From Erysipelotrichaceae bacterium (GTDB lineage Bacteria > Bacillota_I > Bacilli_A > Erysipelotrichales > Erysipelotrichaceae): a DNA stretch of 64,000 nucleotides. The first letter of the stretch is position 1; each line of letters begins with the position of its first letter. A model generated the notes under the pieces. The model did not search any database. It was given only the letters and a program-made list of their open reading frames with translations, and had not been told where the DNA came from. Positions 1 to 64,000 of this stretch are shown one piece after another. Made by a program: the position numbers and the translations under genes. The stretch spans positions 1 through 64,000 of the forward strand of contig JAAZCQ010000016.1 of NCBI GenBank assembly GCA_012513225.1, in the 5' to 3' direction.

Positions 1-1
1 A

Positions 2-37
2 TGGCTGATATATGCTATTATTTTCTTGGTAATTTAA
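2..37 (+). CDS. Possible 3' end of an upstream gene (partial)
   Basis: Frame 2 reads eleven mostly hydrophobic codons (W-L-I-Y-A-I-I-F-L-V-I) and stops at TAA 35-37. A terminator hairpin follows 27 bases later. This is what the tail of a membrane protein entering from the left would look like. The stretch is too short to identify or to exclude chance. Confidence 0.2.
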   Translation, partial: WLIYAIIFLVI

Positions 38-64
38 TGTATTTGTCATGCTTAAATTATACCA

Positions 65-104
65 AAAAACACGCTATTTCTTCTTGAAGTTTGCGTGTTT
101 TTTA
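65..104. terminator. Bidirectional intrinsic terminator
   Basis: AAAAACACGC at 65-74 pairs with GCGTGTTTTT at 93-102 around an 18-nt loop. A-tract on one side and T-tract on the other allow termination in both directions: for whatever enters from the left, and for the leftward CofE-like gene that ends at 159. Confidence 0.75.
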
Positions 105-158
105 TTTGGGAATGCTTATTTATCTGTCACAGCCCCTTATTTTGTTTGTTTAACTTAT

Positions 159-1343
159 TTATTCACTTGCATAATTATCAAAATAACCTTGTATAAATAC
201 TACTGGTGTACCTTTATCACCACTACCTGAAGTAAGATCACATAAACTACCTATTAAATCAGTAATTTGTCTAGGTGTTGTTCCTAGTGATTCTGCTCTT
301 CCTAAAAGGTCTTGAGATTTGGTATATATTTTTTGTTTGATTATATTTACTGCTTCTTCACCATAAACATTTTCTAGTTCAGTATCAGCAATATATTTAA
401 TCTTGATTTCATTAGGTATGCCCTTTAATCCTTCAGTAAATGCAGGTGATACACAAGGGTCAGCTAGCTCCCAAATCTTTCCTACTGGGTCTTTAAATGC
501 ACCATCACCATAAATAAGAACTTCAACTTTTTTATTATATGCATCATAGAATCTTTTTTGAATTTCATCTACATATTTTTGTCCATCTCTAGGAAATAGT
601 TTTAATTCATTATCAGAAGCTAAGTTAGAGCCAAGTACTCCAAACTCTGGATTAAAACCACTACCATCTATTGATTTATTCATAATTTCATCAAGAGAAT
701 AAACTATTTTACCTCCTGCTTCTTTAATTAATCGTTTTGTTCTATGTCTAGAATGTATATCAGCAACTATAACTTCATCAGTATAGTTTAATATTACTCT
801 AGGATCATTTGCGAAAATAATTTTAATATTTTCTTTACCAATATCTTTATATAATTTCACGTAGTCTATTGCAGTAAATTCATGAAATACTTTTTCTCCA
901 AATAATTCTCTATATTCAGCTTCAGTTATAATCCTGTCATAAGGATTAATTTTAAGTTGATCAAGTTTATCTATACTCATTAAGTGATTTCCTACTTCAT
1001 CACTAGGATAACTTAATAATAAGGTAATTTTTTTACCACTTTCTACAATTCCTTTTAAAATTACAGAGAATCTATTTCTACTAAAAATAGGGAATACTAT
1101 ACCAATATGATCATTAAATTTTGCATTTATGTCTTTTGCGATATCCTTTGTAGTACAGTAATTACCTTGTGCTCTTGCTACAAGTGATTCAGTAATACCT
1201 ATTACATCTTTGTCGTGCAATTCAATCTTTTCAGTCTCTAAAGCCTCTACTAAAGAGTCAAAAACAATTTTAACTAAGTCATCTCCTTCTTTAACTATTG
1301 GAGTTCTAATACCTCTTACTACAGTTCCTAATGTTCTACTCAT
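159..1343 (-). CDS. CofE-like F420-0:gamma-glutamyl ligase family protein
   Basis: A 394-aa cytoplasmic protein that I place in the CofE (coenzyme F420-0:L-glutamate ligase) superfamily. Supporting features are the N-terminal TVVRGIRTPIV and the segment GITESLVARAQGNY near residues 50-65. It also has the C-terminal pattern DLLGRAESLGTTPRQITDLIG. CofE adds glutamate to F420-0, but nothing else in the window belongs to F420 biosynthesis. Related CofE-like proteins occur in many Firmicutes without known F420, so the true substrate is open. The ATG at 1343 follows GGGAAGGAAG, a good ribosome site. The gene is monocistronic and ends before the hairpin at 65-104. Confidence 0.7.
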   Translation of the reverse strand: MSRTLGTVVRGIRTPIVKEGDDLVKIVFDSLVEALETEKIELHDKDVIGITESLVARAQGNYCTTKDIAKDINAKFNDHIGIVFPIFSRNRFSVILKGIVESGKKITLLLSYPSDEVGNHLMSIDKLDQLKINPYDRIITEAEYRELFGEKVFHEFTAIDYVKLYKDIGKENIKIIFANDPRVILNYTDEVIVADIHSRHRTKRLIKEAGGKIVYSLDEIMNKSIDGSGFNPEFGVLGSNLASDNELKLFPRDGQKYVDEIQKRFYDAYNKKVEVLIYGDGAFKDPVGKIWELADPCVSPAFTEGLKGIPNEIKIKYIADTELENVYGEEAVNIIKQKIYTKSQDLLGRAESLGTTPRQITDLIGSLCDLTSGSGDKGTPVVFIQGYFDNYASE

Positions 1344-1421
1344 ACTGTGCTTCCTTCCCAGAAATATAATTCAAATACGTAAAAATTATAACATAATATA
1401 AAAAAATATTATTTGTGAATT

Positions 1422-2204
1422 TTAAATATTAGCTAATAATTTTTTTGCGGATTTTGCGAAAGTTGTTTTATTACCTATTTCTATACATTGATTAAGCATT
1501 TCTTTTGCATTTTTACTTTTATTACTATTTATTAGCGCAAGTGAATAAAAATAATAATATTGTGTTTTTTCTCTATTATTCATATTATTTGTATTTACAC
1601 TTTTAAAAATTTTTACTGATTTATTATATTTTTCATTAGAAAGCATATACATAGCTTCTAACTCATCCCAATTAAAACTTGAAGAAGCTTTTATAAATTT
1701 TGCTTTATCATTTTTTATTTCAAGAATTTCTTTATATGCTTTTTTAACCATATTTTTATTTTCGGTTAGTAAATATACAATCATTAAAGTAGTATTCTTT
1801 ATTAGTATATTGTTTATAGAAGAACTAAAGTATTTTGCTTCTTTATTAATAATATGAATACATTCTTTTGGATTATTAATACTTAAATTATATAAAATAT
1901 CAAAAGCAAATTTATTTTTTCCATATAGATTAAATCTATCTAGTTTCATAAGTTTATCAAAATATTGTTTTCCTTTTTCTGGATCACAATCATCATTTAA
2001 GGAATCTATTGATTTATTAAATAAATATTTGTAATATTCTAGAACTAATATAATAACAAGGCTAACTATAAATATTACTATCAGTATAACTTTAACAGTA
2101 GTAGATTTAGAATTTATTGCTAATGTAAATAAAACACCTAATATTAATGTATAAATAACAAATCTTCGTAAAACGTTATAAATTTTTTTACCTTTTGTAA
2201 GCAT
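1422..2204 (-). CDS. Membrane-anchored TPR-like protein, function unknown
   Basis: About 260 aa. Two hydrophobic helices near the N-terminus (roughly residues 15-35 and 38-60) anchor a soluble C-terminal part. That part is a run of helix pairs rich in aromatic/small residue spacing, like TPR or TPR-like repeats (for example YYYFYSLALINSNKSKNAKEML). The frame stays open upstream to a TTG at 2255, but that TTG lies inside a good -35 box. The ATG at 2204 is preceded by GGATGG at normal spacing, so I start there. No catalytic motif is visible. It may scaffold a membrane complex, but that is a guess. Confidence 0.6.
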   Translation of the reverse strand: MLTKGKKIYNVLRRFVIYTLILGVLFTLAINSKSTTVKVILIVIFIVSLVIILVLEYYKYLFNKSIDSLNDDCDPEKGKQYFDKLMKLDRFNLYGKNKFAFDILYNLSINNPKECIHIINKEAKYFSSSINNILIKNTTLMIVYLLTENKNMVKKAYKEILEIKNDKAKFIKASSSFNWDELEAMYMLSNEKYNKSVKIFKSVNTNNMNNREKTQYYYFYSLALINSNKSKNAKEMLNQCIEIGNKTTFAKSAKKLLANI

Positions 2205-2226
2205 ATGTTTACCATCCAATACGATA

Positions 2227-2255
2227 ATAATATTAATAATAGTAATAAGTGTCAA
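2227..2255 (-). promoter_or_regulatory. SigA-type promoter of the TPR membrane protein
   Basis: On the minus strand TTGACA (2255-2250) and TATTAT (2232-2227) are 17 bp apart. Transcription would start near 2220, giving a leader of about 16 nt before the ATG at 2204. Confidence 0.65.
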
Positions 2256-2300
2256 ATATAATCACTATTTTAATTAAAGTATTGGTATAATCTTATTTGT

Positions 2301-2345
2301 ATAGCAAAATTTAATAAAATGCATTAAAAATATGACTTTTGCTAT
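2301..2345. repeat. 9-bp inverted repeat in the divergent intergenic region
   Basis: ATAGCAAAA at 2301-2309 is the exact reverse complement of TTTTGCTAT at 2337-2345, separated by 27 bases. It lies between the leftward TPR gene and the rightward deoC, among several possible AT-rich -10 boxes. It could be an operator or chance in AT-rich DNA. Confidence 0.35.
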
Positions 2346-2426
2346 AGTATAAATATTTAACTATGTAATCAAATTATTATACAATTAAGAAGGGTTTATA
2401 TACTTAATTTAAAAGAAAGGAGAAGT

Positions 2427-2453
2427 ATGATATTTAAAGTTGAATTACTTTAA
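2427..2453 (+). other. Short upstream ORF at the deoC ribosome site
   Basis: The strong AAAGGAG at 2417-2423 is ideally spaced for ATG 2427. That ATG opens only eight codons (MIFKVELL) before TAA at 2451-2453, in a different frame from deoC. The in-frame deoC TTG at 2440 is 16 bases from the ribosome site, which is too far. The ATG at 2470 has no ribosome site of its own. Ribosomes ending at 2453 could restart at 2470, 16 bases on. Confidence 0.35.
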
Positions 2454-2469
2454 ATCATACAACACAAAT

Positions 2470-3144
2470 ATGTTTAAAAATGAATACGAGATAGCTTCAT
2501 ATATAGATCATACTTTTTTAAAAGCCTATGCTTCTGTAGATGATTTAAAAAAATTGTGTGAACAAGCAAGGAATATGAAAGTAAAAATGGTTGCGATTAA
2601 TCCAGCTTGGGTTGAGTTTTGTAAAAATGAATTGAAAGATACAGATATTCATGTTGGAGCTGCAATTGGTTTTCCTTTGGGACAAAATACAATTGAAACT
2701 AAATATTTTGAAACCATGGATGCTATTAAAAAAGGGGCAGATGAAATTGACTATGTAATTAATATTTCAAATGTTAAAGATAATAAATATGACTTAGTTA
2801 AAGAAGAAATGCAAAAAATAGTTTCTTTATGTAAAGAAAACGATGTAATATCTAAAGTTATTTTTGAAAACTGTTATCTTAATAAAGAAGAGATAGTAAA
2901 GCTAAGTCTTATCGCAAAAGAAGTTCAACCAGATTTTATCAAAACTAGTACTGGTTTTGGTAGCGGTAATGCAACATTTGAAGATGTTAAATTGATGCTA
3001 AATAATTGTGGTAATGTATATGTTAAAGCAGCAGGAGGAATTAAGGATTTTACTACCTTTAAAAAAATGATAGATTTAGGTGTTAAAAGAATAGGAACTA
3101 GTAGTGGTATTCAAATTATAAATGAATTTTTAAATAGAAAATAA
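2470..3144 (+). CDS. deoC: Deoxyribose-phosphate aldolase DeoC
   Basis: Class I aldolase that cleaves 2-deoxyribose-5-phosphate to glyceraldehyde-3-phosphate and acetaldehyde in deoxynucleoside catabolism. The start region reads ASYIDHTFLK. The Schiff-base lysine is in FIKTSTGFG (about K158) and the proton-relay lysine is in YVKAAGGIK (about K186). VGAAIGFPLG and DEIDYVINIS complete the family pattern. Starting at 2470 gives 224 aa, the usual family length. An upstream in-frame TTG at 2440 would add ten residues. Start choice is uncertain because the ribosome site serves a short ORF instead. No other deo gene is nearby. Confidence 0.88.
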   Translation: MFKNEYEIASYIDHTFLKAYASVDDLKKLCEQARNMKVKMVAINPAWVEFCKNELKDTDIHVGAAIGFPLGQNTIETKYFETMDAIKKGADEIDYVINISNVKDNKYDLVKEEMQKIVSLCKENDVISKVIFENCYLNKEEIVKLSLIAKEVQPDFIKTSTGFGSGNATFEDVKLMLNNCGNVYVKAAGGIKDFTTFKKMIDLGVKRIGTSSGIQIINEFLNRK

Positions 3145-3220
3145 ATTTAAGGTTTTTATAAATATTAAAAAAGAAAGGATGCATATTCTATGATAATAAA
3201 TATGAGTAAGGTGCTAAATA

Positions 3221-4072
3221 ATGCCTAGGACAATTATTGAAGAACATTTTGTAGCGTTGCACCTATTTACACCTTTAAAGACATTAGACAAGCTTGATAC
3301 TTTAAAAGTAGAAATTGAAGAATATAAAACATTAAATAGTAACGAATTAGAAAAATATAAAAAGTGGAATGATGAATACCAAGAATTACTTGATAATATA
3401 CAAAATTTAAATTCAAAATTATTGACTAAAAAAAATAATAAGTTAAATTTATGGGATTTTGGTAAGTTTAAACCATCTTCAGTTATTATTTGGCCATTAA
3501 GATTTATAGGGTCTTCTTTTATTACGCTATTATTTGCGCCTGTAATATTATACAAAAAAAATTATGGGGAAAAAGATATAGGAAAGAGTATTACAGAAGC
3601 AACTGAAAGTTTTAATAATACACATCCAGATTTTCAGAATTTTATTGATAGTATAATAAAAAAAGAAGAGAAATTTATAAAAGAAAAAAGAAAAGAATTA
3701 AAAGCTATATTAGATAAATCAATAAGTGTGATAGATTTTAAAGGAAACATATTTGATTATAATAAGTATATTTATAACTTAGATAGCTTTATAAGAATAT
3801 TAAATGATGAATTAAAACCATATTATCTTATGGTTGATGAGGTTTTACTACAAAACGTAAAAAAAGTCATGAATGAAAAAACTATTAAATTATATATTAT
3901 TGACTTTTTAACAGATTCTACTTTCCAATCTTTATTTGAACATAATTACGAAATAGATGAATTAAGATATAAATTAGAAAATAGATATAAAGATAGAACA
4001 CTTTCTATTGAAGATAAAGATTGGAAAACAAGTATTGATATAATTAAAGCAAAGTTAAAAATAACTGATTAA
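3221..4072 (+). CDS. Unknown protein with coiled coils around one hydrophobic segment
   Basis: 283 aa and not recognised. Residues about 20-75 are charged and helical, likely coiled coil. Residues about 86-110 are hydrophobic (SSVIIWPLRFIGSSF and onward) and could be a membrane segment or re-entrant hairpin. Residues 130-170 are again strongly charged and helical (IIKKEEKFIKEKRKELKAI). The C-terminal third is mixed charged with no known motif. The start ATG 3221 has AAGGTG at 3208-3213. A better ribosome site, AAAGGATG, precedes another ATG at 3190. That ATG opens a 12-codon ORF which ends at 3228 across this start. The gene lies 76 bases after deoC and may share its transcript. Confidence 0.6.
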   Translation: MPRTIIEEHFVALHLFTPLKTLDKLDTLKVEIEEYKTLNSNELEKYKKWNDEYQELLDNIQNLNSKLLTKKNNKLNLWDFGKFKPSSVIIWPLRFIGSSFITLLFAPVILYKKNYGEKDIGKSITEATESFNNTHPDFQNFIDSIIKKEEKFIKEKRKELKAILDKSISVIDFKGNIFDYNKYIYNLDSFIRILNDELKPYYLMVDEVLLQNVKKVMNEKTIKLYIIDFLTDSTFQSLFEHNYEIDELRYKLENRYKDRTLSIEDKDWKTSIDIIKAKLKITD

Positions 4073-4076
4073 ATAA

Positions 4077-4134
4077 AAAGCACAGTTTAATTGATAATAA
4101 GCTTTATATTCTAGCTAAAATCTATCTGTGCTTT
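4077..4134. terminator. Terminator between convergent genes
   Basis: AAAGCACAG at 4077-4085 pairs exactly with CTGTGCTTT at 4126-4134 across a long 40-nt loop. A-rich and T-rich flanks suggest it serves the rightward unknown gene and the leftward Cys-rich gene. Confidence 0.5.
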
Positions 4135-4137
4135 AAG

Positions 4138-4320
4138 TTAGTTATTACTTAAGTGATCCTTTTTATAATCTTCATAAAAGTTTTTCATACTATTGCAACT
4201 TGCGGAGGAAGAACAGCCACCACAAGAACCTGAACAACCTTTATTTTTATTTAAATACTTTATGCTTAAAATGATCATTAAAGTAATTATTGATATGATA
4301 ATAACATCTACAATATTCAT
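4138..4320 (-). CDS. FeoB-associated Cys-rich membrane protein
   Basis: 60 aa: one N-terminal membrane helix (VDVIIISIITLMIILSI), then a basic stretch, then a Gly/Ser/Cys cluster (GCSGSCGGCSSSASC) with five cysteines. This is the layout of the small FeoB-associated proteins. They are usually encoded with the ferrous iron transporter FeoB and are thought to assist iron handling at the membrane. No feoB is in the window. The ATG at 4320 sits behind AGGTGG; two in-frame GTG codons just upstream overlap that ribosome site and are rejected. Confidence 0.7.
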   Translation of the reverse strand: MNIVDVIIISIITLMIILSIKYLNKNKGCSGSCGGCSSSASCNSMKNFYEDYKKDHLSNN

Positions 4321-4401
4321 ATTCACCACCTAGGGTAAATATAATATTATAAAAAGAAATAGTCAACAAAAACGATTAGCTACTGCTAACAGGAGGTAAA
4401 A

Positions 4402-4854
4402 ATGACTTGTTATACATGTAAAAGGATAGAAATGATTAAAAATAATAAATTTCCCTTTTTTGTTGAAGAGCTTGAAACTGGTTATGTTGTTTTGGGGGAT
4501 CATCAATATTTTAGAGGATATACATTATTTATATTTAAAGACCATGTCACTAGTATTAATGATATTGATAAAGATATACAATTAAAATTTATGCAGGATT
4601 TATTATTAGTACAAGAAGCTGTATATAAAACATTTAAATGTAATGGTGTAGATATAGAATTGTTAAGTAATTCTGAACATTTAACATGGCATATTTTTCC
4701 TAGAGAAGATGGGGATGTTCCTAATAATTCACCTGTTTGGAGCTTACATAAGTCTATTTTGTATAACACTTATAATATGCTTAATAGCAATAGTGCTAAA
4801 GAAATGGTATCTGATTTAAGAGAAACACTAAATAATTTAAAAAAAACTAGATAA
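4402..4854 (+). CDS. HIT-family protein with the nucleophile histidine replaced
   Basis: 150 aa, typical of a bacterial HIT subfamily: N-terminal CYTCKRIEMIK (a CxxC pair), ELETGYVVLGDHQYFRGYTLF, and a C-terminal HIT motif before IFPRED. HIT proteins are nucleotide hydrolases or transferases using His-x-His-x-His, with the middle His as nucleophile. Here the motif reads H93-L-T95-W-H97: the middle histidine is threonine (ACA). Two outer histidines and the fold remain. The protein may bind nucleotides without hydrolysing them, or use other chemistry. The start has a strong AGGAGG. A 12-bp terminator follows. Confidence 0.85.
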   Translation: MTCYTCKRIEMIKNNKFPFFVEELETGYVVLGDHQYFRGYTLFIFKDHVTSINDIDKDIQLKFMQDLLLVQEAVYKTFKCNGVDIELLSNSEHLTWHIFPREDGDVPNNSPVWSLHKSILYNTYNMLNSNSAKEMVSDLRETLNNLKKTR

Positions 4855-4857
4855 GAA

Positions 4858-4892
4858 AAGGACTCTATTTTATACTATATAATAGAGTCCTT
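4858..4892. terminator. Strong bidirectional terminator
   Basis: A perfect 12-bp stem, AAGGACTCTATT at 4858-4869 with AATAGAGTCCTT at 4881-4892, and an 11-nt loop. It lies between the convergent HIT and lipoprotein genes. Confidence 0.85.
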
Positions 4893-4935
4893 ATTTAATT
4901 TGTATTAAAACAGTATAATATAATTAATTGAGAAT

Positions 4936-5970
4936 TTATTGTATTTCTATTGTATTTTTGCTTGCTTTTTCAACAACAAATACATAATCTGCAATATCTA
5001 TTGTAACGGAAGTTTTTAAATCTTCTGAATCAGGAACAGCTTGGTGTTCATCATCTTTTACATAAGTAGGTGTAGCTAATACTTCTTCAATTGTTTTACC
5101 AACAATATATTCTTCAAATGAAGCCATTTGCTCATACCATTCTTTGTTTATAGTAGAAGCAACAATCATACCATAATTATCACCTTTTTCAGTTTTAGTT
5201 AGATTATCAGCATTTACATCTGTTGTATTTTTACCAGTTGCATCAAAGCTTGCAGTATTTTGTGCATTGTCAATATCTACATAAACAACCTTACCATCAG
5301 CATCTAAAGCCACTAGAGCGTATGCAGTATTAAAACGGATTGTACCATTTTTTTCACCAGCATCACTTACGTTATCTATAATAGTATTGCTTGCAACTCC
5401 AACAGAAGCAACATTTTCAACTTCCACTAGGTTTTTACTTGCATTTTCTACAGCTTTTAAGAAGTTATCAATACCTAGAGTTACTGAAGTTTTTAAGTCT
5501 TCATTTGAATCTAATGAAGTTGATAAGAATTCTTCAACTGTTTTTCCTACAGCATATTTTTCCAAAGCTTCAATTTGTTGATACCATTCTTTTTTAATGC
5601 TGGAAGCAACAATCATACCATAGTCGTCACCTAATTCTTTTTTAGTAGGTGTTGCTGTTGTAGGGTCTGTTAAGTTTTTACCTGTAGAATCAAATTTTCC
5701 AGTGTTTTGAGCTATATCTAAATCTAAATCATATATAACACCATCTTTGATAACTAACGCAGCAATTGTTGTGTTTGCTTGAGCACTGCCGTCTTTTTCA
5801 CCAGCATCATTCATTTCATCCCATTCAGTAACTGATCCAACACCAACTTGTAATTTAGAATCAGTTGTTTCATTAGTAGGTTTTGTAGTTGTAGAATTGC
5901 TAGTTTGTGCACTTTGTGAACATCCAACAATAAGTAATAATATTAATGCAGTTATAATTAATTTTCTCAT
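4936..5970 (-). CDS. Lipoprotein made of two tandem homologous domains
   Basis: 344 aa. A signal peptide ends in the lipobox LLIVGCSQ, with lipidated Cys near residue 17. A Ser/Thr-rich linker follows, then two domains of about 140 residues that repeat each other. Both contain DAGEK(D/N)G, then a D-x-AQNT-x-F-D-(S/T)GK pattern. Both continue with GD(D/N)YGMIVAS, (I/F)-x(n)-Y-x-VGKT(V/I)EE and LKTSVT. The product is tethered outside the cell membrane. I do not know the ligand; no enzymatic motif is evident. The ATG at 5970 follows GGAGGAAATC; the ATG at 5985 lacks a suitable site. Similar duplicated lipoproteins occur in anaerobic Firmicutes without assigned function. Confidence 0.75.
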   Translation of the reverse strand: MRKLIITALILLLIVGCSQSAQTSNSTTTKPTNETTDSKLQVGVGSVTEWDEMNDAGEKDGSAQANTTIAALVIKDGVIYDLDLDIAQNTGKFDSTGKNLTDPTTATPTKKELGDDYGMIVASSIKKEWYQQIEALEKYAVGKTVEEFLSTSLDSNEDLKTSVTLGIDNFLKAVENASKNLVEVENVASVGVASNTIIDNVSDAGEKNGTIRFNTAYALVALDADGKVVYVDIDNAQNTASFDATGKNTTDVNADNLTKTEKGDNYGMIVASTINKEWYEQMASFEEYIVGKTIEEVLATPTYVKDDEHQAVPDSEDLKTSVTIDIADYVFVVEKASKNTIEIQ

Positions 5971-5991
5971 GATTTCCTCCATCATGAAAAA

Positions 5992-6020
5992 ATATTATTA
6001 TTATTTTATAAAAATAGCAA
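5992..6020 (-). promoter_or_regulatory. Likely promoter of the lipoprotein gene
   Basis: On the minus strand TTGCTA (6020-6015) and TAATAT (5997-5992) are 17 bp apart, about 20 bases before the start codon. The match is moderate and the region is AT-rich. Confidence 0.4.
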
Positions 6021-6101
6021 CTAATATTATCTAATTATATTATTATTATTTTAAGATTTTTTTTAACGATAAATATATGAGTTTTTTAGATTGAAAATAT
6101 A

Positions 6102-6635
6102 TTATTTAAAATTTCTTTTGCAAATTTTAATAGCTTTTTTTAGATTTTCATCACTTAAACCTTCTTGAAAATTAGTTTGTAGAGCAAATATATGTAGAGG
6201 TCCCATATGAAGATCATCTAATATAAAAAAATTGGTGAAATCTGGATGGTTAATAAGATAATCATTAATTTCATAAAATCTTTTATTGAATCCATATAAT
6301 TTTGTTTCACCAATAATTGGAATATTAGTATTTAATCCAGATTCTAAAAGATATTTCTCACAATATTTTAATCCTGAAATTCTCCAACTAGAAGATATAA
6401 CTATTTGAAAATCAAAAGTTGCACAAAGTATATTTAAATTATCCATGCAAGTTTTATTTCCAAAAGAATAAAGATTTATTAATTCTTCCTCATTATATTG
6501 TTCGTAATCTTTTATTGGAATGTTTATAACACCATCAAAGTCTAAAAACAAAAGATTTTTTTGTGGAAAGTTCTTTTGATTTTCTTTTAACAAATTTTTT
6601 ATCGATATTAGTAATTTTATCTCTTCTATATTCAT
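6102..6635 (-). CDS. HAD-superfamily protein of the HAD_SAK type
   Basis: 177 aa. HAD motif I is LLFLDFDGVIN (both Asp present), motif II is IVISSSWR, and motif IV is the acidic pair in FFILDDLHMG. The SSSWR and LDD pattern fits the HAD domain first noted in Swiss-army-knife RNA repair proteins. Those domains are predicted phosphatases; substrate unknown. No ligase or kinase domain is attached. The -10 box on this strand lies only about 10 bases before ATG 6635 and no ribosome site is present, so the mRNA may be nearly leaderless. Confidence 0.7.
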   Translation of the reverse strand: MNIEEIKLLISIKNLLKENQKNFPQKNLLFLDFDGVINIPIKDYEQYNEEELINLYSFGNKTCMDNLNILCATFDFQIVISSSWRISGLKYCEKYLLESGLNTNIPIIGETKLYGFNKRFYEINDYLINHPDFTNFFILDDLHMGPLHIFALQTNFQEGLSDENLKKAIKICKRNFK

Positions 6636-6641
6636 ATGTAG

Positions 6642-6651
6642 TATAATTATA
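6642..6651. promoter_or_regulatory. Palindromic -10 shared by divergent genes
   Basis: The palindrome TATAATTATA gives TATAAT on the plus strand (6642-6647) and TATAAT on the minus strand (6651-6646). The minus-strand box carries an upstream TGT, making an extended -10. It would drive the HAD gene leftward and the GH13 gene rightward; neither has a good -35. Confidence 0.45.
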
Positions 6652-6674
6652 ACATAGAGTGAAGAGGTAATAAT

Positions 6675-7967
6675 ATGTGGTATAAAGAAAATGTTGTGTA
6701 TCAGATTTTCCCTTATGGATTTACAAATTCGTTATATAAAAACGATGGAATTTTACATCATAGATTGGAAAAAGTAAAAAATTGGAGTGAACATATCAAA
6801 AACCTTGGGTGTGATACAATTTATTTCTCTCCAATTTTTAAAAGTGAATTTCATGGTTATGATACTATTGATTATAGAAGTATTGACAATAGATTAGGTA
6901 CAAATCAAGACTTTAAAGAACTTGTAAGTTATTTACATGATAAAGATATAAAGGTTGTAATAGATGGAGTCTTTAATCATGTTGGAAGAGAATTTTGGGC
7001 ATTTCAAGATGTTTTAAAAAATAGAGAACAATCCATATATAAGCATTGGTTTTATATTGATTTTAATAATAAATACAATGGAGAGTTTTATTATGAAAAT
7101 TGGGAAGGGCACAATGAACTTGTTAAGTTGAACTTAAAAAATCAAGATGTTGTAAATTACTTACTTGATTCTGTTAAATTTTGGATTGATGAATTTAATA
7201 TTGATGGCATAAGATTGGATGTTGCTTATCTTCTTGATGAAAACTTTCTAAGACAGTTAAATAAATTTGTGAAATCTTCCAAAAATGATTTTTATTTAGT
7301 TGGAGAGTTTTTGCATGGAGACTTCAATAGAATTATGAATAATGAAATGCTTGATAGTCTTACAAATTATCAATTATATAAAGGGATTTGGTCTAGTCTA
7401 AATGATTTAAACTTATTTGAATTATGGCATAGTCTTGAAGAACAGTTTACAAGGCGTTATGTTGGTAGCTCATTATGGAATTTCTTAGATAATCATGATG
7501 TAAATAGAATTTCTAGTATTTTAAAGAACCCTGACCATTTAAAATTGGCTTATGGAATATTGTTTTCAATCCCGGGTGTGCCTTGTGTTTATTATGGTAG
7601 TGAATGGGGAGTTAAAGGTGAAAGAAGCAAATTTAGTGATAAAGAGCTTAGACCGTATTTTGAAAATTATATTGAAAATGATCTTTATCAATTTATTAGC
7701 AAACTTGCAAAAATTCATAAAGATGAAAAAGCTTTACTTTATGGAAATATATCAAAAAAGCTTCTTACAAATAAACAATTAATATTTGAAAGAAGCTATA
7801 AAGATGAGAAGATTATGATTGCAATAAATATAGATAATAAAGAGTATGTTGCACATTTTAATGCAGAAGCTGGAAGAGCTATGGATTTAATAACCAATAA
7901 ATCTCATGATTTTGGTGGTGGAAGTCGTTTAAAACCTAATAGTATCTCATATTGGAAAGTTTTTTAA
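6675..7967 (+). CDS. GH13 alpha-amylase-family glycosidase, cytoplasmic
   Basis: 430 aa, no signal peptide. The TIM-barrel motifs are all present. Region I is DGVFNHVG, region II is DGIRLDVA with nucleophile D182, region III is LVGEF with acid/base E211, and region IV is LDNHD with D275. It starts directly with VVYQIFPYGF, as in intracellular maltodextrin- or oligosaccharide-acting members. A short C-terminal beta domain follows the barrel. It hydrolyses or transfers alpha-glucosidic bonds; exact specificity cannot be read from sequence. GAAGAGG precedes the ATG. Confidence 0.85.
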   Translation: MWYKENVVYQIFPYGFTNSLYKNDGILHHRLEKVKNWSEHIKNLGCDTIYFSPIFKSEFHGYDTIDYRSIDNRLGTNQDFKELVSYLHDKDIKVVIDGVFNHVGREFWAFQDVLKNREQSIYKHWFYIDFNNKYNGEFYYENWEGHNELVKLNLKNQDVVNYLLDSVKFWIDEFNIDGIRLDVAYLLDENFLRQLNKFVKSSKNDFYLVGEFLHGDFNRIMNNEMLDSLTNYQLYKGIWSSLNDLNLFELWHSLEEQFTRRYVGSSLWNFLDNHDVNRISSILKNPDHLKLAYGILFSIPGVPCVYYGSEWGVKGERSKFSDKELRPYFENYIENDLYQFISKLAKIHKDEKALLYGNISKKLLTNKQLIFERSYKDEKIMIAINIDNKEYVAHFNAEAGRAMDLITNKSHDFGGGSRLKPNSISYWKVF

Positions 7968-7991
7968 AAAAGCTAGTTTATTAACTAGCTT
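7966..7991 (-). terminator. Terminator of the ferritin gene
   Basis: AAGCTAGTT at 7970-7978 pairs with AACTAGCTT at 7983-7991 over a 4-nt loop. Read leftward the stem is followed by a T-run. The right arm includes the ferritin stop codon. Confidence 0.7.
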
Positions 7992-8500
7992 AATACTAAA
8001 TCTGGAGCTGCATATACTCTTTGAGCTAATTCGTTATCTAGCATATAAAGAGCTTTTGAATCTTCAGCAAATAAATCCCAACGTCTAATTAAATCATCAG
8101 CGTTCTTTTCTTCTTCACCTTGTTCTTTTATAAACCAATCAAGGAATTGTGTAGTTCTATAATCTTTATTTTCTAATGCTGCTTCATATATTGTATGAAT
8201 TGAATCAGTAACAAATTTTTCGTGATTTAAGCCCTCAACCAGGATATCTCTTGACTTTTCAAAAGATTGAACTGGTTTTTCTATTGCTTCTAAATCTATA
8301 TTCAACCCATTATTTTGCATATATTCTAAGAACAATAAAGCATGATCTCTTTCTTCTTGAGCTTGAATCGTATACCAATTTGCAAATCCATTTAACCCTA
8401 AATCACCAAACCAATTTGCAAATCCAAGATATAAATAAGCAGAAAAAAATTCTTTGTTTATTTGGCTGTTTAATAACTTTTGTGTGTTTTCATTAATCAT
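7985..8500 (-). CDS. ftnA: Ferritin, bacterial FtnA type
   Basis: 171-aa four-helix iron-storage subunit that oxidises Fe(II) and packs ferric mineral in a 24-mer shell. The ferroxidase residues are all present with Escherichia coli FtnA numbering: E17, E50, H53, E94 and Q127. Third-site acids E49, E126, E129 and E130 are also there. No haem-binding Met is expected for this type. A TTG at 8554 in the same frame is really the -35 box. ATG 8500 follows GGAAG at good spacing. Intracellular iron storage and oxygen protection suit an anaerobe. Confidence 0.93.
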   Translation of the reverse strand: MINENTQKLLNSQINKEFFSAYLYLGFANWFGDLGLNGFANWYTIQAQEERDHALLFLEYMQNNGLNIDLEAIEKPVQSFEKSRDILVEGLNHEKFVTDSIHTIYEAALENKDYRTTQFLDWFIKEQGEEEKNADDLIRRWDLFAEDSKALYMLDNELAQRVYAAPDLVLS

Positions 8501-8526
8501 ATTTTCACTTCCTTTTCCTAAATATA

Positions 8527-8554
8527 AGTATAATATTTCAATGTTTATTATCAA
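8527..8554 (-). promoter_or_regulatory. Ferritin promoter
   Basis: On the minus strand TTGATA (8554-8549) and TATACT (8532-8527) are separated by 16 bp. The leader to ATG 8500 would be about 20 nt. Confidence 0.6.
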
Positions 8555-8670
8555 GTAATATGACTTAAATATTTTCAGTAAATTCTATTGTTATTATTTA
8601 AATTTTATTAGTTTAATTGAATACTAAAATATATAAGTATAGAATTAAAGAGTTGAAAGGAAGGAACAAA

Positions 8671-9984
8671 ATGAAAGCAATTAGTTTATTAGATTTACAA
8701 AAAATGGAAGAAGCTTATCAAATAGATGAAAAAGCAAAAGTAGTTAGAAGAGCATTATATAAAAATAGTATTGAAACTATTTCTAGAGTTATGGAAGCAG
8801 ATGTAGAAACTGTAGATATATTTTCAATTGACATAGATACAATGCCAGTTACTGAACAATTAAGATCAGGAAGGTGTTGGATTTTTGCGGCATGTAATGT
8901 AATGAGAGAAGCTTTAGGGAAAAAATATAACATAAAGGAAATTGAATTATCTCAAAATTATCTTGCGTTTTATGATAAGTTAGAAAAAATCAATTTATTT
9001 TTAGAATTATGTATAAAAGAAAAAGATAATGATTTAGGAAGTGAAACACTAAGATATGTATTAGAAATGGGAATAGGTGATGGTGGCCAATGGAATATGT
9101 TGGCATCTTTAGTGAAAAAATATGGTATTGTCACAAAAAATGCTATGGGAGAAACATATCAATCTAGCAGTACACATACTATGACTTCACTTATTAACCA
9201 AAGACTAAGAAAATTTGCGGCATATACTAAGAGAAATACATTAGAGGATATTAAGTTAGAAAAAGAAAATGTATTAAATGAGTGTTATAGAATGTTGTGT
9301 AATTGTTTTGGAGTACCTCCAAAAAGTTTTGACTTTGAATATAAAGATAAAGATAATAATTATCATGTGACAAGAAACATTAAACCAATTGATTTTTATA
9401 AAGAATTCTTAGATTATAATTTAGATGATTATATCGGCATTATTCATGGTCCAACAAGTGATAAACCTTTCCATGAAATGTACACTGTAAAATATCTTGG
9501 AAATGTGGTCGATGGAGATCCTATTAGTTTTTTAAACCTACCTATTAATGAGTTTAAAGAATTAATTATTAAACAAATGAAAGATAACCAAATTGTTTGG
9601 TTTGGTTGTGATTGTTCAAATTTAGGTGATAGAAATCTTGGTATTTGGGATGATAATCAATTTGATTACAATCATACATTTGATATTGATTTTGATATGA
9701 GTAAAGAAGATATGCTAGATACTCGAAATAGTGCAATGAATCATGCAATGTGCTTTACAGGAGTAAACTTAGTAGATGATATACCAAATAGATATAAAAT
9801 AGAAAATAGTTGGGGAGATAAAATTGCTAGAAAAGGCTATTTTGTATGTAGTGACTCTTGGTTTGATAAATATGTTTATCAAGCAGTAGTTAATAAGAAA
9901 TATTTAAATGAAAAACAACTAGCTTGTTTAGATAAAAAACCAATTGAACTATTACCATGGGATCCATTTGGAACACTAGCTTAA
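8671..9984 (+). CDS. pepC: Aminopeptidase C (bleomycin hydrolase family, C1B)
   Basis: 437-aa cytosolic cysteine aminopeptidase, normally a hexamer with inward-facing active sites that trims peptides. Catalytic Cys69 lies in RSGRCWIFAACN, His358 in NHAMCFTGV and Asn379 in IENSWG. The C-terminus ends DPFGTLA, matching the family's substrate-gating tail. The frame extends upstream to 8617, but ATG 8671 has AAAGGAAGG at the right spacing and gives the normal N-terminus. A terminator follows at once, so it is probably transcribed alone. Confidence 0.93.
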   Translation: MKAISLLDLQKMEEAYQIDEKAKVVRRALYKNSIETISRVMEADVETVDIFSIDIDTMPVTEQLRSGRCWIFAACNVMREALGKKYNIKEIELSQNYLAFYDKLEKINLFLELCIKEKDNDLGSETLRYVLEMGIGDGGQWNMLASLVKKYGIVTKNAMGETYQSSSTHTMTSLINQRLRKFAAYTKRNTLEDIKLEKENVLNECYRMLCNCFGVPPKSFDFEYKDKDNNYHVTRNIKPIDFYKEFLDYNLDDYIGIIHGPTSDKPFHEMYTVKYLGNVVDGDPISFLNLPINEFKELIIKQMKDNQIVWFGCDCSNLGDRNLGIWDDNQFDYNHTFDIDFDMSKEDMLDTRNSAMNHAMCFTGVNLVDDIPNRYKIENSWGDKIARKGYFVCSDSWFDKYVYQAVVNKKYLNEKQLACLDKKPIELLPWDPFGTLA

Positions 9985-9988
9985 TAAT

Positions 9989-10016
9989 AAAGGTGCTTGT
10001 ATATATGCACCTTTTT
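9989..10016 (+). terminator. Intrinsic terminator after pepC
   Basis: AAAGGTGC at 9989-9996 pairs with GCACCTTT at 10007-10014, loop 10 nt, followed by T residues. Confidence 0.8.
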
Positions 10017-10061
10017 ATATTTATGTGATAAAATTAATAGTAGAAATTAAATAGAGGTTAT

Positions 10062-11369
10062 ATGAAAATTGGAATAATTTCACTTGGATGTAGTAAAAAT
10101 TTAGTTGATACTGAAAACTTACTAGGACTTTTAATAAGTAATGATCAAGAAATAGTTACTGATTATAATGATGCAGAAGCAATAATTATCAATACTTGTG
10201 GTTTTATAGAGCCTGCAAAGGTTGAAGCTATTAATACTATTTTAGAAATGAGTTATTATAAAAAAGATAAATGTAAATATTTAATTGTAATGGGATGTTT
10301 AGCTCAAAGATATCAAAAAGAGCTTACAGAAGAAATGCCTGAAGTTGATAGGTTTATAGGATTATATGAATATAACAATCTAGGGACTATTTTAACTGAT
10401 ATTTTAAAAGTGAAAATTAGTAATACCTATGGTAAAAATACTAGGGTTTTATCAGGAAAACCTTGGATGGCATATTTAAGAATTGCTGATGGTTGTGATA
10501 ATAGATGTTCATATTGTGCTATACCATTAATAAGAGGTAAATATGTTTCTACTCCATTAGAAGATTTAATAAAAGAGGCTAAACAATTAGCCAAGAATGG
10601 AGTGAAAGAATTAAACATAATTGCACAAGATACAACTAGATATGGTTTAGATTTATATAATGAAAGGAAACTTTTAGAATTACTTCAAGAATTAAATCAA
10701 ATTGAAGAATTACATTGGATTAGAGTTTTATATATGTATCCTGATGAAATTGATGATTCTTTAATCGAAGGAATGTCAAAACTAGATAAAGTTTTACCTT
10801 ATTTTGATATACCTGTACAATATGGAAATGATAAATTATTACAATTAATGAATAGAAGAGGTAATGTAAATAGTATAGTAAATATTACCACTAAAATTAG
10901 AGAAACATTTATTAATTCTGTTTTAAGGACTACAATAATAGTAGGGTTTCCAAATGAAACAGAAAATGATTTTAAAGAAACTCTTGAATTTATAGAAAGA
11001 GTAAAATGGGATAAGTTAGGTGCGTTTATTTATTCTAAAGAAGAAGATACATTAGCTTATGATATGGATAATGAAGTAGAGGACTATTTAAAAGTAGATA
11101 GGCTAAATAGACTAATGGATTTACAAGAAAGCATTTCTAAAGAAAAAAATAAATTATATATAAATAATACTCTAGAAGTTTTGGTTGAAAGCTATGATGC
11201 ACTAACTCAAAGTTATAGAGGAAGAAGTTTTTTAAACGCACCAGATGGTATAGATGGAGAAGTTTGGATTTATACAAGTGAATCATTAAAATTTGGTGAA
11301 TTTGTTCAGGTGAAAATTACTAAAGTAAAAAATCATGACTTATTAGGTGAGTATAGAGGGAGAATATAA
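10062..11369 (+). CDS. rimO: Ribosomal protein S12 methylthiotransferase RimO
   Basis: 435 aa. RimO uses two [4Fe-4S] clusters and SAM to put a methylthio group on an aspartate of ribosomal protein S12. The N-terminal domain holds three cysteines (SLGCSKN, INTCGF, MGCLAQ). The radical SAM motif is C145-x3-C149-x2-C152 in DGCDNRCSYCAIP. The C-terminus is a TRAM domain. The DGCDNRCSYCAIP context and overall length separate it from MiaB. It heads a tight run with the ROK kinase, M29 peptidase and DUF2779 gene. Confidence 0.93.
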   Translation: MKIGIISLGCSKNLVDTENLLGLLISNDQEIVTDYNDAEAIIINTCGFIEPAKVEAINTILEMSYYKKDKCKYLIVMGCLAQRYQKELTEEMPEVDRFIGLYEYNNLGTILTDILKVKISNTYGKNTRVLSGKPWMAYLRIADGCDNRCSYCAIPLIRGKYVSTPLEDLIKEAKQLAKNGVKELNIIAQDTTRYGLDLYNERKLLELLQELNQIEELHWIRVLYMYPDEIDDSLIEGMSKLDKVLPYFDIPVQYGNDKLLQLMNRRGNVNSIVNITTKIRETFINSVLRTTIIVGFPNETENDFKETLEFIERVKWDKLGAFIYSKEEDTLAYDMDNEVEDYLKVDRLNRLMDLQESISKEKNKLYINNTLEVLVESYDALTQSYRGRSFLNAPDGIDGEVWIYTSESLKFGEFVQVKITKVKNHDLLGEYRGRI

Positions 11370-11370
11370 T

Positions 11371-12273
11371 ATGAAAACTTACATTGGTATTGATTTAGGA
11401 GGAACAAACGTTAGAGTCGCAAAGGTAACTAGTGATGGTATTGTACTTGCACAAGAAAAAGCACCTTCTTATGGATTAGAAGGTCCAGAAAAAGTAATGA
11501 AAAATATCAAAAAACTAGTTAAAAAAATACCTAATTATCAAGAGTGCTTGGGAATTGGAATAGGAGTTCCAGGCCCATGTGATACGGTAAATGGAAAAAT
11601 GGTAATGTCTACAAATTTAAAGGATTTTGCTAATTATCCTTTAGCTGCAGAATTGACTGAAGAATTTAAAATTCCAACTTATATTGATAATGATGCAAAT
11701 GTTGCTGGTCTTGCAGAGGCTTTAGTAGGTGCAGGAAAAGGCTTACCTGTTGTTTATTATGTTACAATATCAACTGGTATAGGTGGAGCACTTATCGCAA
11801 ATGGTCAAGTTGTTTCTGGTCATAATGGCTTTGCTGGAGAAATTGCAAATCTTATAGTAGATAAAAATGGTGAAAAACTTAATCATTTAAACGCAGGAGC
11901 AGTTGAAAATGAAGCAAGTGGAACCGCAATTGTAAGAAAAGCAAAAAATGTAATTAAAGACCATGAAATAAAACATGCAGGAAATGTATTTGAACTAGCA
12001 GAACAAGGAAATGAAGATGCTAAAGCTATAGTTGAAAAAGTAATTGATGACTTGGCACTTATGTTTTCTATGATTGCTCATGTTTCAGATCCTTGGATGT
12101 TTATATTAGGTGGTGGATTAATGAAATCTAAAGAAAAATTTTTACCTCAAGTGGAAGAAAGATTTAAAGAATTAGTTCATGTGCCTATGAGAAATACATT
12201 ATTTGTAGATGCAAAATTAGAAGAACCAGGTGTGATTGGTGCAGCAATGTTACCTGTATCTAAAGGAGTGTAA
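11371..12273 (+). CDS. glcK: ROK-family glucokinase without the usual zinc motif
   Basis: 300 aa. Phosphate-binding GIDLGGTNVRVAKV opens the protein, the catalytic Asp is in YIDNDANVAGLAE, and the ROK helix is GHNGFAGEIANL. ROK glucokinases phosphorylate glucose to glucose-6-phosphate. Most carry a zinc site CxCGxxGCxE right after the ROK helix. Here that stretch reads LNHLNAGAVENEASG, with no cysteine. Related Firmicute ROK kinases can lack the cysteines, so activity is still likely. It begins one base after rimO's stop codon behind AGAGGGAG. Confidence 0.82.
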   Translation: MKTYIGIDLGGTNVRVAKVTSDGIVLAQEKAPSYGLEGPEKVMKNIKKLVKKIPNYQECLGIGIGVPGPCDTVNGKMVMSTNLKDFANYPLAAELTEEFKIPTYIDNDANVAGLAEALVGAGKGLPVVYYVTISTGIGGALIANGQVVSGHNGFAGEIANLIVDKNGEKLNHLNAGAVENEASGTAIVRKAKNVIKDHEIKHAGNVFELAEQGNEDAKAIVEKVIDDLALMFSMIAHVSDPWMFILGGGLMKSKEKFLPQVEERFKELVHVPMRNTLFVDAKLEEPGVIGAAMLPVSKGV

Positions 12274-12276
12274 TAA

Positions 12277-13515
12277 ATGGAAATAAATGAAACAATACTA
12301 AGAAAGTACGCAAAGCTTGCAGTGAAAACTGGAGCAAACGTACAAAAAGATCAATATGTTGTAGTAAATTCAAATGTTGATCATGCAGATTTTACTAGGC
12401 TAGTAGTAGAAGAGGCTTATAAAGCTGGTGCTAGTCAAGTTGAAGTTAGATATAGTGATGATATGCTAACAAAACTTGCTTATGAAAATGTTGAAACAGA
12501 ATTATTAAAAGAGGTACCTAGTTGGTCAATTGATAGATATAAGAATGCTATCGATAAAAATTGCTGCTTTATACATATTAGAAGCACAGTACCTGATTTA
12601 CTAAGCCATATAGATTCAAAAAAACTTCAAGAAGTTACTCTTGAATCAAGCAAGGCAATGAAGCCTTATCGTTACTATACTATGGCAAATCATGGTCAAT
12701 GGACTATAGTTGCAGTTCCTAATCCTGTTTGGGCTAAAAAAATATTCCCTGATCTAGATGAGAAAGATGGAATGCAAGCTCTTTGGGAAGCAATTTTAAA
12801 AACTGTTCATGTAGATGAAGATAATGATCCTGTAGAAATATGGGCAAATCATAATAAAAACTTGAAACATTATTATGAAAAAATGAATGAATATAATTTT
12901 AAAGCATTACATTTTACTAATAATTTAGGTACTGATTTAATGCTTGAATTAGTAGAAAATCATATTTGGAGAGGTGGTCAAGACTTCACATTAAAAAATG
13001 TACCATTTAATCCTAATATGCCTACAGAAGAAGTATTTAGTATGCCTAAAAGAGATGGGGTAAATGGTATAGTTTATGCAACTAAACCATTAAACTATCA
13101 AGGAAAGCTAATAGATAAATTTTGGGTTAAATTTAAAAATGGTAAGGTTACAGAATATAAGGCACAAGAAAATGAAGATGCATTAAGAAATCTTCTTGAA
13201 TTAGATGAAGGATCAAGCAGACTTGGAGAAGTAGCACTTATTTCTTTTGATACTCCTATTTCTCAATCAAATATTTTATTTTATGATACTTTATTTGATG
13301 AAAATGCTTCATGTCATTTAGCTCTTGGTGCTGCATACCCAACTAACTTAAAGGGTGGAGAAAATATGAGTGAAGAAGAGCTAATTAAAAATGGTTCTAA
13401 TCAATCAATGACGCATAATGATTTTATGTTTGGAAGTGCTGATATGAATATTAAAGGTATAAAATTTGATGGTAGTGAAGTAGTATTATTTGAAAACGGT
13501 AATTTTGTAATTTAG
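12277..13515 (+). CDS. ampS: Aminopeptidase of family M29 (AmpS/PepS)
   Basis: 412 aa. M29 enzymes are dinuclear-metal exopeptidases in the cytosol. Visible metal-ligand regions are LGEVALIS, SCHLALGAAYP, and the pair SMTHNDFMFGSADMNI (His and Asp). The N-terminus, KYAKLAVKTGANVQKDQYVVV, is standard for the family. It lies three bases after glcK and 13 before the DUF2779 gene, clearly co-transcribed. With pepC it points to active peptide use. Confidence 0.9.
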   Translation: MEINETILRKYAKLAVKTGANVQKDQYVVVNSNVDHADFTRLVVEEAYKAGASQVEVRYSDDMLTKLAYENVETELLKEVPSWSIDRYKNAIDKNCCFIHIRSTVPDLLSHIDSKKLQEVTLESSKAMKPYRYYTMANHGQWTIVAVPNPVWAKKIFPDLDEKDGMQALWEAILKTVHVDEDNDPVEIWANHNKNLKHYYEKMNEYNFKALHFTNNLGTDLMLELVENHIWRGGQDFTLKNVPFNPNMPTEEVFSMPKRDGVNGIVYATKPLNYQGKLIDKFWVKFKNGKVTEYKAQENEDALRNLLELDEGSSRLGEVALISFDTPISQSNILFYDTLFDENASCHLALGAAYPTNLKGGENMSEEELIKNGSNQSMTHNDFMFGSADMNIKGIKFDGSEVVLFENGNFVI

Positions 13516-13528
13516 TAAGGGGATATAG

Positions 13529-14992
13529 ATGTACCATATAAGTGACTTGAAAAAATATATTAGGTGCCCTAGATTATTTCAATTAAGTTTTAATGAAGAA
13601 GGTACATCTTTTAATCCTTATGTAAGACTTGATCAAGAAGTAACTGAATTAGCAAGGATTAAGTTAAATGCTAATAATTATTTTTTAGGAATAGTAAATG
13701 ATGAACCAGAAAAAGCTTTAAATGCTATGGATAATTATGAATGGATAATTAAAGGTAGGTTTGAGTATAAAAATTTAAGAGTTAAGGTTCCTTTTTTGCA
13801 TAAGAATGAAGATGGTTGGGATTTATATTTTCTTTTTATTGGTAATTATCCTCATGATGATGATATTTTATTCTATACTTCGACGCTTTGGGTTTTAATA
13901 AACAATAATATTAAAATTAAAGATATTAGTATCATTCATTTAAATAGTAAATATGTTAGGGAAGACAAACTTGATATTGATCAATTGTTTGTGATTTCAA
14001 AAAACTTTTATAATGCAAAAAATAATGAATCAAATAATATAAAACAACTTATTTTCAAAAAAATGAAAGATTATAGTGATACTTTAAACAAAATGGATAT
14101 TGCACTTAATTCAAAAATATATCCCAGTAAAAAAGTTAAGGCATGCACAAGATTTGGAAAATGTAAATATTATGATACATGTTTTGTTGAAGAATTAGAT
14201 ATGGAAGATAATTCTATATTAACATTAGTTTCTAGTCAGTATAAAAATGAGATGTATCAAGAAGGGATTAAATACTTAAAAGATGTTGATCTAGAGAGAT
14301 TAGAAGGCTCTAGAAAACAATTTGCTCAAATTATGGCAGATATTAATGGTGGTTTATTTTTTGATAAACTAGCACTTAAAACTTGGTTATATAAGCTAAA
14401 ATATCCATTATCATTTTTAGATTTTGAATGGGAAACATATGCAATTCCTCCATATCAAGGAATGAAAACCTATGATGTATTACCATTTCAATATTCTCTT
14501 CATATTTTAGAAGATGAAAAAATAATACATAAAGAGTTTATTGGAGAAAATGATACAAGATTAAACTTATTAAAAAGTTTATTAAATGATATTCCCAAAA
14601 CTGGAAGTATTATTGCTTATAATGGTGAAGCAGCTGAAAAAATAAGAATAAAAGAACTAGCAAAAATGTTTCCTGAATATTCAAAACCATTAATGAAAAT
14701 TTACTCTAGAATAGTTGATTTACAATTACCATTTGATTTAGGAATTGTATATGACACAAGAATGAAAGGTCATTATTCATTAAAAATGATTATGAGTCTT
14801 CTAAATGATGTTGGATATAGTGAATTAGAAATTTCTCAAGGAATGGATGCTGTATTTAATTGGAGAAGTTTAGATAAACTTGAAAGTAAAGAAGAAAAAG
14901 AAATTGTAATTGAAAATTTAAAATCGTATTGTGCTATGGATACATATGCAATGATAGTAGTTTACAGATGGTTAAAAAAATTAGCGGAATAA
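13529..14992 (+). CDS. DUF2779 protein: Cas4-like N-terminus plus exonuclease-like C-terminus
   Basis: 487 aa. The N-terminus (HISDLKKYIRCPRLFQL) and the cysteines in KACTRFGKCKYYDTC resemble the Fe-S/PD-(D/E)XK arrangement of Cas4-type nucleases. The C-terminal half carries FLDFEWETYAIPP, IIAYNGEAAEKIR and SYCAMDTYAMIVV. Those three acidic motifs are spaced as in RNase H-fold/DEDD 3'-5' exonucleases. It matches DUF2779 architecture, with no proven function that I know. I infer a nucleic-acid nuclease. AGGGG precedes ATG. There is no CRISPR array nearby. Confidence 0.75.
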   Translation: MYHISDLKKYIRCPRLFQLSFNEEGTSFNPYVRLDQEVTELARIKLNANNYFLGIVNDEPEKALNAMDNYEWIIKGRFEYKNLRVKVPFLHKNEDGWDLYFLFIGNYPHDDDILFYTSTLWVLINNNIKIKDISIIHLNSKYVREDKLDIDQLFVISKNFYNAKNNESNNIKQLIFKKMKDYSDTLNKMDIALNSKIYPSKKVKACTRFGKCKYYDTCFVEELDMEDNSILTLVSSQYKNEMYQEGIKYLKDVDLERLEGSRKQFAQIMADINGGLFFDKLALKTWLYKLKYPLSFLDFEWETYAIPPYQGMKTYDVLPFQYSLHILEDEKIIHKEFIGENDTRLNLLKSLLNDIPKTGSIIAYNGEAAEKIRIKELAKMFPEYSKPLMKIYSRIVDLQLPFDLGIVYDTRMKGHYSLKMIMSLLNDVGYSELEISQGMDAVFNWRSLDKLESKEEKEIVIENLKSYCAMDTYAMIVVYRWLKKLAE

Positions 14993-15048
14993 TTCAACTT
15001 AATATAATTTAATAAATACAGTATAATTTAAATACAGGAGGAAGTATT

Positions 15049-15576
15049 ATGAGATTTGAAATAATTGGTAAGAATATTGATGTTACTGAAGCAATGAAGT
15101 TAAAAATCGAAAAGAAATTATCTTTTTTGGAAAAGTATTTATTAATTGATTCAGACACAATGGCAAGAGTTGTTTGTAGAGTATACCCTAATACTCAAAA
15201 GGTAGAAATTACAATTCCAACAAAAGTAGGCCAATTAAGAGCTGAAGTTGAACATGATGATTTCTATGCTGCTTTGGATTTAGCAATAGATAAGTTAGAA
15301 GATCAAATTAGAAGACAAAAAACAAGGCTATCTAGAAAGCATAGAGATAAATTAGCTAGAGCTTTTATTGAAGAAGATCAAACACTGTTAAAAAAGGGAG
15401 ATGTTCCAGTTAAAACTAAAACAATCAACCCTGAAGAAATGGATGTTGAAGAAGCAATTATGAGAATGGAAATGTTAGGTCATAGTTTCTTTATATATAA
15501 TGATATCGAAACAGAAACCATAGCAGTTGTATATAGAAGAAACGATGGGAAATATGGATTAATTGAAACAGAATAG
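15049..15576 (+). CDS. hpf: Ribosome hibernation promoting factor, long form
   Basis: 175 aa. The N-terminal HPF/RaiA domain (residues 1-100, MRFEIIGKNIDVTEAMK) blocks the decoding centre. The C-terminal domain (about 115-175, VEEAIMRMEMLGHSFFIYND) dimerises 70S particles into 100S. This two-domain layout is typical of Firmicutes. AGGAGG lies just upstream, and two TATAAT boxes (15003-15008 and 15022-15027) could be its promoter. A terminator begins in its stop codon. Confidence 0.95.
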   Translation: MRFEIIGKNIDVTEAMKLKIEKKLSFLEKYLLIDSDTMARVVCRVYPNTQKVEITIPTKVGQLRAEVEHDDFYAALDLAIDKLEDQIRRQKTRLSRKHRDKLARAFIEEDQTLLKKGDVPVKTKTINPEEMDVEEAIMRMEMLGHSFFIYNDIETETIAVVYRRNDGKYGLIETE

Positions 15577-15599
15577 ACGCCTTAGGCGTCTATTTTTTT
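15574..15599 (+). terminator. Terminator overlapping the hpf stop codon
   Basis: TAGACGCC at 15574-15581 pairs with GGCGTCTA at 15585-15592 with a 3-nt loop, then seven T residues. The stem starts with the stop codon itself. Confidence 0.85.
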
Positions 15600-16251
15600 A
15601 TATAAATTGTAAAATATTGATAAATAGAAATATTAGAGTTATTGATATCATTGCAGGAATGAAAGAACCACATTGATTATATAAATAAGAACATATAATA
15701 AAAAATATAGAATAGTATAAAAAACTTGAAACCATTAAATTAATATCAAGAGGAACATAAAATATTGAAAATAATAATGCGAATATTAAGCCTGAAAATA
15801 ATATAACTTGTACTGTGGATACTTCTAATTTAATTCGATCAACAGTACTCTTATATGCGATCATCATACATAATGAAAATGACAGTGTGTGAGATACTAT
15901 CATTATAAAAGCTCCTCCGTAATAGCGTGTTAATGTTTGCTTATCACAAAGTATTAAATAACCATGAATAAATGATTGATTTATAAATGTTAAAGTTCCT
16001 AAAAGTATCAATCCAACAATTGTATAAAAAACTGTATCTTTAATATTCTTTTTAGATCTATTGTAATGAAGTGCAAATAAATCCCAATTATATATGATAA
16101 ATATAAAAGCTATCAATGAAATAGAAAAAGTATAAGATATTGTACTATTAGATATAATTAAATCTAAAATATTTGATATAAAAGGTATAGCAAAAAATAA
16201 TACTGAAGTAATTATTATTCTTTTAAAGCGTAAAGTTGATTTAGTTTCCAT
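15598..16251 (-). CDS. Integral membrane protein, possible degenerate CPBP protease
   Basis: 217 aa with about six hydrophobic helices. The last segment, LYNQCGSFIPAMISITLIF, resembles the final motif of CPBP/CAAX-type intramembrane proteases. The histidine normally found there is missing, and no EExxxR motif is present. It is therefore either an inactive relative or an unrelated membrane protein. CAGGAG lies eight bases before the ATG. The gene stands alone and converges on hpf. Confidence 0.5.
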   Translation of the reverse strand: METKSTLRFKRIIITSVLFFAIPFISNILDLIISNSTISYTFSISLIAFIFIIYNWDLFALHYNRSKKNIKDTVFYTIVGLILLGTLTFINQSFIHGYLILCDKQTLTRYYGGAFIMIVSHTLSFSLCMMIAYKSTVDRIKLEVSTVQVILFSGLIFALLFSIFYVPLDINLMVSSFLYYSIFFIICSYLYNQCGSFIPAMISITLIFLFINILQFI

Positions 16252-16426
16252 AAATAAAACTCCTGAACATTATTCTACTTTAATTCTTGTTAAAAGGCAA
16301 AATATTAGAAATAAAGAGATTTTATTCTCTATTATATAGAATTTTATAGGATTTCTTTAAAATTTGTAGTATACATTTATTAAACAAGTGGGAATATTTT
16401 ATTTTTTTAGAAAAGGGGAAATAATT

Positions 16427-16753
16427 ATGACAGCAAATTTATCGTATCAAGAGCTTGAAAAAATAGTAAGGCATATAGGTAATACCTATAGAAAATCTGT
16501 TTTAAGAAGACAAATTAGTGCAAATTTATTACAAGTAAATGAGGAAAGTAGTTCTTATAAAAGTGACAATGATTTTATAATCACTATTGAATGCTATCTC
16601 AATGAATGTAGTAGAGATACTAAATGCATAATAGAGAATGAATTTTTAAAAAAGAAAGAACCTCTTTGGTATTTAGATTATTTTACAAAATCAACATACT
16701 ATAGGTTGAAGAAAAAGGCAATAATAGAATTTATCAATTGTATGGACCTTTAA
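16427..16753 (+). CDS. Small unknown protein with possible sigma-like helix-turn-helix
   Basis: 108 aa, starting at ATG 16427 behind AAGGGG; an in-frame upstream ATG at 16388 lacks a ribosome site. The second half (LKKKEPLWYLDYFTKSTYYR, then LKKKAIIEFI) looks like a recognition helix pair. The pattern recalls ArpU-type and sigma region 4 helix-turn-helix proteins, and small conserved proteins in Mollicutes. It has no sigma region 2. I infer a DNA-binding role at low confidence. ptsI begins 106 bases downstream. Confidence 0.5.
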   Translation: MTANLSYQELEKIVRHIGNTYRKSVLRRQISANLLQVNEESSSYKSDNDFIITIECYLNECSRDTKCIIENEFLKKKEPLWYLDYFTKSTYYRLKKKAIIEFINCMDL

Positions 16754-16859
16754 AAAGTGATAAAATTTATATAATGAATATGTTATGTATGAATTACATT
16801 GTTTTGTGGTGGAATGTCATATCAACATAAACAAAAACTAATTATAAAGGAGGATAACT

Positions 16860-18563
16860 ATGCTTAAAGGTATAGCAGCATCACAAGGTATAGCGCTTGC
16901 AAAAGTCTATAAACTTCAACAACCAGTTTTAAATATTGTAAAAACAGAAGCTTCTGAAAATGAAAGCGAAAAATTAGAAAATGCTTTTATTAAAACAATT
17001 TCTGATATAGAAAAAGTAAAAGAAAGAGCAGCTTCAAATTTATCTGAAGAAGAACTTGCAATATTTGATGCTCACTTAATGATGGCTAATGATCCAGAAA
17101 TTAAAGATCAAATTCTTTATATGATTAATGAAGAAAAAGTAAATGCAGAATTTGCTACTCAAAGTGTTTCAAATTCAACAATAAGTATGTTTGAAAGTAT
17201 GGATGATGCTTATTTTAAAGAAAGAGCAGCTGATGTAAAAGATGTAATGTTTAGATTACAATGTAATTTAGTTGGAGTTGAAATTCCTGATTTAACTGCA
17301 ATAAACGAAGAAGTTGTTATTGTTGCAGAAGATTTAACACCATCTGATACAGCTCAGTTAAACAAAAAATATACTTTAGGATTTGCTACACAAATTGGTG
17401 GAAGAACTTCACATAGTGCAATAATGGCACGTAGTTTAGAAATACCTGCTGTAGTAGGAGTAAAGGATATTTTAAATACAGCAAAACATGGCGATTTTGT
17501 TATATTAGATGCAATAGAAGGAAATGTTTATTTAAATCCATCAGAAGATTTAAAGAGTGAATTTATTAAAAAGGCAGAAGAATTTAAAGCTGAAAAAGAG
17601 GCTTTAAAAGTATTGAAAAATGAAAAAAGTATAACTTTAGATGGGCATGAAGTAGAACTCGCTGGAAATATTGGAACTCCAAAAGATGTTACAGGTGTAA
17701 TTGATAATGGAGGAGATGGAGTAGGTTTATATAGAACAGAGTTTTTGTATATGGACTCAGAAGATGATTTCCCTGATGAAGAAGCTCAATTCTTAGCGTA
17801 TAAAGAAGTTTTAGAAGCTATGGATGGAAAGAAAGTTGTAATTAGGACTTTAGATATTGGTGGAGATAAGAAACTAAGTTACTTTGAATTCCCTGAGGAA
17901 ATGAATCCATTCTTAGGCTATAGAGCTGTTAGATTCTGTTTAGATAGAACTGATATATTTAAAACACAATTAAGAGCTTTAATAAGAGCAAGTGCATATG
18001 GGCAATTATGTATAATGTTTCCAATGATAGCTACATTAAATGAGTTTAGAAGTGCGAAAAAACTATTTGATGAAGAAAAAGAAAAATTAATAGCTGAAGG
18101 AGTTAAAATTGGAGATAAAATCGAAGTAGGAATAATGGTTGAAATTCCAGCTGCGGCAGTTTTAGCAGATAGATTTGCAAAAGAAGTTGATTTCTTCTCA
18201 ATTGGAACTAATGATTTAGTACAATATTCAATGGCTGCTGATAGAATGTCAGAAAAAGTATCATATCTATACCAACCTTTAAATCCATCATTATTAAGAT
18301 TAATTAAAATGGCAATTGATGGTGCTCATAAAGAGGGTAAATGGTGTGGTATGTGTGGAGAAATGGCAGGAGATATTATTGCTGCTCCAGTGCTTTTAGG
18401 CTTAGGATTAGACGAATTTTCAATGAGTGCTACTAGTATATTAAATACTAGAAAGATGATTAGATCTCTTAAAAAGAGTGATATGGAAAAACTTGCAGAG
18501 GAAGCATTGAACCTAGATACTGCCGAAGAAGTAGAAGAATTAGTGAAAAATACATTAAAATAG
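16860..18563 (+). CDS. ptsI: PTS enzyme I (PEP-protein phosphotransferase)
   Basis: 567 aa. Enzyme I takes phosphate from PEP and passes it to HPr to drive sugar uptake. The active histidine is about H185 in GGRTSHSAIMARS. The PEP-binding region has DGVGLYRTEFLYMD. The C-terminal catalytic Cys is about C499 in KWCGMCGEMAGD. It is full length. There is no ptsH beside it, unlike the common ptsHI operon. AAAGGAGG precedes the start. A TATAAT at 16770-16775 would give a leader near 78 nt. Confidence 0.96.
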   Translation: MLKGIAASQGIALAKVYKLQQPVLNIVKTEASENESEKLENAFIKTISDIEKVKERAASNLSEEELAIFDAHLMMANDPEIKDQILYMINEEKVNAEFATQSVSNSTISMFESMDDAYFKERAADVKDVMFRLQCNLVGVEIPDLTAINEEVVIVAEDLTPSDTAQLNKKYTLGFATQIGGRTSHSAIMARSLEIPAVVGVKDILNTAKHGDFVILDAIEGNVYLNPSEDLKSEFIKKAEEFKAEKEALKVLKNEKSITLDGHEVELAGNIGTPKDVTGVIDNGGDGVGLYRTEFLYMDSEDDFPDEEAQFLAYKEVLEAMDGKKVVIRTLDIGGDKKLSYFEFPEEMNPFLGYRAVRFCLDRTDIFKTQLRALIRASAYGQLCIMFPMIATLNEFRSAKKLFDEEKEKLIAEGVKIGDKIEVGIMVEIPAAAVLADRFAKEVDFFSIGTNDLVQYSMAADRMSEKVSYLYQPLNPSLLRLIKMAIDGAHKEGKWCGMCGEMAGDIIAAPVLLGLGLDEFSMSATSILNTRKMIRSLKKSDMEKLAEEALNLDTAEEVEELVKNTLK

Positions 18564-18571
18564 TTTATTAT

Positions 18572-18597
18572 AGAAGTGTGGAAACACACTTCTTTTA
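18572..18597 (+). terminator. Terminator after ptsI
   Basis: AGAAGTGTG (18572-18580), GAAA tetraloop, CACACTTCT (18585-18593), then TTT. The T-run is short, so some read-through into the pssD-like gene is possible. Confidence 0.65.
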
Positions 18598-18610
18598 ATG
18601 AAAGGATAAT

Positions 18611-19084
18611 ATGAAAAAAGTTTTATTTATATCTAGTACTGGTGGTCACTTAAATGAACTATTACAGTTATCACCATTATTTGAAGAATATGATTTTCAT
18701 TTAATTACTGAAAAAACTAAATCAAATCTATCTTTAAAAAATAAATATGGGAATGATAAAGTGTCTTTTTTAATATATGGGACAAAAGATCATTTATTTT
18801 CATATATTTTTAAATTTAGTTATAATATTATAAAATCTTTTTATTATTATTTTAAATTAAAGCCAGAATATATAGTAACTACAGGAACACATACAGCTAT
18901 TCCAATATGCAAAATAGCTCATATTTTTAAAAATAAAATTATTTACATAGAAACATTTGCAAATGCAAAAACTCCAACTAAAACAGGTAAAATTATATAT
19001 CCTATAGCTGATTTATTTATTGTACAATGGGAAAGTATGTTAGAGTTTTATCCAAATGCAACATATGGAGGTTGGATATATTAA
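18611..19084 (+). CDS. pssD: Polysaccharide glycosyltransferase subunit, PssD/Alg14-like
   Basis: 157 aa. Opens with KKVLFISSTGGHLNELLQL, the family glycine-rich turn. A hydrophobic segment (HLFSYIFKFSYNIIKSF) follows, then VTTGTHTAIPICKIA and KIIYIETFANAKTPT. Alg14-type subunits anchor a catalytic Alg13-type partner at the membrane to add a sugar to a lipid-linked intermediate. The stop overlaps the start of the next gene by one base (TAATG), a standard coupling for the pair. Confidence 0.85.
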   Translation: MKKVLFISSTGGHLNELLQLSPLFEEYDFHLITEKTKSNLSLKNKYGNDKVSFLIYGTKDHLFSYIFKFSYNIIKSFYYYFKLKPEYIVTTGTHTAIPICKIAHIFKNKIIYIETFANAKTPTKTGKIIYPIADLFIVQWESMLEFYPNATYGGWIY

Positions 19085-19563
19085 TGATATTGGTTAGTTT
19101 AGGAACTCAAGATAAAAATTTTACTAGACTACTAGATGCAGTAGATAAAGCAGTTGAAAAAGGCTATATAAAAGATAAAGTAATAGTTCAAGCAGGTCAT
19201 ACAAAATATGTATCAAAAAATCTTGAAATATTTGATTATTTATCAATTGATGAATTTAATAATCTACTTCAAGATACTGATCTACTAATAACCCATGGTG
19301 GGGTTGGTACAATAATGTCAGCACTATCTATGGGAAAAAAGATTATTGGGGCACCAAGGTTATCAAAATATCATGAACATACAAATGATCATCAAATTCA
19401 ACTGTTAGAAAATTTTGATGAACAAGGTTATATTGTATATGCGAAAGATTTAAATAACTTTGAAATATATTTAAATAAAATAAAAACATTCACCCCAAAA
19501 AAGTATGAAAGTAACACTGAAAATATGATTTTACTAGTTAAAAACTATATTAATAACAACTGA
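19084..19563 (+). CDS. pssE: Polysaccharide glycosyltransferase catalytic subunit, PssE/Alg13-like
   Basis: 159 aa. Begins ILVSLGTQDKNFTRLLDAV and contains the nucleotide-sugar signature DLLITHGGVGTIMSALSMGKK with catalytic His. It is the C-terminal GT-B half that works with the preceding Alg14-like subunit. The start is ATG 19084, coupled to the pssD stop; the frame stays open upstream but overlaps pssD. No other capsule gene is nearby, so the pair may act on a wall or glycolipid polymer. Confidence 0.85.
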   Translation: MILVSLGTQDKNFTRLLDAVDKAVEKGYIKDKVIVQAGHTKYVSKNLEIFDYLSIDEFNNLLQDTDLLITHGGVGTIMSALSMGKKIIGAPRLSKYHEHTNDHQIQLLENFDEQGYIVYAKDLNNFEIYLNKIKTFTPKKYESNTENMILLVKNYINNN

Positions 19564-19620
19564 TTTTAAGTAAGAAATATACTTTCTACTTAATTAAATT
19601 AGTTGTTATTATTTTTTTTT
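19555..19620 (+). terminator. Long terminator hairpin after pssE
   Basis: AACAACT at 19555-19561 pairs with AGTTGTT at 19601-19607; inner AAGTA and GAAA segments pair with TTTC and TACTT. A long T-run follows. The base of the stem includes the last codons of pssE. Confidence 0.75.
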
Positions 19621-19651
19621 AGTGTTAAAATCACTAAATGGAGATAACATT

Positions 19652-22546
19652 ATGCGAATTGGATTAGATGTAGGATCAACTACAATCAAGTGTGTTGTCT
19701 TGGATGATATGAATAATATTATCTATAAATCATATCAAAGACATTTCAGCAAAATTGTTGAAAGTACTATAGAATTATTAATCACACTCGATAAAGATAT
19801 TATTAAAGGAAATAAATGTAAGCTTATGATTTCAGGCTCTGCAGGAATGGGAATGGCTCAAGCCAATAACATTCCTTTTGTACAAGAAGTTTACGCTACA
19901 AAAAGAGCAATAGGATTATTAGATGAAGAAATTGATGTTGCAATAGAATTAGGCGGGGAAGATGCTAAGATTCTATTTTTAAAAGGAAATATGGAAGTTA
20001 GGATGAATGGATCATGTGCAGGTGGCACAGGAGCATTCATTGATCAAATGGCAACTTTACTTCATTGTAGTGTAGATGAAATGAATGAAATGTCAAAAAA
20101 TGCAAATAAGACATATACAATCGCTTCTAGATGTGGTGTTTTCGCGAAAAGTGATATTCAACCACTATTAAATCAAGGCGCAACAAAAGAAGATATTTCT
20201 AAAAGTATATTTTATGCTGTTGTAAACCAGACAATTGCTGGTTTGGCTCAAGGAAGATTAATAAAAGGTAAAGTTTTGTATTTGGGAGGACCTTTAACCT
20301 TTATAAGTGAATTAAGAAATGCGTTTGATCATTCTTTAAAAATAAAGGGTAAATTACCTGAAAACTCTTTATATTTTGTATCTATGGGTGCAGCTAATCT
20401 TTCTAAAGATGAAGGCTACTTACAAGATTTTGTAAAAAGTTTAAAATCATATTCAGATACAACTACTTTTTCTTATATACTTCCATTGTTTAATAACAAT
20501 GATGAATATGATGAATTTGAAAAGAGGCATGATAATGAAAAAGTAGATTCCGCTGATATTAATACATATAAAGGCAATGCATATCTAGGTATAGATGCAG
20601 GAAGCACAACAATAAAAAGCGTTTTAATTGATACAAAAGGTAAAGTGTTGTTAGAGAGCTATAAACCAAATAGTGGAAATCCTATTCCAATTATTAAAGA
20701 GTTTTTACAAAACCTTTATTCTAATTATCCAAACATTAAAATTGTTGGTAGTGCTAGTACTGGCTATGGAGAAGACATTATTAAAAATGCATTTAGGTTG
20801 GATGAAGGCTTAGTTGAAACTATGGCTCATTTAAAAGCGGCACAAGCTTTTAAACCTGATGTAGATTTCATAATTGATATTGGTGGTCAAGATATGAAAT
20901 GTTTTAAAATTAAAAATAATACTATTGATAATATATTTTTAAATGAAGCTTGTTCTTCTGGATGTGGATCATTTTTACAGACTTTTGCTGAAGCACTTGG
21001 TTATGACATAAAGGATTTTGCGAAAAAAGGAATACTTGCAGATAAACCAGTTGACTTAGGTTCTAGATGTACTGTATTTATGAATTCATCTGTAAAACAA
21101 GCACAAAAAGATGGTGCAAGTATTGAAAATATTTCTGCAGGATTATCAATAAGTGTTGTTAAAAATGCAATATATAAAGTTATCAGACCATCTTCAATAG
21201 ATGCTTTAGGAAAAAATATTGTAGTTCAAGGAGGAACTTTTTATAACGATGCAGTATTAAGAGCTTTTGAAAATGAATTGGGCATAAATGTTGTAAGGCC
21301 AAATATTGCTGGTTTAATGGGAGCTTATGGTGCTGCACTATATGTAAAAGAAAAAGGATATACTCACAGTAATATACTTAGTTTAAAAGAATTAGAAAAT
21401 TTTGAGCATTCTGTTAGTCAAACAAATTGTGGACTCTGTGAAAATCATTGTCAGCTAACAATTAATAGATTTGATAATGGAAGAAAATATATAAGTGGTA
21501 ATAGATGTGAAAGACCAATAACTAAAAAAATAAAATCAAGATTAAATATGTATGAATATAAAAGAAATCTTTTGATGGAGTATAAACCTATTAAAGGAAA
21601 TAGAGGGAAAATTGGAATACCTTTAGGTTTAAATATGTATGAATTACTTCCTTTTTGGCACACATTTTTTACTGAGTTAGGATTTGAAGTAGTAACTAGC
21701 CCATTTTCAAATAGAGATATTTATTTACAAGGACAAGCATCTATACCAAGTGATACAGTATGTTTCCCAGCAAAATTAATGCATGGACATATAGAAGAAC
21801 TTATAAAAATGAATGTTGATACCATTTTCTATCCATGTATGTCTTATAATTTTGATGAAAATAAGACAGATAATAACTATAATTGTCCTGTTGTTGCATA
21901 TTATCCAGAAGTAATAGAAGCTAATATGCCTAATATTGAAAAAGTAACATTTATATATGATTATTTAGGTCTTCATAGAAAAAAAGAATTTCCAATTAAA
22001 GCAAAACAAATGTTAGATAAATACTTTGATAATATTAATTTAAAGGATGTTATAAAAGCATGTAAGAAGAGTTATGAAGAACATGATAAATATCTAAATA
22101 AAGTATATGAAAAGGGTTGGGAAATGATAGAAGAGGCAAGAAAAGAAAATAAGCCAATAATAGTTCTTGCTGGTCGTCCTTATCATATTGATCCTGAAAT
22201 ATCACATGGAATAGACCAACTTATTACAGGCTTTGATATGGCTGTAATAAGTGAAGAGGTAATTGCATCAAAAGTAAAAGAAAAAATAGAAGTAAATGTA
22301 TTAAATCAATGGACTTATCATGGAAGATTATATGATGCAGCACATTATATAAGCACTCAAGATGATATGGACCTAGTTCAACTTGTTTCTTTTGGATGTG
22401 GAGTTGATGCAATAACTACTGATGAGTGTAGAGAAATACTTGAAGCAAACGGAAAAATTTATACACAAATAAAGATAGATGAAATTACAAATTTAGGAGC
22501 TTGTAAAATAAGATTGAGAAGCTTATTTGCAGCTAATCAAAGGTGA
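19652..22546 (+). CDS. Acyl-CoA dehydratase activase, two ATPase domains plus DUF2229
   Basis: 964 aa, starting at ATG 19652 behind GGAGA. Residues 1-265 are one BadF/BcrA-type ASKHA ATPase (IGLDVGSTTIKCVVLDD, MNGSCAGGTGAF, ASRCGVFAKSD). Residues about 320-570 are a second (LGIDAGSTTIKSVLID, NEACSSGCGSFLQ, GSRCTVFMNSS). A cysteine cluster NCGLCENHC follows, then a DUF2229-like region. Such activases carry a [4Fe-4S] cluster and inject an ATP-energised electron into 2-hydroxyacyl-CoA dehydratases. In many Firmicutes this is one chain of about 1,400 residues; here the last 425 are a separate gene. Substrate unknown. Confidence 0.85.
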   Translation: MRIGLDVGSTTIKCVVLDDMNNIIYKSYQRHFSKIVESTIELLITLDKDIIKGNKCKLMISGSAGMGMAQANNIPFVQEVYATKRAIGLLDEEIDVAIELGGEDAKILFLKGNMEVRMNGSCAGGTGAFIDQMATLLHCSVDEMNEMSKNANKTYTIASRCGVFAKSDIQPLLNQGATKEDISKSIFYAVVNQTIAGLAQGRLIKGKVLYLGGPLTFISELRNAFDHSLKIKGKLPENSLYFVSMGAANLSKDEGYLQDFVKSLKSYSDTTTFSYILPLFNNNDEYDEFEKRHDNEKVDSADINTYKGNAYLGIDAGSTTIKSVLIDTKGKVLLESYKPNSGNPIPIIKEFLQNLYSNYPNIKIVGSASTGYGEDIIKNAFRLDEGLVETMAHLKAAQAFKPDVDFIIDIGGQDMKCFKIKNNTIDNIFLNEACSSGCGSFLQTFAEALGYDIKDFAKKGILADKPVDLGSRCTVFMNSSVKQAQKDGASIENISAGLSISVVKNAIYKVIRPSSIDALGKNIVVQGGTFYNDAVLRAFENELGINVVRPNIAGLMGAYGAALYVKEKGYTHSNILSLKELENFEHSVSQTNCGLCENHCQLTINRFDNGRKYISGNRCERPITKKIKSRLNMYEYKRNLLMEYKPIKGNRGKIGIPLGLNMYELLPFWHTFFTELGFEVVTSPFSNRDIYLQGQASIPSDTVCFPAKLMHGHIEELIKMNVDTIFYPCMSYNFDENKTDNNYNCPVVAYYPEVIEANMPNIEKVTFIYDYLGLHRKKEFPIKAKQMLDKYFDNINLKDVIKACKKSYEEHDKYLNKVYEKGWEMIEEARKENKPIIVLAGRPYHIDPEISHGIDQLITGFDMAVISEEVIASKVKEKIEVNVLNQWTYHGRLYDAAHYISTQDDMDLVQLVSFGCGVDAITTDECREILEANGKIYTQIKIDEITNLGACKIRLRSLFAANQR

Positions 22547-22550
22547 AAAA

Positions 22551-23828
22551 ATGACTAAAGAAAATCGTGTCTTATTCACAAAAGAGATGAAAAAGACTCA
22601 TAAAATATTAATACCAAATATGATGGATACTCATTTTAGAATAATGGCTCCAATTTTTAAAGCGGAAGGATATGATGTAGAACTATTACATAATTCTGGA
22701 TCTACAGTAGTAGAGAGTGGATTAAAATACGTACATAATGATACATGCTATCCTGCATTATTAGTAATTGGTCAAATGATAGATGCTTTAAATAGTGGTA
22801 AATATGATTTAGATAAGGTTGCATTATTAATAACTCAAACAGGTGGAGGATGTAGAGCAAGTAATTATATTCATTTATTAAGAAAAGGCTTAGAGAAAGC
22901 GGGATATTCTCAAATTCCTGTAATATCTTTAAATTTAAGTGGATTAGAAAATAATCCTGGATTTAAGCTAACATTTAAGCTACTTCGCAAATTACTAGCA
23001 GGGGTAGTTTATGGAGATTGTATTATGCAATTATCAAACCAAATTAGACCTTATGAAATAACAAAAGGAGAAACTGATGAGCTTGTTTCTAAAATGATGA
23101 ATATGTGCTCAGATGTTTTAAACTCTAATAAAGGCTATAAATTAAAAGAAATAGAACACTATTGTAATATTATTGTAGAAAACTTTAATAAAATTAAGAT
23201 TGAAAAAGTTGATAAAATTAAAGTGGGTGTAGTAGGAGAAATATATGTAAAATATGCTCCTTTAGGAAATAATCATTTAGAAGATTTTTTAAAGAGTCAA
23301 GATGTAGAATACTATATGCCTGGTCTTATGGGATTTTCAATATTTAAAGTAGATAATAGATTAGAAGATATAAAATTATATGGTGGAAATCTATTTAAAA
23401 AAATTGCAGTGGGTTTTCTATATGACTATTTAATTAAATTAGAAGAAGTTTTATATAACTCAATAAAAAATAATTCTGATTTTATTCCAATTGGAAGATT
23501 TGAACATACAAAAAAATTAGTAGAAGGTATTGTAGGTTATGGTTCAAAAATGGGAGAAGGCTGGTTATTGACTGCAGAAATGTTAGAATTAATAGAAATC
23601 GGTTATGAAAACATCATATGTACTCAGCCTTTTGGATGTTTACCAAATCATATTAATGGTAAAGGAATGATTCGGAAAATAGTAACAAAAAATCCTACTG
23701 CAAATATTGTGCCTATAGATTATGATCCAAGTGCTACAGAAGTTAACCAAGAAAATAGAATTAAATTGATGCTAGCAATTGCACAAGAAAATTTAGAAAA
23801 CAATTTAAAAAATAAAGATATGAATTAA
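22551..23828 (+). CDS. 2-hydroxyacyl-CoA dehydratase (HgdB)-like subunit
   Basis: 425 aa. HgdB-like fold with conserved cysteine sites: VHNDTCYPALLVIGQM, TQTGGGCRASNY and CTQPFGCLPNHINGKG. These probably bind an Fe-S cluster. It starts four bases after the activase stop, with AAAGGTG as ribosome site, and corresponds to the C-terminal part of the longer fused protein seen elsewhere. No acyl-CoA transferase or second dehydratase subunit is nearby. I therefore doubt classic amino-acid fermentation and suspect an unassigned reductive or activating role. Confidence 0.8.
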   Translation: MTKENRVLFTKEMKKTHKILIPNMMDTHFRIMAPIFKAEGYDVELLHNSGSTVVESGLKYVHNDTCYPALLVIGQMIDALNSGKYDLDKVALLITQTGGGCRASNYIHLLRKGLEKAGYSQIPVISLNLSGLENNPGFKLTFKLLRKLLAGVVYGDCIMQLSNQIRPYEITKGETDELVSKMMNMCSDVLNSNKGYKLKEIEHYCNIIVENFNKIKIEKVDKIKVGVVGEIYVKYAPLGNNHLEDFLKSQDVEYYMPGLMGFSIFKVDNRLEDIKLYGGNLFKKIAVGFLYDYLIKLEEVLYNSIKNNSDFIPIGRFEHTKKLVEGIVGYGSKMGEGWLLTAEMLELIEIGYENIICTQPFGCLPNHINGKGMIRKIVTKNPTANIVPIDYDPSATEVNQENRIKLMLAIAQENLENNLKNKDMN

Positions 23829-23838
23829 TAATTACTGT

Positions 23839-23846
23839 GCTATAAT
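23839..23846 (+). promoter_or_regulatory. Extended -10 promoter of the pyr operon
   Basis: TGCTATAAT is an extended -10 (TATAAT at 23841-23846) just after the previous gene's stop at 23828. The -35 is weak. Transcription would begin near 23852 and run into the attenuator. Confidence 0.6.
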
Positions 23847-23854
23847 GTTTTTAG

Positions 23855-23943
23855 CTTTAATTAAGTGCGAGACACTTAGAAGGTTAAATTAATCAGAACT
23901 TATGGGATTGATGCAGCTTTCAAGTGTACTTGAAAGCTTTTTT
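23855..23943 (+). promoter_or_regulatory. Probable PyrR-dependent attenuator of the pyr operon
   Basis: Three exclusive structures can be drawn. (1) A binding hairpin: stem TAAGTG/CACTTA (23862-23867 and 23873-23878), loop CGAGA, purine-rich bulge, lower stem TTTAA/TTAAA. (2) An intrinsic terminator: GCTTTCAAG/CTTGAAAGC (23916-23937) followed by six T. (3) An antiterminator: CACTT-A-GAAGG (23873-23883) pairing with CTTTCAAGTG (23917-23926), ten pairs with one bulge. Structure 3 destroys both 1 and 2. This is the logic of PyrR attenuation: PyrR-UMP stabilises hairpin 1 and lets the terminator form. A pyrR gene is present at 62373. Confidence 0.7.
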
Positions 23944-23956
23944 CTTGGAGGTAAGC

Positions 23957-24829
23957 ATGAAAAACTTATTAAAACTTAGTGATTGTAGTATTGAGTACAT
24001 CAATAAATTACTAGATAAATCTGAATTATGTAAAATTGGAAAATATGATAATTCTTGTATTAATAAAATTGTAGTTAACTGTTTTTTTGAACCAAGTACA
24101 CGAACACATTATAGTTTTCAAGTAGCACAAGAAAAATTAGGATGTAAAGTAATAAATTTCTATCCTCATGACTCTTCTATTTTAAAAGGAGAAACATTTT
24201 ATGACAGTATTATGGTATTTGATTCATATTCTCCAGATGCTTTAGTCATAAGATCAAATGAAAATGAATATTATAAGCAATTATTGAATAAAGTGCATTG
24301 TCCAATTATAAATGCTGGTGATGGAACAAAAGATCATCCCACACAATCATTATTAGATTTACTAACAATTAGACAAGAATATGGTAAATTTGATGGTTTG
24401 AAAATAGCTATAGTTGGAGATATAAAACACAGTAGAGTTGCTCATACAAATATTGAAGTAATGAAAAGATTAAATATGGATACTTATATAAGTGGGCCAT
24501 CTGAATTTAAAGATGAAAGTTATAAATATATTGATTTTAATACTGCATTGAGTGAAATGGATATTATAATGTTATTAAGAGTACAACACGAAAGACATTC
24601 CACACAGATGAAATTATCTAAAAAAGAATATCATGAAAAATATGGATTAACTAAAGAGCGTGTTGCTTTAATGAAAAAACATTCGATTATAATGCATCCT
24701 GCACCTTTTAATAGAGGAGTAGAAATAGCGGATGATGTAGTAGAATGTGAAAAATCAAGAATATTTAAACAAATGACTAATGGAATGTATGTAAGAATGG
24801 CTGTAATGCATGAAATGATAGGAGAATAA
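23957..24829 (+). CDS. pyrB: Aspartate carbamoyltransferase catalytic subunit
   Basis: 290 aa. Joins carbamoyl phosphate and aspartate, the second step of UMP synthesis. Carbamoyl-phosphate loop FFEPSTRTHYSFQ, then LRVQHERH and the aspartate-site motif MHPAPFNRGVEI. The frame is open from GTG 23924, but that codon lies in the terminator hairpin. ATG 23957 directly follows GGAGG. No pyrI regulatory subunit is present, as usual for Firmicutes. First gene of the operon. Confidence 0.96.
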   Translation: MKNLLKLSDCSIEYINKLLDKSELCKIGKYDNSCINKIVVNCFFEPSTRTHYSFQVAQEKLGCKVINFYPHDSSILKGETFYDSIMVFDSYSPDALVIRSNENEYYKQLLNKVHCPIINAGDGTKDHPTQSLLDLLTIRQEYGKFDGLKIAIVGDIKHSRVAHTNIEVMKRLNMDTYISGPSEFKDESYKYIDFNTALSEMDIIMLLRVQHERHSTQMKLSKKEYHEKYGLTKERVALMKKHSIIMHPAPFNRGVEIADDVVECEKSRIFKQMTNGMYVRMAVMHEMIGE

Positions 24830-24831
24830 AA

Positions 24832-26103
24832 ATGAGTTACTTAATTAAAAATGGTGAAGTATATTTCAATGAACAATTTATAGTAAAAGATTTATTAGTT
24901 GATGATAATGGTTGTTTAATTATTGCGGATAGTATAGATATTGATGTAGATGAAGTGATTGATGCTACAGGGTGTACTATTATGCCTGGTTTAATTGACC
25001 CACATGTTCACCTTAGAGAACCTGGATTTGAATATAAAGAAACAATAAATAGTGGTACCAAAGCTGCAGCTCTAGGCGGTTTTACCACTGTTTTTTCTAT
25101 GCCAAATTTAAACCCAGTACCTTATAATTATGAAAATTTAAAAGTACAGTTAGATATTATAATAAAAGATGCAAATATTCATGTTTATCCAATGGGTTCA
25201 ATAACGAAAAACCAAAAAGGTATAGAAATATCAAATATGGAAGAAATTGCACAAGATGTAATAGCATTTAGTGATGATGGTGTTGGTGTGCAAGATGAAG
25301 AAATACTAAGACAAGCAATGATAGAAGCAAAAAAACTTGACTCAATTATTGTTGTACACTGTGAAGATAATAGTGAGTTAAAACCTAATGGATGTATACA
25401 TGAGGGAATTACTTCTAAAAAATTAAATCTTGTGGGTATTAATAGTGCTTCTGAATATAATGAGGTAATTAGAGATATTAAATTAGCTAAAGAAACAGGA
25501 TGTCAGTTACATATATGTCATGTATCTACAAAAGAATCAGTAGAAGCAATTAGACAAGCAAAAAAAGATGGAGTTAACATATCTGCAGAAGTTACTGTTC
25601 ATCATTTACTGTTAAATGAGGAAGATGTTATAGATGATGGTAATTTTAAAATGAATCCTCCTTTAAGAAGTAAAGAAGATCAAAAAGCTCTTATCAATGG
25701 AGTTTTAGATAATACAATTGAAATGATATGTACAGACCATGCACCACATAGTAAAGAAGAAAAAAGTAGGGGACTAACAAATAGTCCATTTGGAATAATA
25801 GGATTAGAGTTTGCATTTCCTTTAATTTATACTTACTTGGTTAAGGAAAATGTTCTTACATTAGAAAAAGTTGTGCAGTTAATGAGTAGTAATGTTGCTG
25901 ATATATTTGGTATTGCTCAAGGAGAGTTAGAACTATTTAAACCTGCAAATTTATGTATATATGATTTGAAAACATCATATAAATTGACTAAACATAATTT
26001 AGCTTCAAAAAGTGAAAACACCCCGTTTCTAGGAAGATATGTATCTTGTAAAAACTTAATGACAATAGTCGATGGTGAAATTGTTTATAGGGAGAACATA
26101 TAA
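24832..26103 (+). CDS. pyrC: Dihydroorotase
   Basis: 423-aa amidohydrolase that closes carbamoyl-aspartate to dihydroorotate. Metal motifs: DPHVHLREPG, IAFSDDGVGVQD, VVHCED, LHICHVST and CTDHAPHS. This is the larger class I type found in Gram-positive pyr operons. It starts two bases after pyrB and its stop overlaps the carA start by one base. Confidence 0.96.
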   Translation: MSYLIKNGEVYFNEQFIVKDLLVDDNGCLIIADSIDIDVDEVIDATGCTIMPGLIDPHVHLREPGFEYKETINSGTKAAALGGFTTVFSMPNLNPVPYNYENLKVQLDIIIKDANIHVYPMGSITKNQKGIEISNMEEIAQDVIAFSDDGVGVQDEEILRQAMIEAKKLDSIIVVHCEDNSELKPNGCIHEGITSKKLNLVGINSASEYNEVIRDIKLAKETGCQLHICHVSTKESVEAIRQAKKDGVNISAEVTVHHLLLNEEDVIDDGNFKMNPPLRSKEDQKALINGVLDNTIEMICTDHAPHSKEEKSRGLTNSPFGIIGLEFAFPLIYTYLVKENVLTLEKVVQLMSSNVADIFGIAQGELELFKPANLCIYDLKTSYKLTKHNLASKSENTPFLGRYVSCKNLMTIVDGEIVYRENI

Positions 26104-27158
26104 TGAAAAGAAAACTGGTTTTAGAAAACGGATTAGAATATATTGGTCAAGGCTTTGCGAGTGAAAAAGAGGTTATTGCTACTTTGGTATTTAATACTTC
26201 AATAGTTGGTTATCAAGAAATAATAAGTGATCCATCTAATAGTGGATTAATGGTATGTATGACATACCCATTAATAGGAAATTATGGTATTACTGACGAT
26301 GATTATGAATCAAGGCTAATTTCTCTTGATGCTTTAATTGTTAGAGAATATAATGATAAACCTTCAAATTTTAGATATACAAAAACACTTAGTGAAGTAC
26401 TTGAAGAAAACGATGTAGTTGGATTGACACATGTAGATACTAGAAGTATTACAAAAGTTATCAAGAATGAAAAAGAGATGCTTGGAATTATTACAGATTT
26501 AAATGTTAGTACAGAAGAAGCTTTAAATAAAATAAAACAATTTCAAATTTCAAACAATTTAATTTCACTAATATCATGCAAAAAAATATGGTATTCAAGG
26601 TGTTCTAATCCAAAATATAATATTGTAATTATAGATTGTGGGATTACATTTTCAATAATTAATAAATTAAATTCATTAGGTTGTAATGTTACTATAGTTC
26701 CGTATAATACAAGCTTAGAAAAAATTAAAAGTCTTTCACCTGATGGCATATTAATATCTAGTGCTCCAGATAATTTAGGGAATATTAACGAACTAATAGA
26801 ATTAGTTAAGATCTTACAAGAAAAATATGTTTTATTAGCTATTGGTAATGGATGTGATATATTAGGATCTGCAAATGATATTGAAGTATTTAAAATGAAA
26901 AACGGCCATAGAGGTTTAAGTAATCCAGTAAGAGATGTAAAAACAAATAAAATATATAATGTTTCAGAAAATCATGGATTGGCTTTAAAAGAATCAAGTA
27001 ATGTAGAGATTTTATATAGAGATGTAATAGATAATAATATCGAAGGTATTAAAATAAATGATAAGTGTTTTGGCGTGCAATTTTATCCAACAGATGATGT
27101 TTATAATAACTTTATTGAAATGTTAAACACTTTTAAAGGAGATAAAGAGAATGTCTAA
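26103..27158 (+). CDS. carA: Carbamoyl-phosphate synthase small subunit with inactive-looking glutaminase domain
   Basis: 351 aa, normal length. The N-terminal CPS-specific half is well kept (FNTSIVGYQEIISDPS, MTYPLIGNYG, HVDTRSITK). The C-terminal class I amidotransferase half is recognisable by NIVIIDCG, MKNGHRGLSNPVRDV and VSENHG, but every catalytic motif has changed. Family GICLGHQ reads AIGNGCD (Gly248 where the nucleophile Cys should be). Family HPE reads YPT (Tyr328 and Thr330). NGPGDP reads SAPDNL. It should not hydrolyse glutamine and may serve only as a structural partner of CarB. Starts at ATG overlapping the pyrC stop; overlaps carB by 8 bases. Confidence 0.92.
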   Translation: MKRKLVLENGLEYIGQGFASEKEVIATLVFNTSIVGYQEIISDPSNSGLMVCMTYPLIGNYGITDDDYESRLISLDALIVREYNDKPSNFRYTKTLSEVLEENDVVGLTHVDTRSITKVIKNEKEMLGIITDLNVSTEEALNKIKQFQISNNLISLISCKKIWYSRCSNPKYNIVIIDCGITFSIINKLNSLGCNVTIVPYNTSLEKIKSLSPDGILISSAPDNLGNINELIELVKILQEKYVLLAIGNGCDILGSANDIEVFKMKNGHRGLSNPVRDVKTNKIYNVSENHGLALKESSNVEILYRDVIDNNIEGIKINDKCFGVQFYPTDDVYNNFIEMLNTFKGDKENV

Positions 27159-30100
27159 AAGGAAAGATATTAATAAAATATTGGTTATTGGCTCTGGTCC
27201 TATTGTCATTGGTCAAGCAGCTGAGTTTGATTATGCAGGAACCCAAGCGTGTATTTCTTTAAAAGAAGAAGGTTATGAAGTTATTTTAATAAATTCAAAT
27301 CCAGCAACAATTATGACAGATTCTAATATGGCAGATAAAGTTTATATGGAGCCTTTAACTTTAGAATATGTAAGTAGAATAATTAGAAAAGAAAGACCAG
27401 ATGCAATTCTTGCTTCATTAGGTGGTCAAACTGGATTAAACCTTGCAATGCAACTTGCATCCAAGGGAATTCTTGAAGAATGTCAATGTGAAATATTAGG
27501 TACTAAGTATAATTCTATTGAAGAAGCAGAGGATAGATTAAAATTTAAACAATTATGTGAGAGAATTAATCAACCCTCATTAGATTCAATAATTGCTACT
27601 ACTGAAGAAGAAATTGTGAAAAATGCTAATATAATTGGATACCCTGTAATTTTAAGACCTGCTTTTACATTAGGAGGAACAGGAGGAGGTTTTGCATACA
27701 ATGATGAAGATGCAAAATCAATTGGAAAAAATGCTCTTAAGTTATCTCCTGTTTCTGAAGTATTAGTTGAGAAATCAATACTGGGCTTTAAAGAAATTGA
27801 ATTTGAAGTTATGAGAGATAAAAATGATACTGCAATTGTAATATGTAGTATGGAAAATATAGATCCTGTAGGAGTACATACAGGAGATAGTATGGTTGTT
27901 GCTCCTGCACAAACTCTTACAAAAAAAGAATACAATATGCTTGCAAAAGCTGCGTTAGATATTATTAGAGAGTTAAAAATAGAAGGTGGATGTAATGTTC
28001 AATTTGCTCTAGATCCTTTTTCTTTTGAATATTTTGTAATAGAAGTAAATCCTAGAGTATCTAGATCAAGTGCCTTAGCTTCTAAGGCTACAGGATATCC
28101 CATAGCAAGAGTAAGTTCTAAAATTGCAGTAGGTCTAACTTTAGATGAAATATTTATTAGTGATTTATGTGCTGCACTTGAACCTACAGTAGATTATGTA
28201 GTATGTAAGATAGCAAGATTCCCATTTGATAAATTTACAAAGGCTGATCATTCCTTAGGCACACAAATGAAGGCTACTGGTGAAGTTATGAGTATAGGTA
28301 GAACTATGGAGGAATCATTATTAAAGGCTGTAAGAAGCCTAGAAATGGGTGTAGACCACATATATCTAAGTAAGTTTGATACATATACAACAAATGAATT
28401 ATTAAACTATATTAGTACTCCAACTGATGAAAGATTATATGCAATTGCAGAACTATTTAGAAGAAAAATTGATTTAATGAAAATTAACAGTATCACTAAA
28501 ATTGATCCTTTCTTTTTAGATAAAATAAAACATATTATTTCTATTGAAAATAAGATAAAAGAAAATCCAGACTTAAACAATTTAAAAAAGGCAAAAAAAC
28601 TAGGATTTAGTGATAAGTATCTTTCAACAATTTATAATAAAACAGAGTTAGAAATGTATCATTATAGAGTTGAAAATAATATAACACCAATTTATAAAAT
28701 GATAGATACTTGTTCTAATAAATTTGATAGATATGTACCATATTTTTACTCGACTTATGAACAAGAAAACGAATCTATTAAAAGTGAAAAGAAAAAAATA
28801 TTAGTAATAGGTTCTGGACCAATTAGAATTGGCCAGGGTGTAGAATTTGATTATTCTACTGTCCATGCTATATGGGCAATACAAGAAGCAGGATATGAAG
28901 CAATAATTATTAATAATAATCCAGAAACAGTATCAACTGATTATTCAATAAGTGACAAACTATACTTTGAACCATTATTTATTGAAGATGTAATGAATGT
29001 TATAAATTTAGAAAATCCTGAAGGTGTAATAGTTTCTTTGGGAGGTCAAACTGCAATAAATCTCGCAAAAAATCTTAGCAATTTAGATGTTAATATTATT
29101 GGAACAGATACAATAGCAATAGATAAAGCAGAAAATAGAGATTTATTTGAAAAAGTCGTTACATCATGTAATATTGCTCAACCAATAGGAAAAGCTGTAA
29201 CCAATGTTAGTGATGGTTTAAAAGTTGCAAATAATATTGGATATCCTTGCCTTGTAAGACCTTCTTATGTATTGGGGGGAAGGGCTATGCAGATAGTAAA
29301 TACCGATGATGAACTTATAGAATATCTAACAAATGCTGTAATGATAGATATAGATCAACCAGTACTAGTAGATAAATATATAAATGGTATTGAAGTTGAA
29401 GTTGATGCTATATGTGATGGAGTTGATGTACTAATTCCAGGAATTATGCAACTTGTTGAAGCCACAGGTGTACACAGTGGAGATTCAATGAGTGTTTATC
29501 CACCATATAGCTTAAGTAACATTGTTAAAGAAAAAATTGTTGATTATACAACGAAGTTAGGTTTAGCAATAGGAATTAAAGGTTTATTCAATATCCAATT
29601 TATTGTAGATAAAAAAGATGATGTATATGTTATAGAAGTTAATCCTAGATCTAGTAGAAGTGTTCCATTTTTATCTAAATCAACTAAAATACCAATGGCT
29701 AATATAGCAACTAAGGTAATGTTGAATCAAAGTCTAAAAAATCAAGGCTATGGAAGTATGTTATTAAAAGATGCACCAAGATACTATGTTAAGTCACCAA
29801 CTTTCTCATTTTCAAAAATTAGCGGTTTAGATGCATATTTATCGCCAGAAATGAAATCTACTGGAGAAGCAATCGGCTATGACAATTCATTAAATAGAGC
29901 ACTATATAAAGCCTTACAAGCTAGCAATATGAGAGTTGTAAACTATGGTACTATATTTGTAACAATAGCAAATAAAGATAAGTTAGATGCGATACCTTTA
30001 ATAAGAAGATTTTATGATTTAGGATTTAATATAGAAGCAACTTCTGGAACTGCCAAAATATTAAAAGAATCTGGTATAAGAACAAGAATAAAAAGAAAAT

Positions 30101-30330
30101 TATCAGAAGGCTCTAATGAAATTGTTGAATCAATTAGAAAAGGTCATATTACATATATTATTAATACACTTAGTGCAGCAGATAGTAATACAAGTAAAGA
30201 TGGATATATAATTAGAAGGGCAGCTGTAGAAAATAATGTAACAACATTTACTTCTTTAGATACAGTTAATGTTTTATTAAATGTACTAGAAGAAATAACA
30301 ATGCAAGTTTCTACTATAGATGGTGTTTAA
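27151..30330 (+). CDS. carB: Carbamoyl-phosphate synthase large subunit
   Basis: 1,059 aa. Two homologous halves, each opening with LVIGSGP(I)-x-IGQ (residues about 10 and 550), each with an ATP-grasp domain (LGGTGGGFAYN; LGGRAMQIV). An MGS-like allosteric domain lies at the C-terminus. It makes carbamoyl phosphate from bicarbonate, two ATP and ammonia, normally tunnelled from CarA. Length and motifs look intact. With CarA's glutaminase apparently dead, ammonia may have to enter directly. Confidence 0.96.
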   Translation: MSKRKDINKILVIGSGPIVIGQAAEFDYAGTQACISLKEEGYEVILINSNPATIMTDSNMADKVYMEPLTLEYVSRIIRKERPDAILASLGGQTGLNLAMQLASKGILEECQCEILGTKYNSIEEAEDRLKFKQLCERINQPSLDSIIATTEEEIVKNANIIGYPVILRPAFTLGGTGGGFAYNDEDAKSIGKNALKLSPVSEVLVEKSILGFKEIEFEVMRDKNDTAIVICSMENIDPVGVHTGDSMVVAPAQTLTKKEYNMLAKAALDIIRELKIEGGCNVQFALDPFSFEYFVIEVNPRVSRSSALASKATGYPIARVSSKIAVGLTLDEIFISDLCAALEPTVDYVVCKIARFPFDKFTKADHSLGTQMKATGEVMSIGRTMEESLLKAVRSLEMGVDHIYLSKFDTYTTNELLNYISTPTDERLYAIAELFRRKIDLMKINSITKIDPFFLDKIKHIISIENKIKENPDLNNLKKAKKLGFSDKYLSTIYNKTELEMYHYRVENNITPIYKMIDTCSNKFDRYVPYFYSTYEQENESIKSEKKKILVIGSGPIRIGQGVEFDYSTVHAIWAIQEAGYEAIIINNNPETVSTDYSISDKLYFEPLFIEDVMNVINLENPEGVIVSLGGQTAINLAKNLSNLDVNIIGTDTIAIDKAENRDLFEKVVTSCNIAQPIGKAVTNVSDGLKVANNIGYPCLVRPSYVLGGRAMQIVNTDDELIEYLTNAVMIDIDQPVLVDKYINGIEVEVDAICDGVDVLIPGIMQLVEATGVHSGDSMSVYPPYSLSNIVKEKIVDYTTKLGLAIGIKGLFNIQFIVDKKDDVYVIEVNPRSSRSVPFLSKSTKIPMANIATKVMLNQSLKNQGYGSMLLKDAPRYYVKSPTFSFSKISGLDAYLSPEMKSTGEAIGYDNSLNRALYKALQASNMRVVNYGTIFVTIANKDKLDAIPLIRRFYDLGFNIEATSGTAKILKESGIRTRIKRKLSEGSNEIVESIRKGHITYIINTLSAADSNTSKDGYIIRRAAVENNVTTFTSLDTVNVLLNVLEEITMQVSTIDGV

Positions 30331-30331
30331 T

Positions 30332-31075
30332 ATGAAAAAAATTGAAAATTATAAAATTATACATAATAATCTTATCGCAAAAAATACCTATGAAATGAAG
30401 TTAGAAGGTAATGTAGGTTGGATTGATAAACCTGGAAAGTTTATAAATGTAAGTGTTGATAGTAATTATTTAAAAAGACCAATAAGTATATGTGATTATG
30501 ATGAAACAACACTTACATTAGTTTATAAGGTATTTGGAAGTGGAACAAAGTGGTTAAGTAATAAAAAAGAAAATGAAAAAATAGAAGCACTTGTAAATTT
30601 GGGTAATGGATTTGAACTTAACACAGAAAATGAAGCATTAATAATTGGTGGAGGAGTAGGAGTTCCACCCTTATATGCACTATCAAAAAGACTAAAAGAA
30701 AAAGGTGTAAAATTAACAATAATATTAGGTTTTACAAGTAAAGAAGACTCATTTTATATAGATAAATTTAAAGAGTTAAGTGAGCTTGTATATATTAGTA
30801 GTAATGATGGAAGTATAGGAGAAATAGGATTTGTAAGTGACATTATGATTAAATATAATTTATTGGATATTCCATATTATACTTGTGGGCCAACACCTAT
30901 GTTAAAGGCAGTTCATTCTATTTCAACTGCAAAAGGACAACTATCCTTAGAAGAAAGAATGGGTTGTGGATTTGGTGCTTGTATGGGTTGCTCTCACAAA
31001 ACAAAAAATGGATATAAAAGAGTATGTGTTGAAGGCCCTGTATTTACAAGTGAGGAAATAATATGGAACGATTAA
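30332..31075 (+). CDS. pyrK: Dihydroorotate dehydrogenase B, electron-transfer subunit
   Basis: 247 aa. FAD and NAD(H) domains of the ferredoxin-reductase type (RPISICDYD, LIIGGGVGVPPLYALSK, YYTCGPTPML). The [2Fe-2S] cysteine cluster is at the C-terminus (MGCGFGACMGCSHKT, then RVCVEGPVF). It passes electrons from PyrD to NAD+. An ATG at 30320 overlaps carB; ATG 30332, one base after the carB stop, gives the usual N-terminus. Overlaps pyrD by 13 bases. Confidence 0.95.
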   Translation: MKKIENYKIIHNNLIAKNTYEMKLEGNVGWIDKPGKFINVSVDSNYLKRPISICDYDETTLTLVYKVFGSGTKWLSNKKENEKIEALVNLGNGFELNTENEALIIGGGVGVPPLYALSKRLKEKGVKLTIILGFTSKEDSFYIDKFKELSELVYISSNDGSIGEIGFVSDIMIKYNLLDIPYYTCGPTPMLKAVHSISTAKGQLSLEERMGCGFGACMGCSHKTKNGYKRVCVEGPVFTSEEIIWND

Positions 31076-31977
31076 AAGTTAAATTAAATAATTTAGAATT
31101 AGATAATCCTGTTATACCTGCAAGTGGAACTTATGGTTTTGGATATGATTATTTGGATTTTTATGATCCTAATATACTAGGCAGTATTTCTTTAAAAGGG
31201 ACTACATTACATCCTAGATTTGGTAATGTAACTCCTAGAATTGCAGAGTGTCATATGGGTATGTTAAATTCTGTAGGACTTCAAAATCCTGGCATTCATA
31301 AAGTAATTGAAGAAGAGCTTGTTAAATTAGATAAAATATATCATAAAAAAATAATATTTAATGTATCAGGCTTTAATATAGATGAATATGTTGAATGTGT
31401 TAGATTACTAGATAATATTGATAAGGTAGGAATAATTGAAGTTAACATATCATGTCCAAATGTAAAAGATGGTGGGCTTAGTTTTGGAAGTGATTGTAGT
31501 AGTGCTGCATCAGTAACCAAAGAAGTAAGAAAAGTAACAACAAAACCTTTATTTATTAAATTAAGTCCCAATGTTTCAAATATTGCAGATATTGCAAAAT
31601 CATGTGAAGATGAAGGTGCAGATGGAATTAGTATGATAAATACTTTGATTGGAGCAAGATTTAATTTAAAAACAGGTAAGCCTATATTACATAATGTAAC
31701 AGGTGGATTTAGTGGGCCTGCAATACTACCAGTAGCTTTAAGAATGGTTTATGAAGTTTATGAAAGAGTAAATATACCTATTATTGGAATAGGTGGTATA
31801 AGTAGTGCTTATGATGTAATAGAGATGATGTATGCAGGTGCAAGTGCGATACAAATAGGATCTTCAAATTTAGTGGATCCTTATACATGTAAAAAGGTAA
31901 TTGATGATTTACCGTTAGTTATGGATGAACTAAATATTAAAAAAATTACTGATATCATAGGGAGGGCACATAAATGA
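31063..31977 (+). CDS. pyrD: Dihydroorotate dehydrogenase, class 1B catalytic subunit
   Basis: 304 aa. FMN enzyme oxidising dihydroorotate to orotate. The class 1 catalytic Cys is in VNISCPNVKDGG. FMN-binding motifs are IPVIGIGGISS-like (IPIIGIGGISSAYD) and AIQIGSSNL. Class 1B assignment rests on the pyrK partner. The gene begins inside pyrK and ends four bases into pyrF. Confidence 0.96.
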   Translation: MERLKVKLNNLELDNPVIPASGTYGFGYDYLDFYDPNILGSISLKGTTLHPRFGNVTPRIAECHMGMLNSVGLQNPGIHKVIEEELVKLDKIYHKKIIFNVSGFNIDEYVECVRLLDNIDKVGIIEVNISCPNVKDGGLSFGSDCSSAASVTKEVRKVTTKPLFIKLSPNVSNIADIAKSCEDEGADGISMINTLIGARFNLKTGKPILHNVTGGFSGPAILPVALRMVYEVYERVNIPIIGIGGISSAYDVIEMMYAGASAIQIGSSNLVDPYTCKKVIDDLPLVMDELNIKKITDIIGRAHK

Positions 31978-32663
31978 GGGATGTGATAGTAGCATGTGAT
32001 TTTTCAACAAAAATAGAATTGATAAACTTTTTAGAGTTATTTAAAGAAGAAAAACCTTTCGTAAAAATAGGAATGGAATTATTCTATGCCTTTGGGCCTG
32101 ATATAGTAGATGAGGTAAAAAAAAGAGGGCATAAAATATTTTTAGACTTAAAACTACATGACATTCCCAATACTGTTTATAAAGCAATGAAAAATATAGC
32201 TGCTTTGGAAGTAGAAATGACAAATGTGCATGCTTCAGGCACAATTGAAATGATGAAAGCAGCACAAAAGGCTATAGATGAGGTTAATCCATCAACAAAA
32301 TTAATTGCTGTTACACAGCTTACAAGTACAAGTGAAGAAATGATGAAAAAAGAACTATGGATAGATCATAATATAAATGACACAGTAGTACACTATGCAT
32401 TAAATGCACAATTAGCAGGTTTGGCTGGAGTAGTATGCAGTCCATTAGAAGCTGGGTTAATAAGACAATCATGTAATAAGAATTTTATTAGCGTTACTCC
32501 AGGAATTAGATTTCAAGATAGCAAAGAAGACGATCAAAAAAGGATTACAACACCTTCTAAAGCTAAAGAAATAGGTAGTACATACATTGTTGTTGGTAGA
32601 CCAATTACGGCTGCAGAAGATCCTGTTAAAGCGTATAAAAGATGTTTAAAGGAGTTTGTTTAA
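31974..32663 (+). CDS. pyrF: Orotidine-5'-phosphate decarboxylase
   Basis: 229-aa TIM barrel that decarboxylates OMP to UMP. The catalytic tetrad motif is DLKLHDIPNTV. The phosphate end has VTPGIRF and STYIVVGRPITAA. Overlaps pyrD by four bases (ATGA). Confidence 0.96.
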   Translation: MRDVIVACDFSTKIELINFLELFKEEKPFVKIGMELFYAFGPDIVDEVKKRGHKIFLDLKLHDIPNTVYKAMKNIAALEVEMTNVHASGTIEMMKAAQKAIDEVNPSTKLIAVTQLTSTSEEMMKKELWIDHNINDTVVHYALNAQLAGLAGVVCSPLEAGLIRQSCNKNFISVTPGIRFQDSKEDDQKRITTPSKAKEIGSTYIVVGRPITAAEDPVKAYKRCLKEFV

Positions 32664-32664
32664 T

Positions 32665-33294
32665 ATGAAAAGAGAAATTGCAAAAGACTTATTAAAAATT
32701 GAAGCAGTTTTTTTAAGTCCATCTAAACCATTTACTTGGGCAAGTGGAATTAAATCGCCTATATATTGTGATAATAGATTAACTTTATCTGATGTGAAAG
32801 TAAGAAATGATGTTGAAAATGCACTAGCAACACTAATTCAAAAACATTTTCCAGAGTGTCAACAGGTTATGGGAACTTCTACAGCAGGAATAGCTCATGC
32901 AGCAATTGTAGGACATTTATTAGATATACCAATGGGTTATGTAAGAGCAAGTGCTAAAGATCATGGTAGAACTAATCAAATAGAAGGAAGATGTGAAAAA
33001 GGAACAAAGGTTGTAGTTGTTGAAGATTTAATTTCAACTGCAGGAAGTGTTATAGATGTAGTAAATGTATTAAGAAAAAATGAAATAGAAGTATTAGGAA
33101 TTGTTTCCATATTTACTTACGGTATGCAAAAAGGCATAGATAGATTAAATGAAGCAAATGTAATAAATTATTCATGTAGTAATTTTGATGTTTTAGTAGA
33201 TGTTGCATATCAAACTGGATATATAGAAAAAGATGATATAGAAAGACTTATTAAATTTAGAAATAATCCAAGTGATGAATCTTGGATGAAATAG
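32665..33294 (+). CDS. pyrE: Orotate phosphoribosyltransferase
   Basis: 209 aa. Adds ribose phosphate from PRPP to orotate. PRPP loop VVVVEDLISTAGSVIDV and the type I PRTase flexible loop region RASAKDHGRTNQIEG. A TTG at 32656 is in frame, but ATG 32665, one base after the pyrF stop and behind AAGGAG, is better. Last gene of the pyr operon; no clear T-tailed terminator follows. Confidence 0.95.
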   Translation: MKREIAKDLLKIEAVFLSPSKPFTWASGIKSPIYCDNRLTLSDVKVRNDVENALATLIQKHFPECQQVMGTSTAGIAHAAIVGHLLDIPMGYVRASAKDHGRTNQIEGRCEKGTKVVVVEDLISTAGSVIDVVNVLRKNEIEVLGIVSIFTYGMQKGIDRLNEANVINYSCSNFDVLVDVAYQTGYIEKDDIERLIKFRNNPSDESWMK

Positions 33295-33393
33295 TACTGT
33301 AATATTAGAAAAGCCATCAATGTATTAATAACGTTATGGCTAATTTAGTATTATAATTACTTACTGTGTTTACTTAACTAGGCATGTATCATA

Positions 33394-33433
33394 ATGACAA
33401 TCTTTACCTTGTTTGATATAATAACAAGGTAAA
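33394..33433 (+). promoter_or_regulatory. yebC promoter inside a perfect inverted repeat
   Basis: ATGACA (33394-33399) and TATAAT (33417-33422) are 17 bp apart. TTTACCTTGTT at 33403-33413 and AACAAGGTAAA at 33423-33433 are exact reverse complements. They flank the -10 box, which sits at the end of the 9-bp gap. A dimeric regulator binding here would cover the promoter. There is no T-run after the repeat, so it is not a terminator. Confidence 0.55.
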
Positions 33434-33454
33434 AAATTGAAGGGTGGTTATTAA

Positions 33455-34174
33455 ATGGGAAGAGCACACGAAGTACGTGCAGCCTCTATGGCAAAAACAG
33501 CAGCACTTAAAACAAAGGTATATTCAAGATTTGGAAAAGAGTTATATATGGCAGCAAAATCTGGAGTTCCTGATCCTGATATGAATCAAACACTTAAAAG
33601 AAAAATTGCTGAAGCTAAAGCGAATCAAGTTCCTGCTTCAGTAATAGATAGAGCAATAGAAAAAGCAAAGGGTGGAACTGTTGAAAACTATATCTCTAAT
33701 AGATATGAAGGTTTTGGACCTGGAGCAAGTACAGTAATAATTGATTGTTTAACTGATAACGTAAATAGATCTATTAGTGAAATTAAAACGTGCTTTAATA
33801 AAGCAAAATCTAAACTTGGAGTACAAGGAAGTGTTTCATTTAACTATAATGAGTTAGGAATATTTTCTTTTGAGTATGATGATGATGAAAAAATGTTAGA
33901 TACACTTATTAATTCTGAAATTGATGTTGTAGATTTAGAATTAGAAGATGGAATAATGACAGTATATGTAACAGTTCCTGACTTTCATAAAACTCAAGGT
34001 GCAATTGAAGAGTTAATTCCAGATATTAATTTTGATGTTTGTGAAATTACAATGTTACCAAATGAGTATGTTAAGTTAGAAAATGAAACAGATATTGAAC
34101 TATTTAACAGATTATTAAATTTATTAAATGAAGTTGAAGATGTTCAAAATGTTTATCATAATGTTGAAATGTAA
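33455..34174 (+). CDS. yebC: YebC/PmpR-family translation or transcription factor
   Basis: 239 aa. Starts GRAHEVRAASMAKTAALKTK and continues IDRAIEKAKGG, the family hallmarks, in three domains. YebC-family proteins have been described as DNA-binding regulators and, more recently, as ribosome-acting factors easing proline stretches. GAAGGGTGG lies upstream of the ATG and a terminator follows, so it is transcribed alone from the promoter at 33394. Confidence 0.93.
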   Translation: MGRAHEVRAASMAKTAALKTKVYSRFGKELYMAAKSGVPDPDMNQTLKRKIAEAKANQVPASVIDRAIEKAKGGTVENYISNRYEGFGPGASTVIIDCLTDNVNRSISEIKTCFNKAKSKLGVQGSVSFNYNELGIFSFEYDDDEKMLDTLINSEIDVVDLELEDGIMTVYVTVPDFHKTQGAIEELIPDINFDVCEITMLPNEYVKLENETDIELFNRLLNLLNEVEDVQNVYHNVEM

Positions 34175-34175
34175 G

Positions 34176-34199
34176 GGTTGAATAATTCAACCTTTTTTT
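34176..34199 (+). terminator. Terminator after yebC
   Basis: GGTTGAA (34176-34182) pairs with TTCAACC (34186-34192), loop TAA, then seven T. Confidence 0.8.
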
Positions 34200-34229
34200 A
34201 TATTATAGTTATTAATGTGAGGTGTTATT

Positions 34230-34628
34230 ATGATACGTGTAATCACTTATGGGACATTTGATTTATTACATTATGGACATATTCAATTACTTAAAAGAGC
34301 AAAAGCATTAGGCGATTATCTTATAGTTGCATGTTCAACAGATGATTTTAATGCATTAGAAAAAGGAAAGCATGCATATCATGACTTTGAAGAAAGAAAA
34401 GTAATGCTTGAATCAATTAGATATGTAGATTTAGTAATTCCAGAAAATCACTGGGAACAAAAAAGGGATGATATTATTAAATATCAAGCTGATATTATGG
34501 TTATTGGTGATGATTGGAAAGGGAAATTTGATTATCTTAATGATATTTGTAAGGTAGTATACCTTCCAAGAACAGAAGGTATTAGCACTACAAAAATAAA
34601 AAATGACTTAGAGAAAAGTCATATTTAA
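34230..34628 (+). CDS. tagD: Glycerol-3-phosphate cytidylyltransferase
   Basis: 132 aa. Makes CDP-glycerol from CTP and glycerol-3-phosphate, the donor for teichoic acid chains. The nucleotidyltransferase motif is TYGTFDLLHYGHIQLLKRAK, with GDDWKGKFD and the end motif EGISTTKIK. It is the only teichoic-acid gene in the window. Its last four bases overlap the end of the convergent tmcAL. Confidence 0.93.
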   Translation: MIRVITYGTFDLLHYGHIQLLKRAKALGDYLIVACSTDDFNALEKGKHAYHDFEERKVMLESIRYVDLVIPENHWEQKRDDIIKYQADIMVIGDDWKGKFDYLNDICKVVYLPRTEGISTTKIKNDLEKSHI

Positions 34629-35734
34629 ATATTTAAATATATTGGGCCACCAATTTCATTATTAATAAGAAGTTGGCGGTTTTTTTCTGATAATGCACTT
34701 GAATAAGCGAGAGTAGATTTATACTCTAGTTGTCTATAGCCATCTTGAACCATAGAAAATCTACTAGCTACATTTACATCTTTAAGTTGTTTTAAATATC
34801 TTCTTCCAATATTATTCATTCCTAAAACCCGAATGGTATTTAATGGTTTTAGGTTATAAACTTCATTTTTGCTAACTTGATTTAGTAATTGAACTAAAGA
34901 TCTTTTTATTCTACTAGTTGTATATCTTCTTGTAGTACTAGCATTTAAGAAGTTATTTATATTATCATATTTAAATGCTTGTTTTATTAAATGATTTTCA
35001 ATTCCTTCATTAAATAAAAATATATTATTTAAATATTCTTTATCTAATGTTAGAAGAAGTGTTCTTAAATAAGGATAAAACATCTCTAGACTTACTAACT
35101 CGCTATTTAATAGTATTTCTTTCATAACAGTAGTTTCATAAATATCCTTATTATTAAATAAAGCATTTCTAATTGCGGATGCACTGCTTATATCTTTTAT
35201 ATATAAGTCATGATAATGATTAGTTCTTTGTATGGATATTGGAACTATGTTTGTATTAAGAATATGTTTTAAATAAGATACTGCTAAGATATCATTAGGT
35301 TCCATAACTTTAGATAATAGTCCATAAGATTTAGGAAAGCTTTCACCAGCATTTAAATTTTCTTTTAGATTATCAACATTGATAGAAGTTTTTGCGATTT
35401 CTATTAGTTCATCTAAATTGTTAGACTCACTACCAAAGCAAATATAATCAGCTTTTGCTAAACTTAGTGTTTTAACACTACCATAAGCAAATTGATTGGC
35501 ACTTTGTGTAGCAAAAATATAGGGAAGTTCTAAAACTAAATCAACACCATTTTGTATAGCACTTTCACATCTTTTCCATTTATCAATAATTGCTGGTTCA
35601 CCTCTTTGTACGAAGTTTCCAGACATTACCGCAATTAAAACATCACAATTACTAAGTTGTTTTGATTTTTCTATATGTAGTTGATGTCCTTTATGAAAAG
35701 GATTATATTCTACTATAATTCCACATGATTTCAT
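34625..35734 (-). CDS. tmcAL: tRNA(Met) cytidine acetate ligase
   Basis: 369 aa. TmcAL (formerly YlbM) activates acetate with ATP and acetylates C34 of elongator tRNA-Met. Motifs: GIIVEYNPFHKGHQLHI (HxGH nucleotidyltransferase signature), VMSGNFVQRGEPAI, DLVLELPYIFATQSA. Converges tail to tail with tagD. Confidence 0.9.
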   Translation of the reverse strand: MKSCGIIVEYNPFHKGHQLHIEKSKQLSNCDVLIAVMSGNFVQRGEPAIIDKWKRCESAIQNGVDLVLELPYIFATQSANQFAYGSVKTLSLAKADYICFGSESNNLDELIEIAKTSINVDNLKENLNAGESFPKSYGLLSKVMEPNDILAVSYLKHILNTNIVPISIQRTNHYHDLYIKDISSASAIRNALFNNKDIYETTVMKEILLNSELVSLEMFYPYLRTLLLTLDKEYLNNIFLFNEGIENHLIKQAFKYDNINNFLNASTTRRYTTSRIKRSLVQLLNQVSKNEVYNLKPLNTIRVLGMNNIGRRYLKQLKDVNVASRFSMVQDGYRQLEYKSTLAYSSALSEKNRQLLINNEIGGPIYLNI

Positions 35735-35784
35735 TAAGTAATAATATCATATTTATATGATATGATAAATAAAAGAGGTGACTT

Positions 35785-36675
35785 ATGAACGTAAATATTG
35801 CAACAAGTATTTATCATCCTAATATACCTTTAAAAGGTGTTTTTGTTATAATTCATGGTATGAGTGAACATAGAAAAAGATATGATGATTTTGCTAAATT
35901 TTTAAGTGAAAATGGATATGGTGTTTTCACATACGATCAAATAGGACATGGAGAAACTGCTTCAAGTAACGAAGAACTGGGTTATTTTGGAAAAAAAGAT
36001 GGTTTTAAAAGCTTAGTATATTACGCATATCATATGTGTTTAGAAGCGAAAAAAGAATTTAAAGATGTGCCTCTATATGTGTTTGGACATAGTATGGGCT
36101 CTATAGTAGCAAGATCTTTATTAAAGAATCATCCAGATGTGATGCAAGCATTAATATTAAGTGGTCCTCCTAATTATCAGCTATTAGTAAGACCTGGTAG
36201 AGCTTTTTCAAAAATATTATGTTTTATACAAGGTGATAAAAAAAGAAATAAGTATTTAAAAGGTATGATATTTGGGAATTTTGGAAAACAATTTGGTAGT
36301 GAAGTAGAAAATTCATGGTTGAGTGTAAATAAAGAAAATGTATTAAATTATAATAACGATGAATTATGTGGCTTTAATTTTACCAATAAAGGTTATTATG
36401 ACATGCTTACTGGACTCTTAGATATACATGATACAAATCACTATTTAGTAAATAATACTAGTAAGCCAATATTGATAGTAGCTGGAAAAGATGATCCTGT
36501 AATTGGTAAAGATTCCGGAATAAAAACTACTATTAAAGATTTAGAGAAACCAGGATATAAAAATATTGAACTTAAATTATATGAAAATGCTAGACATGAA
36601 TTACTATTTGAGAATATTCATGAAGAAGTTTATAAAGATATATTAGAATGGGTAAAAAAGTTTGACTTTAATTGA
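35785..36675 (+). CDS. Alpha/beta hydrolase, monoacylglycerol lipase-like
   Basis: 296 aa. Oxyanion turn VIIHGMSEHRKRYDDFA, nucleophile elbow FGHSMGS, acid in VAGKDDPV and histidine in ENARHELLFE. This is the pattern of intracellular monoacylglycerol lipases and lysophospholipases. No signal peptide. The substrate is probably a lipid ester, but that is not certain. GAGGTG lies before the ATG. Confidence 0.82.
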   Translation: MNVNIATSIYHPNIPLKGVFVIIHGMSEHRKRYDDFAKFLSENGYGVFTYDQIGHGETASSNEELGYFGKKDGFKSLVYYAYHMCLEAKKEFKDVPLYVFGHSMGSIVARSLLKNHPDVMQALILSGPPNYQLLVRPGRAFSKILCFIQGDKKRNKYLKGMIFGNFGKQFGSEVENSWLSVNKENVLNYNNDELCGFNFTNKGYYDMLTGLLDIHDTNHYLVNNTSKPILIVAGKDDPVIGKDSGIKTTIKDLEKPGYKNIELKLYENARHELLFENIHEEVYKDILEWVKKFDFN

Positions 36676-36689
36676 CATTTTGCTATAAT
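36662..36689 (+). promoter_or_regulatory. Promoter of yceD-rpmF
   Basis: TTGACT (36662-36667), 16 bp, TATAAT (36684-36689) with an extended TGC before it. The -35 lies in the last codons of the hydrolase gene. Confidence 0.6.
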
Positions 36690-36719
36690 TTACACGTTAA
36701 CGAGTAGGAGAACATACTT

Positions 36720-37235
36720 TTGAGGTGGACAAAATCTGAACTAATAAACTTAAAAGATCACAAGGTGGAATTTAATGAAGATATTACATTTGAGCCTAAA
36801 GCTTTTAAATTTACAAGAAGGTTGAATGGATTAGAAAATGTTCATGTAAATGGAATTGGAATATACAATATTGATTATGATTTATTTGATGTTGAAATGA
36901 ATATAAGTGGTATTATGATTACTCCATGCGCTATTACAAATGATGATATTGATGTTCCCTTTGATTTTGATTCTCATGTTTTGTTTTCACTTACTGATAG
37001 TGATGATCTAGATATGTATATTGTGGAAAACGACATCATAGAATTAGCTCCCGTTATTTTCCAGTTAATTAATCTGGAAGTGCCATTAAAAGCAGTAAAA
37101 AGTGGCGATATCGAATACCCTAAAGGGGATGGTTGGGCTATCATCAGCGAAGAAGAATTTGAAAGGTCTAGAAAAGAAGAGATAGATCCACGCTTAGCCA
37201 AACTAAAAGAATTTAAATTCAGTGATGATGATTAG
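36720..37235 (+). CDS. yceD: YceD/DUF177 protein, 23S rRNA accumulation factor
   Basis: 171 aa. Start is TTG 36720, ten bases after TAGGAG; no better ATG exists near the N-terminus and the product then begins [10 protein letters not shown] as in relatives. YceD proteins sit before rpmF across bacteria and help 23S rRNA or 50S accumulation. Features include the central sheet with ISGIMITPC and the C-terminal [10 protein letters not shown]. rpmF follows after 11 bases. Confidence 0.88.
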
Positions 37236-37246
37236 GAGGTGTCAAA

Positions 37247-37396
37247 ATGGCTGTACAACAAAGAAGAGGTTCTAAAACAAGAAAGAATAAGCGCAGAACG
37301 CACTTTAAACTTGAAGCTCCAACATTGGTTAAATGCCCAAACTGTGGTGAAATGAAAAGATCCCATCACCAATGTCCAAATTGCTTATCAAAATAG
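37247..37396 (+). CDS. rpmF: 50S ribosomal protein L32
   Basis: 49 aa. Begins [20 protein letters not shown], the basic L32 start, then a zinc ribbon [17 protein letters not shown] with two CxxC pairs. The cysteine form of L32 binds zinc. AGGAGG precedes the ATG. It is co-transcribed with yceD, and the pair is conserved as an operon in many bacteria. Confidence 0.95.
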
Positions 37397-37422
37397 GCAT
37401 TATTTTATTAAATTATTAAATT

Positions 37423-37448
37423 AACCGCTAATCATTGGCGGTTTTTTT
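37423..37448 (+). terminator. Terminator after rpmF
   Basis: ACCGC at 37424-37428 pairs with GCGGT at 37437-37441, extended by near-complementary inner bases, then seven T. Confidence 0.75.
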
Positions 37449-37496
37449 ATTTTATTACATACAAAAATATTATTTCAACAAAAAGTTAGTTTTATG

Positions 37497-37525
37497 TTGG
37501 AAAAATTATTTATTTATATTATAAT
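37497..37525 (+). promoter_or_regulatory. Promoter of the mraZ operon
   Basis: TTGGAA (37497-37502), 17 bp, TATAAT (37520-37525). Start of transcription is expected near 37532, so the MraZ boxes lie in the early transcribed region. Confidence 0.65.
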
Positions 37526-37546
37526 TGTGGTACGTGATAGTGACAT

Positions 37547-37576
37547 AGTGGTGAAAAGTAGTGGGAAGTGGTGGCA
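37547..37576 (+). promoter_or_regulatory. Three MraZ boxes with 10-bp spacing
   Basis: Three tandem ten-base units, AGTGGTGAAA, AGTAGTGGGA and AGTGGTGGCA, occupy 37547-37576 with no gaps. Consensus is AGTGGTGnnA. MraZ is known to bind GTGG-type repeats one helical turn apart before its own gene. The array lies between the promoter and the mraZ start and overlaps the ribosome-site region. Confidence 0.7.
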
Positions 37577-37582
37577 ATTTAG

Positions 37583-38011
37583 ATGTTTATCGGTGAATAT
37601 ATTCATACTTTAGATAGTAAAAACCGTATAATTATGCCCGCAAAGTTTAGAGAAGAACTTGGAGATATTTTTATTATAACAAAAGGTTTAGATGGTTGTT
37701 TAACTGTTTATACTTTAGAACAATGGGAAATCTTGTTATCTAAACTTGAACAACTTCCAACAACAAAAAAAGAAACAAGGTTATATGTAAGAGGAATAAC
37801 TGCAAAAGCCACTGAATGTAAATGCGATTTGCAAGGAAGAATACAAATTCCTGCATTTTTAAAAAGTGAAGCAGATTTAATTAAACAATGTGCATTTGTA
37901 GGTGTAGGAGACCATGTAGAGCTTTGGTCAAAAGAGAGATGGGATAGTTACTATGAAGATGCGAGTGCTTCATTTGAAGATATAGCAGAATCATTAACGG
38001 AATTCTTATAA
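37583..38011 (+). CDS. mraZ: Transcriptional regulator MraZ
   Basis: 142 aa. Two AbrB-like halves: FIGEYIHTLDSKNRIIMPAKFR and GITAKATECKCDLQGRIQIP. MraZ forms a ring that binds the repeats upstream and controls the division and wall cluster. The start codon follows GTGGTGG, which also forms the last box. The stop overlaps the rsmH start by one base. Confidence 0.95.
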   Translation: MFIGEYIHTLDSKNRIIMPAKFREELGDIFIITKGLDGCLTVYTLEQWEILLSKLEQLPTTKKETRLYVRGITAKATECKCDLQGRIQIPAFLKSEADLIKQCAFVGVGDHVELWSKERWDSYYEDASASFEDIAESLTEFL

Positions 38012-38949
38012 TGAGTGAACATTATAGTGTAATGCTAAAAGAAACTATTGAGTTATTGAACATAAATCCCAAAGGAGTATATGTAGATGGCACTTTAGGT
38101 AGAGGTGGACACTCTAAATCAATTTTAAATAAATTAACTACAGGAAGTATGATTTGTTTTGATAAAGATGAAGACGCTATTAATTTATCAAAAGATATTC
38201 TTGTTGATTATAAAGAAAAAATTAAATTTATTCATGAAGATTTTATTAAAGCAAAAGAAATCTTAAATAATGAACAAATTTATGAAATAGATGGATTCTT
38301 ATTAGATTTGGGAGTTAGCTCACCACAATTTGATAAGGGTGAAAGAGGCTTTAGCTACAGATTTGATTCAAGATTAGATATGAGAATGGATAAACGACAA
38401 AAATTAACTGCTTATGAAGTCGTAAATAATTATACATTTAATCAACTAGTAGTCATGCTATTGAAGTATGGCGAAGAAAGAAACGCAAAATTAATTGCTA
38501 GAGGAATAGAAAAACAAAGATTACTTAAACCAATAGAAACTACATTTGAGTTAGTTGATGTAATAAAAAAGTCGTTACCTAATAAGGTGCTAAGTAAAAA
38601 AGGTCATCCTGCAAAGCAAACATTTCAAGCAATAAGAATTGAAGTCAATGATGAATTAGATTGTTTAGATGAAAGTATATTAAATTTGTGTAGTTTATTA
38701 AAAGTTGGTGGACGTGGCGTAATTATTACATTTCATTCATTAGAAGATAGAATAGTGAAAAATGTTTTCAATAAACTGTCTACCGCTCCATTTGTAAATT
38801 CAAAAATTCCACTTCTTCCTTCCCAAATGGAGCAGGCAGATTATAGAGTTATAAATAAAAAACCATTAACTGCAAGCAAGGAAGAATTAGAAGTGAATAA
38901 TAGGTCACATAGTGCTAAATTACGATGTATTGAAAAGATAAGGGGATAA
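38011..38949 (+). CDS. rsmH: 16S rRNA m4C1402 methyltransferase
   Basis: 312 aa. SAM-binding YVDGTLGRGGHSKSIL, ILLDLGVSSPQFD-like motif (FLLDLGVSSPQFDKGERGFSY) and GHPAKQTFQAIRI. It N4-methylates C1402 of 16S rRNA. Starts in the TAATG overlap with mraZ. Confidence 0.96.
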   Translation: MSEHYSVMLKETIELLNINPKGVYVDGTLGRGGHSKSILNKLTTGSMICFDKDEDAINLSKDILVDYKEKIKFIHEDFIKAKEILNNEQIYEIDGFLLDLGVSSPQFDKGERGFSYRFDSRLDMRMDKRQKLTAYEVVNNYTFNQLVVMLLKYGEERNAKLIARGIEKQRLLKPIETTFELVDVIKKSLPNKVLSKKGHPAKQTFQAIRIEVNDELDCLDESILNLCSLLKVGGRGVIITFHSLEDRIVKNVFNKLSTAPFVNSKIPLLPSQMEQADYRVINKKPLTASKEELEVNNRSHSAKLRCIEKIRG

Positions 38950-38953
38950 AAAT

Positions 38954-39256
38954 ATGGCTAAAATAGTAAAAAGAAAAAAAAGAAGGTTTAATTTTCAAGG
39001 ATTTATATTTGTTTTTTTACTGATATCTGGTTTTTTCTATTTATTATCAAGTGTATTTTTGAGAACTTATAATAATTCTCTAAGTCTAAAAAAGCAATCT
39101 ATTTTATCTCAAATTGCAACTTTAGAAATAGAAAATGATTCTATTGAAGTGCTTATACAAAGTCTAAGTACTAGAGATAGGGTTATTACTATAGCTAATG
39201 ATAATGGACTTACCCTTGATCAAAGTAATATAATTACCATAACTACAGGTGAATAA
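38954..39256 (+). CDS. ftsL: Cell division protein FtsL-like
   Basis: 100 aa. Basic cytoplasmic tail (AKIVKRKKRRFNFQ), one membrane helix (GFIFVFLLISGFFYLLSSVF), then a leucine-zipper-like helix and the tail ANDNGLTLDQSNIITI. FtsL scaffolds PBP2B at the septum. Assigned by position between rsmH and pbpB plus this topology; sequence conservation in FtsL is low. Confidence 0.85.
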   Translation: MAKIVKRKKRRFNFQGFIFVFLLISGFFYLLSSVFLRTYNNSLSLKKQSILSQIATLEIENDSIEVLIQSLSTRDRVITIANDNGLTLDQSNIITITTGE

Positions 39257-39262
39257 TAGGTA

Positions 39263-41434
39263 ATGAAAAGAAAAACAAATCGTATGCTTTTAGTTATTTT
39301 TGTATTTACATTAGTAGTAATGATTCTTCTGGCTACTAATGTTTTTTTAGTGTCTGTTGTAAAATTACATGCTAGAAGCAATACTAGTTTAAAAGATTAT
39401 GCAGATTCCGCAAACACTCATACTGAAATTACAAAAGCAAATAGAGGCTTAATTTATGATAGAAGTGGGAGTATTATCGCTCAAGATAATAGAACTTATA
39501 ATATTTATTGTATTTTAGATTCAAGTAGACCAAGTGTTAAGGGATCTATTTCATATGTAAAAGACCCAAAATATACTGCACAAGTTTTATCGACTATTTT
39601 AAATGCTGATGAAGAAACAATTTATAGTTTTCTTACTAAAGATGTTTATCAAACAGAACTAGGAACTGTTGGAAGAAATATTAGTAAGGAAACAAAAGAA
39701 TTAATAGAAAGTTATAAACTTCCGGGAATAGAATTTGATACATCAGTTAAAAGATCATATCCATTAGGTATCTTTGCTTCATATTTAGTTGGATTTGCAC
39801 AATCTGATGAAACAGGAAGTACAGTTGGTAAAATGGGAGTAGAATATTATCTAGATTCTTATTTAAGAGGCAGTGATGGTAATAGAGTGTATCAAGCTGA
39901 TAAAAATGGATATATATTACCTGGAATGAGAGAAACTGTTACTGAAGCTGAAAACGGGTATAACGTATATTTAACTTTAGACAAAGAACTTCAAGAATCA
40001 TTAGAACAAACTTTTGAATTAACAAAAAGTCAATTTAATGCTGATAGAATATGGGGAGCCGTAATGGAAGTTGATACAGGCAAAATTTTATCCTGGGGAC
40101 AATATCCTTCATTTAATCCAAATACATTAGAAATTGATGATTATAATAATTATGGAGCACAATTACCATATGAACCTGGATCAACATTTAAAACATTTGC
40201 ATGGGCTGCTGCAATTAATGAGGGAGTATATGAAGATAGAGAATTAGTTTATTCTGGTCCATTTTGTTATAGTGCAACAGATAAAAACCCTTACAGAGTT
40301 GAAAAGGGTGGTCTTGGATGTATTAGTAATGCCAGCAAAAAGAATTGGGGATGGGTAGACTATGATTATGGATTAATATACTCATCTAATACAATTACCG
40401 CATCATTAGAGACCGAACTTATAACCCCAGATATTTTTTTAGAATATGTTAAAAAATTTGGTTTTTTCCAACCTGTTGATACTGATGGAATGAGGGAGGA
40501 AACTGGTTTTTTAAACTTTACATGGCCATCAGATAAGCTTGCTTTAGGTTATGGACAAGGGTCTACGGTTACATTGCTACAAATGTTGCAAGCTTATAGT
40601 GCAGTATTTTCTGATGGAACTATGGTGAAGCCTTATTTTATTGAATCAATTAGAGACCCCTATGATGAAAATAATTCTATTTATCAAGCATCTACTACAA
40701 TAGTGGGTAATCCAATTTCTGAAGATACTGCAAAACAATTACAAGAAATATTATATCAAGTTATATATGATCCTAATGGAACGGGTCAATATTATAAAAT
40801 ACCAGAAACTGAATTTATCGGAAAAACAGGGACAACTCAATTAGCTGTTTCTGGTAGCTATAAATCTGGAAAAACAATTGTTTCATTAATTGCAGGAATG
40901 CCTGCAGATGATCCTCAATATATCGTATATTATTGCTTTGAAGCAAATTATAATAAGAATGCTCATTATCATACAGAAGCAATTACTTCTTATTTAAGAA
41001 AAGTTGCAATGAGATTTAATCTTACTAGTTCTATACAAGAAGAAAAGAATGAAATAGATGAAGAACTAGTAGAAAAAGAAATAATTACTTATGATATGGT
41101 AAATTTGATAAATCATTCAGTCATTTATGCAGAAGATAAATTATCGAAATATGATATTGAAATAGTCTATTTAGGAGAAGGCGATTATGTAATAGATCAA
41201 TATCCAAATGAAACCTCAACAGTTACAACAAATCAAAAAGTATTCCTCTTATTGGATACACAAGGATATCATATGCCGGATATGACAGGTTGGACTAGAA
41301 AAGATGTTGCTGCTTTTTGGAATGTTAGTGGTAGTGGTTTTAAAATCACTGGATTTGGTAAAGTTGTTTCTCAAAGTATACCAGCAGACACATATGTAAA
41401 TAGAGATTCTGAAATTGAAGTTGTTCTTGAATAA
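39263..41434 (+). CDS. pbpB: Penicillin-binding protein 2B-type transpeptidase with PASTA domains
   Basis: 723 aa. One N-terminal membrane helix, a dimerisation region with KANRGLIYDRSGSIIAQD, and the transpeptidase with S307-TF-K310, S374-S-N376 and K521-T-G. The C-terminal region (about 610-723) forms PASTA-like modules (SKYDIEIVYLGEGDYVIDQ; MPDMTGWTRKDVAAFW). It crosslinks septal peptidoglycan. Its place after ftsL matches the dcw order. Confidence 0.92.
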   Translation: MKRKTNRMLLVIFVFTLVVMILLATNVFLVSVVKLHARSNTSLKDYADSANTHTEITKANRGLIYDRSGSIIAQDNRTYNIYCILDSSRPSVKGSISYVKDPKYTAQVLSTILNADEETIYSFLTKDVYQTELGTVGRNISKETKELIESYKLPGIEFDTSVKRSYPLGIFASYLVGFAQSDETGSTVGKMGVEYYLDSYLRGSDGNRVYQADKNGYILPGMRETVTEAENGYNVYLTLDKELQESLEQTFELTKSQFNADRIWGAVMEVDTGKILSWGQYPSFNPNTLEIDDYNNYGAQLPYEPGSTFKTFAWAAAINEGVYEDRELVYSGPFCYSATDKNPYRVEKGGLGCISNASKKNWGWVDYDYGLIYSSNTITASLETELITPDIFLEYVKKFGFFQPVDTDGMREETGFLNFTWPSDKLALGYGQGSTVTLLQMLQAYSAVFSDGTMVKPYFIESIRDPYDENNSIYQASTTIVGNPISEDTAKQLQEILYQVIYDPNGTGQYYKIPETEFIGKTGTTQLAVSGSYKSGKTIVSLIAGMPADDPQYIVYYCFEANYNKNAHYHTEAITSYLRKVAMRFNLTSSIQEEKNEIDEELVEKEIITYDMVNLINHSVIYAEDKLSKYDIEIVYLGEGDYVIDQYPNETSTVTTNQKVFLLLDTQGYHMPDMTGWTRKDVAAFWNVSGSGFKITGFGKVVSQSIPADTYVNRDSEIEVVLE

Positions 41435-41478
41435 TAGTATGGTATAATATTATCCGGTTTAAAGGGAGGCTAGTTTTT

Positions 41479-42441
41479 ATGTATCTAAAGATTTTTATGG
41501 CATTTTTGGTTAGTTTAGTTTTAGTCTTAATAACTATGCCAACTTTAATAAAGTATTTAAAGTCAATAAGTTTTAATCAAAATGTAAATGAATATGCATT
41601 AAAAGAATTTAAAGAGAAATCTAAAACTCCCACTATGGGTGGAATATTGATAGTTATTGTTCCAATTATTGTTACAATAATATTCGATTATAAATCTATA
41701 TTTGATTTAGATACACTCATTGTAATGTTAGCTTATTTTACGTATGGTTTAATTGGATTTATTGATGATTTTTTAATAGTAATTAGAAATAATAATGATG
41801 GTTTATTGCCTAGACATAAATTTTTAATGCAACTTGTATTGGCAATATTCTTTTTCTATATATACCAAAGTAATAATGAACTCAATATAATTATCCCTGT
41901 TATAAATTATTCAATAACCTTTTCATCTTTATATGCTTTATTAATTTTCTTTATGTTTACTGGAACTTCAAATGCTGTAAACATCACTGATGGAATGGAC
42001 GGTTTAGCAGCAGGTTGTATGTTTTTTTCATTAATACCATTTTTAATATTTGCATCATTTGCAAAACAAGTATATATTGCTATATTTATTGCAAGCTTAC
42101 TTGGTACTTTAGTAGGTTATTTACGATTTAATGTTTCTCCAGCAAAGATATACATGGGAGATACTGGTTCATTAGCTTTAGGTGCTGCACTAGCTGCTGT
42201 AGCAATGGTTTTAAAAAAGGAAATATTATTGATAATAATTAGTGGAGTTTTTGTTTGGGAAACTCTATGTGTAATTATTCAAATTTCTTCAGTAAAACTT
42301 ACAGGAAAAAGAGTGTTTAAATATACTCCAATTCATTATAGTTTTGTATTAGATGGAATTAGCGAAAAAACAGTAGTTAAGTCATTTTGGCTATTATCAG
42401 CTATTTTTGCTTTTATTGGACTTATATTAGGTCTTATTTAA
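41479..42441 (+). CDS. mraY: MraY, lipid I synthase, with altered HHH motif
   Basis: 320 aa, about ten membrane helices. Transfers phospho-MurNAc-pentapeptide to undecaprenyl phosphate. Conserved acidic sites are present: GFIDDFLIV, NITDGMDGLAAG and MGDTGSLALG. The usual PLHHHFE motif of the last cytoplasmic loop is PIHYSFV here (H286-Y287-S288), so two of three histidines and the Glu are gone. Flanking RVFKYTP and GISEKTVVKSFW align normally. Starts behind AAGGGAGG. Confidence 0.92.
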   Translation: MYLKIFMAFLVSLVLVLITMPTLIKYLKSISFNQNVNEYALKEFKEKSKTPTMGGILIVIVPIIVTIIFDYKSIFDLDTLIVMLAYFTYGLIGFIDDFLIVIRNNNDGLLPRHKFLMQLVLAIFFFYIYQSNNELNIIIPVINYSITFSSLYALLIFFMFTGTSNAVNITDGMDGLAAGCMFFSLIPFLIFASFAKQVYIAIFIASLLGTLVGYLRFNVSPAKIYMGDTGSLALGAALAAVAMVLKKEILLIIISGVFVWETLCVIIQISSVKLTGKRVFKYTPIHYSFVLDGISEKTVVKSFWLLSAIFAFIGLILGLI

Positions 42442-42494
42442 TGTTTACTTTATTTAATAATGTTTTATAATTGTTTTATTGTTATGGAGGAATT

Positions 42495-42767
42495 ATGGAG
42501 ACCTATATTCAAATGGCAATTGTCATGAAATTATCTATGTTAAAAAGAAATAGTAATCCTAATTTTACTTATGAACAATTAGAAGATATTTTATATAATG
42601 ATAAATGGAAAGAAAAAATACCTAGTAGCATAAGTAATGCTGTAAATGATATTATGTCAATTAGTGGTGATGAACTCATTCAATTTCTTTCAAAACAAGC
42701 AGTTATTCAATCACATCAAATTAGTGATTTTAGTGATTTATTAGGGGGACATAAAAATGAATACTAA
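42495..42767 (+). CDS. ComN-like post-transcriptional regulator
   Basis: 90 aa, no membrane helix or known catalytic motif. It has the ComN/YrzD pattern: a helical start METYIQMAIVMKLSML, then FTYEQLEDILYNDKWKEKIPSSISNAVNDIM. In Bacillus the homologue sits next to secDF and affects mRNA localisation with DivIVA. GGAGG precedes ATG 42495, and the end overlaps secDF by 11 bases. Confidence 0.65.
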   Translation: METYIQMAIVMKLSMLKRNSNPNFTYEQLEDILYNDKWKEKIPSSISNAVNDIMSISGDELIQFLSKQAVIQSHQISDFSDLLGGHKNEY

Positions 42768-45045
42768 AAATAAAAAATTAACATTATTCTTTGTAATTGT
42801 TGCAATCATATTTACGGTTGTTTTTTCTACATATAAGAATATTTCTAATAATTTATCATTAGGAATAGATTTAAAAGGTGGCTTTGAAATACTTTATGAA
42901 GTTACACCTTTAAATGAAGGAAATAATGTTGATATGAGTGCTGTAGCTAACAGCGTTAGAAAAAGGGTTGATATTTTAGGTGTTAGTGAGCCTCAAATTA
43001 TTATTGAAGGTGATAATAGAGTTAGAGTCCAACTTGCTGGAGTTAGTGATCCTGATTCTGCAAGATCTTTATTGGGCAGTACCTCGAATTTAACTTTTAG
43101 AGATATAAATGATGAATTATTATCAGATGCTAGTATCATTAGTGAAGGTGGAGCAAGTTTATCTTATGATAATAACGGTAGTCCTATTGTTTCATTAAAA
43201 ATTAAAGATGGAACTAAGTTTGGTGAGATAACTGAAAAAATTTCTAAAATGCCATCAGGACAAAATATACTTATTATATGGTTAGATTTTGAAGAGGGAG
43301 ATTCTTATCAAGAAGAAATGTCTAAAATCGCATTAGGACAAGAACCAAAATATGTTAGTGCAGCTACAGTTAATTTTAAAATTGATGGAGATGCAATTAT
43401 AAGTGGTAGTTTTACAGAAACTGAAGCAAGAAATTTAGCTGGTCTAATAAATTCTGGTAGTTTGCCAGTTAAAATGACTGAGATATCTAGTAATGTAGTT
43501 AGTGCTAATTATGGAGTTGATGCTTTAAATAAAACAGCAATTGCAGGCTTGATTGGTATATTGTTAGTATTTTTATTTATGATTGTTATATATAAATTAC
43601 CAGGTGTTGTTGCTAGTATTATGCTTGTTGTTTATATTTATGCTATATTTTTCACTTATAGTTCAATAGGTGCAGTATTCACTTTACCTGGAATAGCAGC
43701 ATTAGTGCTTGGTGTAGGAATGACTGTTGATGCGAATATTATTACTTTTGAAAGAATAAAAGATGAGCTTTATAGAGGTAGAGGAATAAAATTAGCTGTT
43801 AAAGAAGGACAAAACATGTCTTTTTCCACTATATTTGATGCTCAATTTACTACACTTCTTGCTGGTTTAATAATGTATGTATTTGGTAATGGAGCAGTTA
43901 AAGGCTTTGCAACAATGCTTATGATTACTGTAATAGCAACATTAGTAATAAATGTTGCAGTATCTAGATTTTTAATGAATTTATTAGTAGATTCAGGGGT
44001 GTTGGATAATAAGTACAAATGGTTTGGTGTCAAAGAAAATCAGATTCCAGATATTAGTAAAGGAGAAGAACAATTCTATTTTGGCCCAGTAAAAAAATTA
44101 GATTATATTTCTATTGGAAAAAAGACCTTTATTATTAGTATTGCTATACTTTCATTAGGAGTGATATTAGCTTTATTTAATGGAATAAGTAATAAAGGAC
44201 CAGTAAATTTAGGAATTGATTTCTCAAGTGGGACTAAATTAACTATTTCTTCAACTGAAGTAATAGATTTAAATAATGTAGAAGATATAATGAATGATTT
44301 AGGTTATGATTCTGGATTTAGCTATCAAACATCTGGTAATAATACAGTATATGCTGTAACCAAAGAACCTTTATCTACAGAAGAATTAACAGTAATTAAA
44401 AGTGCATTTTCAAGTGAATATGGAATTGAACCAGGAGATAATGTGGTAACTCCTACTGTAGGTAGAGATTTGATTAAAAATGCAGTATATCTTTCAGTTC
44501 TTGCTTGGATTGCAATGATGATATACATTACTATTAGGTTTAAATGGGATTATGCATTAAGTTGTATTATTGCCTTAATACATGATGTTTTTATTGTTTT
44601 AGCTATATTTGTAATATTCAGATTGGAAGTAAATATAGAACTAATTTCAGTTATACTTGCGATTATAGGATATTCAATTAATAACTCTATAGTCGTATTT
44701 GATAGAATTAGGGAGCTTTTAAAATCATATAGAGGAAATTTAAATCCAAAAGCTTATAAACAAATTATTAACGATGCTAATGATAATACAATAGTGAGAT
44801 CAGTTAATAGTTCTATAACTACAATTATTCCTGTTATTATTTTATTAGCAATTGGATCAAAAGCAATATTTACATTCACATTTGCAATGTTTATAGGATT
44901 AATTGCAGGAACTTACTTTAGTATATTTATAGCACCTTATATTTGGTACATAATTAGAATTAAAACAAAGCCAAAATCAAAATCTAAAAAGAAATATAAA
45001 AAAGAAAAATTAGATGAATATACTATTAAAGGTATAAATGCTTAA
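42757..45045 (+). CDS. secDF: Protein-export membrane protein SecDF (fused)
   Basis: 762 aa: SecD part (LGIDLKGGFEILYEV, TVDANIITFERIKDEL) followed by SecF part (LGIDFSSGTKLTI, GYSINNSIVVFDRIREL), about 12 membrane helices. Uses the proton gradient to pull exported proteins through SecYEG. The fused form is common in Bacilli. The lysine-rich tail (KTKPKSKSKKKYKKEK) is cytoplasmic. Confidence 0.95.
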   Translation: MNTKNKKLTLFFVIVAIIFTVVFSTYKNISNNLSLGIDLKGGFEILYEVTPLNEGNNVDMSAVANSVRKRVDILGVSEPQIIIEGDNRVRVQLAGVSDPDSARSLLGSTSNLTFRDINDELLSDASIISEGGASLSYDNNGSPIVSLKIKDGTKFGEITEKISKMPSGQNILIIWLDFEEGDSYQEEMSKIALGQEPKYVSAATVNFKIDGDAIISGSFTETEARNLAGLINSGSLPVKMTEISSNVVSANYGVDALNKTAIAGLIGILLVFLFMIVIYKLPGVVASIMLVVYIYAIFFTYSSIGAVFTLPGIAALVLGVGMTVDANIITFERIKDELYRGRGIKLAVKEGQNMSFSTIFDAQFTTLLAGLIMYVFGNGAVKGFATMLMITVIATLVINVAVSRFLMNLLVDSGVLDNKYKWFGVKENQIPDISKGEEQFYFGPVKKLDYISIGKKTFIISIAILSLGVILALFNGISNKGPVNLGIDFSSGTKLTISSTEVIDLNNVEDIMNDLGYDSGFSYQTSGNNTVYAVTKEPLSTEELTVIKSAFSSEYGIEPGDNVVTPTVGRDLIKNAVYLSVLAWIAMMIYITIRFKWDYALSCIIALIHDVFIVLAIFVIFRLEVNIELISVILAIIGYSINNSIVVFDRIRELLKSYRGNLNPKAYKQIINDANDNTIVRSVNSSITTIIPVIILLAIGSKAIFTFTFAMFIGLIAGTYFSIFIAPYIWYIIRIKTKPKSKSKKKYKKEKLDEYTIKGINA

Positions 45046-45072
45046 CCATATCAAATTAGATATGGTTTTTTT
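45045..45072 (+). terminator. Terminator after secDF
   Basis: ACCATATC (45045-45052) pairs with GATATGGT (45059-45066), 6-nt loop, then a T-run. The 180 bases to the next gene hold AT-rich sequence with a possible TATACT at 45183-45188 and nothing else I can name. Confidence 0.8.
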
Positions 45073-45252
45073 ATAGAATAATATCAAGTTATTTATATAA
45101 TATTATATTAAATATTATTTTCATAAAAAAATAAATACAGAAAGTATAGAGGGTAATTTAACAATATTAAAATAATTTAGATTATACTAAATATATAGCC
45201 AATGAGTATTGTTGTTTATATAAAAATAATTTTATTTTGAAGGAGAAATAAT

Positions 45253-45981
45253 ATGAGTAAAATAGCAGCATTTTTTGATATAGATGGAACTTTATATAGA
45301 GAAACTTTAATGAGCGAACTTTTTAAAAAATTCATTACACATGAGCTTGTTTCAGAAGAAAAATGGACAGATGAAGTTAAACCAGCTTTTATGAAATGGG
45401 ATAGAAGACAAGGTGATTATGATTCATATATGCAAAAAATAGTACAAATATTTAAAGAAACAACTTTAGGGTTAAGTAAAGAGCATGTAGAACATATAGC
45501 AAGACTTGTAATTATGCAAAAGGGTGACAGACTATACCAATTTACAAGAAGTAGAATAGCTTATCATAAAGAAAACGGCCATATAATAATTGCAATAAGT
45601 GGTGCGCCTATTGAATTAGTTTCAGAAATGGCAAAAAAACATGGATTTGATGATTATAGGGGAAGTGTTTATGAAATAGATAATAATGGCATATATACTG
45701 GAAACAACTTTCCAATGGGAGATAGTGAATCTAAGAATAAAGAAGTAAGCAGTTTAGTAGAACAATATGATATAGACTTAAGCAAGAGTTATGCATATGG
45801 AGATACTGCTGGAGATTACTTGATGTTAAGCAGAGTGGGACACCCATTTGTGATAAATCCTACAAAAGAATTAATTAATAGAATTAAGTCAAATGAAAAG
45901 TTATTAAACAAGGCTACAGTTATTGTTGAAAGAAAAGATGTTATTTATAGAATTGATCCAAATACGATAGATTTATTATGA
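45253..45981 (+). CDS. HAD-IB family phosphatase (SerB-like)
   Basis: 242 aa. Motif I AAFFDIDGTLYRET, motif II IIAISGAP, motif IV YAYGDTAGDYLML. The HAD subclass IB cap fits SerB-like and small-metabolite phosphatases. AAGGAG precedes the ATG. It lies 63 bases before pflA and may share a transcript, but its substrate is not evident. Confidence 0.82.
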   Translation: MSKIAAFFDIDGTLYRETLMSELFKKFITHELVSEEKWTDEVKPAFMKWDRRQGDYDSYMQKIVQIFKETTLGLSKEHVEHIARLVIMQKGDRLYQFTRSRIAYHKENGHIIIAISGAPIELVSEMAKKHGFDDYRGSVYEIDNNGIYTGNNFPMGDSESKNKEVSSLVEQYDIDLSKSYAYGDTAGDYLMLSRVGHPFVINPTKELINRIKSNEKLLNKATVIVERKDVIYRIDPNTIDLL

Positions 45982-46044
45982 AAATTAATGCATTTTACTA
46001 ATTATTTTAACTTGGTTGTGGTATTATTTTACAGAGGTAAGAAA

Positions 46045-46767
46045 ATGGCCTTTATTCATTCTTTTGAAAGTTTTGGAACTGTAGATGGCCCAGGAGTAAG
46101 ATTTATAGTATTTACACAAGGATGTCCAATGCGTTGTAAATATTGTCATAATCCAGATACTTGGGCTTTTAATCATGGGAAAGAATATACAACCCAAGAA
46201 ATATATGAAGAAATCATTAAATATAGAAATTATATTAAAAAGGGTGGAGTTACTATAAGTGGTGGAGAACCACTTGTTCAAATAGATTTTTTAATTGAAT
46301 TATTTACAATTCTAAAAAAAGAAAACATTCATACATGTGTAGATACTTCTGGCATAATGTTTAATCCTGATGATACTAATTTAGTAAAAAAATATGATAA
46401 ACTACTTGAAGTTACTGATTTGTTTATTGTTGATTTAAAGCATATAGACAAGGAAGCTCATATTGATTTAACAGGATTACCAATTGATAGACCTATATCA
46501 TTTATTAATTATTTAAATTCTAAGGATAAAGATATTTGGATTAGGGTAGTGCTTGTGGATGGATATACTAATGATGTGGGTGTTTTAACAAGGATGAGAG
46601 AATTTATTGATACACTTTCTAATGTGAATAGAGTTGAGGTATTACCTTATCACACATTAGGAGTAAATAAGTATAAAGAACTTGGAATAGATTATCCATT
46701 TATGGATAAGAAAAAACCTTTAAAAGAAGATATTTTAAGAGCAAAAGAAATATTAGGAGCAAGATAA
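46045..46767 (+). CDS. pflA: Pyruvate formate-lyase activating enzyme
   Basis: 240-aa radical SAM enzyme that makes the glycyl radical. Cluster cysteines are C27-x3-C31-x2-C34 in TQGCPMRCKYCHNPDTW, with FGTVDGPGVRF before and GGVTISGGEP after. The frame reaches back to 45988, but ATG 46045 follows AGAGGTAAG and gives the family N-terminus. In this genome its substrate glycine is on a separate small protein. Confidence 0.94.
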   Translation: MAFIHSFESFGTVDGPGVRFIVFTQGCPMRCKYCHNPDTWAFNHGKEYTTQEIYEEIIKYRNYIKKGGVTISGGEPLVQIDFLIELFTILKKENIHTCVDTSGIMFNPDDTNLVKKYDKLLEVTDLFIVDLKHIDKEAHIDLTGLPIDRPISFINYLNSKDKDIWIRVVLVDGYTNDVGVLTRMREFIDTLSNVNRVEVLPYHTLGVNKYKELGIDYPFMDKKKPLKEDILRAKEILGAR

Positions 46768-46768
46768 A

Positions 46769-47080
46769 ATGTTAAACAATAAAAATTATAAGGAAGTATT
46801 AAGTAGAGATGATAAAGCGATATTACTTGTTTCAGGACAAGGATGTGCAAATTGTGTATCGATGTTTCCAATAGTAAACGCTTTAGTTGAAAAACATCCT
46901 CAAATTATGTTACATATTATTGAGGTTGAAGAAAGCTATAAAGATTTGGTTGATGAATACAATATAGAACAAATACCAGCTATATTATTATTTGAAAAAG
47001 GAAATCTTTTAGCTAAAATATATGGATATCAACCATATGAAATATTTGAAATATATGTTAGTGATAAATTTAAACTTTAG
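46769..47080 (+). CDS. Thioredoxin-like CxxC protein in the pfl operon
   Basis: 103 aa, cytoplasmic. Thioredoxin fold by pattern: [17 protein letters not shown] with C26-A-N-C29, and the cis-proline region [12 protein letters not shown]. The active site is CANC, not the usual CGPC. It starts one base after pflA and ends 14 bases before pflB, so all are co-transcribed. It may reduce a partner thiol of the PFL system or sense oxygen; no evidence decides. Confidence 0.8.
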
Positions 47081-47094
47081 GGAGGAAGGCAATT

Positions 47095-49107
47095 ATGTAT
47101 CAAGGATGGGAAGGATTTGTAACAGGTAACTGGAACAAAGAAGTAGATGTTAGAGACTTTATTCAAAAAAATTATACTGAGTATTTAGGTGATGATTCAT
47201 TTTTAGAGGGAGCTACCGAAGCAACAACTAAATTATGGGATCAAGTTTCAGAATTAAATAAAAAAGAAATAGAAGCAGGTGGAGTACTTGAAGCAGAAAC
47301 AAAAATAGTAAGTACACTTACTTCATATGGCCCTGGGTATTTAAATAAGGACTTAGAAAAAATTGTGGGATTTCAAACTGACAAACCATTTAAGAGGAGC
47401 TTACAACCTTTTGGTGGAATTAGAATGAGTGAAACTGCTTTAGAATCATATGGTTTTAAAATTGATTCTGAAGTAAAAGAGATATTTACTAAGTATAGAA
47501 AAACTCATAATCAAGGTGTATTTGATGCATATACACCAGAAATGAGAACTGCTAGATCTTGTGCTATTATTACTGGTTTACCAGATGCTTATGGAAGAGG
47601 AAGGATAGTTGGAGATTATAGAAGAGTAGCTCTTTATGGAACTGATTTTTTAATTGAAGAGAAACAAAATTTATTAAATACAATTCTTTTAGGATCAATG
47701 ACTGAAGAAAGAATTAGAGATAGAGAAGAAGTTTCAGAGCAAATTAGAGCTTTAAAAGATTTAGCAAAGATGGCTGAAATGCATGGTAAAGATATATCAA
47801 AACCTGCATATACAGCTCAAGAAGCAGTACAAGCTGTATATTTTGGTTATTTAGCTGCGGTTAAGGAACAAAATGGTGCTGCAATGTCTTTAGGTAGAAC
47901 TAGTACTTTCTTAGATATATACATGGAAAGAGATTTAAAAGCAGGTAGAATTACTGAAAAAGAGTGTCAAGAACTGATGGACCAATTTGTAATGAAGTTG
48001 CGTCTAATTAAGTTTATGAGAACTCCTGAATATAATGACTTATTCTCAGGAGATCCAACTTGGGTAACTGAATCTATTGGTGGTATGGGATCTGATGGTA
48101 GATCTTTAGTAAGTAAGAACTCTTATAGAGTTCTACATACACTTGTAAATCTTGGTCCAGCACCTGAACCTAATTTAACAGTATTATGGTCAACAAAATT
48201 ACCTAGTAACTTTAAAAAATTCTGCGCTAAAATTTCTATTGAAACAAGTTCAATACAATATGAAAATGATGATTTAATGAGAATTGATATGGGAGATGAT
48301 TATTGCATTGCTTGTTGTGTTTCTAGTATGAGAGTAGGCAAGGATATGCAATTCTTTGGTGCTAGAGCAAACCTAGCAAAATGTCTATTATATGCAATTA
48401 ATGGTGGAATGGATGAAAAGAAAAAAATACAAGTTTCGCCAAGATATGAACCGATTACTTCTGAATATTTAGATTACGATGAAGTAATGGAAAAATTTGA
48501 TCAAATGATGGAATGGCTTGCTGGATTATATGTAAACACTTTAAATGTAATACATTATATGCATGATAAATATTCTTATGAAGCATTAGAAATGGCATTA
48601 CATGATCATAATGTAAGAAGATTCTTTGCTACAGGTATTGCAGGTCTTTCAGTAGTAGCTGATTCACTTTCTGCTATTAAATATGCTAAAGTAAGAACTA
48701 TAAGGGATGAAGATGGTGTTGTGGTTGACTATGAGGTTGAAGGGGATTATCCTATGTATGGTAACAATGATGATCGTGTTGATTTAATTGCTGCTGATTT
48801 AGTAAAAAACTTCATGAATAAAATCAAAGAACATCGTACTTACAGACATGGAATACCTACTATGAGTATTCTAACAATTACTTCAAATGTAGTTTATGGT
48901 AAAAAGACTGGTAATACTCCTGATGGAAGAAAAGCTGGTGAGCCACTTGCTCCAGGAGCAAATCCAATGCATGGAAGAGATACACATGGTGCAGTAGCTT
49001 CATTAGAGTCTGTTGCAAAAATACCATATGAATATTCTAGAGATGGAATATCAAATACATTCTCAATTATTCCTGATGCTTTAGGAAAAGACGATATTGA
49101 TAAATAA
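47095..49107 (+). CDS. pflB: Pyruvate formate-lyase large chain lacking the glycyl-radical domain
   Basis: 670 aa. Converts pyruvate and CoA to acetyl-CoA and formate. The thiyl pair C407-C408 is in [11 protein letters not shown]. The chain is normal through [17 protein letters not shown] and then stops. The canonical enzyme continues for about 80 residues to the radical glycine. Those residues are in the next gene, 14 bases on, so the chain cannot work alone. AGGAAGG upstream gives strong translation. Confidence 0.93.
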
Positions 49108-49121
49108 GGAGGGTTAATATT

Positions 49122-49355
49122 ATGTCTGATAAAATAGATAACTTAGTAACACTAATTGACGGATATGCTGAAAGTGGAGGACATCATTTAAACGTAAATG
49201 TATTTAATCGTGAAACTTTATTAGATGCACAAAAACACCCAGAAAAATATCCTCAGTTAACAATTAGAGTTTCTGGATATGCTGTAAACTTTAATAAACT
49301 TACAAAAGAACAACAAGACGATGTTATTGCAAGAACTATGCATGAAAGTATGTAA
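49122..49355 (+). CDS. grcA: Separate glycyl-radical subunit of pyruvate formate-lyase (GrcA-like)
   Basis: 77 aa. [20 protein letters not shown] and the radical loop [10 protein letters not shown] (Gly52), ending [16 protein letters not shown]: exactly the last part of a standard PFL. In Escherichia coli a similar small protein, YfiD/GrcA, rescues oxygen-cleaved PFL; here it supplies the only radical domain. It has its own AAGGAGGG and ATG, so the division is a stable gene boundary, not a recent frameshift. Confidence 0.92.
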
Positions 49356-49371
49356 TTAAATAGAAAAATAT

Positions 49372-49404
49372 AAAAAGGCCTGTAAAAACAATGCAGGCCT
49401 TTTT
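49372..49404 (+). terminator. Terminator of the pfl operon
   Basis: AAAAAGGCCTG (49372-49382) pairs exactly with CAGGCCTTTTT (49394-49404), loop 11 nt. Confidence 0.85.
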
Positions 49405-49460
49405 AAATATGAAATTATATATAAATGTTATAAATTATAAAAATTTAAACAGTATAAATT

Positions 49461-49498
49461 CATATTTATATTTAAATGTTATTTAAAATATAAATATG
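49461..49498. repeat. Long AT hairpin after the alcohol dehydrogenase gene
   Basis: The arm at 49461-49477 is the reverse complement of 49481-49498 except for one extra A; the loop is GTT. It lies immediately after the leftward gene's stop at 49499. It lacks a clear T-run on that strand, so it is a weak terminator or an mRNA-stabilising end. Confidence 0.5.
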
Positions 49499-50656
49499 TT
49501 ATTTACACATCAGAAGTATATTGTAAATATCTTCTTCATTTAAAGAAACATAACCATTTCTCACGTTTCCGTGAAGGTAAGCTTGTTTTGACATTAATTT
49601 TAATTTTGATTCATCAATTCCTACTTCACTTAATTTAGAAGGTAGACCAATGCTAAGAAAGAAATTTTTAGTTGCATCAATTCCTAATGAAGCTTGTTTA
49701 TATTTATCGTTATCATGTATATCAAAAATATTTTCTGCATATTTAGCAAATTTATTAACTGTTGCATCATTTAAAATATACCTCATCCAAGCTATAGTTA
49801 TTATTGCCAATCCAACACCATGGGTTATATCATAATATGCACTTAGCTCATGTTCAATAGCGTGACAACTCCAAGAACCACCTTTGCCTGCTGCTGTTAA
49901 GCCGTTTAATGCTAAAGAACTTGCCCACATTATATTACTTCTTGCACTATAGTTTGTAGGATCTTCTATAGCAATCGGAGCATATTTAATTACGGTTTTA
50001 AGTAATCCTTCTGCTATTGTATCTTGTACATAACAATCTGTTGCTTTTTGAAAATAGTTTTCAAATAAATGAGACATAATATCTGCTGCTCCTGCTGCAG
50101 TTTGTAGTTTTGGTAAAGTGAATGTATATGTTGGATCTAAGAATGAAACTTTAGGAATCATGCAATTAGAGCTAGTTCCTTTTTTCCTGTTTTCATCCAT
50201 ATTTGATATTACTGCATTTTTGTTCATTTCTGATCCAGTTGCAGCTAAAGTAAGTACAGATACAATTGGTAATGCATTAGTAATTAAATCAGGATTCAAA
50301 ACTAAATCCCAAGCATCTTTATCGTAATAGTATCCTGCTGCAACAACCTTTGAACAATCTATTACGCTACCACCACCAATAGCTAGTACTACATTAATGT
50401 TGTTAGCTTTACATATACTAATTCCCTTTCTTACTGATTCTATTCTAGGATTTGGTTCTATATTACTTAATTCAAATATATTAAATCCATCTAATAAGGT
50501 GATTATAGTATCATATAAATTGCTTTTTTTAATACTTCCTCCTCCATATGCTAATAAAATATTATTACCATATACAGATAATTCTTCTTTTAGAGATTTA
50601 ATACAATCTTTCCCGAATATTATTTTTGTTGGTGCATAATAAGTAAAGTTATTCAT
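49499..50656 (-). CDS. Iron-containing alcohol dehydrogenase (BdhA/YqhD-like)
   Basis: 385 aa. Type III ADH: NAD(P) motif VLAIGGGSVIDCSK, metal-site helix CHAIEHELSAYYDITHGVGLAI with the histidine ligands. AATGSEMNKNAVIS is also typical of butanol/aldehyde reductases. It reduces aldehydes with NAD(P)H, probably disposing of electrons beside PFL. AGGAGG precedes the ATG. Confidence 0.9.
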   Translation of the reverse strand: MNNFTYYAPTKIIFGKDCIKSLKEELSVYGNNILLAYGGGSIKKSNLYDTIITLLDGFNIFELSNIEPNPRIESVRKGISICKANNINVVLAIGGGSVIDCSKVVAAGYYYDKDAWDLVLNPDLITNALPIVSVLTLAATGSEMNKNAVISNMDENRKKGTSSNCMIPKVSFLDPTYTFTLPKLQTAAGAADIMSHLFENYFQKATDCYVQDTIAEGLLKTVIKYAPIAIEDPTNYSARSNIMWASSLALNGLTAAGKGGSWSCHAIEHELSAYYDITHGVGLAIITIAWMRYILNDATVNKFAKYAENIFDIHDNDKYKQASLGIDATKNFFLSIGLPSKLSEVGIDESKLKLMSKQAYLHGNVRNGYVSLNEEDIYNILLMCK

Positions 50657-50742
50657 ACAGTACCTCCTCTAATATAATTATAATATCATTTAAATCTTAA
50701 TTTTATTGTTTTGTTGTATAATATTATAAATGGAGATAAACT

Positions 50743-52110
50743 ATGGAATTTAGTGAATTAAGAAAAATGTATCCTACATTTATTTATCATGGATATGATA
50801 TAGAAGAAAATGAAGAAAGTATTAAAATAATATATAATTTTGAAATAAGTGGGCTTAGCAGTTTTAATCCTGTATGGAATATAAAAAAGAAAGATAATAA
50901 AATATATTCAGAACTAAAAATATTTAAGGAATCAGTTTTTTCTTTAGGTATGGTTGAACTAATTAGTTATTGGAAAATCACTTGTAGCCCAACAGTAATT
51001 ATAAAGCCATCAAAATTAGATAAATATCAAATAAATTGGTGGAAAAAACAATATTTTTATGGATTAGGAGAATTTTTTTATATAAATAATATCAAAACTA
51101 ATATAATTGATTTTATGAATATTGAATCATCTAACATTAATATTGAAGGGAATATTGATAATCAAGAATATATAGGAAATCTAATACCAGTAGGAGGAGG
51201 AAAGGATTCTTTTGTTACATTAGAAATTTTAAAGGATTTATATAATGTTAATGATACATATGTAATAAATAATGTTATTTCTGCGATTAATGCCTCTACT
51301 GCTGCTGGTTATGAAAATAAGTTAATTAATGTTTCAAGAACTTTAGATAAAAGAATGCTTGAATTAAATAAACAAGGTTTTTTAAATGGACACACTCCTT
51401 TTAGTGCATTAGTTGCTTTTTCTAGCATTTTGGTATCAATTATTTATGGAAAAAAATATATATGTTTATCTAATGAAGCTAGTGCTAATGAATCTACAAT
51501 ATTAGATGAGGAGGTTAACCATCAATATTCAAAATCATTTGAATTTGAAGTTGATTTTAATGAATATATTAATAAGTATATTACAAATGAAATTAAATAT
51601 TTTTCTTTACTTAGACCATTAAGTGAATTAATAATAACTCATATTTTTTCAAAACTTAAAAAATATCATCCTATATTTAGAAGTTGTAATGTTGGAAGTA
51701 AACAAGGAATTTGGTGTAATCACTGTGCTAAATGTTTATTTGTATATACTATGCTTTCTGCATATATGTATGATGATGAATTAGTTGCAATATTTGGGGC
51801 TAATATATTAGATGATGAAACAATGTATCCAACTCTTCTTGAATTAAGCGGTCTAAAAGACAATAAACCATTTGAATGTGTAGGTACAAGAGAAGAAGTT
51901 AGGGTTGCAATAACTAAGGCAATTAAACTTAGGAATGGATTAAAACTTCCTTTGTTATATGATAAATATTTAAAAGAAAATAACAAAGTGTTTATTGATT
52001 ATGATATATATGAATATTTTAATGATGAAAATCTATTACCTATAGAATATTTAGAAATATTAAAAAACAAGATTGGAGAATATAAAGATGTTAGAAAATT
52101 TAGTAGATGA
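50743..52110 (+). CDS. murL: UDP-MurNAc-L-Ala-L-Glu epimerase MurL
   Basis: 455 aa. I assign MurL from the PP-loop-like motif PVGGGKDSFVTLEIL (GGGKDS at 151-156). The segment SLGMVELISYWK, the cysteine site WCNHCAKCLF (C325, C328, C331) and direct coupling to a MurD2-like ligase support it. MurL, known from Xanthomonas, epimerises the L-Glu in UDP-MurNAc-L-Ala-L-Glu to D-Glu using ATP. It replaces the glutamate racemase route. Its last 23 bases overlap murD. Confidence 0.82.
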   Translation: MEFSELRKMYPTFIYHGYDIEENEESIKIIYNFEISGLSSFNPVWNIKKKDNKIYSELKIFKESVFSLGMVELISYWKITCSPTVIIKPSKLDKYQINWWKKQYFYGLGEFFYINNIKTNIIDFMNIESSNINIEGNIDNQEYIGNLIPVGGGKDSFVTLEILKDLYNVNDTYVINNVISAINASTAAGYENKLINVSRTLDKRMLELNKQGFLNGHTPFSALVAFSSILVSIIYGKKYICLSNEASANESTILDEEVNHQYSKSFEFEVDFNEYINKYITNEIKYFSLLRPLSELIITHIFSKLKKYHPIFRSCNVGSKQGIWCNHCAKCLFVYTMLSAYMYDDELVAIFGANILDDETMYPTLLELSGLKDNKPFECVGTREEVRVAITKAIKLRNGLKLPLLYDKYLKENNKVFIDYDIYEYFNDENLLPIEYLEILKNKIGEYKDVRKFSR

Positions 52111-53371
52111 ATTTAAAGATAAGAAAGTATTAATATGGGGATTGGGATTAGAAGGTAATTCAACATATACTTTTATTAAAAATATACTTCCAGATCAGCA
52201 ATTATTTATTTGTGATAGAAATAAACCTGATCAATCTATGTTTAAAAATGATATTGTAATTGATGAAAAAGATTTGGATACTAGTGAGTATGATATTGTA
52301 ATGAAGGCTCCAGGAATTAAAGTGAAAAAAAATACTGGAAACATTAGTGGTCAAGCTCCGTTGTTTTTAAAATATTTTAAAGATAATGTCATTGGTGTAA
52401 CTGGTACAAAAGGTAAAAGTACTACTGCATCACTTATATATCATGTTTTGCAAGGAAAATTTTCTAATATTTATTTAGTAGGTAATATAGGAGTACCTTG
52501 TTTTGATATTCTAAAATTTATGACTTTAGATAGTATTGTTGTATTTGAAATTTCTTGTCATCAACTTGAATTTTCAACATCTTCTCCATATATAGGTGTA
52601 CTTTTAAATTTATTTGAAGAACATTTAGATTTTTATGATAGTTATGAGCTTTATAAAAATGCAAAAAAACAAATTTATCTTAATCAAACAAATAATCAAA
52701 TGGCTATTATAAACTATGACATTATTAATGAAGTAGAAGATCCTGAAAGGTTTATGTGGATAAATAAAGATATATATGCTGATGGAAAAACACTTGTTAC
52801 ACCTTATGATAGTGTTACGATTAATGAAACAAGGTTAATAGGAAGTCATAATATGAGTAATTTAGCAGTTGTATACTATATAACTCATGTTTTATATGGA
52901 ATAACTAATGATATGTTTTTAGAAAGAGTTAAAACATTTAAGCCTTTACAACATAGACTTAGTTTTGTAGGAACATTTAACACTATTACATATGTAAATG
53001 ATTCAATATCAACAATTGGTCAATCTACTATTCAAGCAATAAAAAGTTTAGACAATGTTTCAACTGTATTAATTGGTGGATATGAAAGAAATATAGATTA
53101 TAGTGAATTAATTAGTTTTTTAAAAAATGTGGAAATTGATAATATTATTTTAATGTATAAAACGGGTAAAAGAATTTTAGGTAGTTTAGATGAAACAAAG
53201 GCAAAAGTATATTATGTTGATGATTTAAAAGAAGCAGTTAAGCTAGCTAAAACAATTACTAAAAGAAATAAAATATGTTTATTATCTCCTGCTGCAGCAA
53301 GTTTTGGACATTTTAAAAACTTTGAAGAAAGAGGTAATATATTTAGTGATTTAGTAAGGTTAGATTATTAA
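52088..53371 (+). CDS. murD2: MurD2-type ligase: adds L-glutamate to UDP-MurNAc-L-Ala
   Basis: 427 aa. Mur ligase with P-loop GVTGTKGKSTT (G106-S111), GSHNMSNLA, LQHRLSFVG and LLSPAAASFGHFKNFEERG. Ordinary MurD has NDSKATN, whose Lys contacts D-Glu; here it reads NDSISTIGQ (Ile307 in place of Lys). That change and the adjacent murL point to the L-Glu-using MurD2. The start is ATG 52088 behind GGAG; the frame reaches 52073 but that codon precedes the ribosome site. Stop overlaps recJ by one base. Confidence 0.85.
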   Translation: MLENLVDEFKDKKVLIWGLGLEGNSTYTFIKNILPDQQLFICDRNKPDQSMFKNDIVIDEKDLDTSEYDIVMKAPGIKVKKNTGNISGQAPLFLKYFKDNVIGVTGTKGKSTTASLIYHVLQGKFSNIYLVGNIGVPCFDILKFMTLDSIVVFEISCHQLEFSTSSPYIGVLLNLFEEHLDFYDSYELYKNAKKQIYLNQTNNQMAIINYDIINEVEDPERFMWINKDIYADGKTLVTPYDSVTINETRLIGSHNMSNLAVVYYITHVLYGITNDMFLERVKTFKPLQHRLSFVGTFNTITYVNDSISTIGQSTIQAIKSLDNVSTVLIGGYERNIDYSELISFLKNVEIDNIILMYKTGKRILGSLDETKAKVYYVDDLKEAVKLAKTITKRNKICLLSPAAASFGHFKNFEERGNIFSDLVRLDY

Positions 53372-54942
53372 TGAAATATAAATATATTAAGTTAGATAAT
53401 TTAGATAACGGATTAAATAATCTTATAAATAGTGTAATAAATTATAATGAATTAACAATAGGTCAAATTAATGACATTTTAAAAAGTGATTTACATTTAT
53501 CTTTTTGTAATGATAAATGTGTTATAGATGCAGTAGATAGGATAAGTCAAGCAAAAGCAAATAAAGAAAAGATTTTTATTGCAGGAGATTATGATGCTGA
53601 TGGTATTTGTGCTACTACAATTATTAAAGATTCTTTGGATAAATATGGGGTGGAATCAGGTTATTATATTCCTAATAGATTCACAGAAGGTTATGGATTA
53701 AATAGTGAAAGAGTAAATCAAGCATATCAAAAAGGGTATTCTTTGATTATTACCGTAGATAATGGTGTCAAAGCTAATGATGCAATAAATAAAGCAAAGA
53801 GTCTAGGGATGGATGTTATAGTTAGTGATCATCATCAAATTGAAGAAAATGTAAATGCGGATATACTTGTGCATCCAGATTATATGGATGATAGGTTTGA
53901 AGGTTTGTGTGGTGCAGGTGTAGCATTACAAATTTCAAGAAAATTGATAGGAAATGATGAATTTCATACTACTTTAGCTTGTATAGCAACTATAGGAGAT
54001 ATGATGAGTCTTTTTAAGGAAAATAGAACTATAGTTAAACATGGACTTAAAATATTAAATACACATAAATATACAATATTTGATGTATTGATAGATTCAA
54101 ATAATAAAGTTATTACTTCTAGTGACATTGCATTTAAGCTTGTTCCAAAGCTAAATGCAATGGGAAGACTTCAAGAATTAGGAAATCCAAATGATATAAT
54201 TCGCTATTATTTTTTAAGTAATGATATTAAAGAAAAAATAATAATGAAGGATAATATTATAAATATTAATAAACAAAGACAATATTTAAGTAAAAAAATG
54301 TATGAAAAAGCTATTACTCTAATGGAAAATGAACCTTTCATTATTATTGAAAGTGAAGATTTTCATGAAGGAATAGTTGGACTTGTTGCTGGTAAATTAT
54401 CAAATACATTTAATAAACCAACAATAGTTTTTAATAATAACAATGGAATTTTAAAAGGCAGTGGAAGAAGCATAAAGGGATTTGATTTATATGGTTTTTT
54501 AAGTGAAGGCTTTAATGAGCTAATAAATTTTGGTGGACACAGTCAGGCTGTAGGATTATCTTTAGATTATAATGACTATTTAAAATTTAAAAATAAGGTA
54601 CTTAAAAAATATAAAGATATTTCTGTAAAAGATATTAAAGATATTGCTTATTTAATTAGTGAAAATAGTTTATTTATAGATGATGTTTTAGAATTAGATT
54701 ATTTAGAGCCTTATGGACAAGGTTTGAAAATGCCTGAATTTGCAATTACTGATTTAAAAGTTAAAGATTTTAATATATTAAAGAATAAATATCCTAAATA
54801 TAAATTTAATAATTTTGAAGCTATTTCTTTTAATGAAAATATTGTAGCTATTGAAAATCCAAAATTAATTATTGGAAGTATTTCTATAAATGATTTTAGA
54901 GGTAAACAAGTAATATCTATGAATATTAAAGATATAGAATAA
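53371..54942 (+). CDS. recJ: Single-strand exonuclease RecJ, short form
   Basis: 523 aa, somewhat shorter than usual. DHH-family motifs: IAGDYDADGICATTI, TVDNGVKA, VSDHHQIEE; DHHA1 motif GSGRSIKGFDLYGFL and FGGHSQAVGLSL. A 5'-3' exonuclease on single-stranded DNA in recombination and repair. It starts in the TAATG overlap with the Mur ligase, an unusual partner. Confidence 0.88.
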   Translation: MKYKYIKLDNLDNGLNNLINSVINYNELTIGQINDILKSDLHLSFCNDKCVIDAVDRISQAKANKEKIFIAGDYDADGICATTIIKDSLDKYGVESGYYIPNRFTEGYGLNSERVNQAYQKGYSLIITVDNGVKANDAINKAKSLGMDVIVSDHHQIEENVNADILVHPDYMDDRFEGLCGAGVALQISRKLIGNDEFHTTLACIATIGDMMSLFKENRTIVKHGLKILNTHKYTIFDVLIDSNNKVITSSDIAFKLVPKLNAMGRLQELGNPNDIIRYYFLSNDIKEKIIMKDNIININKQRQYLSKKMYEKAITLMENEPFIIIESEDFHEGIVGLVAGKLSNTFNKPTIVFNNNNGILKGSGRSIKGFDLYGFLSEGFNELINFGGHSQAVGLSLDYNDYLKFKNKVLKKYKDISVKDIKDIAYLISENSLFIDDVLELDYLEPYGQGLKMPEFAITDLKVKDFNILKNKYPKYKFNNFEAISFNENIVAIENPKLIIGSISINDFRGKQVISMNIKDIE

Positions 54943-54987
54943 TTTAGTATAATATTGTATAATTACTCTATTATTTAGGAGGCATTC

Positions 54988-55500
54988 ATGGATTTAAAAA
55001 AATATATTGCTAGTGTACAAGATTTTCCACAAGAAGGGGTATTATTTAGAGATATAACTCCATTAATGGAGAATGGAGAAGCGTTTCATTATGCTACAAA
55101 AATGATGGAAGAATACGCAAAAAAGTTAAATGTTGATGTAATTGTTGGTCCAGAAAGTAGAGGTTTTATTTTTGGATGTCCAGTTGCATATTGCTTAAAT
55201 ATAGGTTTTGTACCTGTTAGAAAACCCGGTAAATTGCCAAGAAATACTATAAGTTGCGAATATGATCTAGAATATGGTACAAATGAATTACACATGCATG
55301 AAGATTCAATAAAAAAAGGACAAAGAGTTCTTATTATTGATGATTTACTTGCTACAGGAGGTACAGTAAAGGCAACCATAAATTTAGTTAATAAAATGGG
55401 TGGAGATGTTGTAGGATGTGCTTTCTTAATTGAACTAGAAGATTTAAAAGGCAGAGAATTATTAGAAGGATATGATGTTTATTCAATAGTTACTTACTAA
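54988..55500 (+). CDS. apt: Adenine phosphoribosyltransferase
   Basis: 170 aa. Salvages adenine to AMP with PRPP. PRPP motif [17 protein letters not shown], start [21 protein letters not shown], and [11 protein letters not shown]. The apt-rel order is common in Firmicutes. AGGAGG precedes ATG; TATAAT boxes at 54948 and 54958 may be its own promoter. Confidence 0.95.
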
Positions 55501-55523
55501 ACCGAAGAAATACTTCGGTTTTT
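55501..55523 (+). terminator. Terminator between apt and rel
   Basis: ACCGAAG (55501-55507), loop AAATA, CTTCGGT (55513-55519), then T's. The short distance to rel suggests partial read-through. Confidence 0.7.
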
Positions 55524-55544
55524 ATGAAAAGGAGGTGTATTTAT

Positions 55545-57749
55545 ATGGTTGAAATCCAAAAAGTTGGAGCAGAAGATGTATTAAATGAAGCAAAGCAATA
55601 TTTAAATAAACCAGAAAACCTTTCTCTTATAGAGAAAGCTTTGAACTATGCAAATGAACATCATGCAGGTCAATTTAGAAGAAGTGGTGAACCGTATATA
55701 ATACATCTTTGGAATGTTGGATATATTTTGGCAACACTAAGAGTAGGTCCTAAAACAATATGTGCTGGTTTATTGCATGATGTAATTGAGGATTGTGGTG
55801 TAAGCAAAGAACAGCTAACTTTAGATTTTGATGCTGAAATTGCAGAGCTAGTTGAAAGTGTTACTAAAATAGGTAATATAAAGTTTAAAGATGCAAAAGA
55901 ATATCAAGCAGCTAATCATAGAAAAATATTTATTGCAATGGCAAAAGATGTAAGAGTAATCATTATTAAGCTAGTAGATAGATTACATAATATGAGAACT
56001 CTTCAACATATGTCTGAGGATAAGCAAAAAAGGATAGCTAATGAAACTCTTGATGTATATGCACCAATTGCACATAGATTAGGTATTAGTGAAATTAAAA
56101 ATGAATTGGAAGATTTAAGCTTTTTATATTTAAATCCTGATGAATATAGAAGAATTGCTCATCTTGTTGAAGTTAAAAAAAGTGAAAGAGATGAGATGGT
56201 CAAAAAAATGATAGAAGATATAAGTACTATGTTAACTGAAAATAATCTAAAATTTAGAATATTTGGAAGAAGTAAACATTTATATAGTATTTATAGGAAG
56301 ATGACAACTAAAAACAAAAGATTTGAAGAAATATTAGATCTTTTAGCAATAAGAATAGTCACAGAAACTGAATTAAATTGTTATGAAATATTAGGCTATA
56401 TACACGCACAATACAGACCAATACCGGGTCGTTTAAAAGATTATATTGCTATGCCTAAAATGAACATGTATCAATCATTACATACAACTATTGTTGGTGA
56501 TTTAGGTAGTATATTTGAAATTCAAATTAGAACCGAACAAATGGATAGTATAGCTGAAAGGGGAATTGCTGCTCATTGGAGATATAAAGAAGGGTCAAAA
56601 TATGATGCTAATAAAGAGCAAAAAGAAATAGAAGAAAAACTAAGTTGGTTTAAAGAATTTACAGTTCTTACTGATGAAAATGAAAATGAAAATCCAACTG
56701 AGTATATGGAAACACTTACTAAAGATATTTTTGAAGCAAACGTTTATGTAATGACACCAAAAGGAAAAGTAATTGATTTGCCAAATGGTTCTACACCTAT
56801 AGATTTTGCTTATAGAATACATACAGATGTTGGTCATTCTGCAGTAGGGGCTATAGTAAATGATGCTTTAGTTCCTTTAAATACAACACTAAAAACAGGT
56901 GATGTAATACAAATTAGAACAAGTAAGCAAATAAGCGGACCTAGTAAAGACTGGTTAAAATTTGTTAAAACAAATCAAGCGAAAAATAAAATTAAAAACT
57001 TTTTAGCTAAAAAAGAAATTGAAAAAAGAAAAGAAAAAGTTGAAGAAGGAGAAAAAATTTTAGCTGATGAATTAAAGAAAAGAGGTTTTGAGGTTAAGGA
57101 ATATTTGGACAAAAAGAAACTTGAACCTATTTTTAGCCATTTTCAAGTTGATAATTATGTGGATTTAATGTATGGAATAGCAGTTAAATCAATTAATCAA
57201 ACTACAGTAGTAGAAAAAGTTACAAATCAAAAAAGGCCTATAATGGATTCTGAATTTATTAGCAAACTAATGAATAAAGAACCTACAAAAAAACAGGTTT
57301 CTAGTAGAAATGGTTTAAAAGTAGAAGGTATAGACTCTATGATGATGTCATTATCACAATGTTGTCGTCCAGTATATGGAGATGAAATTATTGGCTATAT
57401 TACAAAAGGACAAGGAGTTAAAGTTCATAGGAAAAATTGTCCTAATGTAATTGGGTTAAAACGAAGATTAATTAATGTTGAATGGGATGAAAATGTCAAA
57501 GATATTAAATATGATTCTAATGTTATAGTAATTGCAAGAGACAGAAACTTTTTACTGACTGATATTGTAACAGTAATATCTCAATATAAAGGGCAATTAA
57601 AATTAATTAATTCTGCAGTAAATCAAGAAGATTTAACCACAACAACAAAAATGACTTTACAAGTAAGTGACTTAGAACATTTAAATATTATATGTAGCAA
57701 TCTTAGAAAGGTTGATAGTGTTATTAGTGTTGAAAGAATGTTTGTTTAG
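55545..57749 (+). CDS. rel: Bifunctional (p)ppGpp synthetase/hydrolase Rel
   Basis: 734 aa. Hydrolase HD domain (HAGQFRRSGEPYIIH; GLLHDVIED), synthetase (FGRSKHLYSIYRKM; RLKDYIAMPKMNMYQSLHT; EIQIRTEQMD), TGS, a zinc-finger-like C-terminal region (SLSQCCRPVYGD) and an ACT domain. Makes and breaks the stringent-response alarmone. ATG 55545 follows AAAGGAGG; the frame extends upstream to 55524 without use. The hisS promoter lies in its last codons. Confidence 0.95.
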   Translation: MVEIQKVGAEDVLNEAKQYLNKPENLSLIEKALNYANEHHAGQFRRSGEPYIIHLWNVGYILATLRVGPKTICAGLLHDVIEDCGVSKEQLTLDFDAEIAELVESVTKIGNIKFKDAKEYQAANHRKIFIAMAKDVRVIIIKLVDRLHNMRTLQHMSEDKQKRIANETLDVYAPIAHRLGISEIKNELEDLSFLYLNPDEYRRIAHLVEVKKSERDEMVKKMIEDISTMLTENNLKFRIFGRSKHLYSIYRKMTTKNKRFEEILDLLAIRIVTETELNCYEILGYIHAQYRPIPGRLKDYIAMPKMNMYQSLHTTIVGDLGSIFEIQIRTEQMDSIAERGIAAHWRYKEGSKYDANKEQKEIEEKLSWFKEFTVLTDENENENPTEYMETLTKDIFEANVYVMTPKGKVIDLPNGSTPIDFAYRIHTDVGHSAVGAIVNDALVPLNTTLKTGDVIQIRTSKQISGPSKDWLKFVKTNQAKNKIKNFLAKKEIEKRKEKVEEGEKILADELKKRGFEVKEYLDKKKLEPIFSHFQVDNYVDLMYGIAVKSINQTTVVEKVTNQKRPIMDSEFISKLMNKEPTKKQVSSRNGLKVEGIDSMMMSLSQCCRPVYGDEIIGYITKGQGVKVHRKNCPNVIGLKRRLINVEWDENVKDIKYDSNVIVIARDRNFLLTDIVTVISQYKGQLKLINSAVNQEDLTTTTKMTLQVSDLEHLNIICSNLRKVDSVISVERMFV

Positions 57750-57758
57750 TTTTATAAT
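57730..57758 (+). promoter_or_regulatory. Promoter of the T-box-hisS-aspS unit
   Basis: TTGAAA (57730-57735), 17 bp, TATAAT (57753-57758). The -35 is inside the end of rel. Transcription should begin near 57765, just before the T-box. Confidence 0.75.
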
Positions 57759-57774
57759 AAATACATAAATTCTA

Positions 57775-57978
57775 AGAAAAAGAGGTTAATTAAGTGTTAT
57801 TATAGAGAACTAGTGGCTGGTGGAAATTAGTATAATATTTAATTAATTGACACTTTTGAGAAGTTGTTTTGAATAAAGTAGAAACAATCGTTTACCGCGT
57901 TAAGGTATTAAGTGCATCATTTGTATATGATGAACTAAGGTGGCAACGCGTACATACGTCCTTAGACAGGACGTTTTT
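57775..57978 (+). ncRNA. T-box riboswitch of hisS-aspS with overlapping GAC/CAC specifier
   Basis: Stem I has AGAGA and GGCTGGTGGAAA (57805-57826). The specifier region reads GACAC at 57849-57853, five bases before GAG. The T-box core AAGGTGGCAACGCG is at 57937-57950. The terminator is ACGTCCT (57956-57962) with AGGACGT (57968-57974), then T's. Uncharged tRNA pairs with the specifier and core and prevents termination. GACAC holds both GAC (Asp) and CAC (His). The core TGGC would pair with a G73-CCA end, as in tRNA-Asp. Confidence 0.85.
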
Positions 57979-57996
57979 ATTTTAAGGAGGAACAAA

Positions 57997-59268
57997 ATGA
58001 ACATACAAACACCAAGAGGAACCTATGACATACTACCAAATGAAATAAGTAAATGGCACCAAATGGAAACATTAATTAGAACTGTATGTGATTTATATGA
58101 CTATAAGGAGATTAGAACTCCTATATTTGAAGATACAAAAGTATTTAAAAGAGAAAATGATAGTTCTGATATGGTAAATAAGGAAATGTATACATTTAAT
58201 ATGGGAAATGATTCGTTTACATTAAGACCAGAAGGAACTGCAGGTGTAATAAGATCTTTTGTACAAAATAAATTATATGGATCTATGGAATTACCGGCTA
58301 AATTATATTATATGGGAGAGATGTTTAGACATGAAAGACCTCAAAAAGGAAGGCAAAGGCAATTTAATCAATTTGGAATAGAAAATATAGGAGCTAAGAA
58401 TCCTATAATTGATGCTGAAGTAATAGCTTTAGGTTACAGTATTGTAAAATCTTTGGGTATTGATAGTGTTAAAGTTTTGATAAATACATTAGGAGATGAT
58501 GAATCAAGAAAAAAATATAAAGATGTTCTAAAAGAGCACTTCAAGGATTCAATTAATGATCTTTGTGCGGATTGTAAAAAAAGATATGAGCTAAATCCAT
58601 TAAGAATTCTAGATTGTAAGATTGATCATAATCATGAATCAATAAAAAATGCACCATCATTAGAAGATTCTCTTAATCATGAATCTAAGAAATATTTTGA
58701 AGAAGTATTAAATGCTTTAGATGCATTGGATATCCCATATGAAGTTGATGATAAATTAGTTCGTGGACTTGATTATTATACACATACTGTATTTGAAGTG
58801 ATTAGTACTCATAAGGATTCAGGTTCACAATCTACCATATTTGGTGGAGGTAGATATGATAATCTTGTTGATTATTTTGGAGGGCCTACAATGAGTGGTG
58901 TTGGCTTTGCGATTGGATTAGAAAGATTACTTATTCTTGCAAATTCAGAAGGCTATGAATTTGAGGATGAAAACTATTTAGATGTATATATAATTGCTTT
59001 AGAAAATACTGGCTATTTCCCATTAGAAATCGCAACTTTATGTAGAGCTAATGGATTTAAAACTGAATTTAATGTAGTAGAAAGATCTATGAAATCTCAA
59101 TTTAAATCAGCAGATAGAAAAAATGCTAAAAATATAATAATAATTGGTGAAGATGAAGTTAAAAATAATGAAGTGACTATTAAAAATATTAAATCTAAAA
59201 CACAAGTGAAAATTAGTGTAACTGAAATTATAAACCAACTGGATGTATTTAGTGAAGGAGAAGAGTAA
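57997..59268 (+). CDS. hisS: Histidyl-tRNA synthetase
   Basis: 423 aa, class II. Motif 1 near PIFEDTKVFKRE, motif 2 MFRHERPQKGRQRQFNQFGIE, histidine-A motif RGLDYYTHTVFEV, motif 3 GFAIGLERLL. The frame extends into the T-box, but ATG 57997 follows AAGGAGG. Stop overlaps aspS by one base. Confidence 0.96.
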   Translation: MNIQTPRGTYDILPNEISKWHQMETLIRTVCDLYDYKEIRTPIFEDTKVFKRENDSSDMVNKEMYTFNMGNDSFTLRPEGTAGVIRSFVQNKLYGSMELPAKLYYMGEMFRHERPQKGRQRQFNQFGIENIGAKNPIIDAEVIALGYSIVKSLGIDSVKVLINTLGDDESRKKYKDVLKEHFKDSINDLCADCKKRYELNPLRILDCKIDHNHESIKNAPSLEDSLNHESKKYFEEVLNALDALDIPYEVDDKLVRGLDYYTHTVFEVISTHKDSGSQSTIFGGGRYDNLVDYFGGPTMSGVGFAIGLERLLILANSEGYEFEDENYLDVYIIALENTGYFPLEIATLCRANGFKTEFNVVERSMKSQFKSADRKNAKNIIIIGEDEVKNNEVTIKNIKSKTQVKISVTEIINQLDVFSEGEE

Positions 59269-61004
59269 TGGAAAGAACTTGTAGCAATGGGAGTTTAAAT
59301 ATAAGTGATGTAAATAAAGAAGTCACTTTAATAGGGTGGGTTTCAAAAAGAAGAAATTTAGGATCTTTAGTTTTTATAGATTTAAGAGATTATACAGGTA
59401 TTACACAAGTGGTATTTGATGAATTAATGGAAGATAAAGTTAAAGATGTTCGAAATGAATTTGTTCTTCAAGTAAAAGGAATAGTACTTGAAAGAAAAGA
59501 TAAGAATCCAAAACTTAAAACAGGAGAAATAGAAGTAAAAGCTAATGAAGTAATTATTATCAATAAAGCCAAAACTACACCAATGTTAATACAAGATGAA
59601 ACTGATGCTTTAGAAGATACTAGGCTTAAATATAGGTATTTAGATTTAAGAAGAAATAATTTGCAAAATAATTTAAGATTGAGACACCAAGTTTGTATGA
59701 TAACTAGGAACCATTTATCAGATGAAGGATTTATTGAAGTAGAAACACCAATTCTTTGTAAGTCAACTCCTGAAGGAGCTAGAGATTATTTAGTTCCAAG
59801 CAGATTGTTTAAAGGAAATTTTTATGCTCTACCACAATCACCTCAATTATATAAACAATTACTTATGATAGGAGGAGTAGAAAAGTATTTTCAAATCGCA
59901 AGATGTTTTAGAGATGAAGATTTAAGGGCTGATAGACAACCTGAATTTACTCAAATTGATATTGAAATGTCGTTTGTTGAGGAAGAAGATATTTGGCTAA
60001 TGGTTGAAGGTTTAATGAAAAAAATATTTAAGGAAATAAAAGGTATAGATTTAAAACCGTTTTTAAGATTGCCTTATGATGAGTGTATAAAACGATTTGG
60101 TAGTGATAAACCTGATTTAAGGTTTGATTTAGAATTAAATGATATAACAGAAATATTTAATAAAACAGAATTTACTATATTTAAAAATATAATAAATTCT
60201 AATGGAAAAATAAATTGTATTGTTGCAAAAGACCAAGCAGCTAATTACTCCAGAAAAGATTTAGATAAACTTCAAGATTTTGTAAAAATATATAATGCGA
60301 AAGCATTATCTTATTTAAAATATAATAATAAAGAAATTACTGGAAGTATTGCAAAAGTAATTAGTCAAGATGAAAAGTCACAGCTAATAGAAAAATTAAA
60401 ATTAGAAAATAATGATTTAGTTTTAATAGTAGCAGCAGAAGATAATATTTCTAATATTTCACTAGGTGCATTAAGAAATAAATTGGGACATGATTTAAAT
60501 TTAATTGATAAAGAAAAATTTGAATTTTTATGGGTAACTGACTTTCCTATGTTTGAATATTCTAAAGAAGAAAATCGATATGTAGCTGCACATCACCCAT
60601 TTACTTCAATTAAAAAGGAATATGAAGATAAATTGTTTAGTGATCCTGCAAGTGTATATTCTAGAGCATACGATCTAGTTTTAAATGGATATGAATTATT
60701 AAGTGGCTCAATTAGAATACATGATCAAGAGTTACAAGCCAAAGTATTTAAAGCAATAGGGATAAGTGAGCAAGAAGCTAAAGATAGATTTGGGTTCTTT
60801 CTAGAAGCGTTTAATTATGGAACTCCTCCTCATGGTGGTGTTGGTATTGGATTAGAACGATTAATAATGATATTAGCTGGTACTGAAAATATAAGAGATG
60901 TAGTTGCTTTTCCTAAAACAGCTAGTGCAGCTGATTTAATGAGTGAGGCACCAAATAAGGTAGATACAATTCAATTAGATGAGTTAGGAATTAAACTTAA
61001 ATAG
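59268..61004 (+). CDS. aspS: Aspartyl-tRNA synthetase
   Basis: 578 aa, bacterial type with an OB-fold anticodon domain, class II motifs (RCFRDEDLRADRQPEFTQID; GGVGIGLERLIMIL) and the inserted GAD domain. Charges tRNA-Asp. Translationally coupled to hisS and under the same T-box. Confidence 0.96.
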   Translation: MERTCSNGSLNISDVNKEVTLIGWVSKRRNLGSLVFIDLRDYTGITQVVFDELMEDKVKDVRNEFVLQVKGIVLERKDKNPKLKTGEIEVKANEVIIINKAKTTPMLIQDETDALEDTRLKYRYLDLRRNNLQNNLRLRHQVCMITRNHLSDEGFIEVETPILCKSTPEGARDYLVPSRLFKGNFYALPQSPQLYKQLLMIGGVEKYFQIARCFRDEDLRADRQPEFTQIDIEMSFVEEEDIWLMVEGLMKKIFKEIKGIDLKPFLRLPYDECIKRFGSDKPDLRFDLELNDITEIFNKTEFTIFKNIINSNGKINCIVAKDQAANYSRKDLDKLQDFVKIYNAKALSYLKYNNKEITGSIAKVISQDEKSQLIEKLKLENNDLVLIVAAEDNISNISLGALRNKLGHDLNLIDKEKFEFLWVTDFPMFEYSKEENRYVAAHHPFTSIKKEYEDKLFSDPASVYSRAYDLVLNGYELLSGSIRIHDQELQAKVFKAIGISEQEAKDRFGFFLEAFNYGTPPHGGVGIGLERLIMILAGTENIRDVVAFPKTASAADLMSEAPNKVDTIQLDELGIKLK

Positions 61005-61038
61005 TTAAGCTATAACAATTTAAATTAAATACAGTTAT

Positions 61039-61046
61039 GTTATAAT
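61039..61046 (+). promoter_or_regulatory. Extended -10 promoter of the candidate 6S RNA
   Basis: TATAAT at 61041-61046 preceded by TGT (extended -10). No strong -35. Start expected at 61052-61053, exactly where the RNA's closing stem begins. Confidence 0.55.
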
Positions 61047-61052
61047 AAAAAT

Positions 61053-61205
61053 ACCAAAAGGGAACAATATATTTCCTACAATTTGATATACGGGAAGTTT
61101 AAAGTTATTGTTTTGTGTTGAATACCTTGTTTACTAGGGATCCTTATAAACAATACACACATCCCACCTAGACATACTAGGGACATATCACCCTTTTGGT
61201 TTTTA
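61053..61205 (+). ncRNA. ssrS: Candidate 6S RNA
   Basis: About 150 nt. ACCAAAAGGG (61053-61062) pairs perfectly with CCCTTTTGGT (61191-61200), followed by T's. Inside, TTCCTA pairs with TAGGGA, then a wide internal loop. Beyond it TGTGT pairs with ACACA and TTGTTTA with TAAACAA at the tip. A long rod with a central bubble, its own promoter and position after aspS match 6S RNA of Firmicutes. 6S RNA binds sigma-A RNA polymerase as a promoter mimic. There is no ORF. Confidence 0.6.
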
Positions 61206-61211
61206 TTATTC

Positions 61212-61240
61212 TTGTAAACTAATATAAAAAAAGTTAGAAT
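61212..61240 (+). promoter_or_regulatory. Promoter of yneF
   Basis: TTGTAA (61212-61217), exactly 17 bp, TAGAAT (61235-61240). Start near 61247, leaving a very short leader with AGGTGGTG before the ATG. Confidence 0.55.
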
Positions 61241-61264
61241 AAATTATTAGATAGGTGGTGCAAT

Positions 61265-61477
61265 ATGAGTCAATTCTGGTCTTCAATTTTATATGTAATT
61301 TTAGGATTAGTAGTAGGTGGTGGCTTAGGCTTCTACTTTACTAAACAATATTTTGAAAAACAACTAAAAGAAAATCCTCCAATTAATGAAAAAATGATAA
61401 GAGCAATGTTTTTACAAATGGGTAGAAAACCATCTGAAGCTCAAATCAAACAAATTATGAAATCAATGGGACAATAA
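61265..61477 (+). CDS. yneF: YneF family (UPF0154) small membrane protein
   Basis: 70 aa. One N-terminal membrane helix with a glycine run (LYVILGLVVGGGLGFYF), then KQYFEKQLKENPPINEKMIRAM and a C-terminal helix (QMGRKPSEAQIKQIMKSM). Length and sequence match the conserved YneF family of Firmicutes; function unknown. Confidence 0.9.
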   Translation: MSQFWSSILYVILGLVVGGGLGFYFTKQYFEKQLKENPPINEKMIRAMFLQMGRKPSEAQIKQIMKSMGQ

Positions 61478-61503
61478 AACACATAAAATAAATAGGAAAA
61501 ACA

Positions 61504-61529
61504 CCTTATATTAATATATAAGGATTTTC
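61504..61529 (+). terminator. Weak terminator after yneF
   Basis: CCTTATAT (61504-61511), loop TAAT, ATATAAGG (61516-61523), then ATTTTCTTT. Confidence 0.45.
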
Positions 61530-61533
61530 TTTG

Positions 61534-61600
61534 TGCTCTATAATCGTATAAACTTTCACAAGATTTAAAGTGAAATTTTTATAAATACAGTTATAGAGCA
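61534..61600 (+). repeat. 67-nt segmented stem-loop
   Basis: Three nested paired segments: TGCTCTATAA/TTATAGAGCA (61534-61543, 61591-61600), TATAAA/TTTATA (61547-61552, 61578-61583) and TTTCAC/GTGAAA (61554-61559, 61570-61575). TTTATTTTATTTTT follows. It could be a large terminator or a small RNA element before the sortase gene. Confidence 0.5.
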
Positions 61601-61644
61601 TTTATTTTATTTTTAATTGATTGAAAATAAGCTAAAATATACAT

Positions 61645-62376
61645 ATGAAGAAAATTATATTATTAATTATTATTTTTATACTTTCTATAACTACCATATT
61701 TAGGTTTTCATTATTTAATCATGGAAATAATGAAGTAAATATTAAAAGTGATAGTGTAATTACAATACCGAGGAAATTTACAAAAATAGAATATGATAAT
61801 TTTGAAGATAATATAGATTTAAGTTATTATTCTGAAAATAAAGAAATAAATAATGATTATATTGGTGATTTAAAAATAGATGGATTAATAAACCAAAAGG
61901 TAGTTCATACTACAGATAATGAATTTTATTTAAATCATAATTTTGAAAAAGAGTATTTTTCACAAGGCAGTGTATTTATGGATTATAGAAATACTTTAGA
62001 AGATCAAAATATTATTTTATATGGACATTATGTTTATAAAGATGAAACAGCTATGTTTTCTCCATTGCACCTATTGAAAGACATTAATAATTATGAAGAA
62101 TATAAATATATATTTTTAAATTTAGGTGAAGAAGTTAGAAAATATAAAATAAGTAAGGTTTATTATTATATTATGGGAAGTCAAAATTTAATTTTCTACG
62201 AAACTAATTATTCAGAAAGTGAATTTGAAAATTATATGAAATATGTTGATAAGGCTGTATTTTATGATACTGGTGTTCAAATGAGTAATGATGATTCATT
62301 CATTACCTTGCAAACATGTGTTAGAAATAGAGATGATTTAAGACTTATAATTATAGGAAAGAGGATAGAAGAGTGA
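61645..62376 (+). CDS. Class B-type sortase
   Basis: 243 aa. N-terminal membrane anchor (IILLIIIFILSITTIF), then the sortase barrel. Catalytic H128 is in YGHYVYKDETAMFSPL, C225 in FITLQTC and R233 in NRDDLRLIIIG. The long insert before the cysteine fits class B rather than A. It joins surface proteins to peptidoglycan or builds pili. No sorting-signal protein is in the window. Overlaps pyrR by four bases. Confidence 0.85.
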   Translation: MKKIILLIIIFILSITTIFRFSLFNHGNNEVNIKSDSVITIPRKFTKIEYDNFEDNIDLSYYSENKEINNDYIGDLKIDGLINQKVVHTTDNEFYLNHNFEKEYFSQGSVFMDYRNTLEDQNIILYGHYVYKDETAMFSPLHLLKDINNYEEYKYIFLNLGEEVRKYKISKVYYYIMGSQNLIFYETNYSESEFENYMKYVDKAVFYDTGVQMSNDDSFITLQTCVRNRDDLRLIIIGKRIEE

Positions 62377-62891
62377 AGGAATTAATAGATAAAACAGGGA
62401 TGTCTAGGTCTTTAATAAGAATAGCTCATGAAATAATTGAAAAAAATAAGGGTGTTAATGACTTAGTGTTAGTGGGAATTAAAACAAGGGGAATCTATAT
62501 AGCAAAAAGGCTAAGTGATTATATTGAAGAGTTTGAACATATTAGAGTTCCTTATGATTTTATAGATATTTCATTTTGGAGAGATGATATTAGTGAACAA
62601 GCCATTACAAAACATAAACTAGAAATTGATGTAAAAGATAAAACAGTTATACTAGTAGATGATGTTTTAAGCTCTGGAAGAACCGTAAGGGCTGCAATGG
62701 ATGGTATCTTAGACAGTGGTAGAGCTAGTTCAATTCAGCTAGCTGTTTTAGTAGATAGAGGGCATAGAGAACTTCCTATTAGAGCAGATTATGTAGGGAA
62801 GAATATACCTACATCAACTAAAGAAAATATTGTTGTTAAATTAGAGGAATGTGACGATGGTGAAGGAATATATATAGAAAAGAAGGTATAA
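62373..62891 (+). CDS. pyrR: Pyr operon attenuation protein / uracil phosphoribosyltransferase PyrR
   Basis: 172 aa. Closely follows Bacillus PyrR: LIRIAHEIIEKNKG, LVGIKTRGIYIAKRL, PRPP loop ILVDDVLSSGRTVRAAMD and AVLVDRGHRELPIRADYVGKN. PyrR bound to UMP binds the pyr leader hairpin and promotes termination. Start is GTG 62373, overlapping the sortase stop, with GAGG upstream. It is far from the pyr operon it should control and coupled to a sortase instead. Confidence 0.93.
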   Translation: MKELIDKTGMSRSLIRIAHEIIEKNKGVNDLVLVGIKTRGIYIAKRLSDYIEEFEHIRVPYDFIDISFWRDDISEQAITKHKLEIDVKDKTVILVDDVLSSGRTVRAAMDGILDSGRASSIQLAVLVDRGHRELPIRADYVGKNIPTSTKENIVVKLEECDDGEGIYIEKKV

Positions 62892-62892
62892 A

Positions 62893-64000
62893 ATGAACAA
62901 ATTTTTAAATTTTTTTAAGTGGCAGTCTATGATTAAAGAAAATCAAATTGTAGGAGAAATACCTAGTAATTCAAAAATTTATAAAAAAACATTTGATATT
63001 GCTTGGCCAAGTGCTTTGGAAAGTGTTTCTATGGCCCTAATTGGGGCAGTAGATATGATGATGGTAGGGAATTTAGGTGCAAATGCAATTGCAGGAGTAG
63101 GAATTAGTACACAACCTAAATTTCTTTTAATGGCTCCCAACATGGCAGTAAACATAGCAGTTACTGTTTTAGTTTCAAGAAGAAAAGGTGAAGATAATAG
63201 AAATTCAGCAAATGAATATTTATTATCTGCATGGTTTATTTCAGGAATACTAGCATTTTTCTTATCATTATTAGGTATTATATTTGCTCCACAAATTTTA
63301 AAATTTTCTGGTGCGAATATGGAATACTTAGACTTGGCTGTAGATTATTTTAGAATAGTACTAGTAGGTAATTTTTTTTATTGTATGGCTTTAACAATAA
63401 GTTCAGCACAAAGAGGTGTGGGTTTAACCAAAATATCTTTAAAAATAAATTTAGCAGCCAATCTTGTAAACTTAGTTTTCAATGCTTTATTAATAAATGG
63501 CTTATTTTTCTTTCCTAGGTTAGAGGTTGTTGGTGCTGCAATTGCTACTACAATAGGTAATTTTATTGCGTTTGTTATTTCTGTTAAATCTATTACAAAC
63601 TCTGAAGAATATTTATATATAGGAGTTGGAGGCAAAATTATAGACTTAAACGCAATGAAAGATATTTATAAAATATCATCAACATCTGTATTAGAACAAC
63701 TTTTTTTAAGAGTTGGATTTTTAATGTATTCAAAAAGTGTTGCAGGATTAGGAACCTTATCTTTTGCAGCTCATCAGGTAACTATGAATATGATGCATAT
63801 GTCTTTTTCAATAGGGGATGGATTATCTATTGCAACTAGTTCTTTAGTAGGTCAAAGCTTGGGATCTCAAAGAAGTGACATGGCAATTATTCACGGATTG
63901 GTAAGCCAAAGAATAGGTGTATTTTTAGCGATTTTAACGTCTATTTCTTTAATTGTTTTTAGAGTTCCACTATTACTATTATTTACAAATGATTTAGATG
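62893..64000 (+). CDS. MATE-family efflux transporter (partial, runs off the window)
   Basis: At least 369 codons from ATG 62893, open to the end. Many membrane helices; MATE pattern in IAWPSALESVSMALIGAVDMMMVGNLGANAIAGVGI and a second half beginning about SSTSVLEQLFLRVGFLMYSK. MATE proteins export cations or drugs against Na+ or H+. It starts one base after pyrR. The C-terminus is outside the window. Confidence 0.9.
   Translation, partial: MNKFLNFFKWQSMIKENQIVGEIPSNSKIYKKTFDIAWPSALESVSMALIGAVDMMMVGNLGANAIAGVGISTQPKFLLMAPNMAVNIAVTVLVSRRKGEDNRNSANEYLLSAWFISGILAFFLSLLGIIFAPQILKFSGANMEYLDLAVDYFRIVLVGNFFYCMALTISSAQRGVGLTKISLKINLAANLVNLVFNALLINGLFFFPRLEVVGAAIATTIGNFIAFVISVKSITNSEEYLYIGVGGKIIDLNAMKDIYKISSTSVLEQLFLRVGFLMYSKSVAGLGTLSFAAHQVTMNMMHMSFSIGDGLSIATSSLVGQSLGSQRSDMAIIHGLVSQRIGVFLAILTSISLIVFRVPLLLLFTNDLD

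Follow-up and report, generated by a model that had tools for sequence, protein, structure and literature searches.

D-Glutamate occupies the second position of the stem peptide in nearly all peptidoglycans, and glutamate racemase MurI counts as a standard drug target. The window analysed here (64,000 nucleotides of an Erysipelotrichaceae bacterium, GC content 27.6%) raises the question of how this residue is made where the gene of a Mur ligase is preceded by, and overlaps with, a gene resembling murL of Xanthomonas. The sequence-only reading of this locus had suggested that both products follow the Xanthomonas route, that the pair is coupled to recJ in a low-GC Gram-positive bacterium and that no glutamate racemase is needed. 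The data presented below make it very probable that the pair does produce peptidoglycan D-Glu on the nucleotide precursor by a rare two-enzyme route of the Xanthomonas type.

The overlap between the two genes, already noticed from the sequence, covers 23 nt if murD2 is counted from the ATG at 52088. This is the likely start, with GGAG situated about 10 bases upstream; the TTG at position 52073, given by mechanical listing of open reading frames, is less likely. Coupling to recJ was confirmed as a one-base overlap of the murD2 stop with the recJ start (TAATG), and apt, relA/spoT and hisS follow downstream. On the same strand upstream of the pair there are a PBP2X/FtsI-type gene, mraY, secDF and a gene for a HAD phosphatase, with pfl genes and a reverse-strand Fe-ADH gene lying farther away. 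The pyruvate formate-lyase encoded there is split: positions 47095-49107 correspond to a 670-aa core that lacks the glycyl-radical part, and RVSGYAV is found in a separate 77-aa frame at positions 49122-49355, which has a ribosome-binding site of its own. Two other genomes (G018, locus L021; G012, locus L024) show this split too.

Table 1. Genes and sequence features of the murL-murD2-recJ region (positions in the window)
Feature	Positions	Strand	Basis
murL (MurL-like ORF, 455 aa)	50743..52110	+	NF041275, E 3e-72; BLASTP with X. sacchari MurL, 33% over 326 aa, E 9e-57
PP-loop motif GGGKDS, MurL residues 151-156	51193..51210	+	GGGK[D/N]S in 33/33 Bacilli MurL; GGGKDS in X. sacchari MurL
QueC-like four-Cys site C-x9-CxxCxxC (C315, C325, C328, C331; C315...WC325NHC328AKC331)	51685..51735	+	four Cys invariant; spacing type as in E. 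coli QueC CYNGFKGDGCGHCAAC
murD2 (MurD-like ligase, 427 aa)	52088..53371	+	TIGR01087; MurD2 residues; tree with Xanthomonas MurD2, 100/99
Glu178, E. coli D182 position; Glu in MurD2 (X. oryzae E197)	52619..52621	+	alignment; PMC8788868
NDSIST motif; Ile307, E. coli K319 position	52997..53014	+	alignment; same YVNDSIST in X. sacchari MurD2
Arg334, E. coli K348 position; Arg in MurD2 (X. oryzae R358)	53087..53089	+	alignment; PMC8788868
recJ, co-directional next gene	53371..54942	+	TIGR00644, 376.7 bits, just below cut-off of 396.9; synteny in relatives

The ligase matches the MurD model TIGR01087 with E 3e-84, above its cut-off, and in the alignment with E. coli MurD it retains catalytic residues K115, E157, H183, K198, R302, D317 and T321 (E. 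coli numbering). Its NDSIST motif had been interpreted as lacking the lysine that contacts D-Glu. The motif is there and the lysine (K319) is lost, but the contact had been assigned to the wrong residue: in E. coli MurD K319 is located near ADP and controls specificity, while the lysine placed near D-Glu is K348 (PMC8788868), which is Arg here. Beyond NDSIST the D182 position is altered as well, and all three changes (D182→E, K319→I and K348→R) match MurD2. In the X. oryzae enzyme E197 and R358 determine specificity for L-Glu, conversion of both to MurD residues switches it to D-Glu, and substitution K319T makes E. coli MurD accept L-Glu (PMC8788868). Arg348 alone is not diagnostic of MurD2, since MurD of S. 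mutans has Arg at this position yet uses D-Glu (PMC8788868). This example favours the main alternative, namely an ordinary MurD of a divergent Firmicute type that adds D-Glu, with the MurL-like protein serving some other function; D-Glu would then be supplied by the environment or by a racemase that escaped detection. However, positions 319 and 182 are changed too, and the clade containing the window ligase takes in MurD2 of Xanthomonas. Among 32 typed MurDs linked to MurL, Arg348 was found in all, residue 319 is Ile in 30 and Leu in 2, and Glu182 is present in 28, whereas all eight canonical MurDs (seven from relatives and that of E. coli) have D/K/K. In the tree, X. sacchari MurD2, though on a long branch (2.23), and MurD2s of Bacilli are set apart from canonical MurDs with support of 100/99. 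The motifs YVNDSIST, PEH, GGHDR and GTKGKST are common to X. sacchari MurD2 and the window ligase, and the overlap with murL is similar. Assignment of the ligase to the MurD2 type, presumably preferring L-Glu, rather than to canonical MurDs is thus supported by its residues and tree position.

MurL matches the NF041275 model with 243.6 bits, which is below the cut-off of 700 bits set for this Xanthomonadales-only family. Both motifs read earlier from its sequence, GGGKDS and WCNHCAKC, are present; the PP-loop and the four cysteines are shared with X. sacchari MurL, and the cysteine site was found in 33 of 33 Bacilli MurL proteins examined. As had been supposed, the window pair agrees with murL-murD2 of Xanthomonas in sequence homology, in the specificity residues, in the overlapping order of the genes and in the position in the tree. 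Comparison of the AlphaFold2 model of MurL (pLDDT 91.8) with PDB by Foldseek gave QatC (9y02, E 2e-4, 425 columns) and QueC (2pg3, E 8e-4; 3bl5, E 5e-3). TM-scores were modest, 0.42–0.44 to QatC and 0.62–0.67 to QueC with normalisation by QueC, so the relation is one of fold core. The segment CYNGFKGDGCGHCAAC of E. coli QueC corresponds to CNVGSKQGIWCNHCAKC in MurL, and hhalign aligns them with E 4e-4 for a single comparison and a probability of 35%. The PADLOC model of QatC had no match with MurL at E <= 1. Based on the Foldseek matches and on the alignment of the cysteine site with QueC, MurL is predicted to be a member of the PP-loop superfamily near QueC, with a QueC-type four-Cys site. 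So far it has been described as having no known domains, and an adenylate formed with release of AMP has been proposed (PMC8788868, PMC5808125). A PP-loop site as modelled fits this reported AMP-forming chemistry; no link of MurL with QueC or the PP-loop was found in the literature searched.

Both reactions and AMP formation are known from other species (PMC8788868, PMC5808125), and the similarity of the window proteins to the Xanthomonas enzymes suggests that they catalyse the same two steps. L-Glu would be attached first and then inverted in place, with neither free D-Glu nor MurI being required. MurL may activate the alpha-carboxylate of the newly added L-Glu as an adenylate in the PP-loop (QueC-like) site, and this adenylate would make the alpha-proton of L-Glu acidic. 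Judging from the modelled fold, the adenylate step proposed by the discoverers of MurL is plausible for this protein as well.

Other sources of D-Glu were then considered in the genome. In its own assembly (1.55 Mb in 59 contigs) neither TIGR00067 nor PF01177 registered MurI or another such racemase; the assembly is 80.5% complete, so murI could be missing from it. Two genomes of the same genus, 97–98% complete, both have MurL–MurD2, and MurI was not found in them either. The suggested search for canonical murD together with murI did not reveal this combination in any of the three genomes. The pair supplies the single MurD of the assembly. No D-amino-acid transaminase was found among its PF01063 matches; the lone protein of this family was rejected as a candidate, being branched-chain IlvE (389 bits, over the cut-off). 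DapF, a Chlamydia-type racemase (PMC5885031), was dismissed as a source of D-Glu, as it was not found in the own assembly or in the MurL-less genomes described below. The absence of a PF01177 racemase, D-amino-acid transaminase and DapF from the assembly argues against an ordinary MurD fed with free D-Glu.

A more general picture was obtained from 148 genomes of the order. MurL was detected in 27 of them, belonging to 8 genera, and strong MurI (a match over 90 bits) in 0 of these 27 versus 111 of the 121 MurL-negative genomes (Fisher p 1.2e-21, a value overstating independence, as the genomes are related). MurL and strong MurI are mutually exclusive across this set, which again disagrees with an ordinary MurD. 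Weak TIGR00067 matches in three MurL-positive genomes (G096, G134 and G143; 22–40 bits) were discounted, being regarded as Asp/Glu racemases of another kind. Directly downstream of murL a MurD2-type murD was found in all 26 loci fetched from relatives within the order, as well as in the window. In a sample of 395 genomes of the class a second Bacilli family (f12) also has the pair, accounting for 5 of 16 matches, and no PF01177 racemase was found in its five MurL genomes. Named members are metagenome-assembled genomes of "Erysipelotrichaceae bacterium" and a "Bacilli bacterium" from rumen. G142 (L050, L051) has canonical murD and murI, though its genus, g8, is otherwise of the MurD2 type in the sample. 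Two genomes of the same family (G041 and G062, 98-99% complete) gave no match to MurD, MurI or MurL and are possibly wall-less or otherwise unusual. In G359 (L067, 2918-3754) a dinD-like gene is located between murL and the murD2 start.

Four genomes of genus g8 (G014, G045, G085 and G140; loci L046, L047, L048 and L049) retain the operon with murL absent from its place, and MurL was not found elsewhere in them even at E 10; G014 is complete in one 1.545-Mb contig, and G085 is also in one contig. Their MurDs keep the E/I/R signature. Since those of G014/G045 and of G085/G140 branch at two distinct points within the MurL-positive clade, murL was most probably lost twice, and retention of MurD2 in its absence means that MurD2 does not strictly need MurL. 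Like the S. mutans enzyme, this observation favours an ordinary MurD. These genomes have no strong MurI (a weak match in G140 only), no D-amino-acid transaminase and no DapF. G085 (C1:244010-245665) and G140 (L074) each have a gene for a PF01177 racemase next to murE; G014 and G045 have none. That of G140, the one weak TIGR00067 match that was examined, is of the TIGR00035 aspartate-racemase type and neighbours an ATP-grasp ligase-like gene; the murE-adjacent racemases of both genomes perhaps serve a D-Asp cross-bridge. PLP racemases (PF01168, 363–393 aa) are inconsistent as a replacement of MurL: their contexts differ between the two lineages (an arginine/ornithine-type and a yhf-type cluster, named by eye), and one is also present in MurL-positive G018. 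An undiscovered epimerase of the wall dipeptide, or another D-Glu route not yet described, may operate in the four genomes but is less likely than not. With the evidence on both sides considered, an ordinary D-Glu-adding MurD is an unlikely explanation for the window.

MurL relatives were also searched for outside the class. None was found in the viral contigs searched, and two Pseudonocardia plasmids (L098, 3764-5164; L099, 3962-5356) carry solitary MurL-like proteins with GGGRDS beside a WD40 gene and without adjoining MurD2. These proteins imply that the fold may have other roles, so that both window enzymes might work much as named on another substrate, for instance a secondary cell-wall polymer, instead of the main peptidoglycan, but the location of the pair downstream of the ftsI-type PBP gene, mraY and secDF and its possession of the sole MurD of the assembly make this very improbable.

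The murL-murD2 pair as a source of wall D-Glu would mean that a Bacillota family is split between users of MurI and users of MurL–MurD2. Part of the family would then not respond to inhibitors of MurI and could be attacked with inhibitors of MurD2 or MurL. The QueC-like PP-loop assignment supplies a testable mechanism for a protein described as having no known domains, and genomes with MurD2 and no MurL hint at a further unknown step.

With QueC and QatC, MurL has in common the predicted fold core (Foldseek E 2e-4 to 8e-4), the PP-loop and the C-x8/9-CxxCxxC site; identity is low (11-17%), and the N-terminal part and the substrate of MurL differ. From the canonical system of MurD plus MurI the window ligase preserves the Mur ligase fold and catalytic residues, but K319, K348 and D182 are changed and no MurI was found in the genome. 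The closest counterpart is MurD2-MurL of Xanthomonas oryzae (XOO_1320/XOO_1319; PMC8788868, PMC5808125), with the same overlapping murL-murD2 order, E/I/R residues, GTKGKST, GGGKDS and the four-Cys motif, and likewise no MurI found; residues and gene order for this comparison were taken from X. sacchari (a replicon in the plasmid collection). Published lists of MurL/MurD2 comprise Gammaproteobacteria, Alphaproteobacteria and Actinobacteria; a fungus, cyanobacteria and an amoeba are given there with orthologues of low similarity. No report from Bacillota was found in the literature searched, which left out most subscription journals, so an earlier one is possible. The pathway itself is already published, and the locus probably represents its taxonomic extension to Bacillota. 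In contrast to Xanthomonas, the hosts belong to Erysipelotrichaceae and a second Bacilli family, outside the published lists, the genes precede recJ-apt-relA, and identity to the Xanthomonas proteins is 27-33%.
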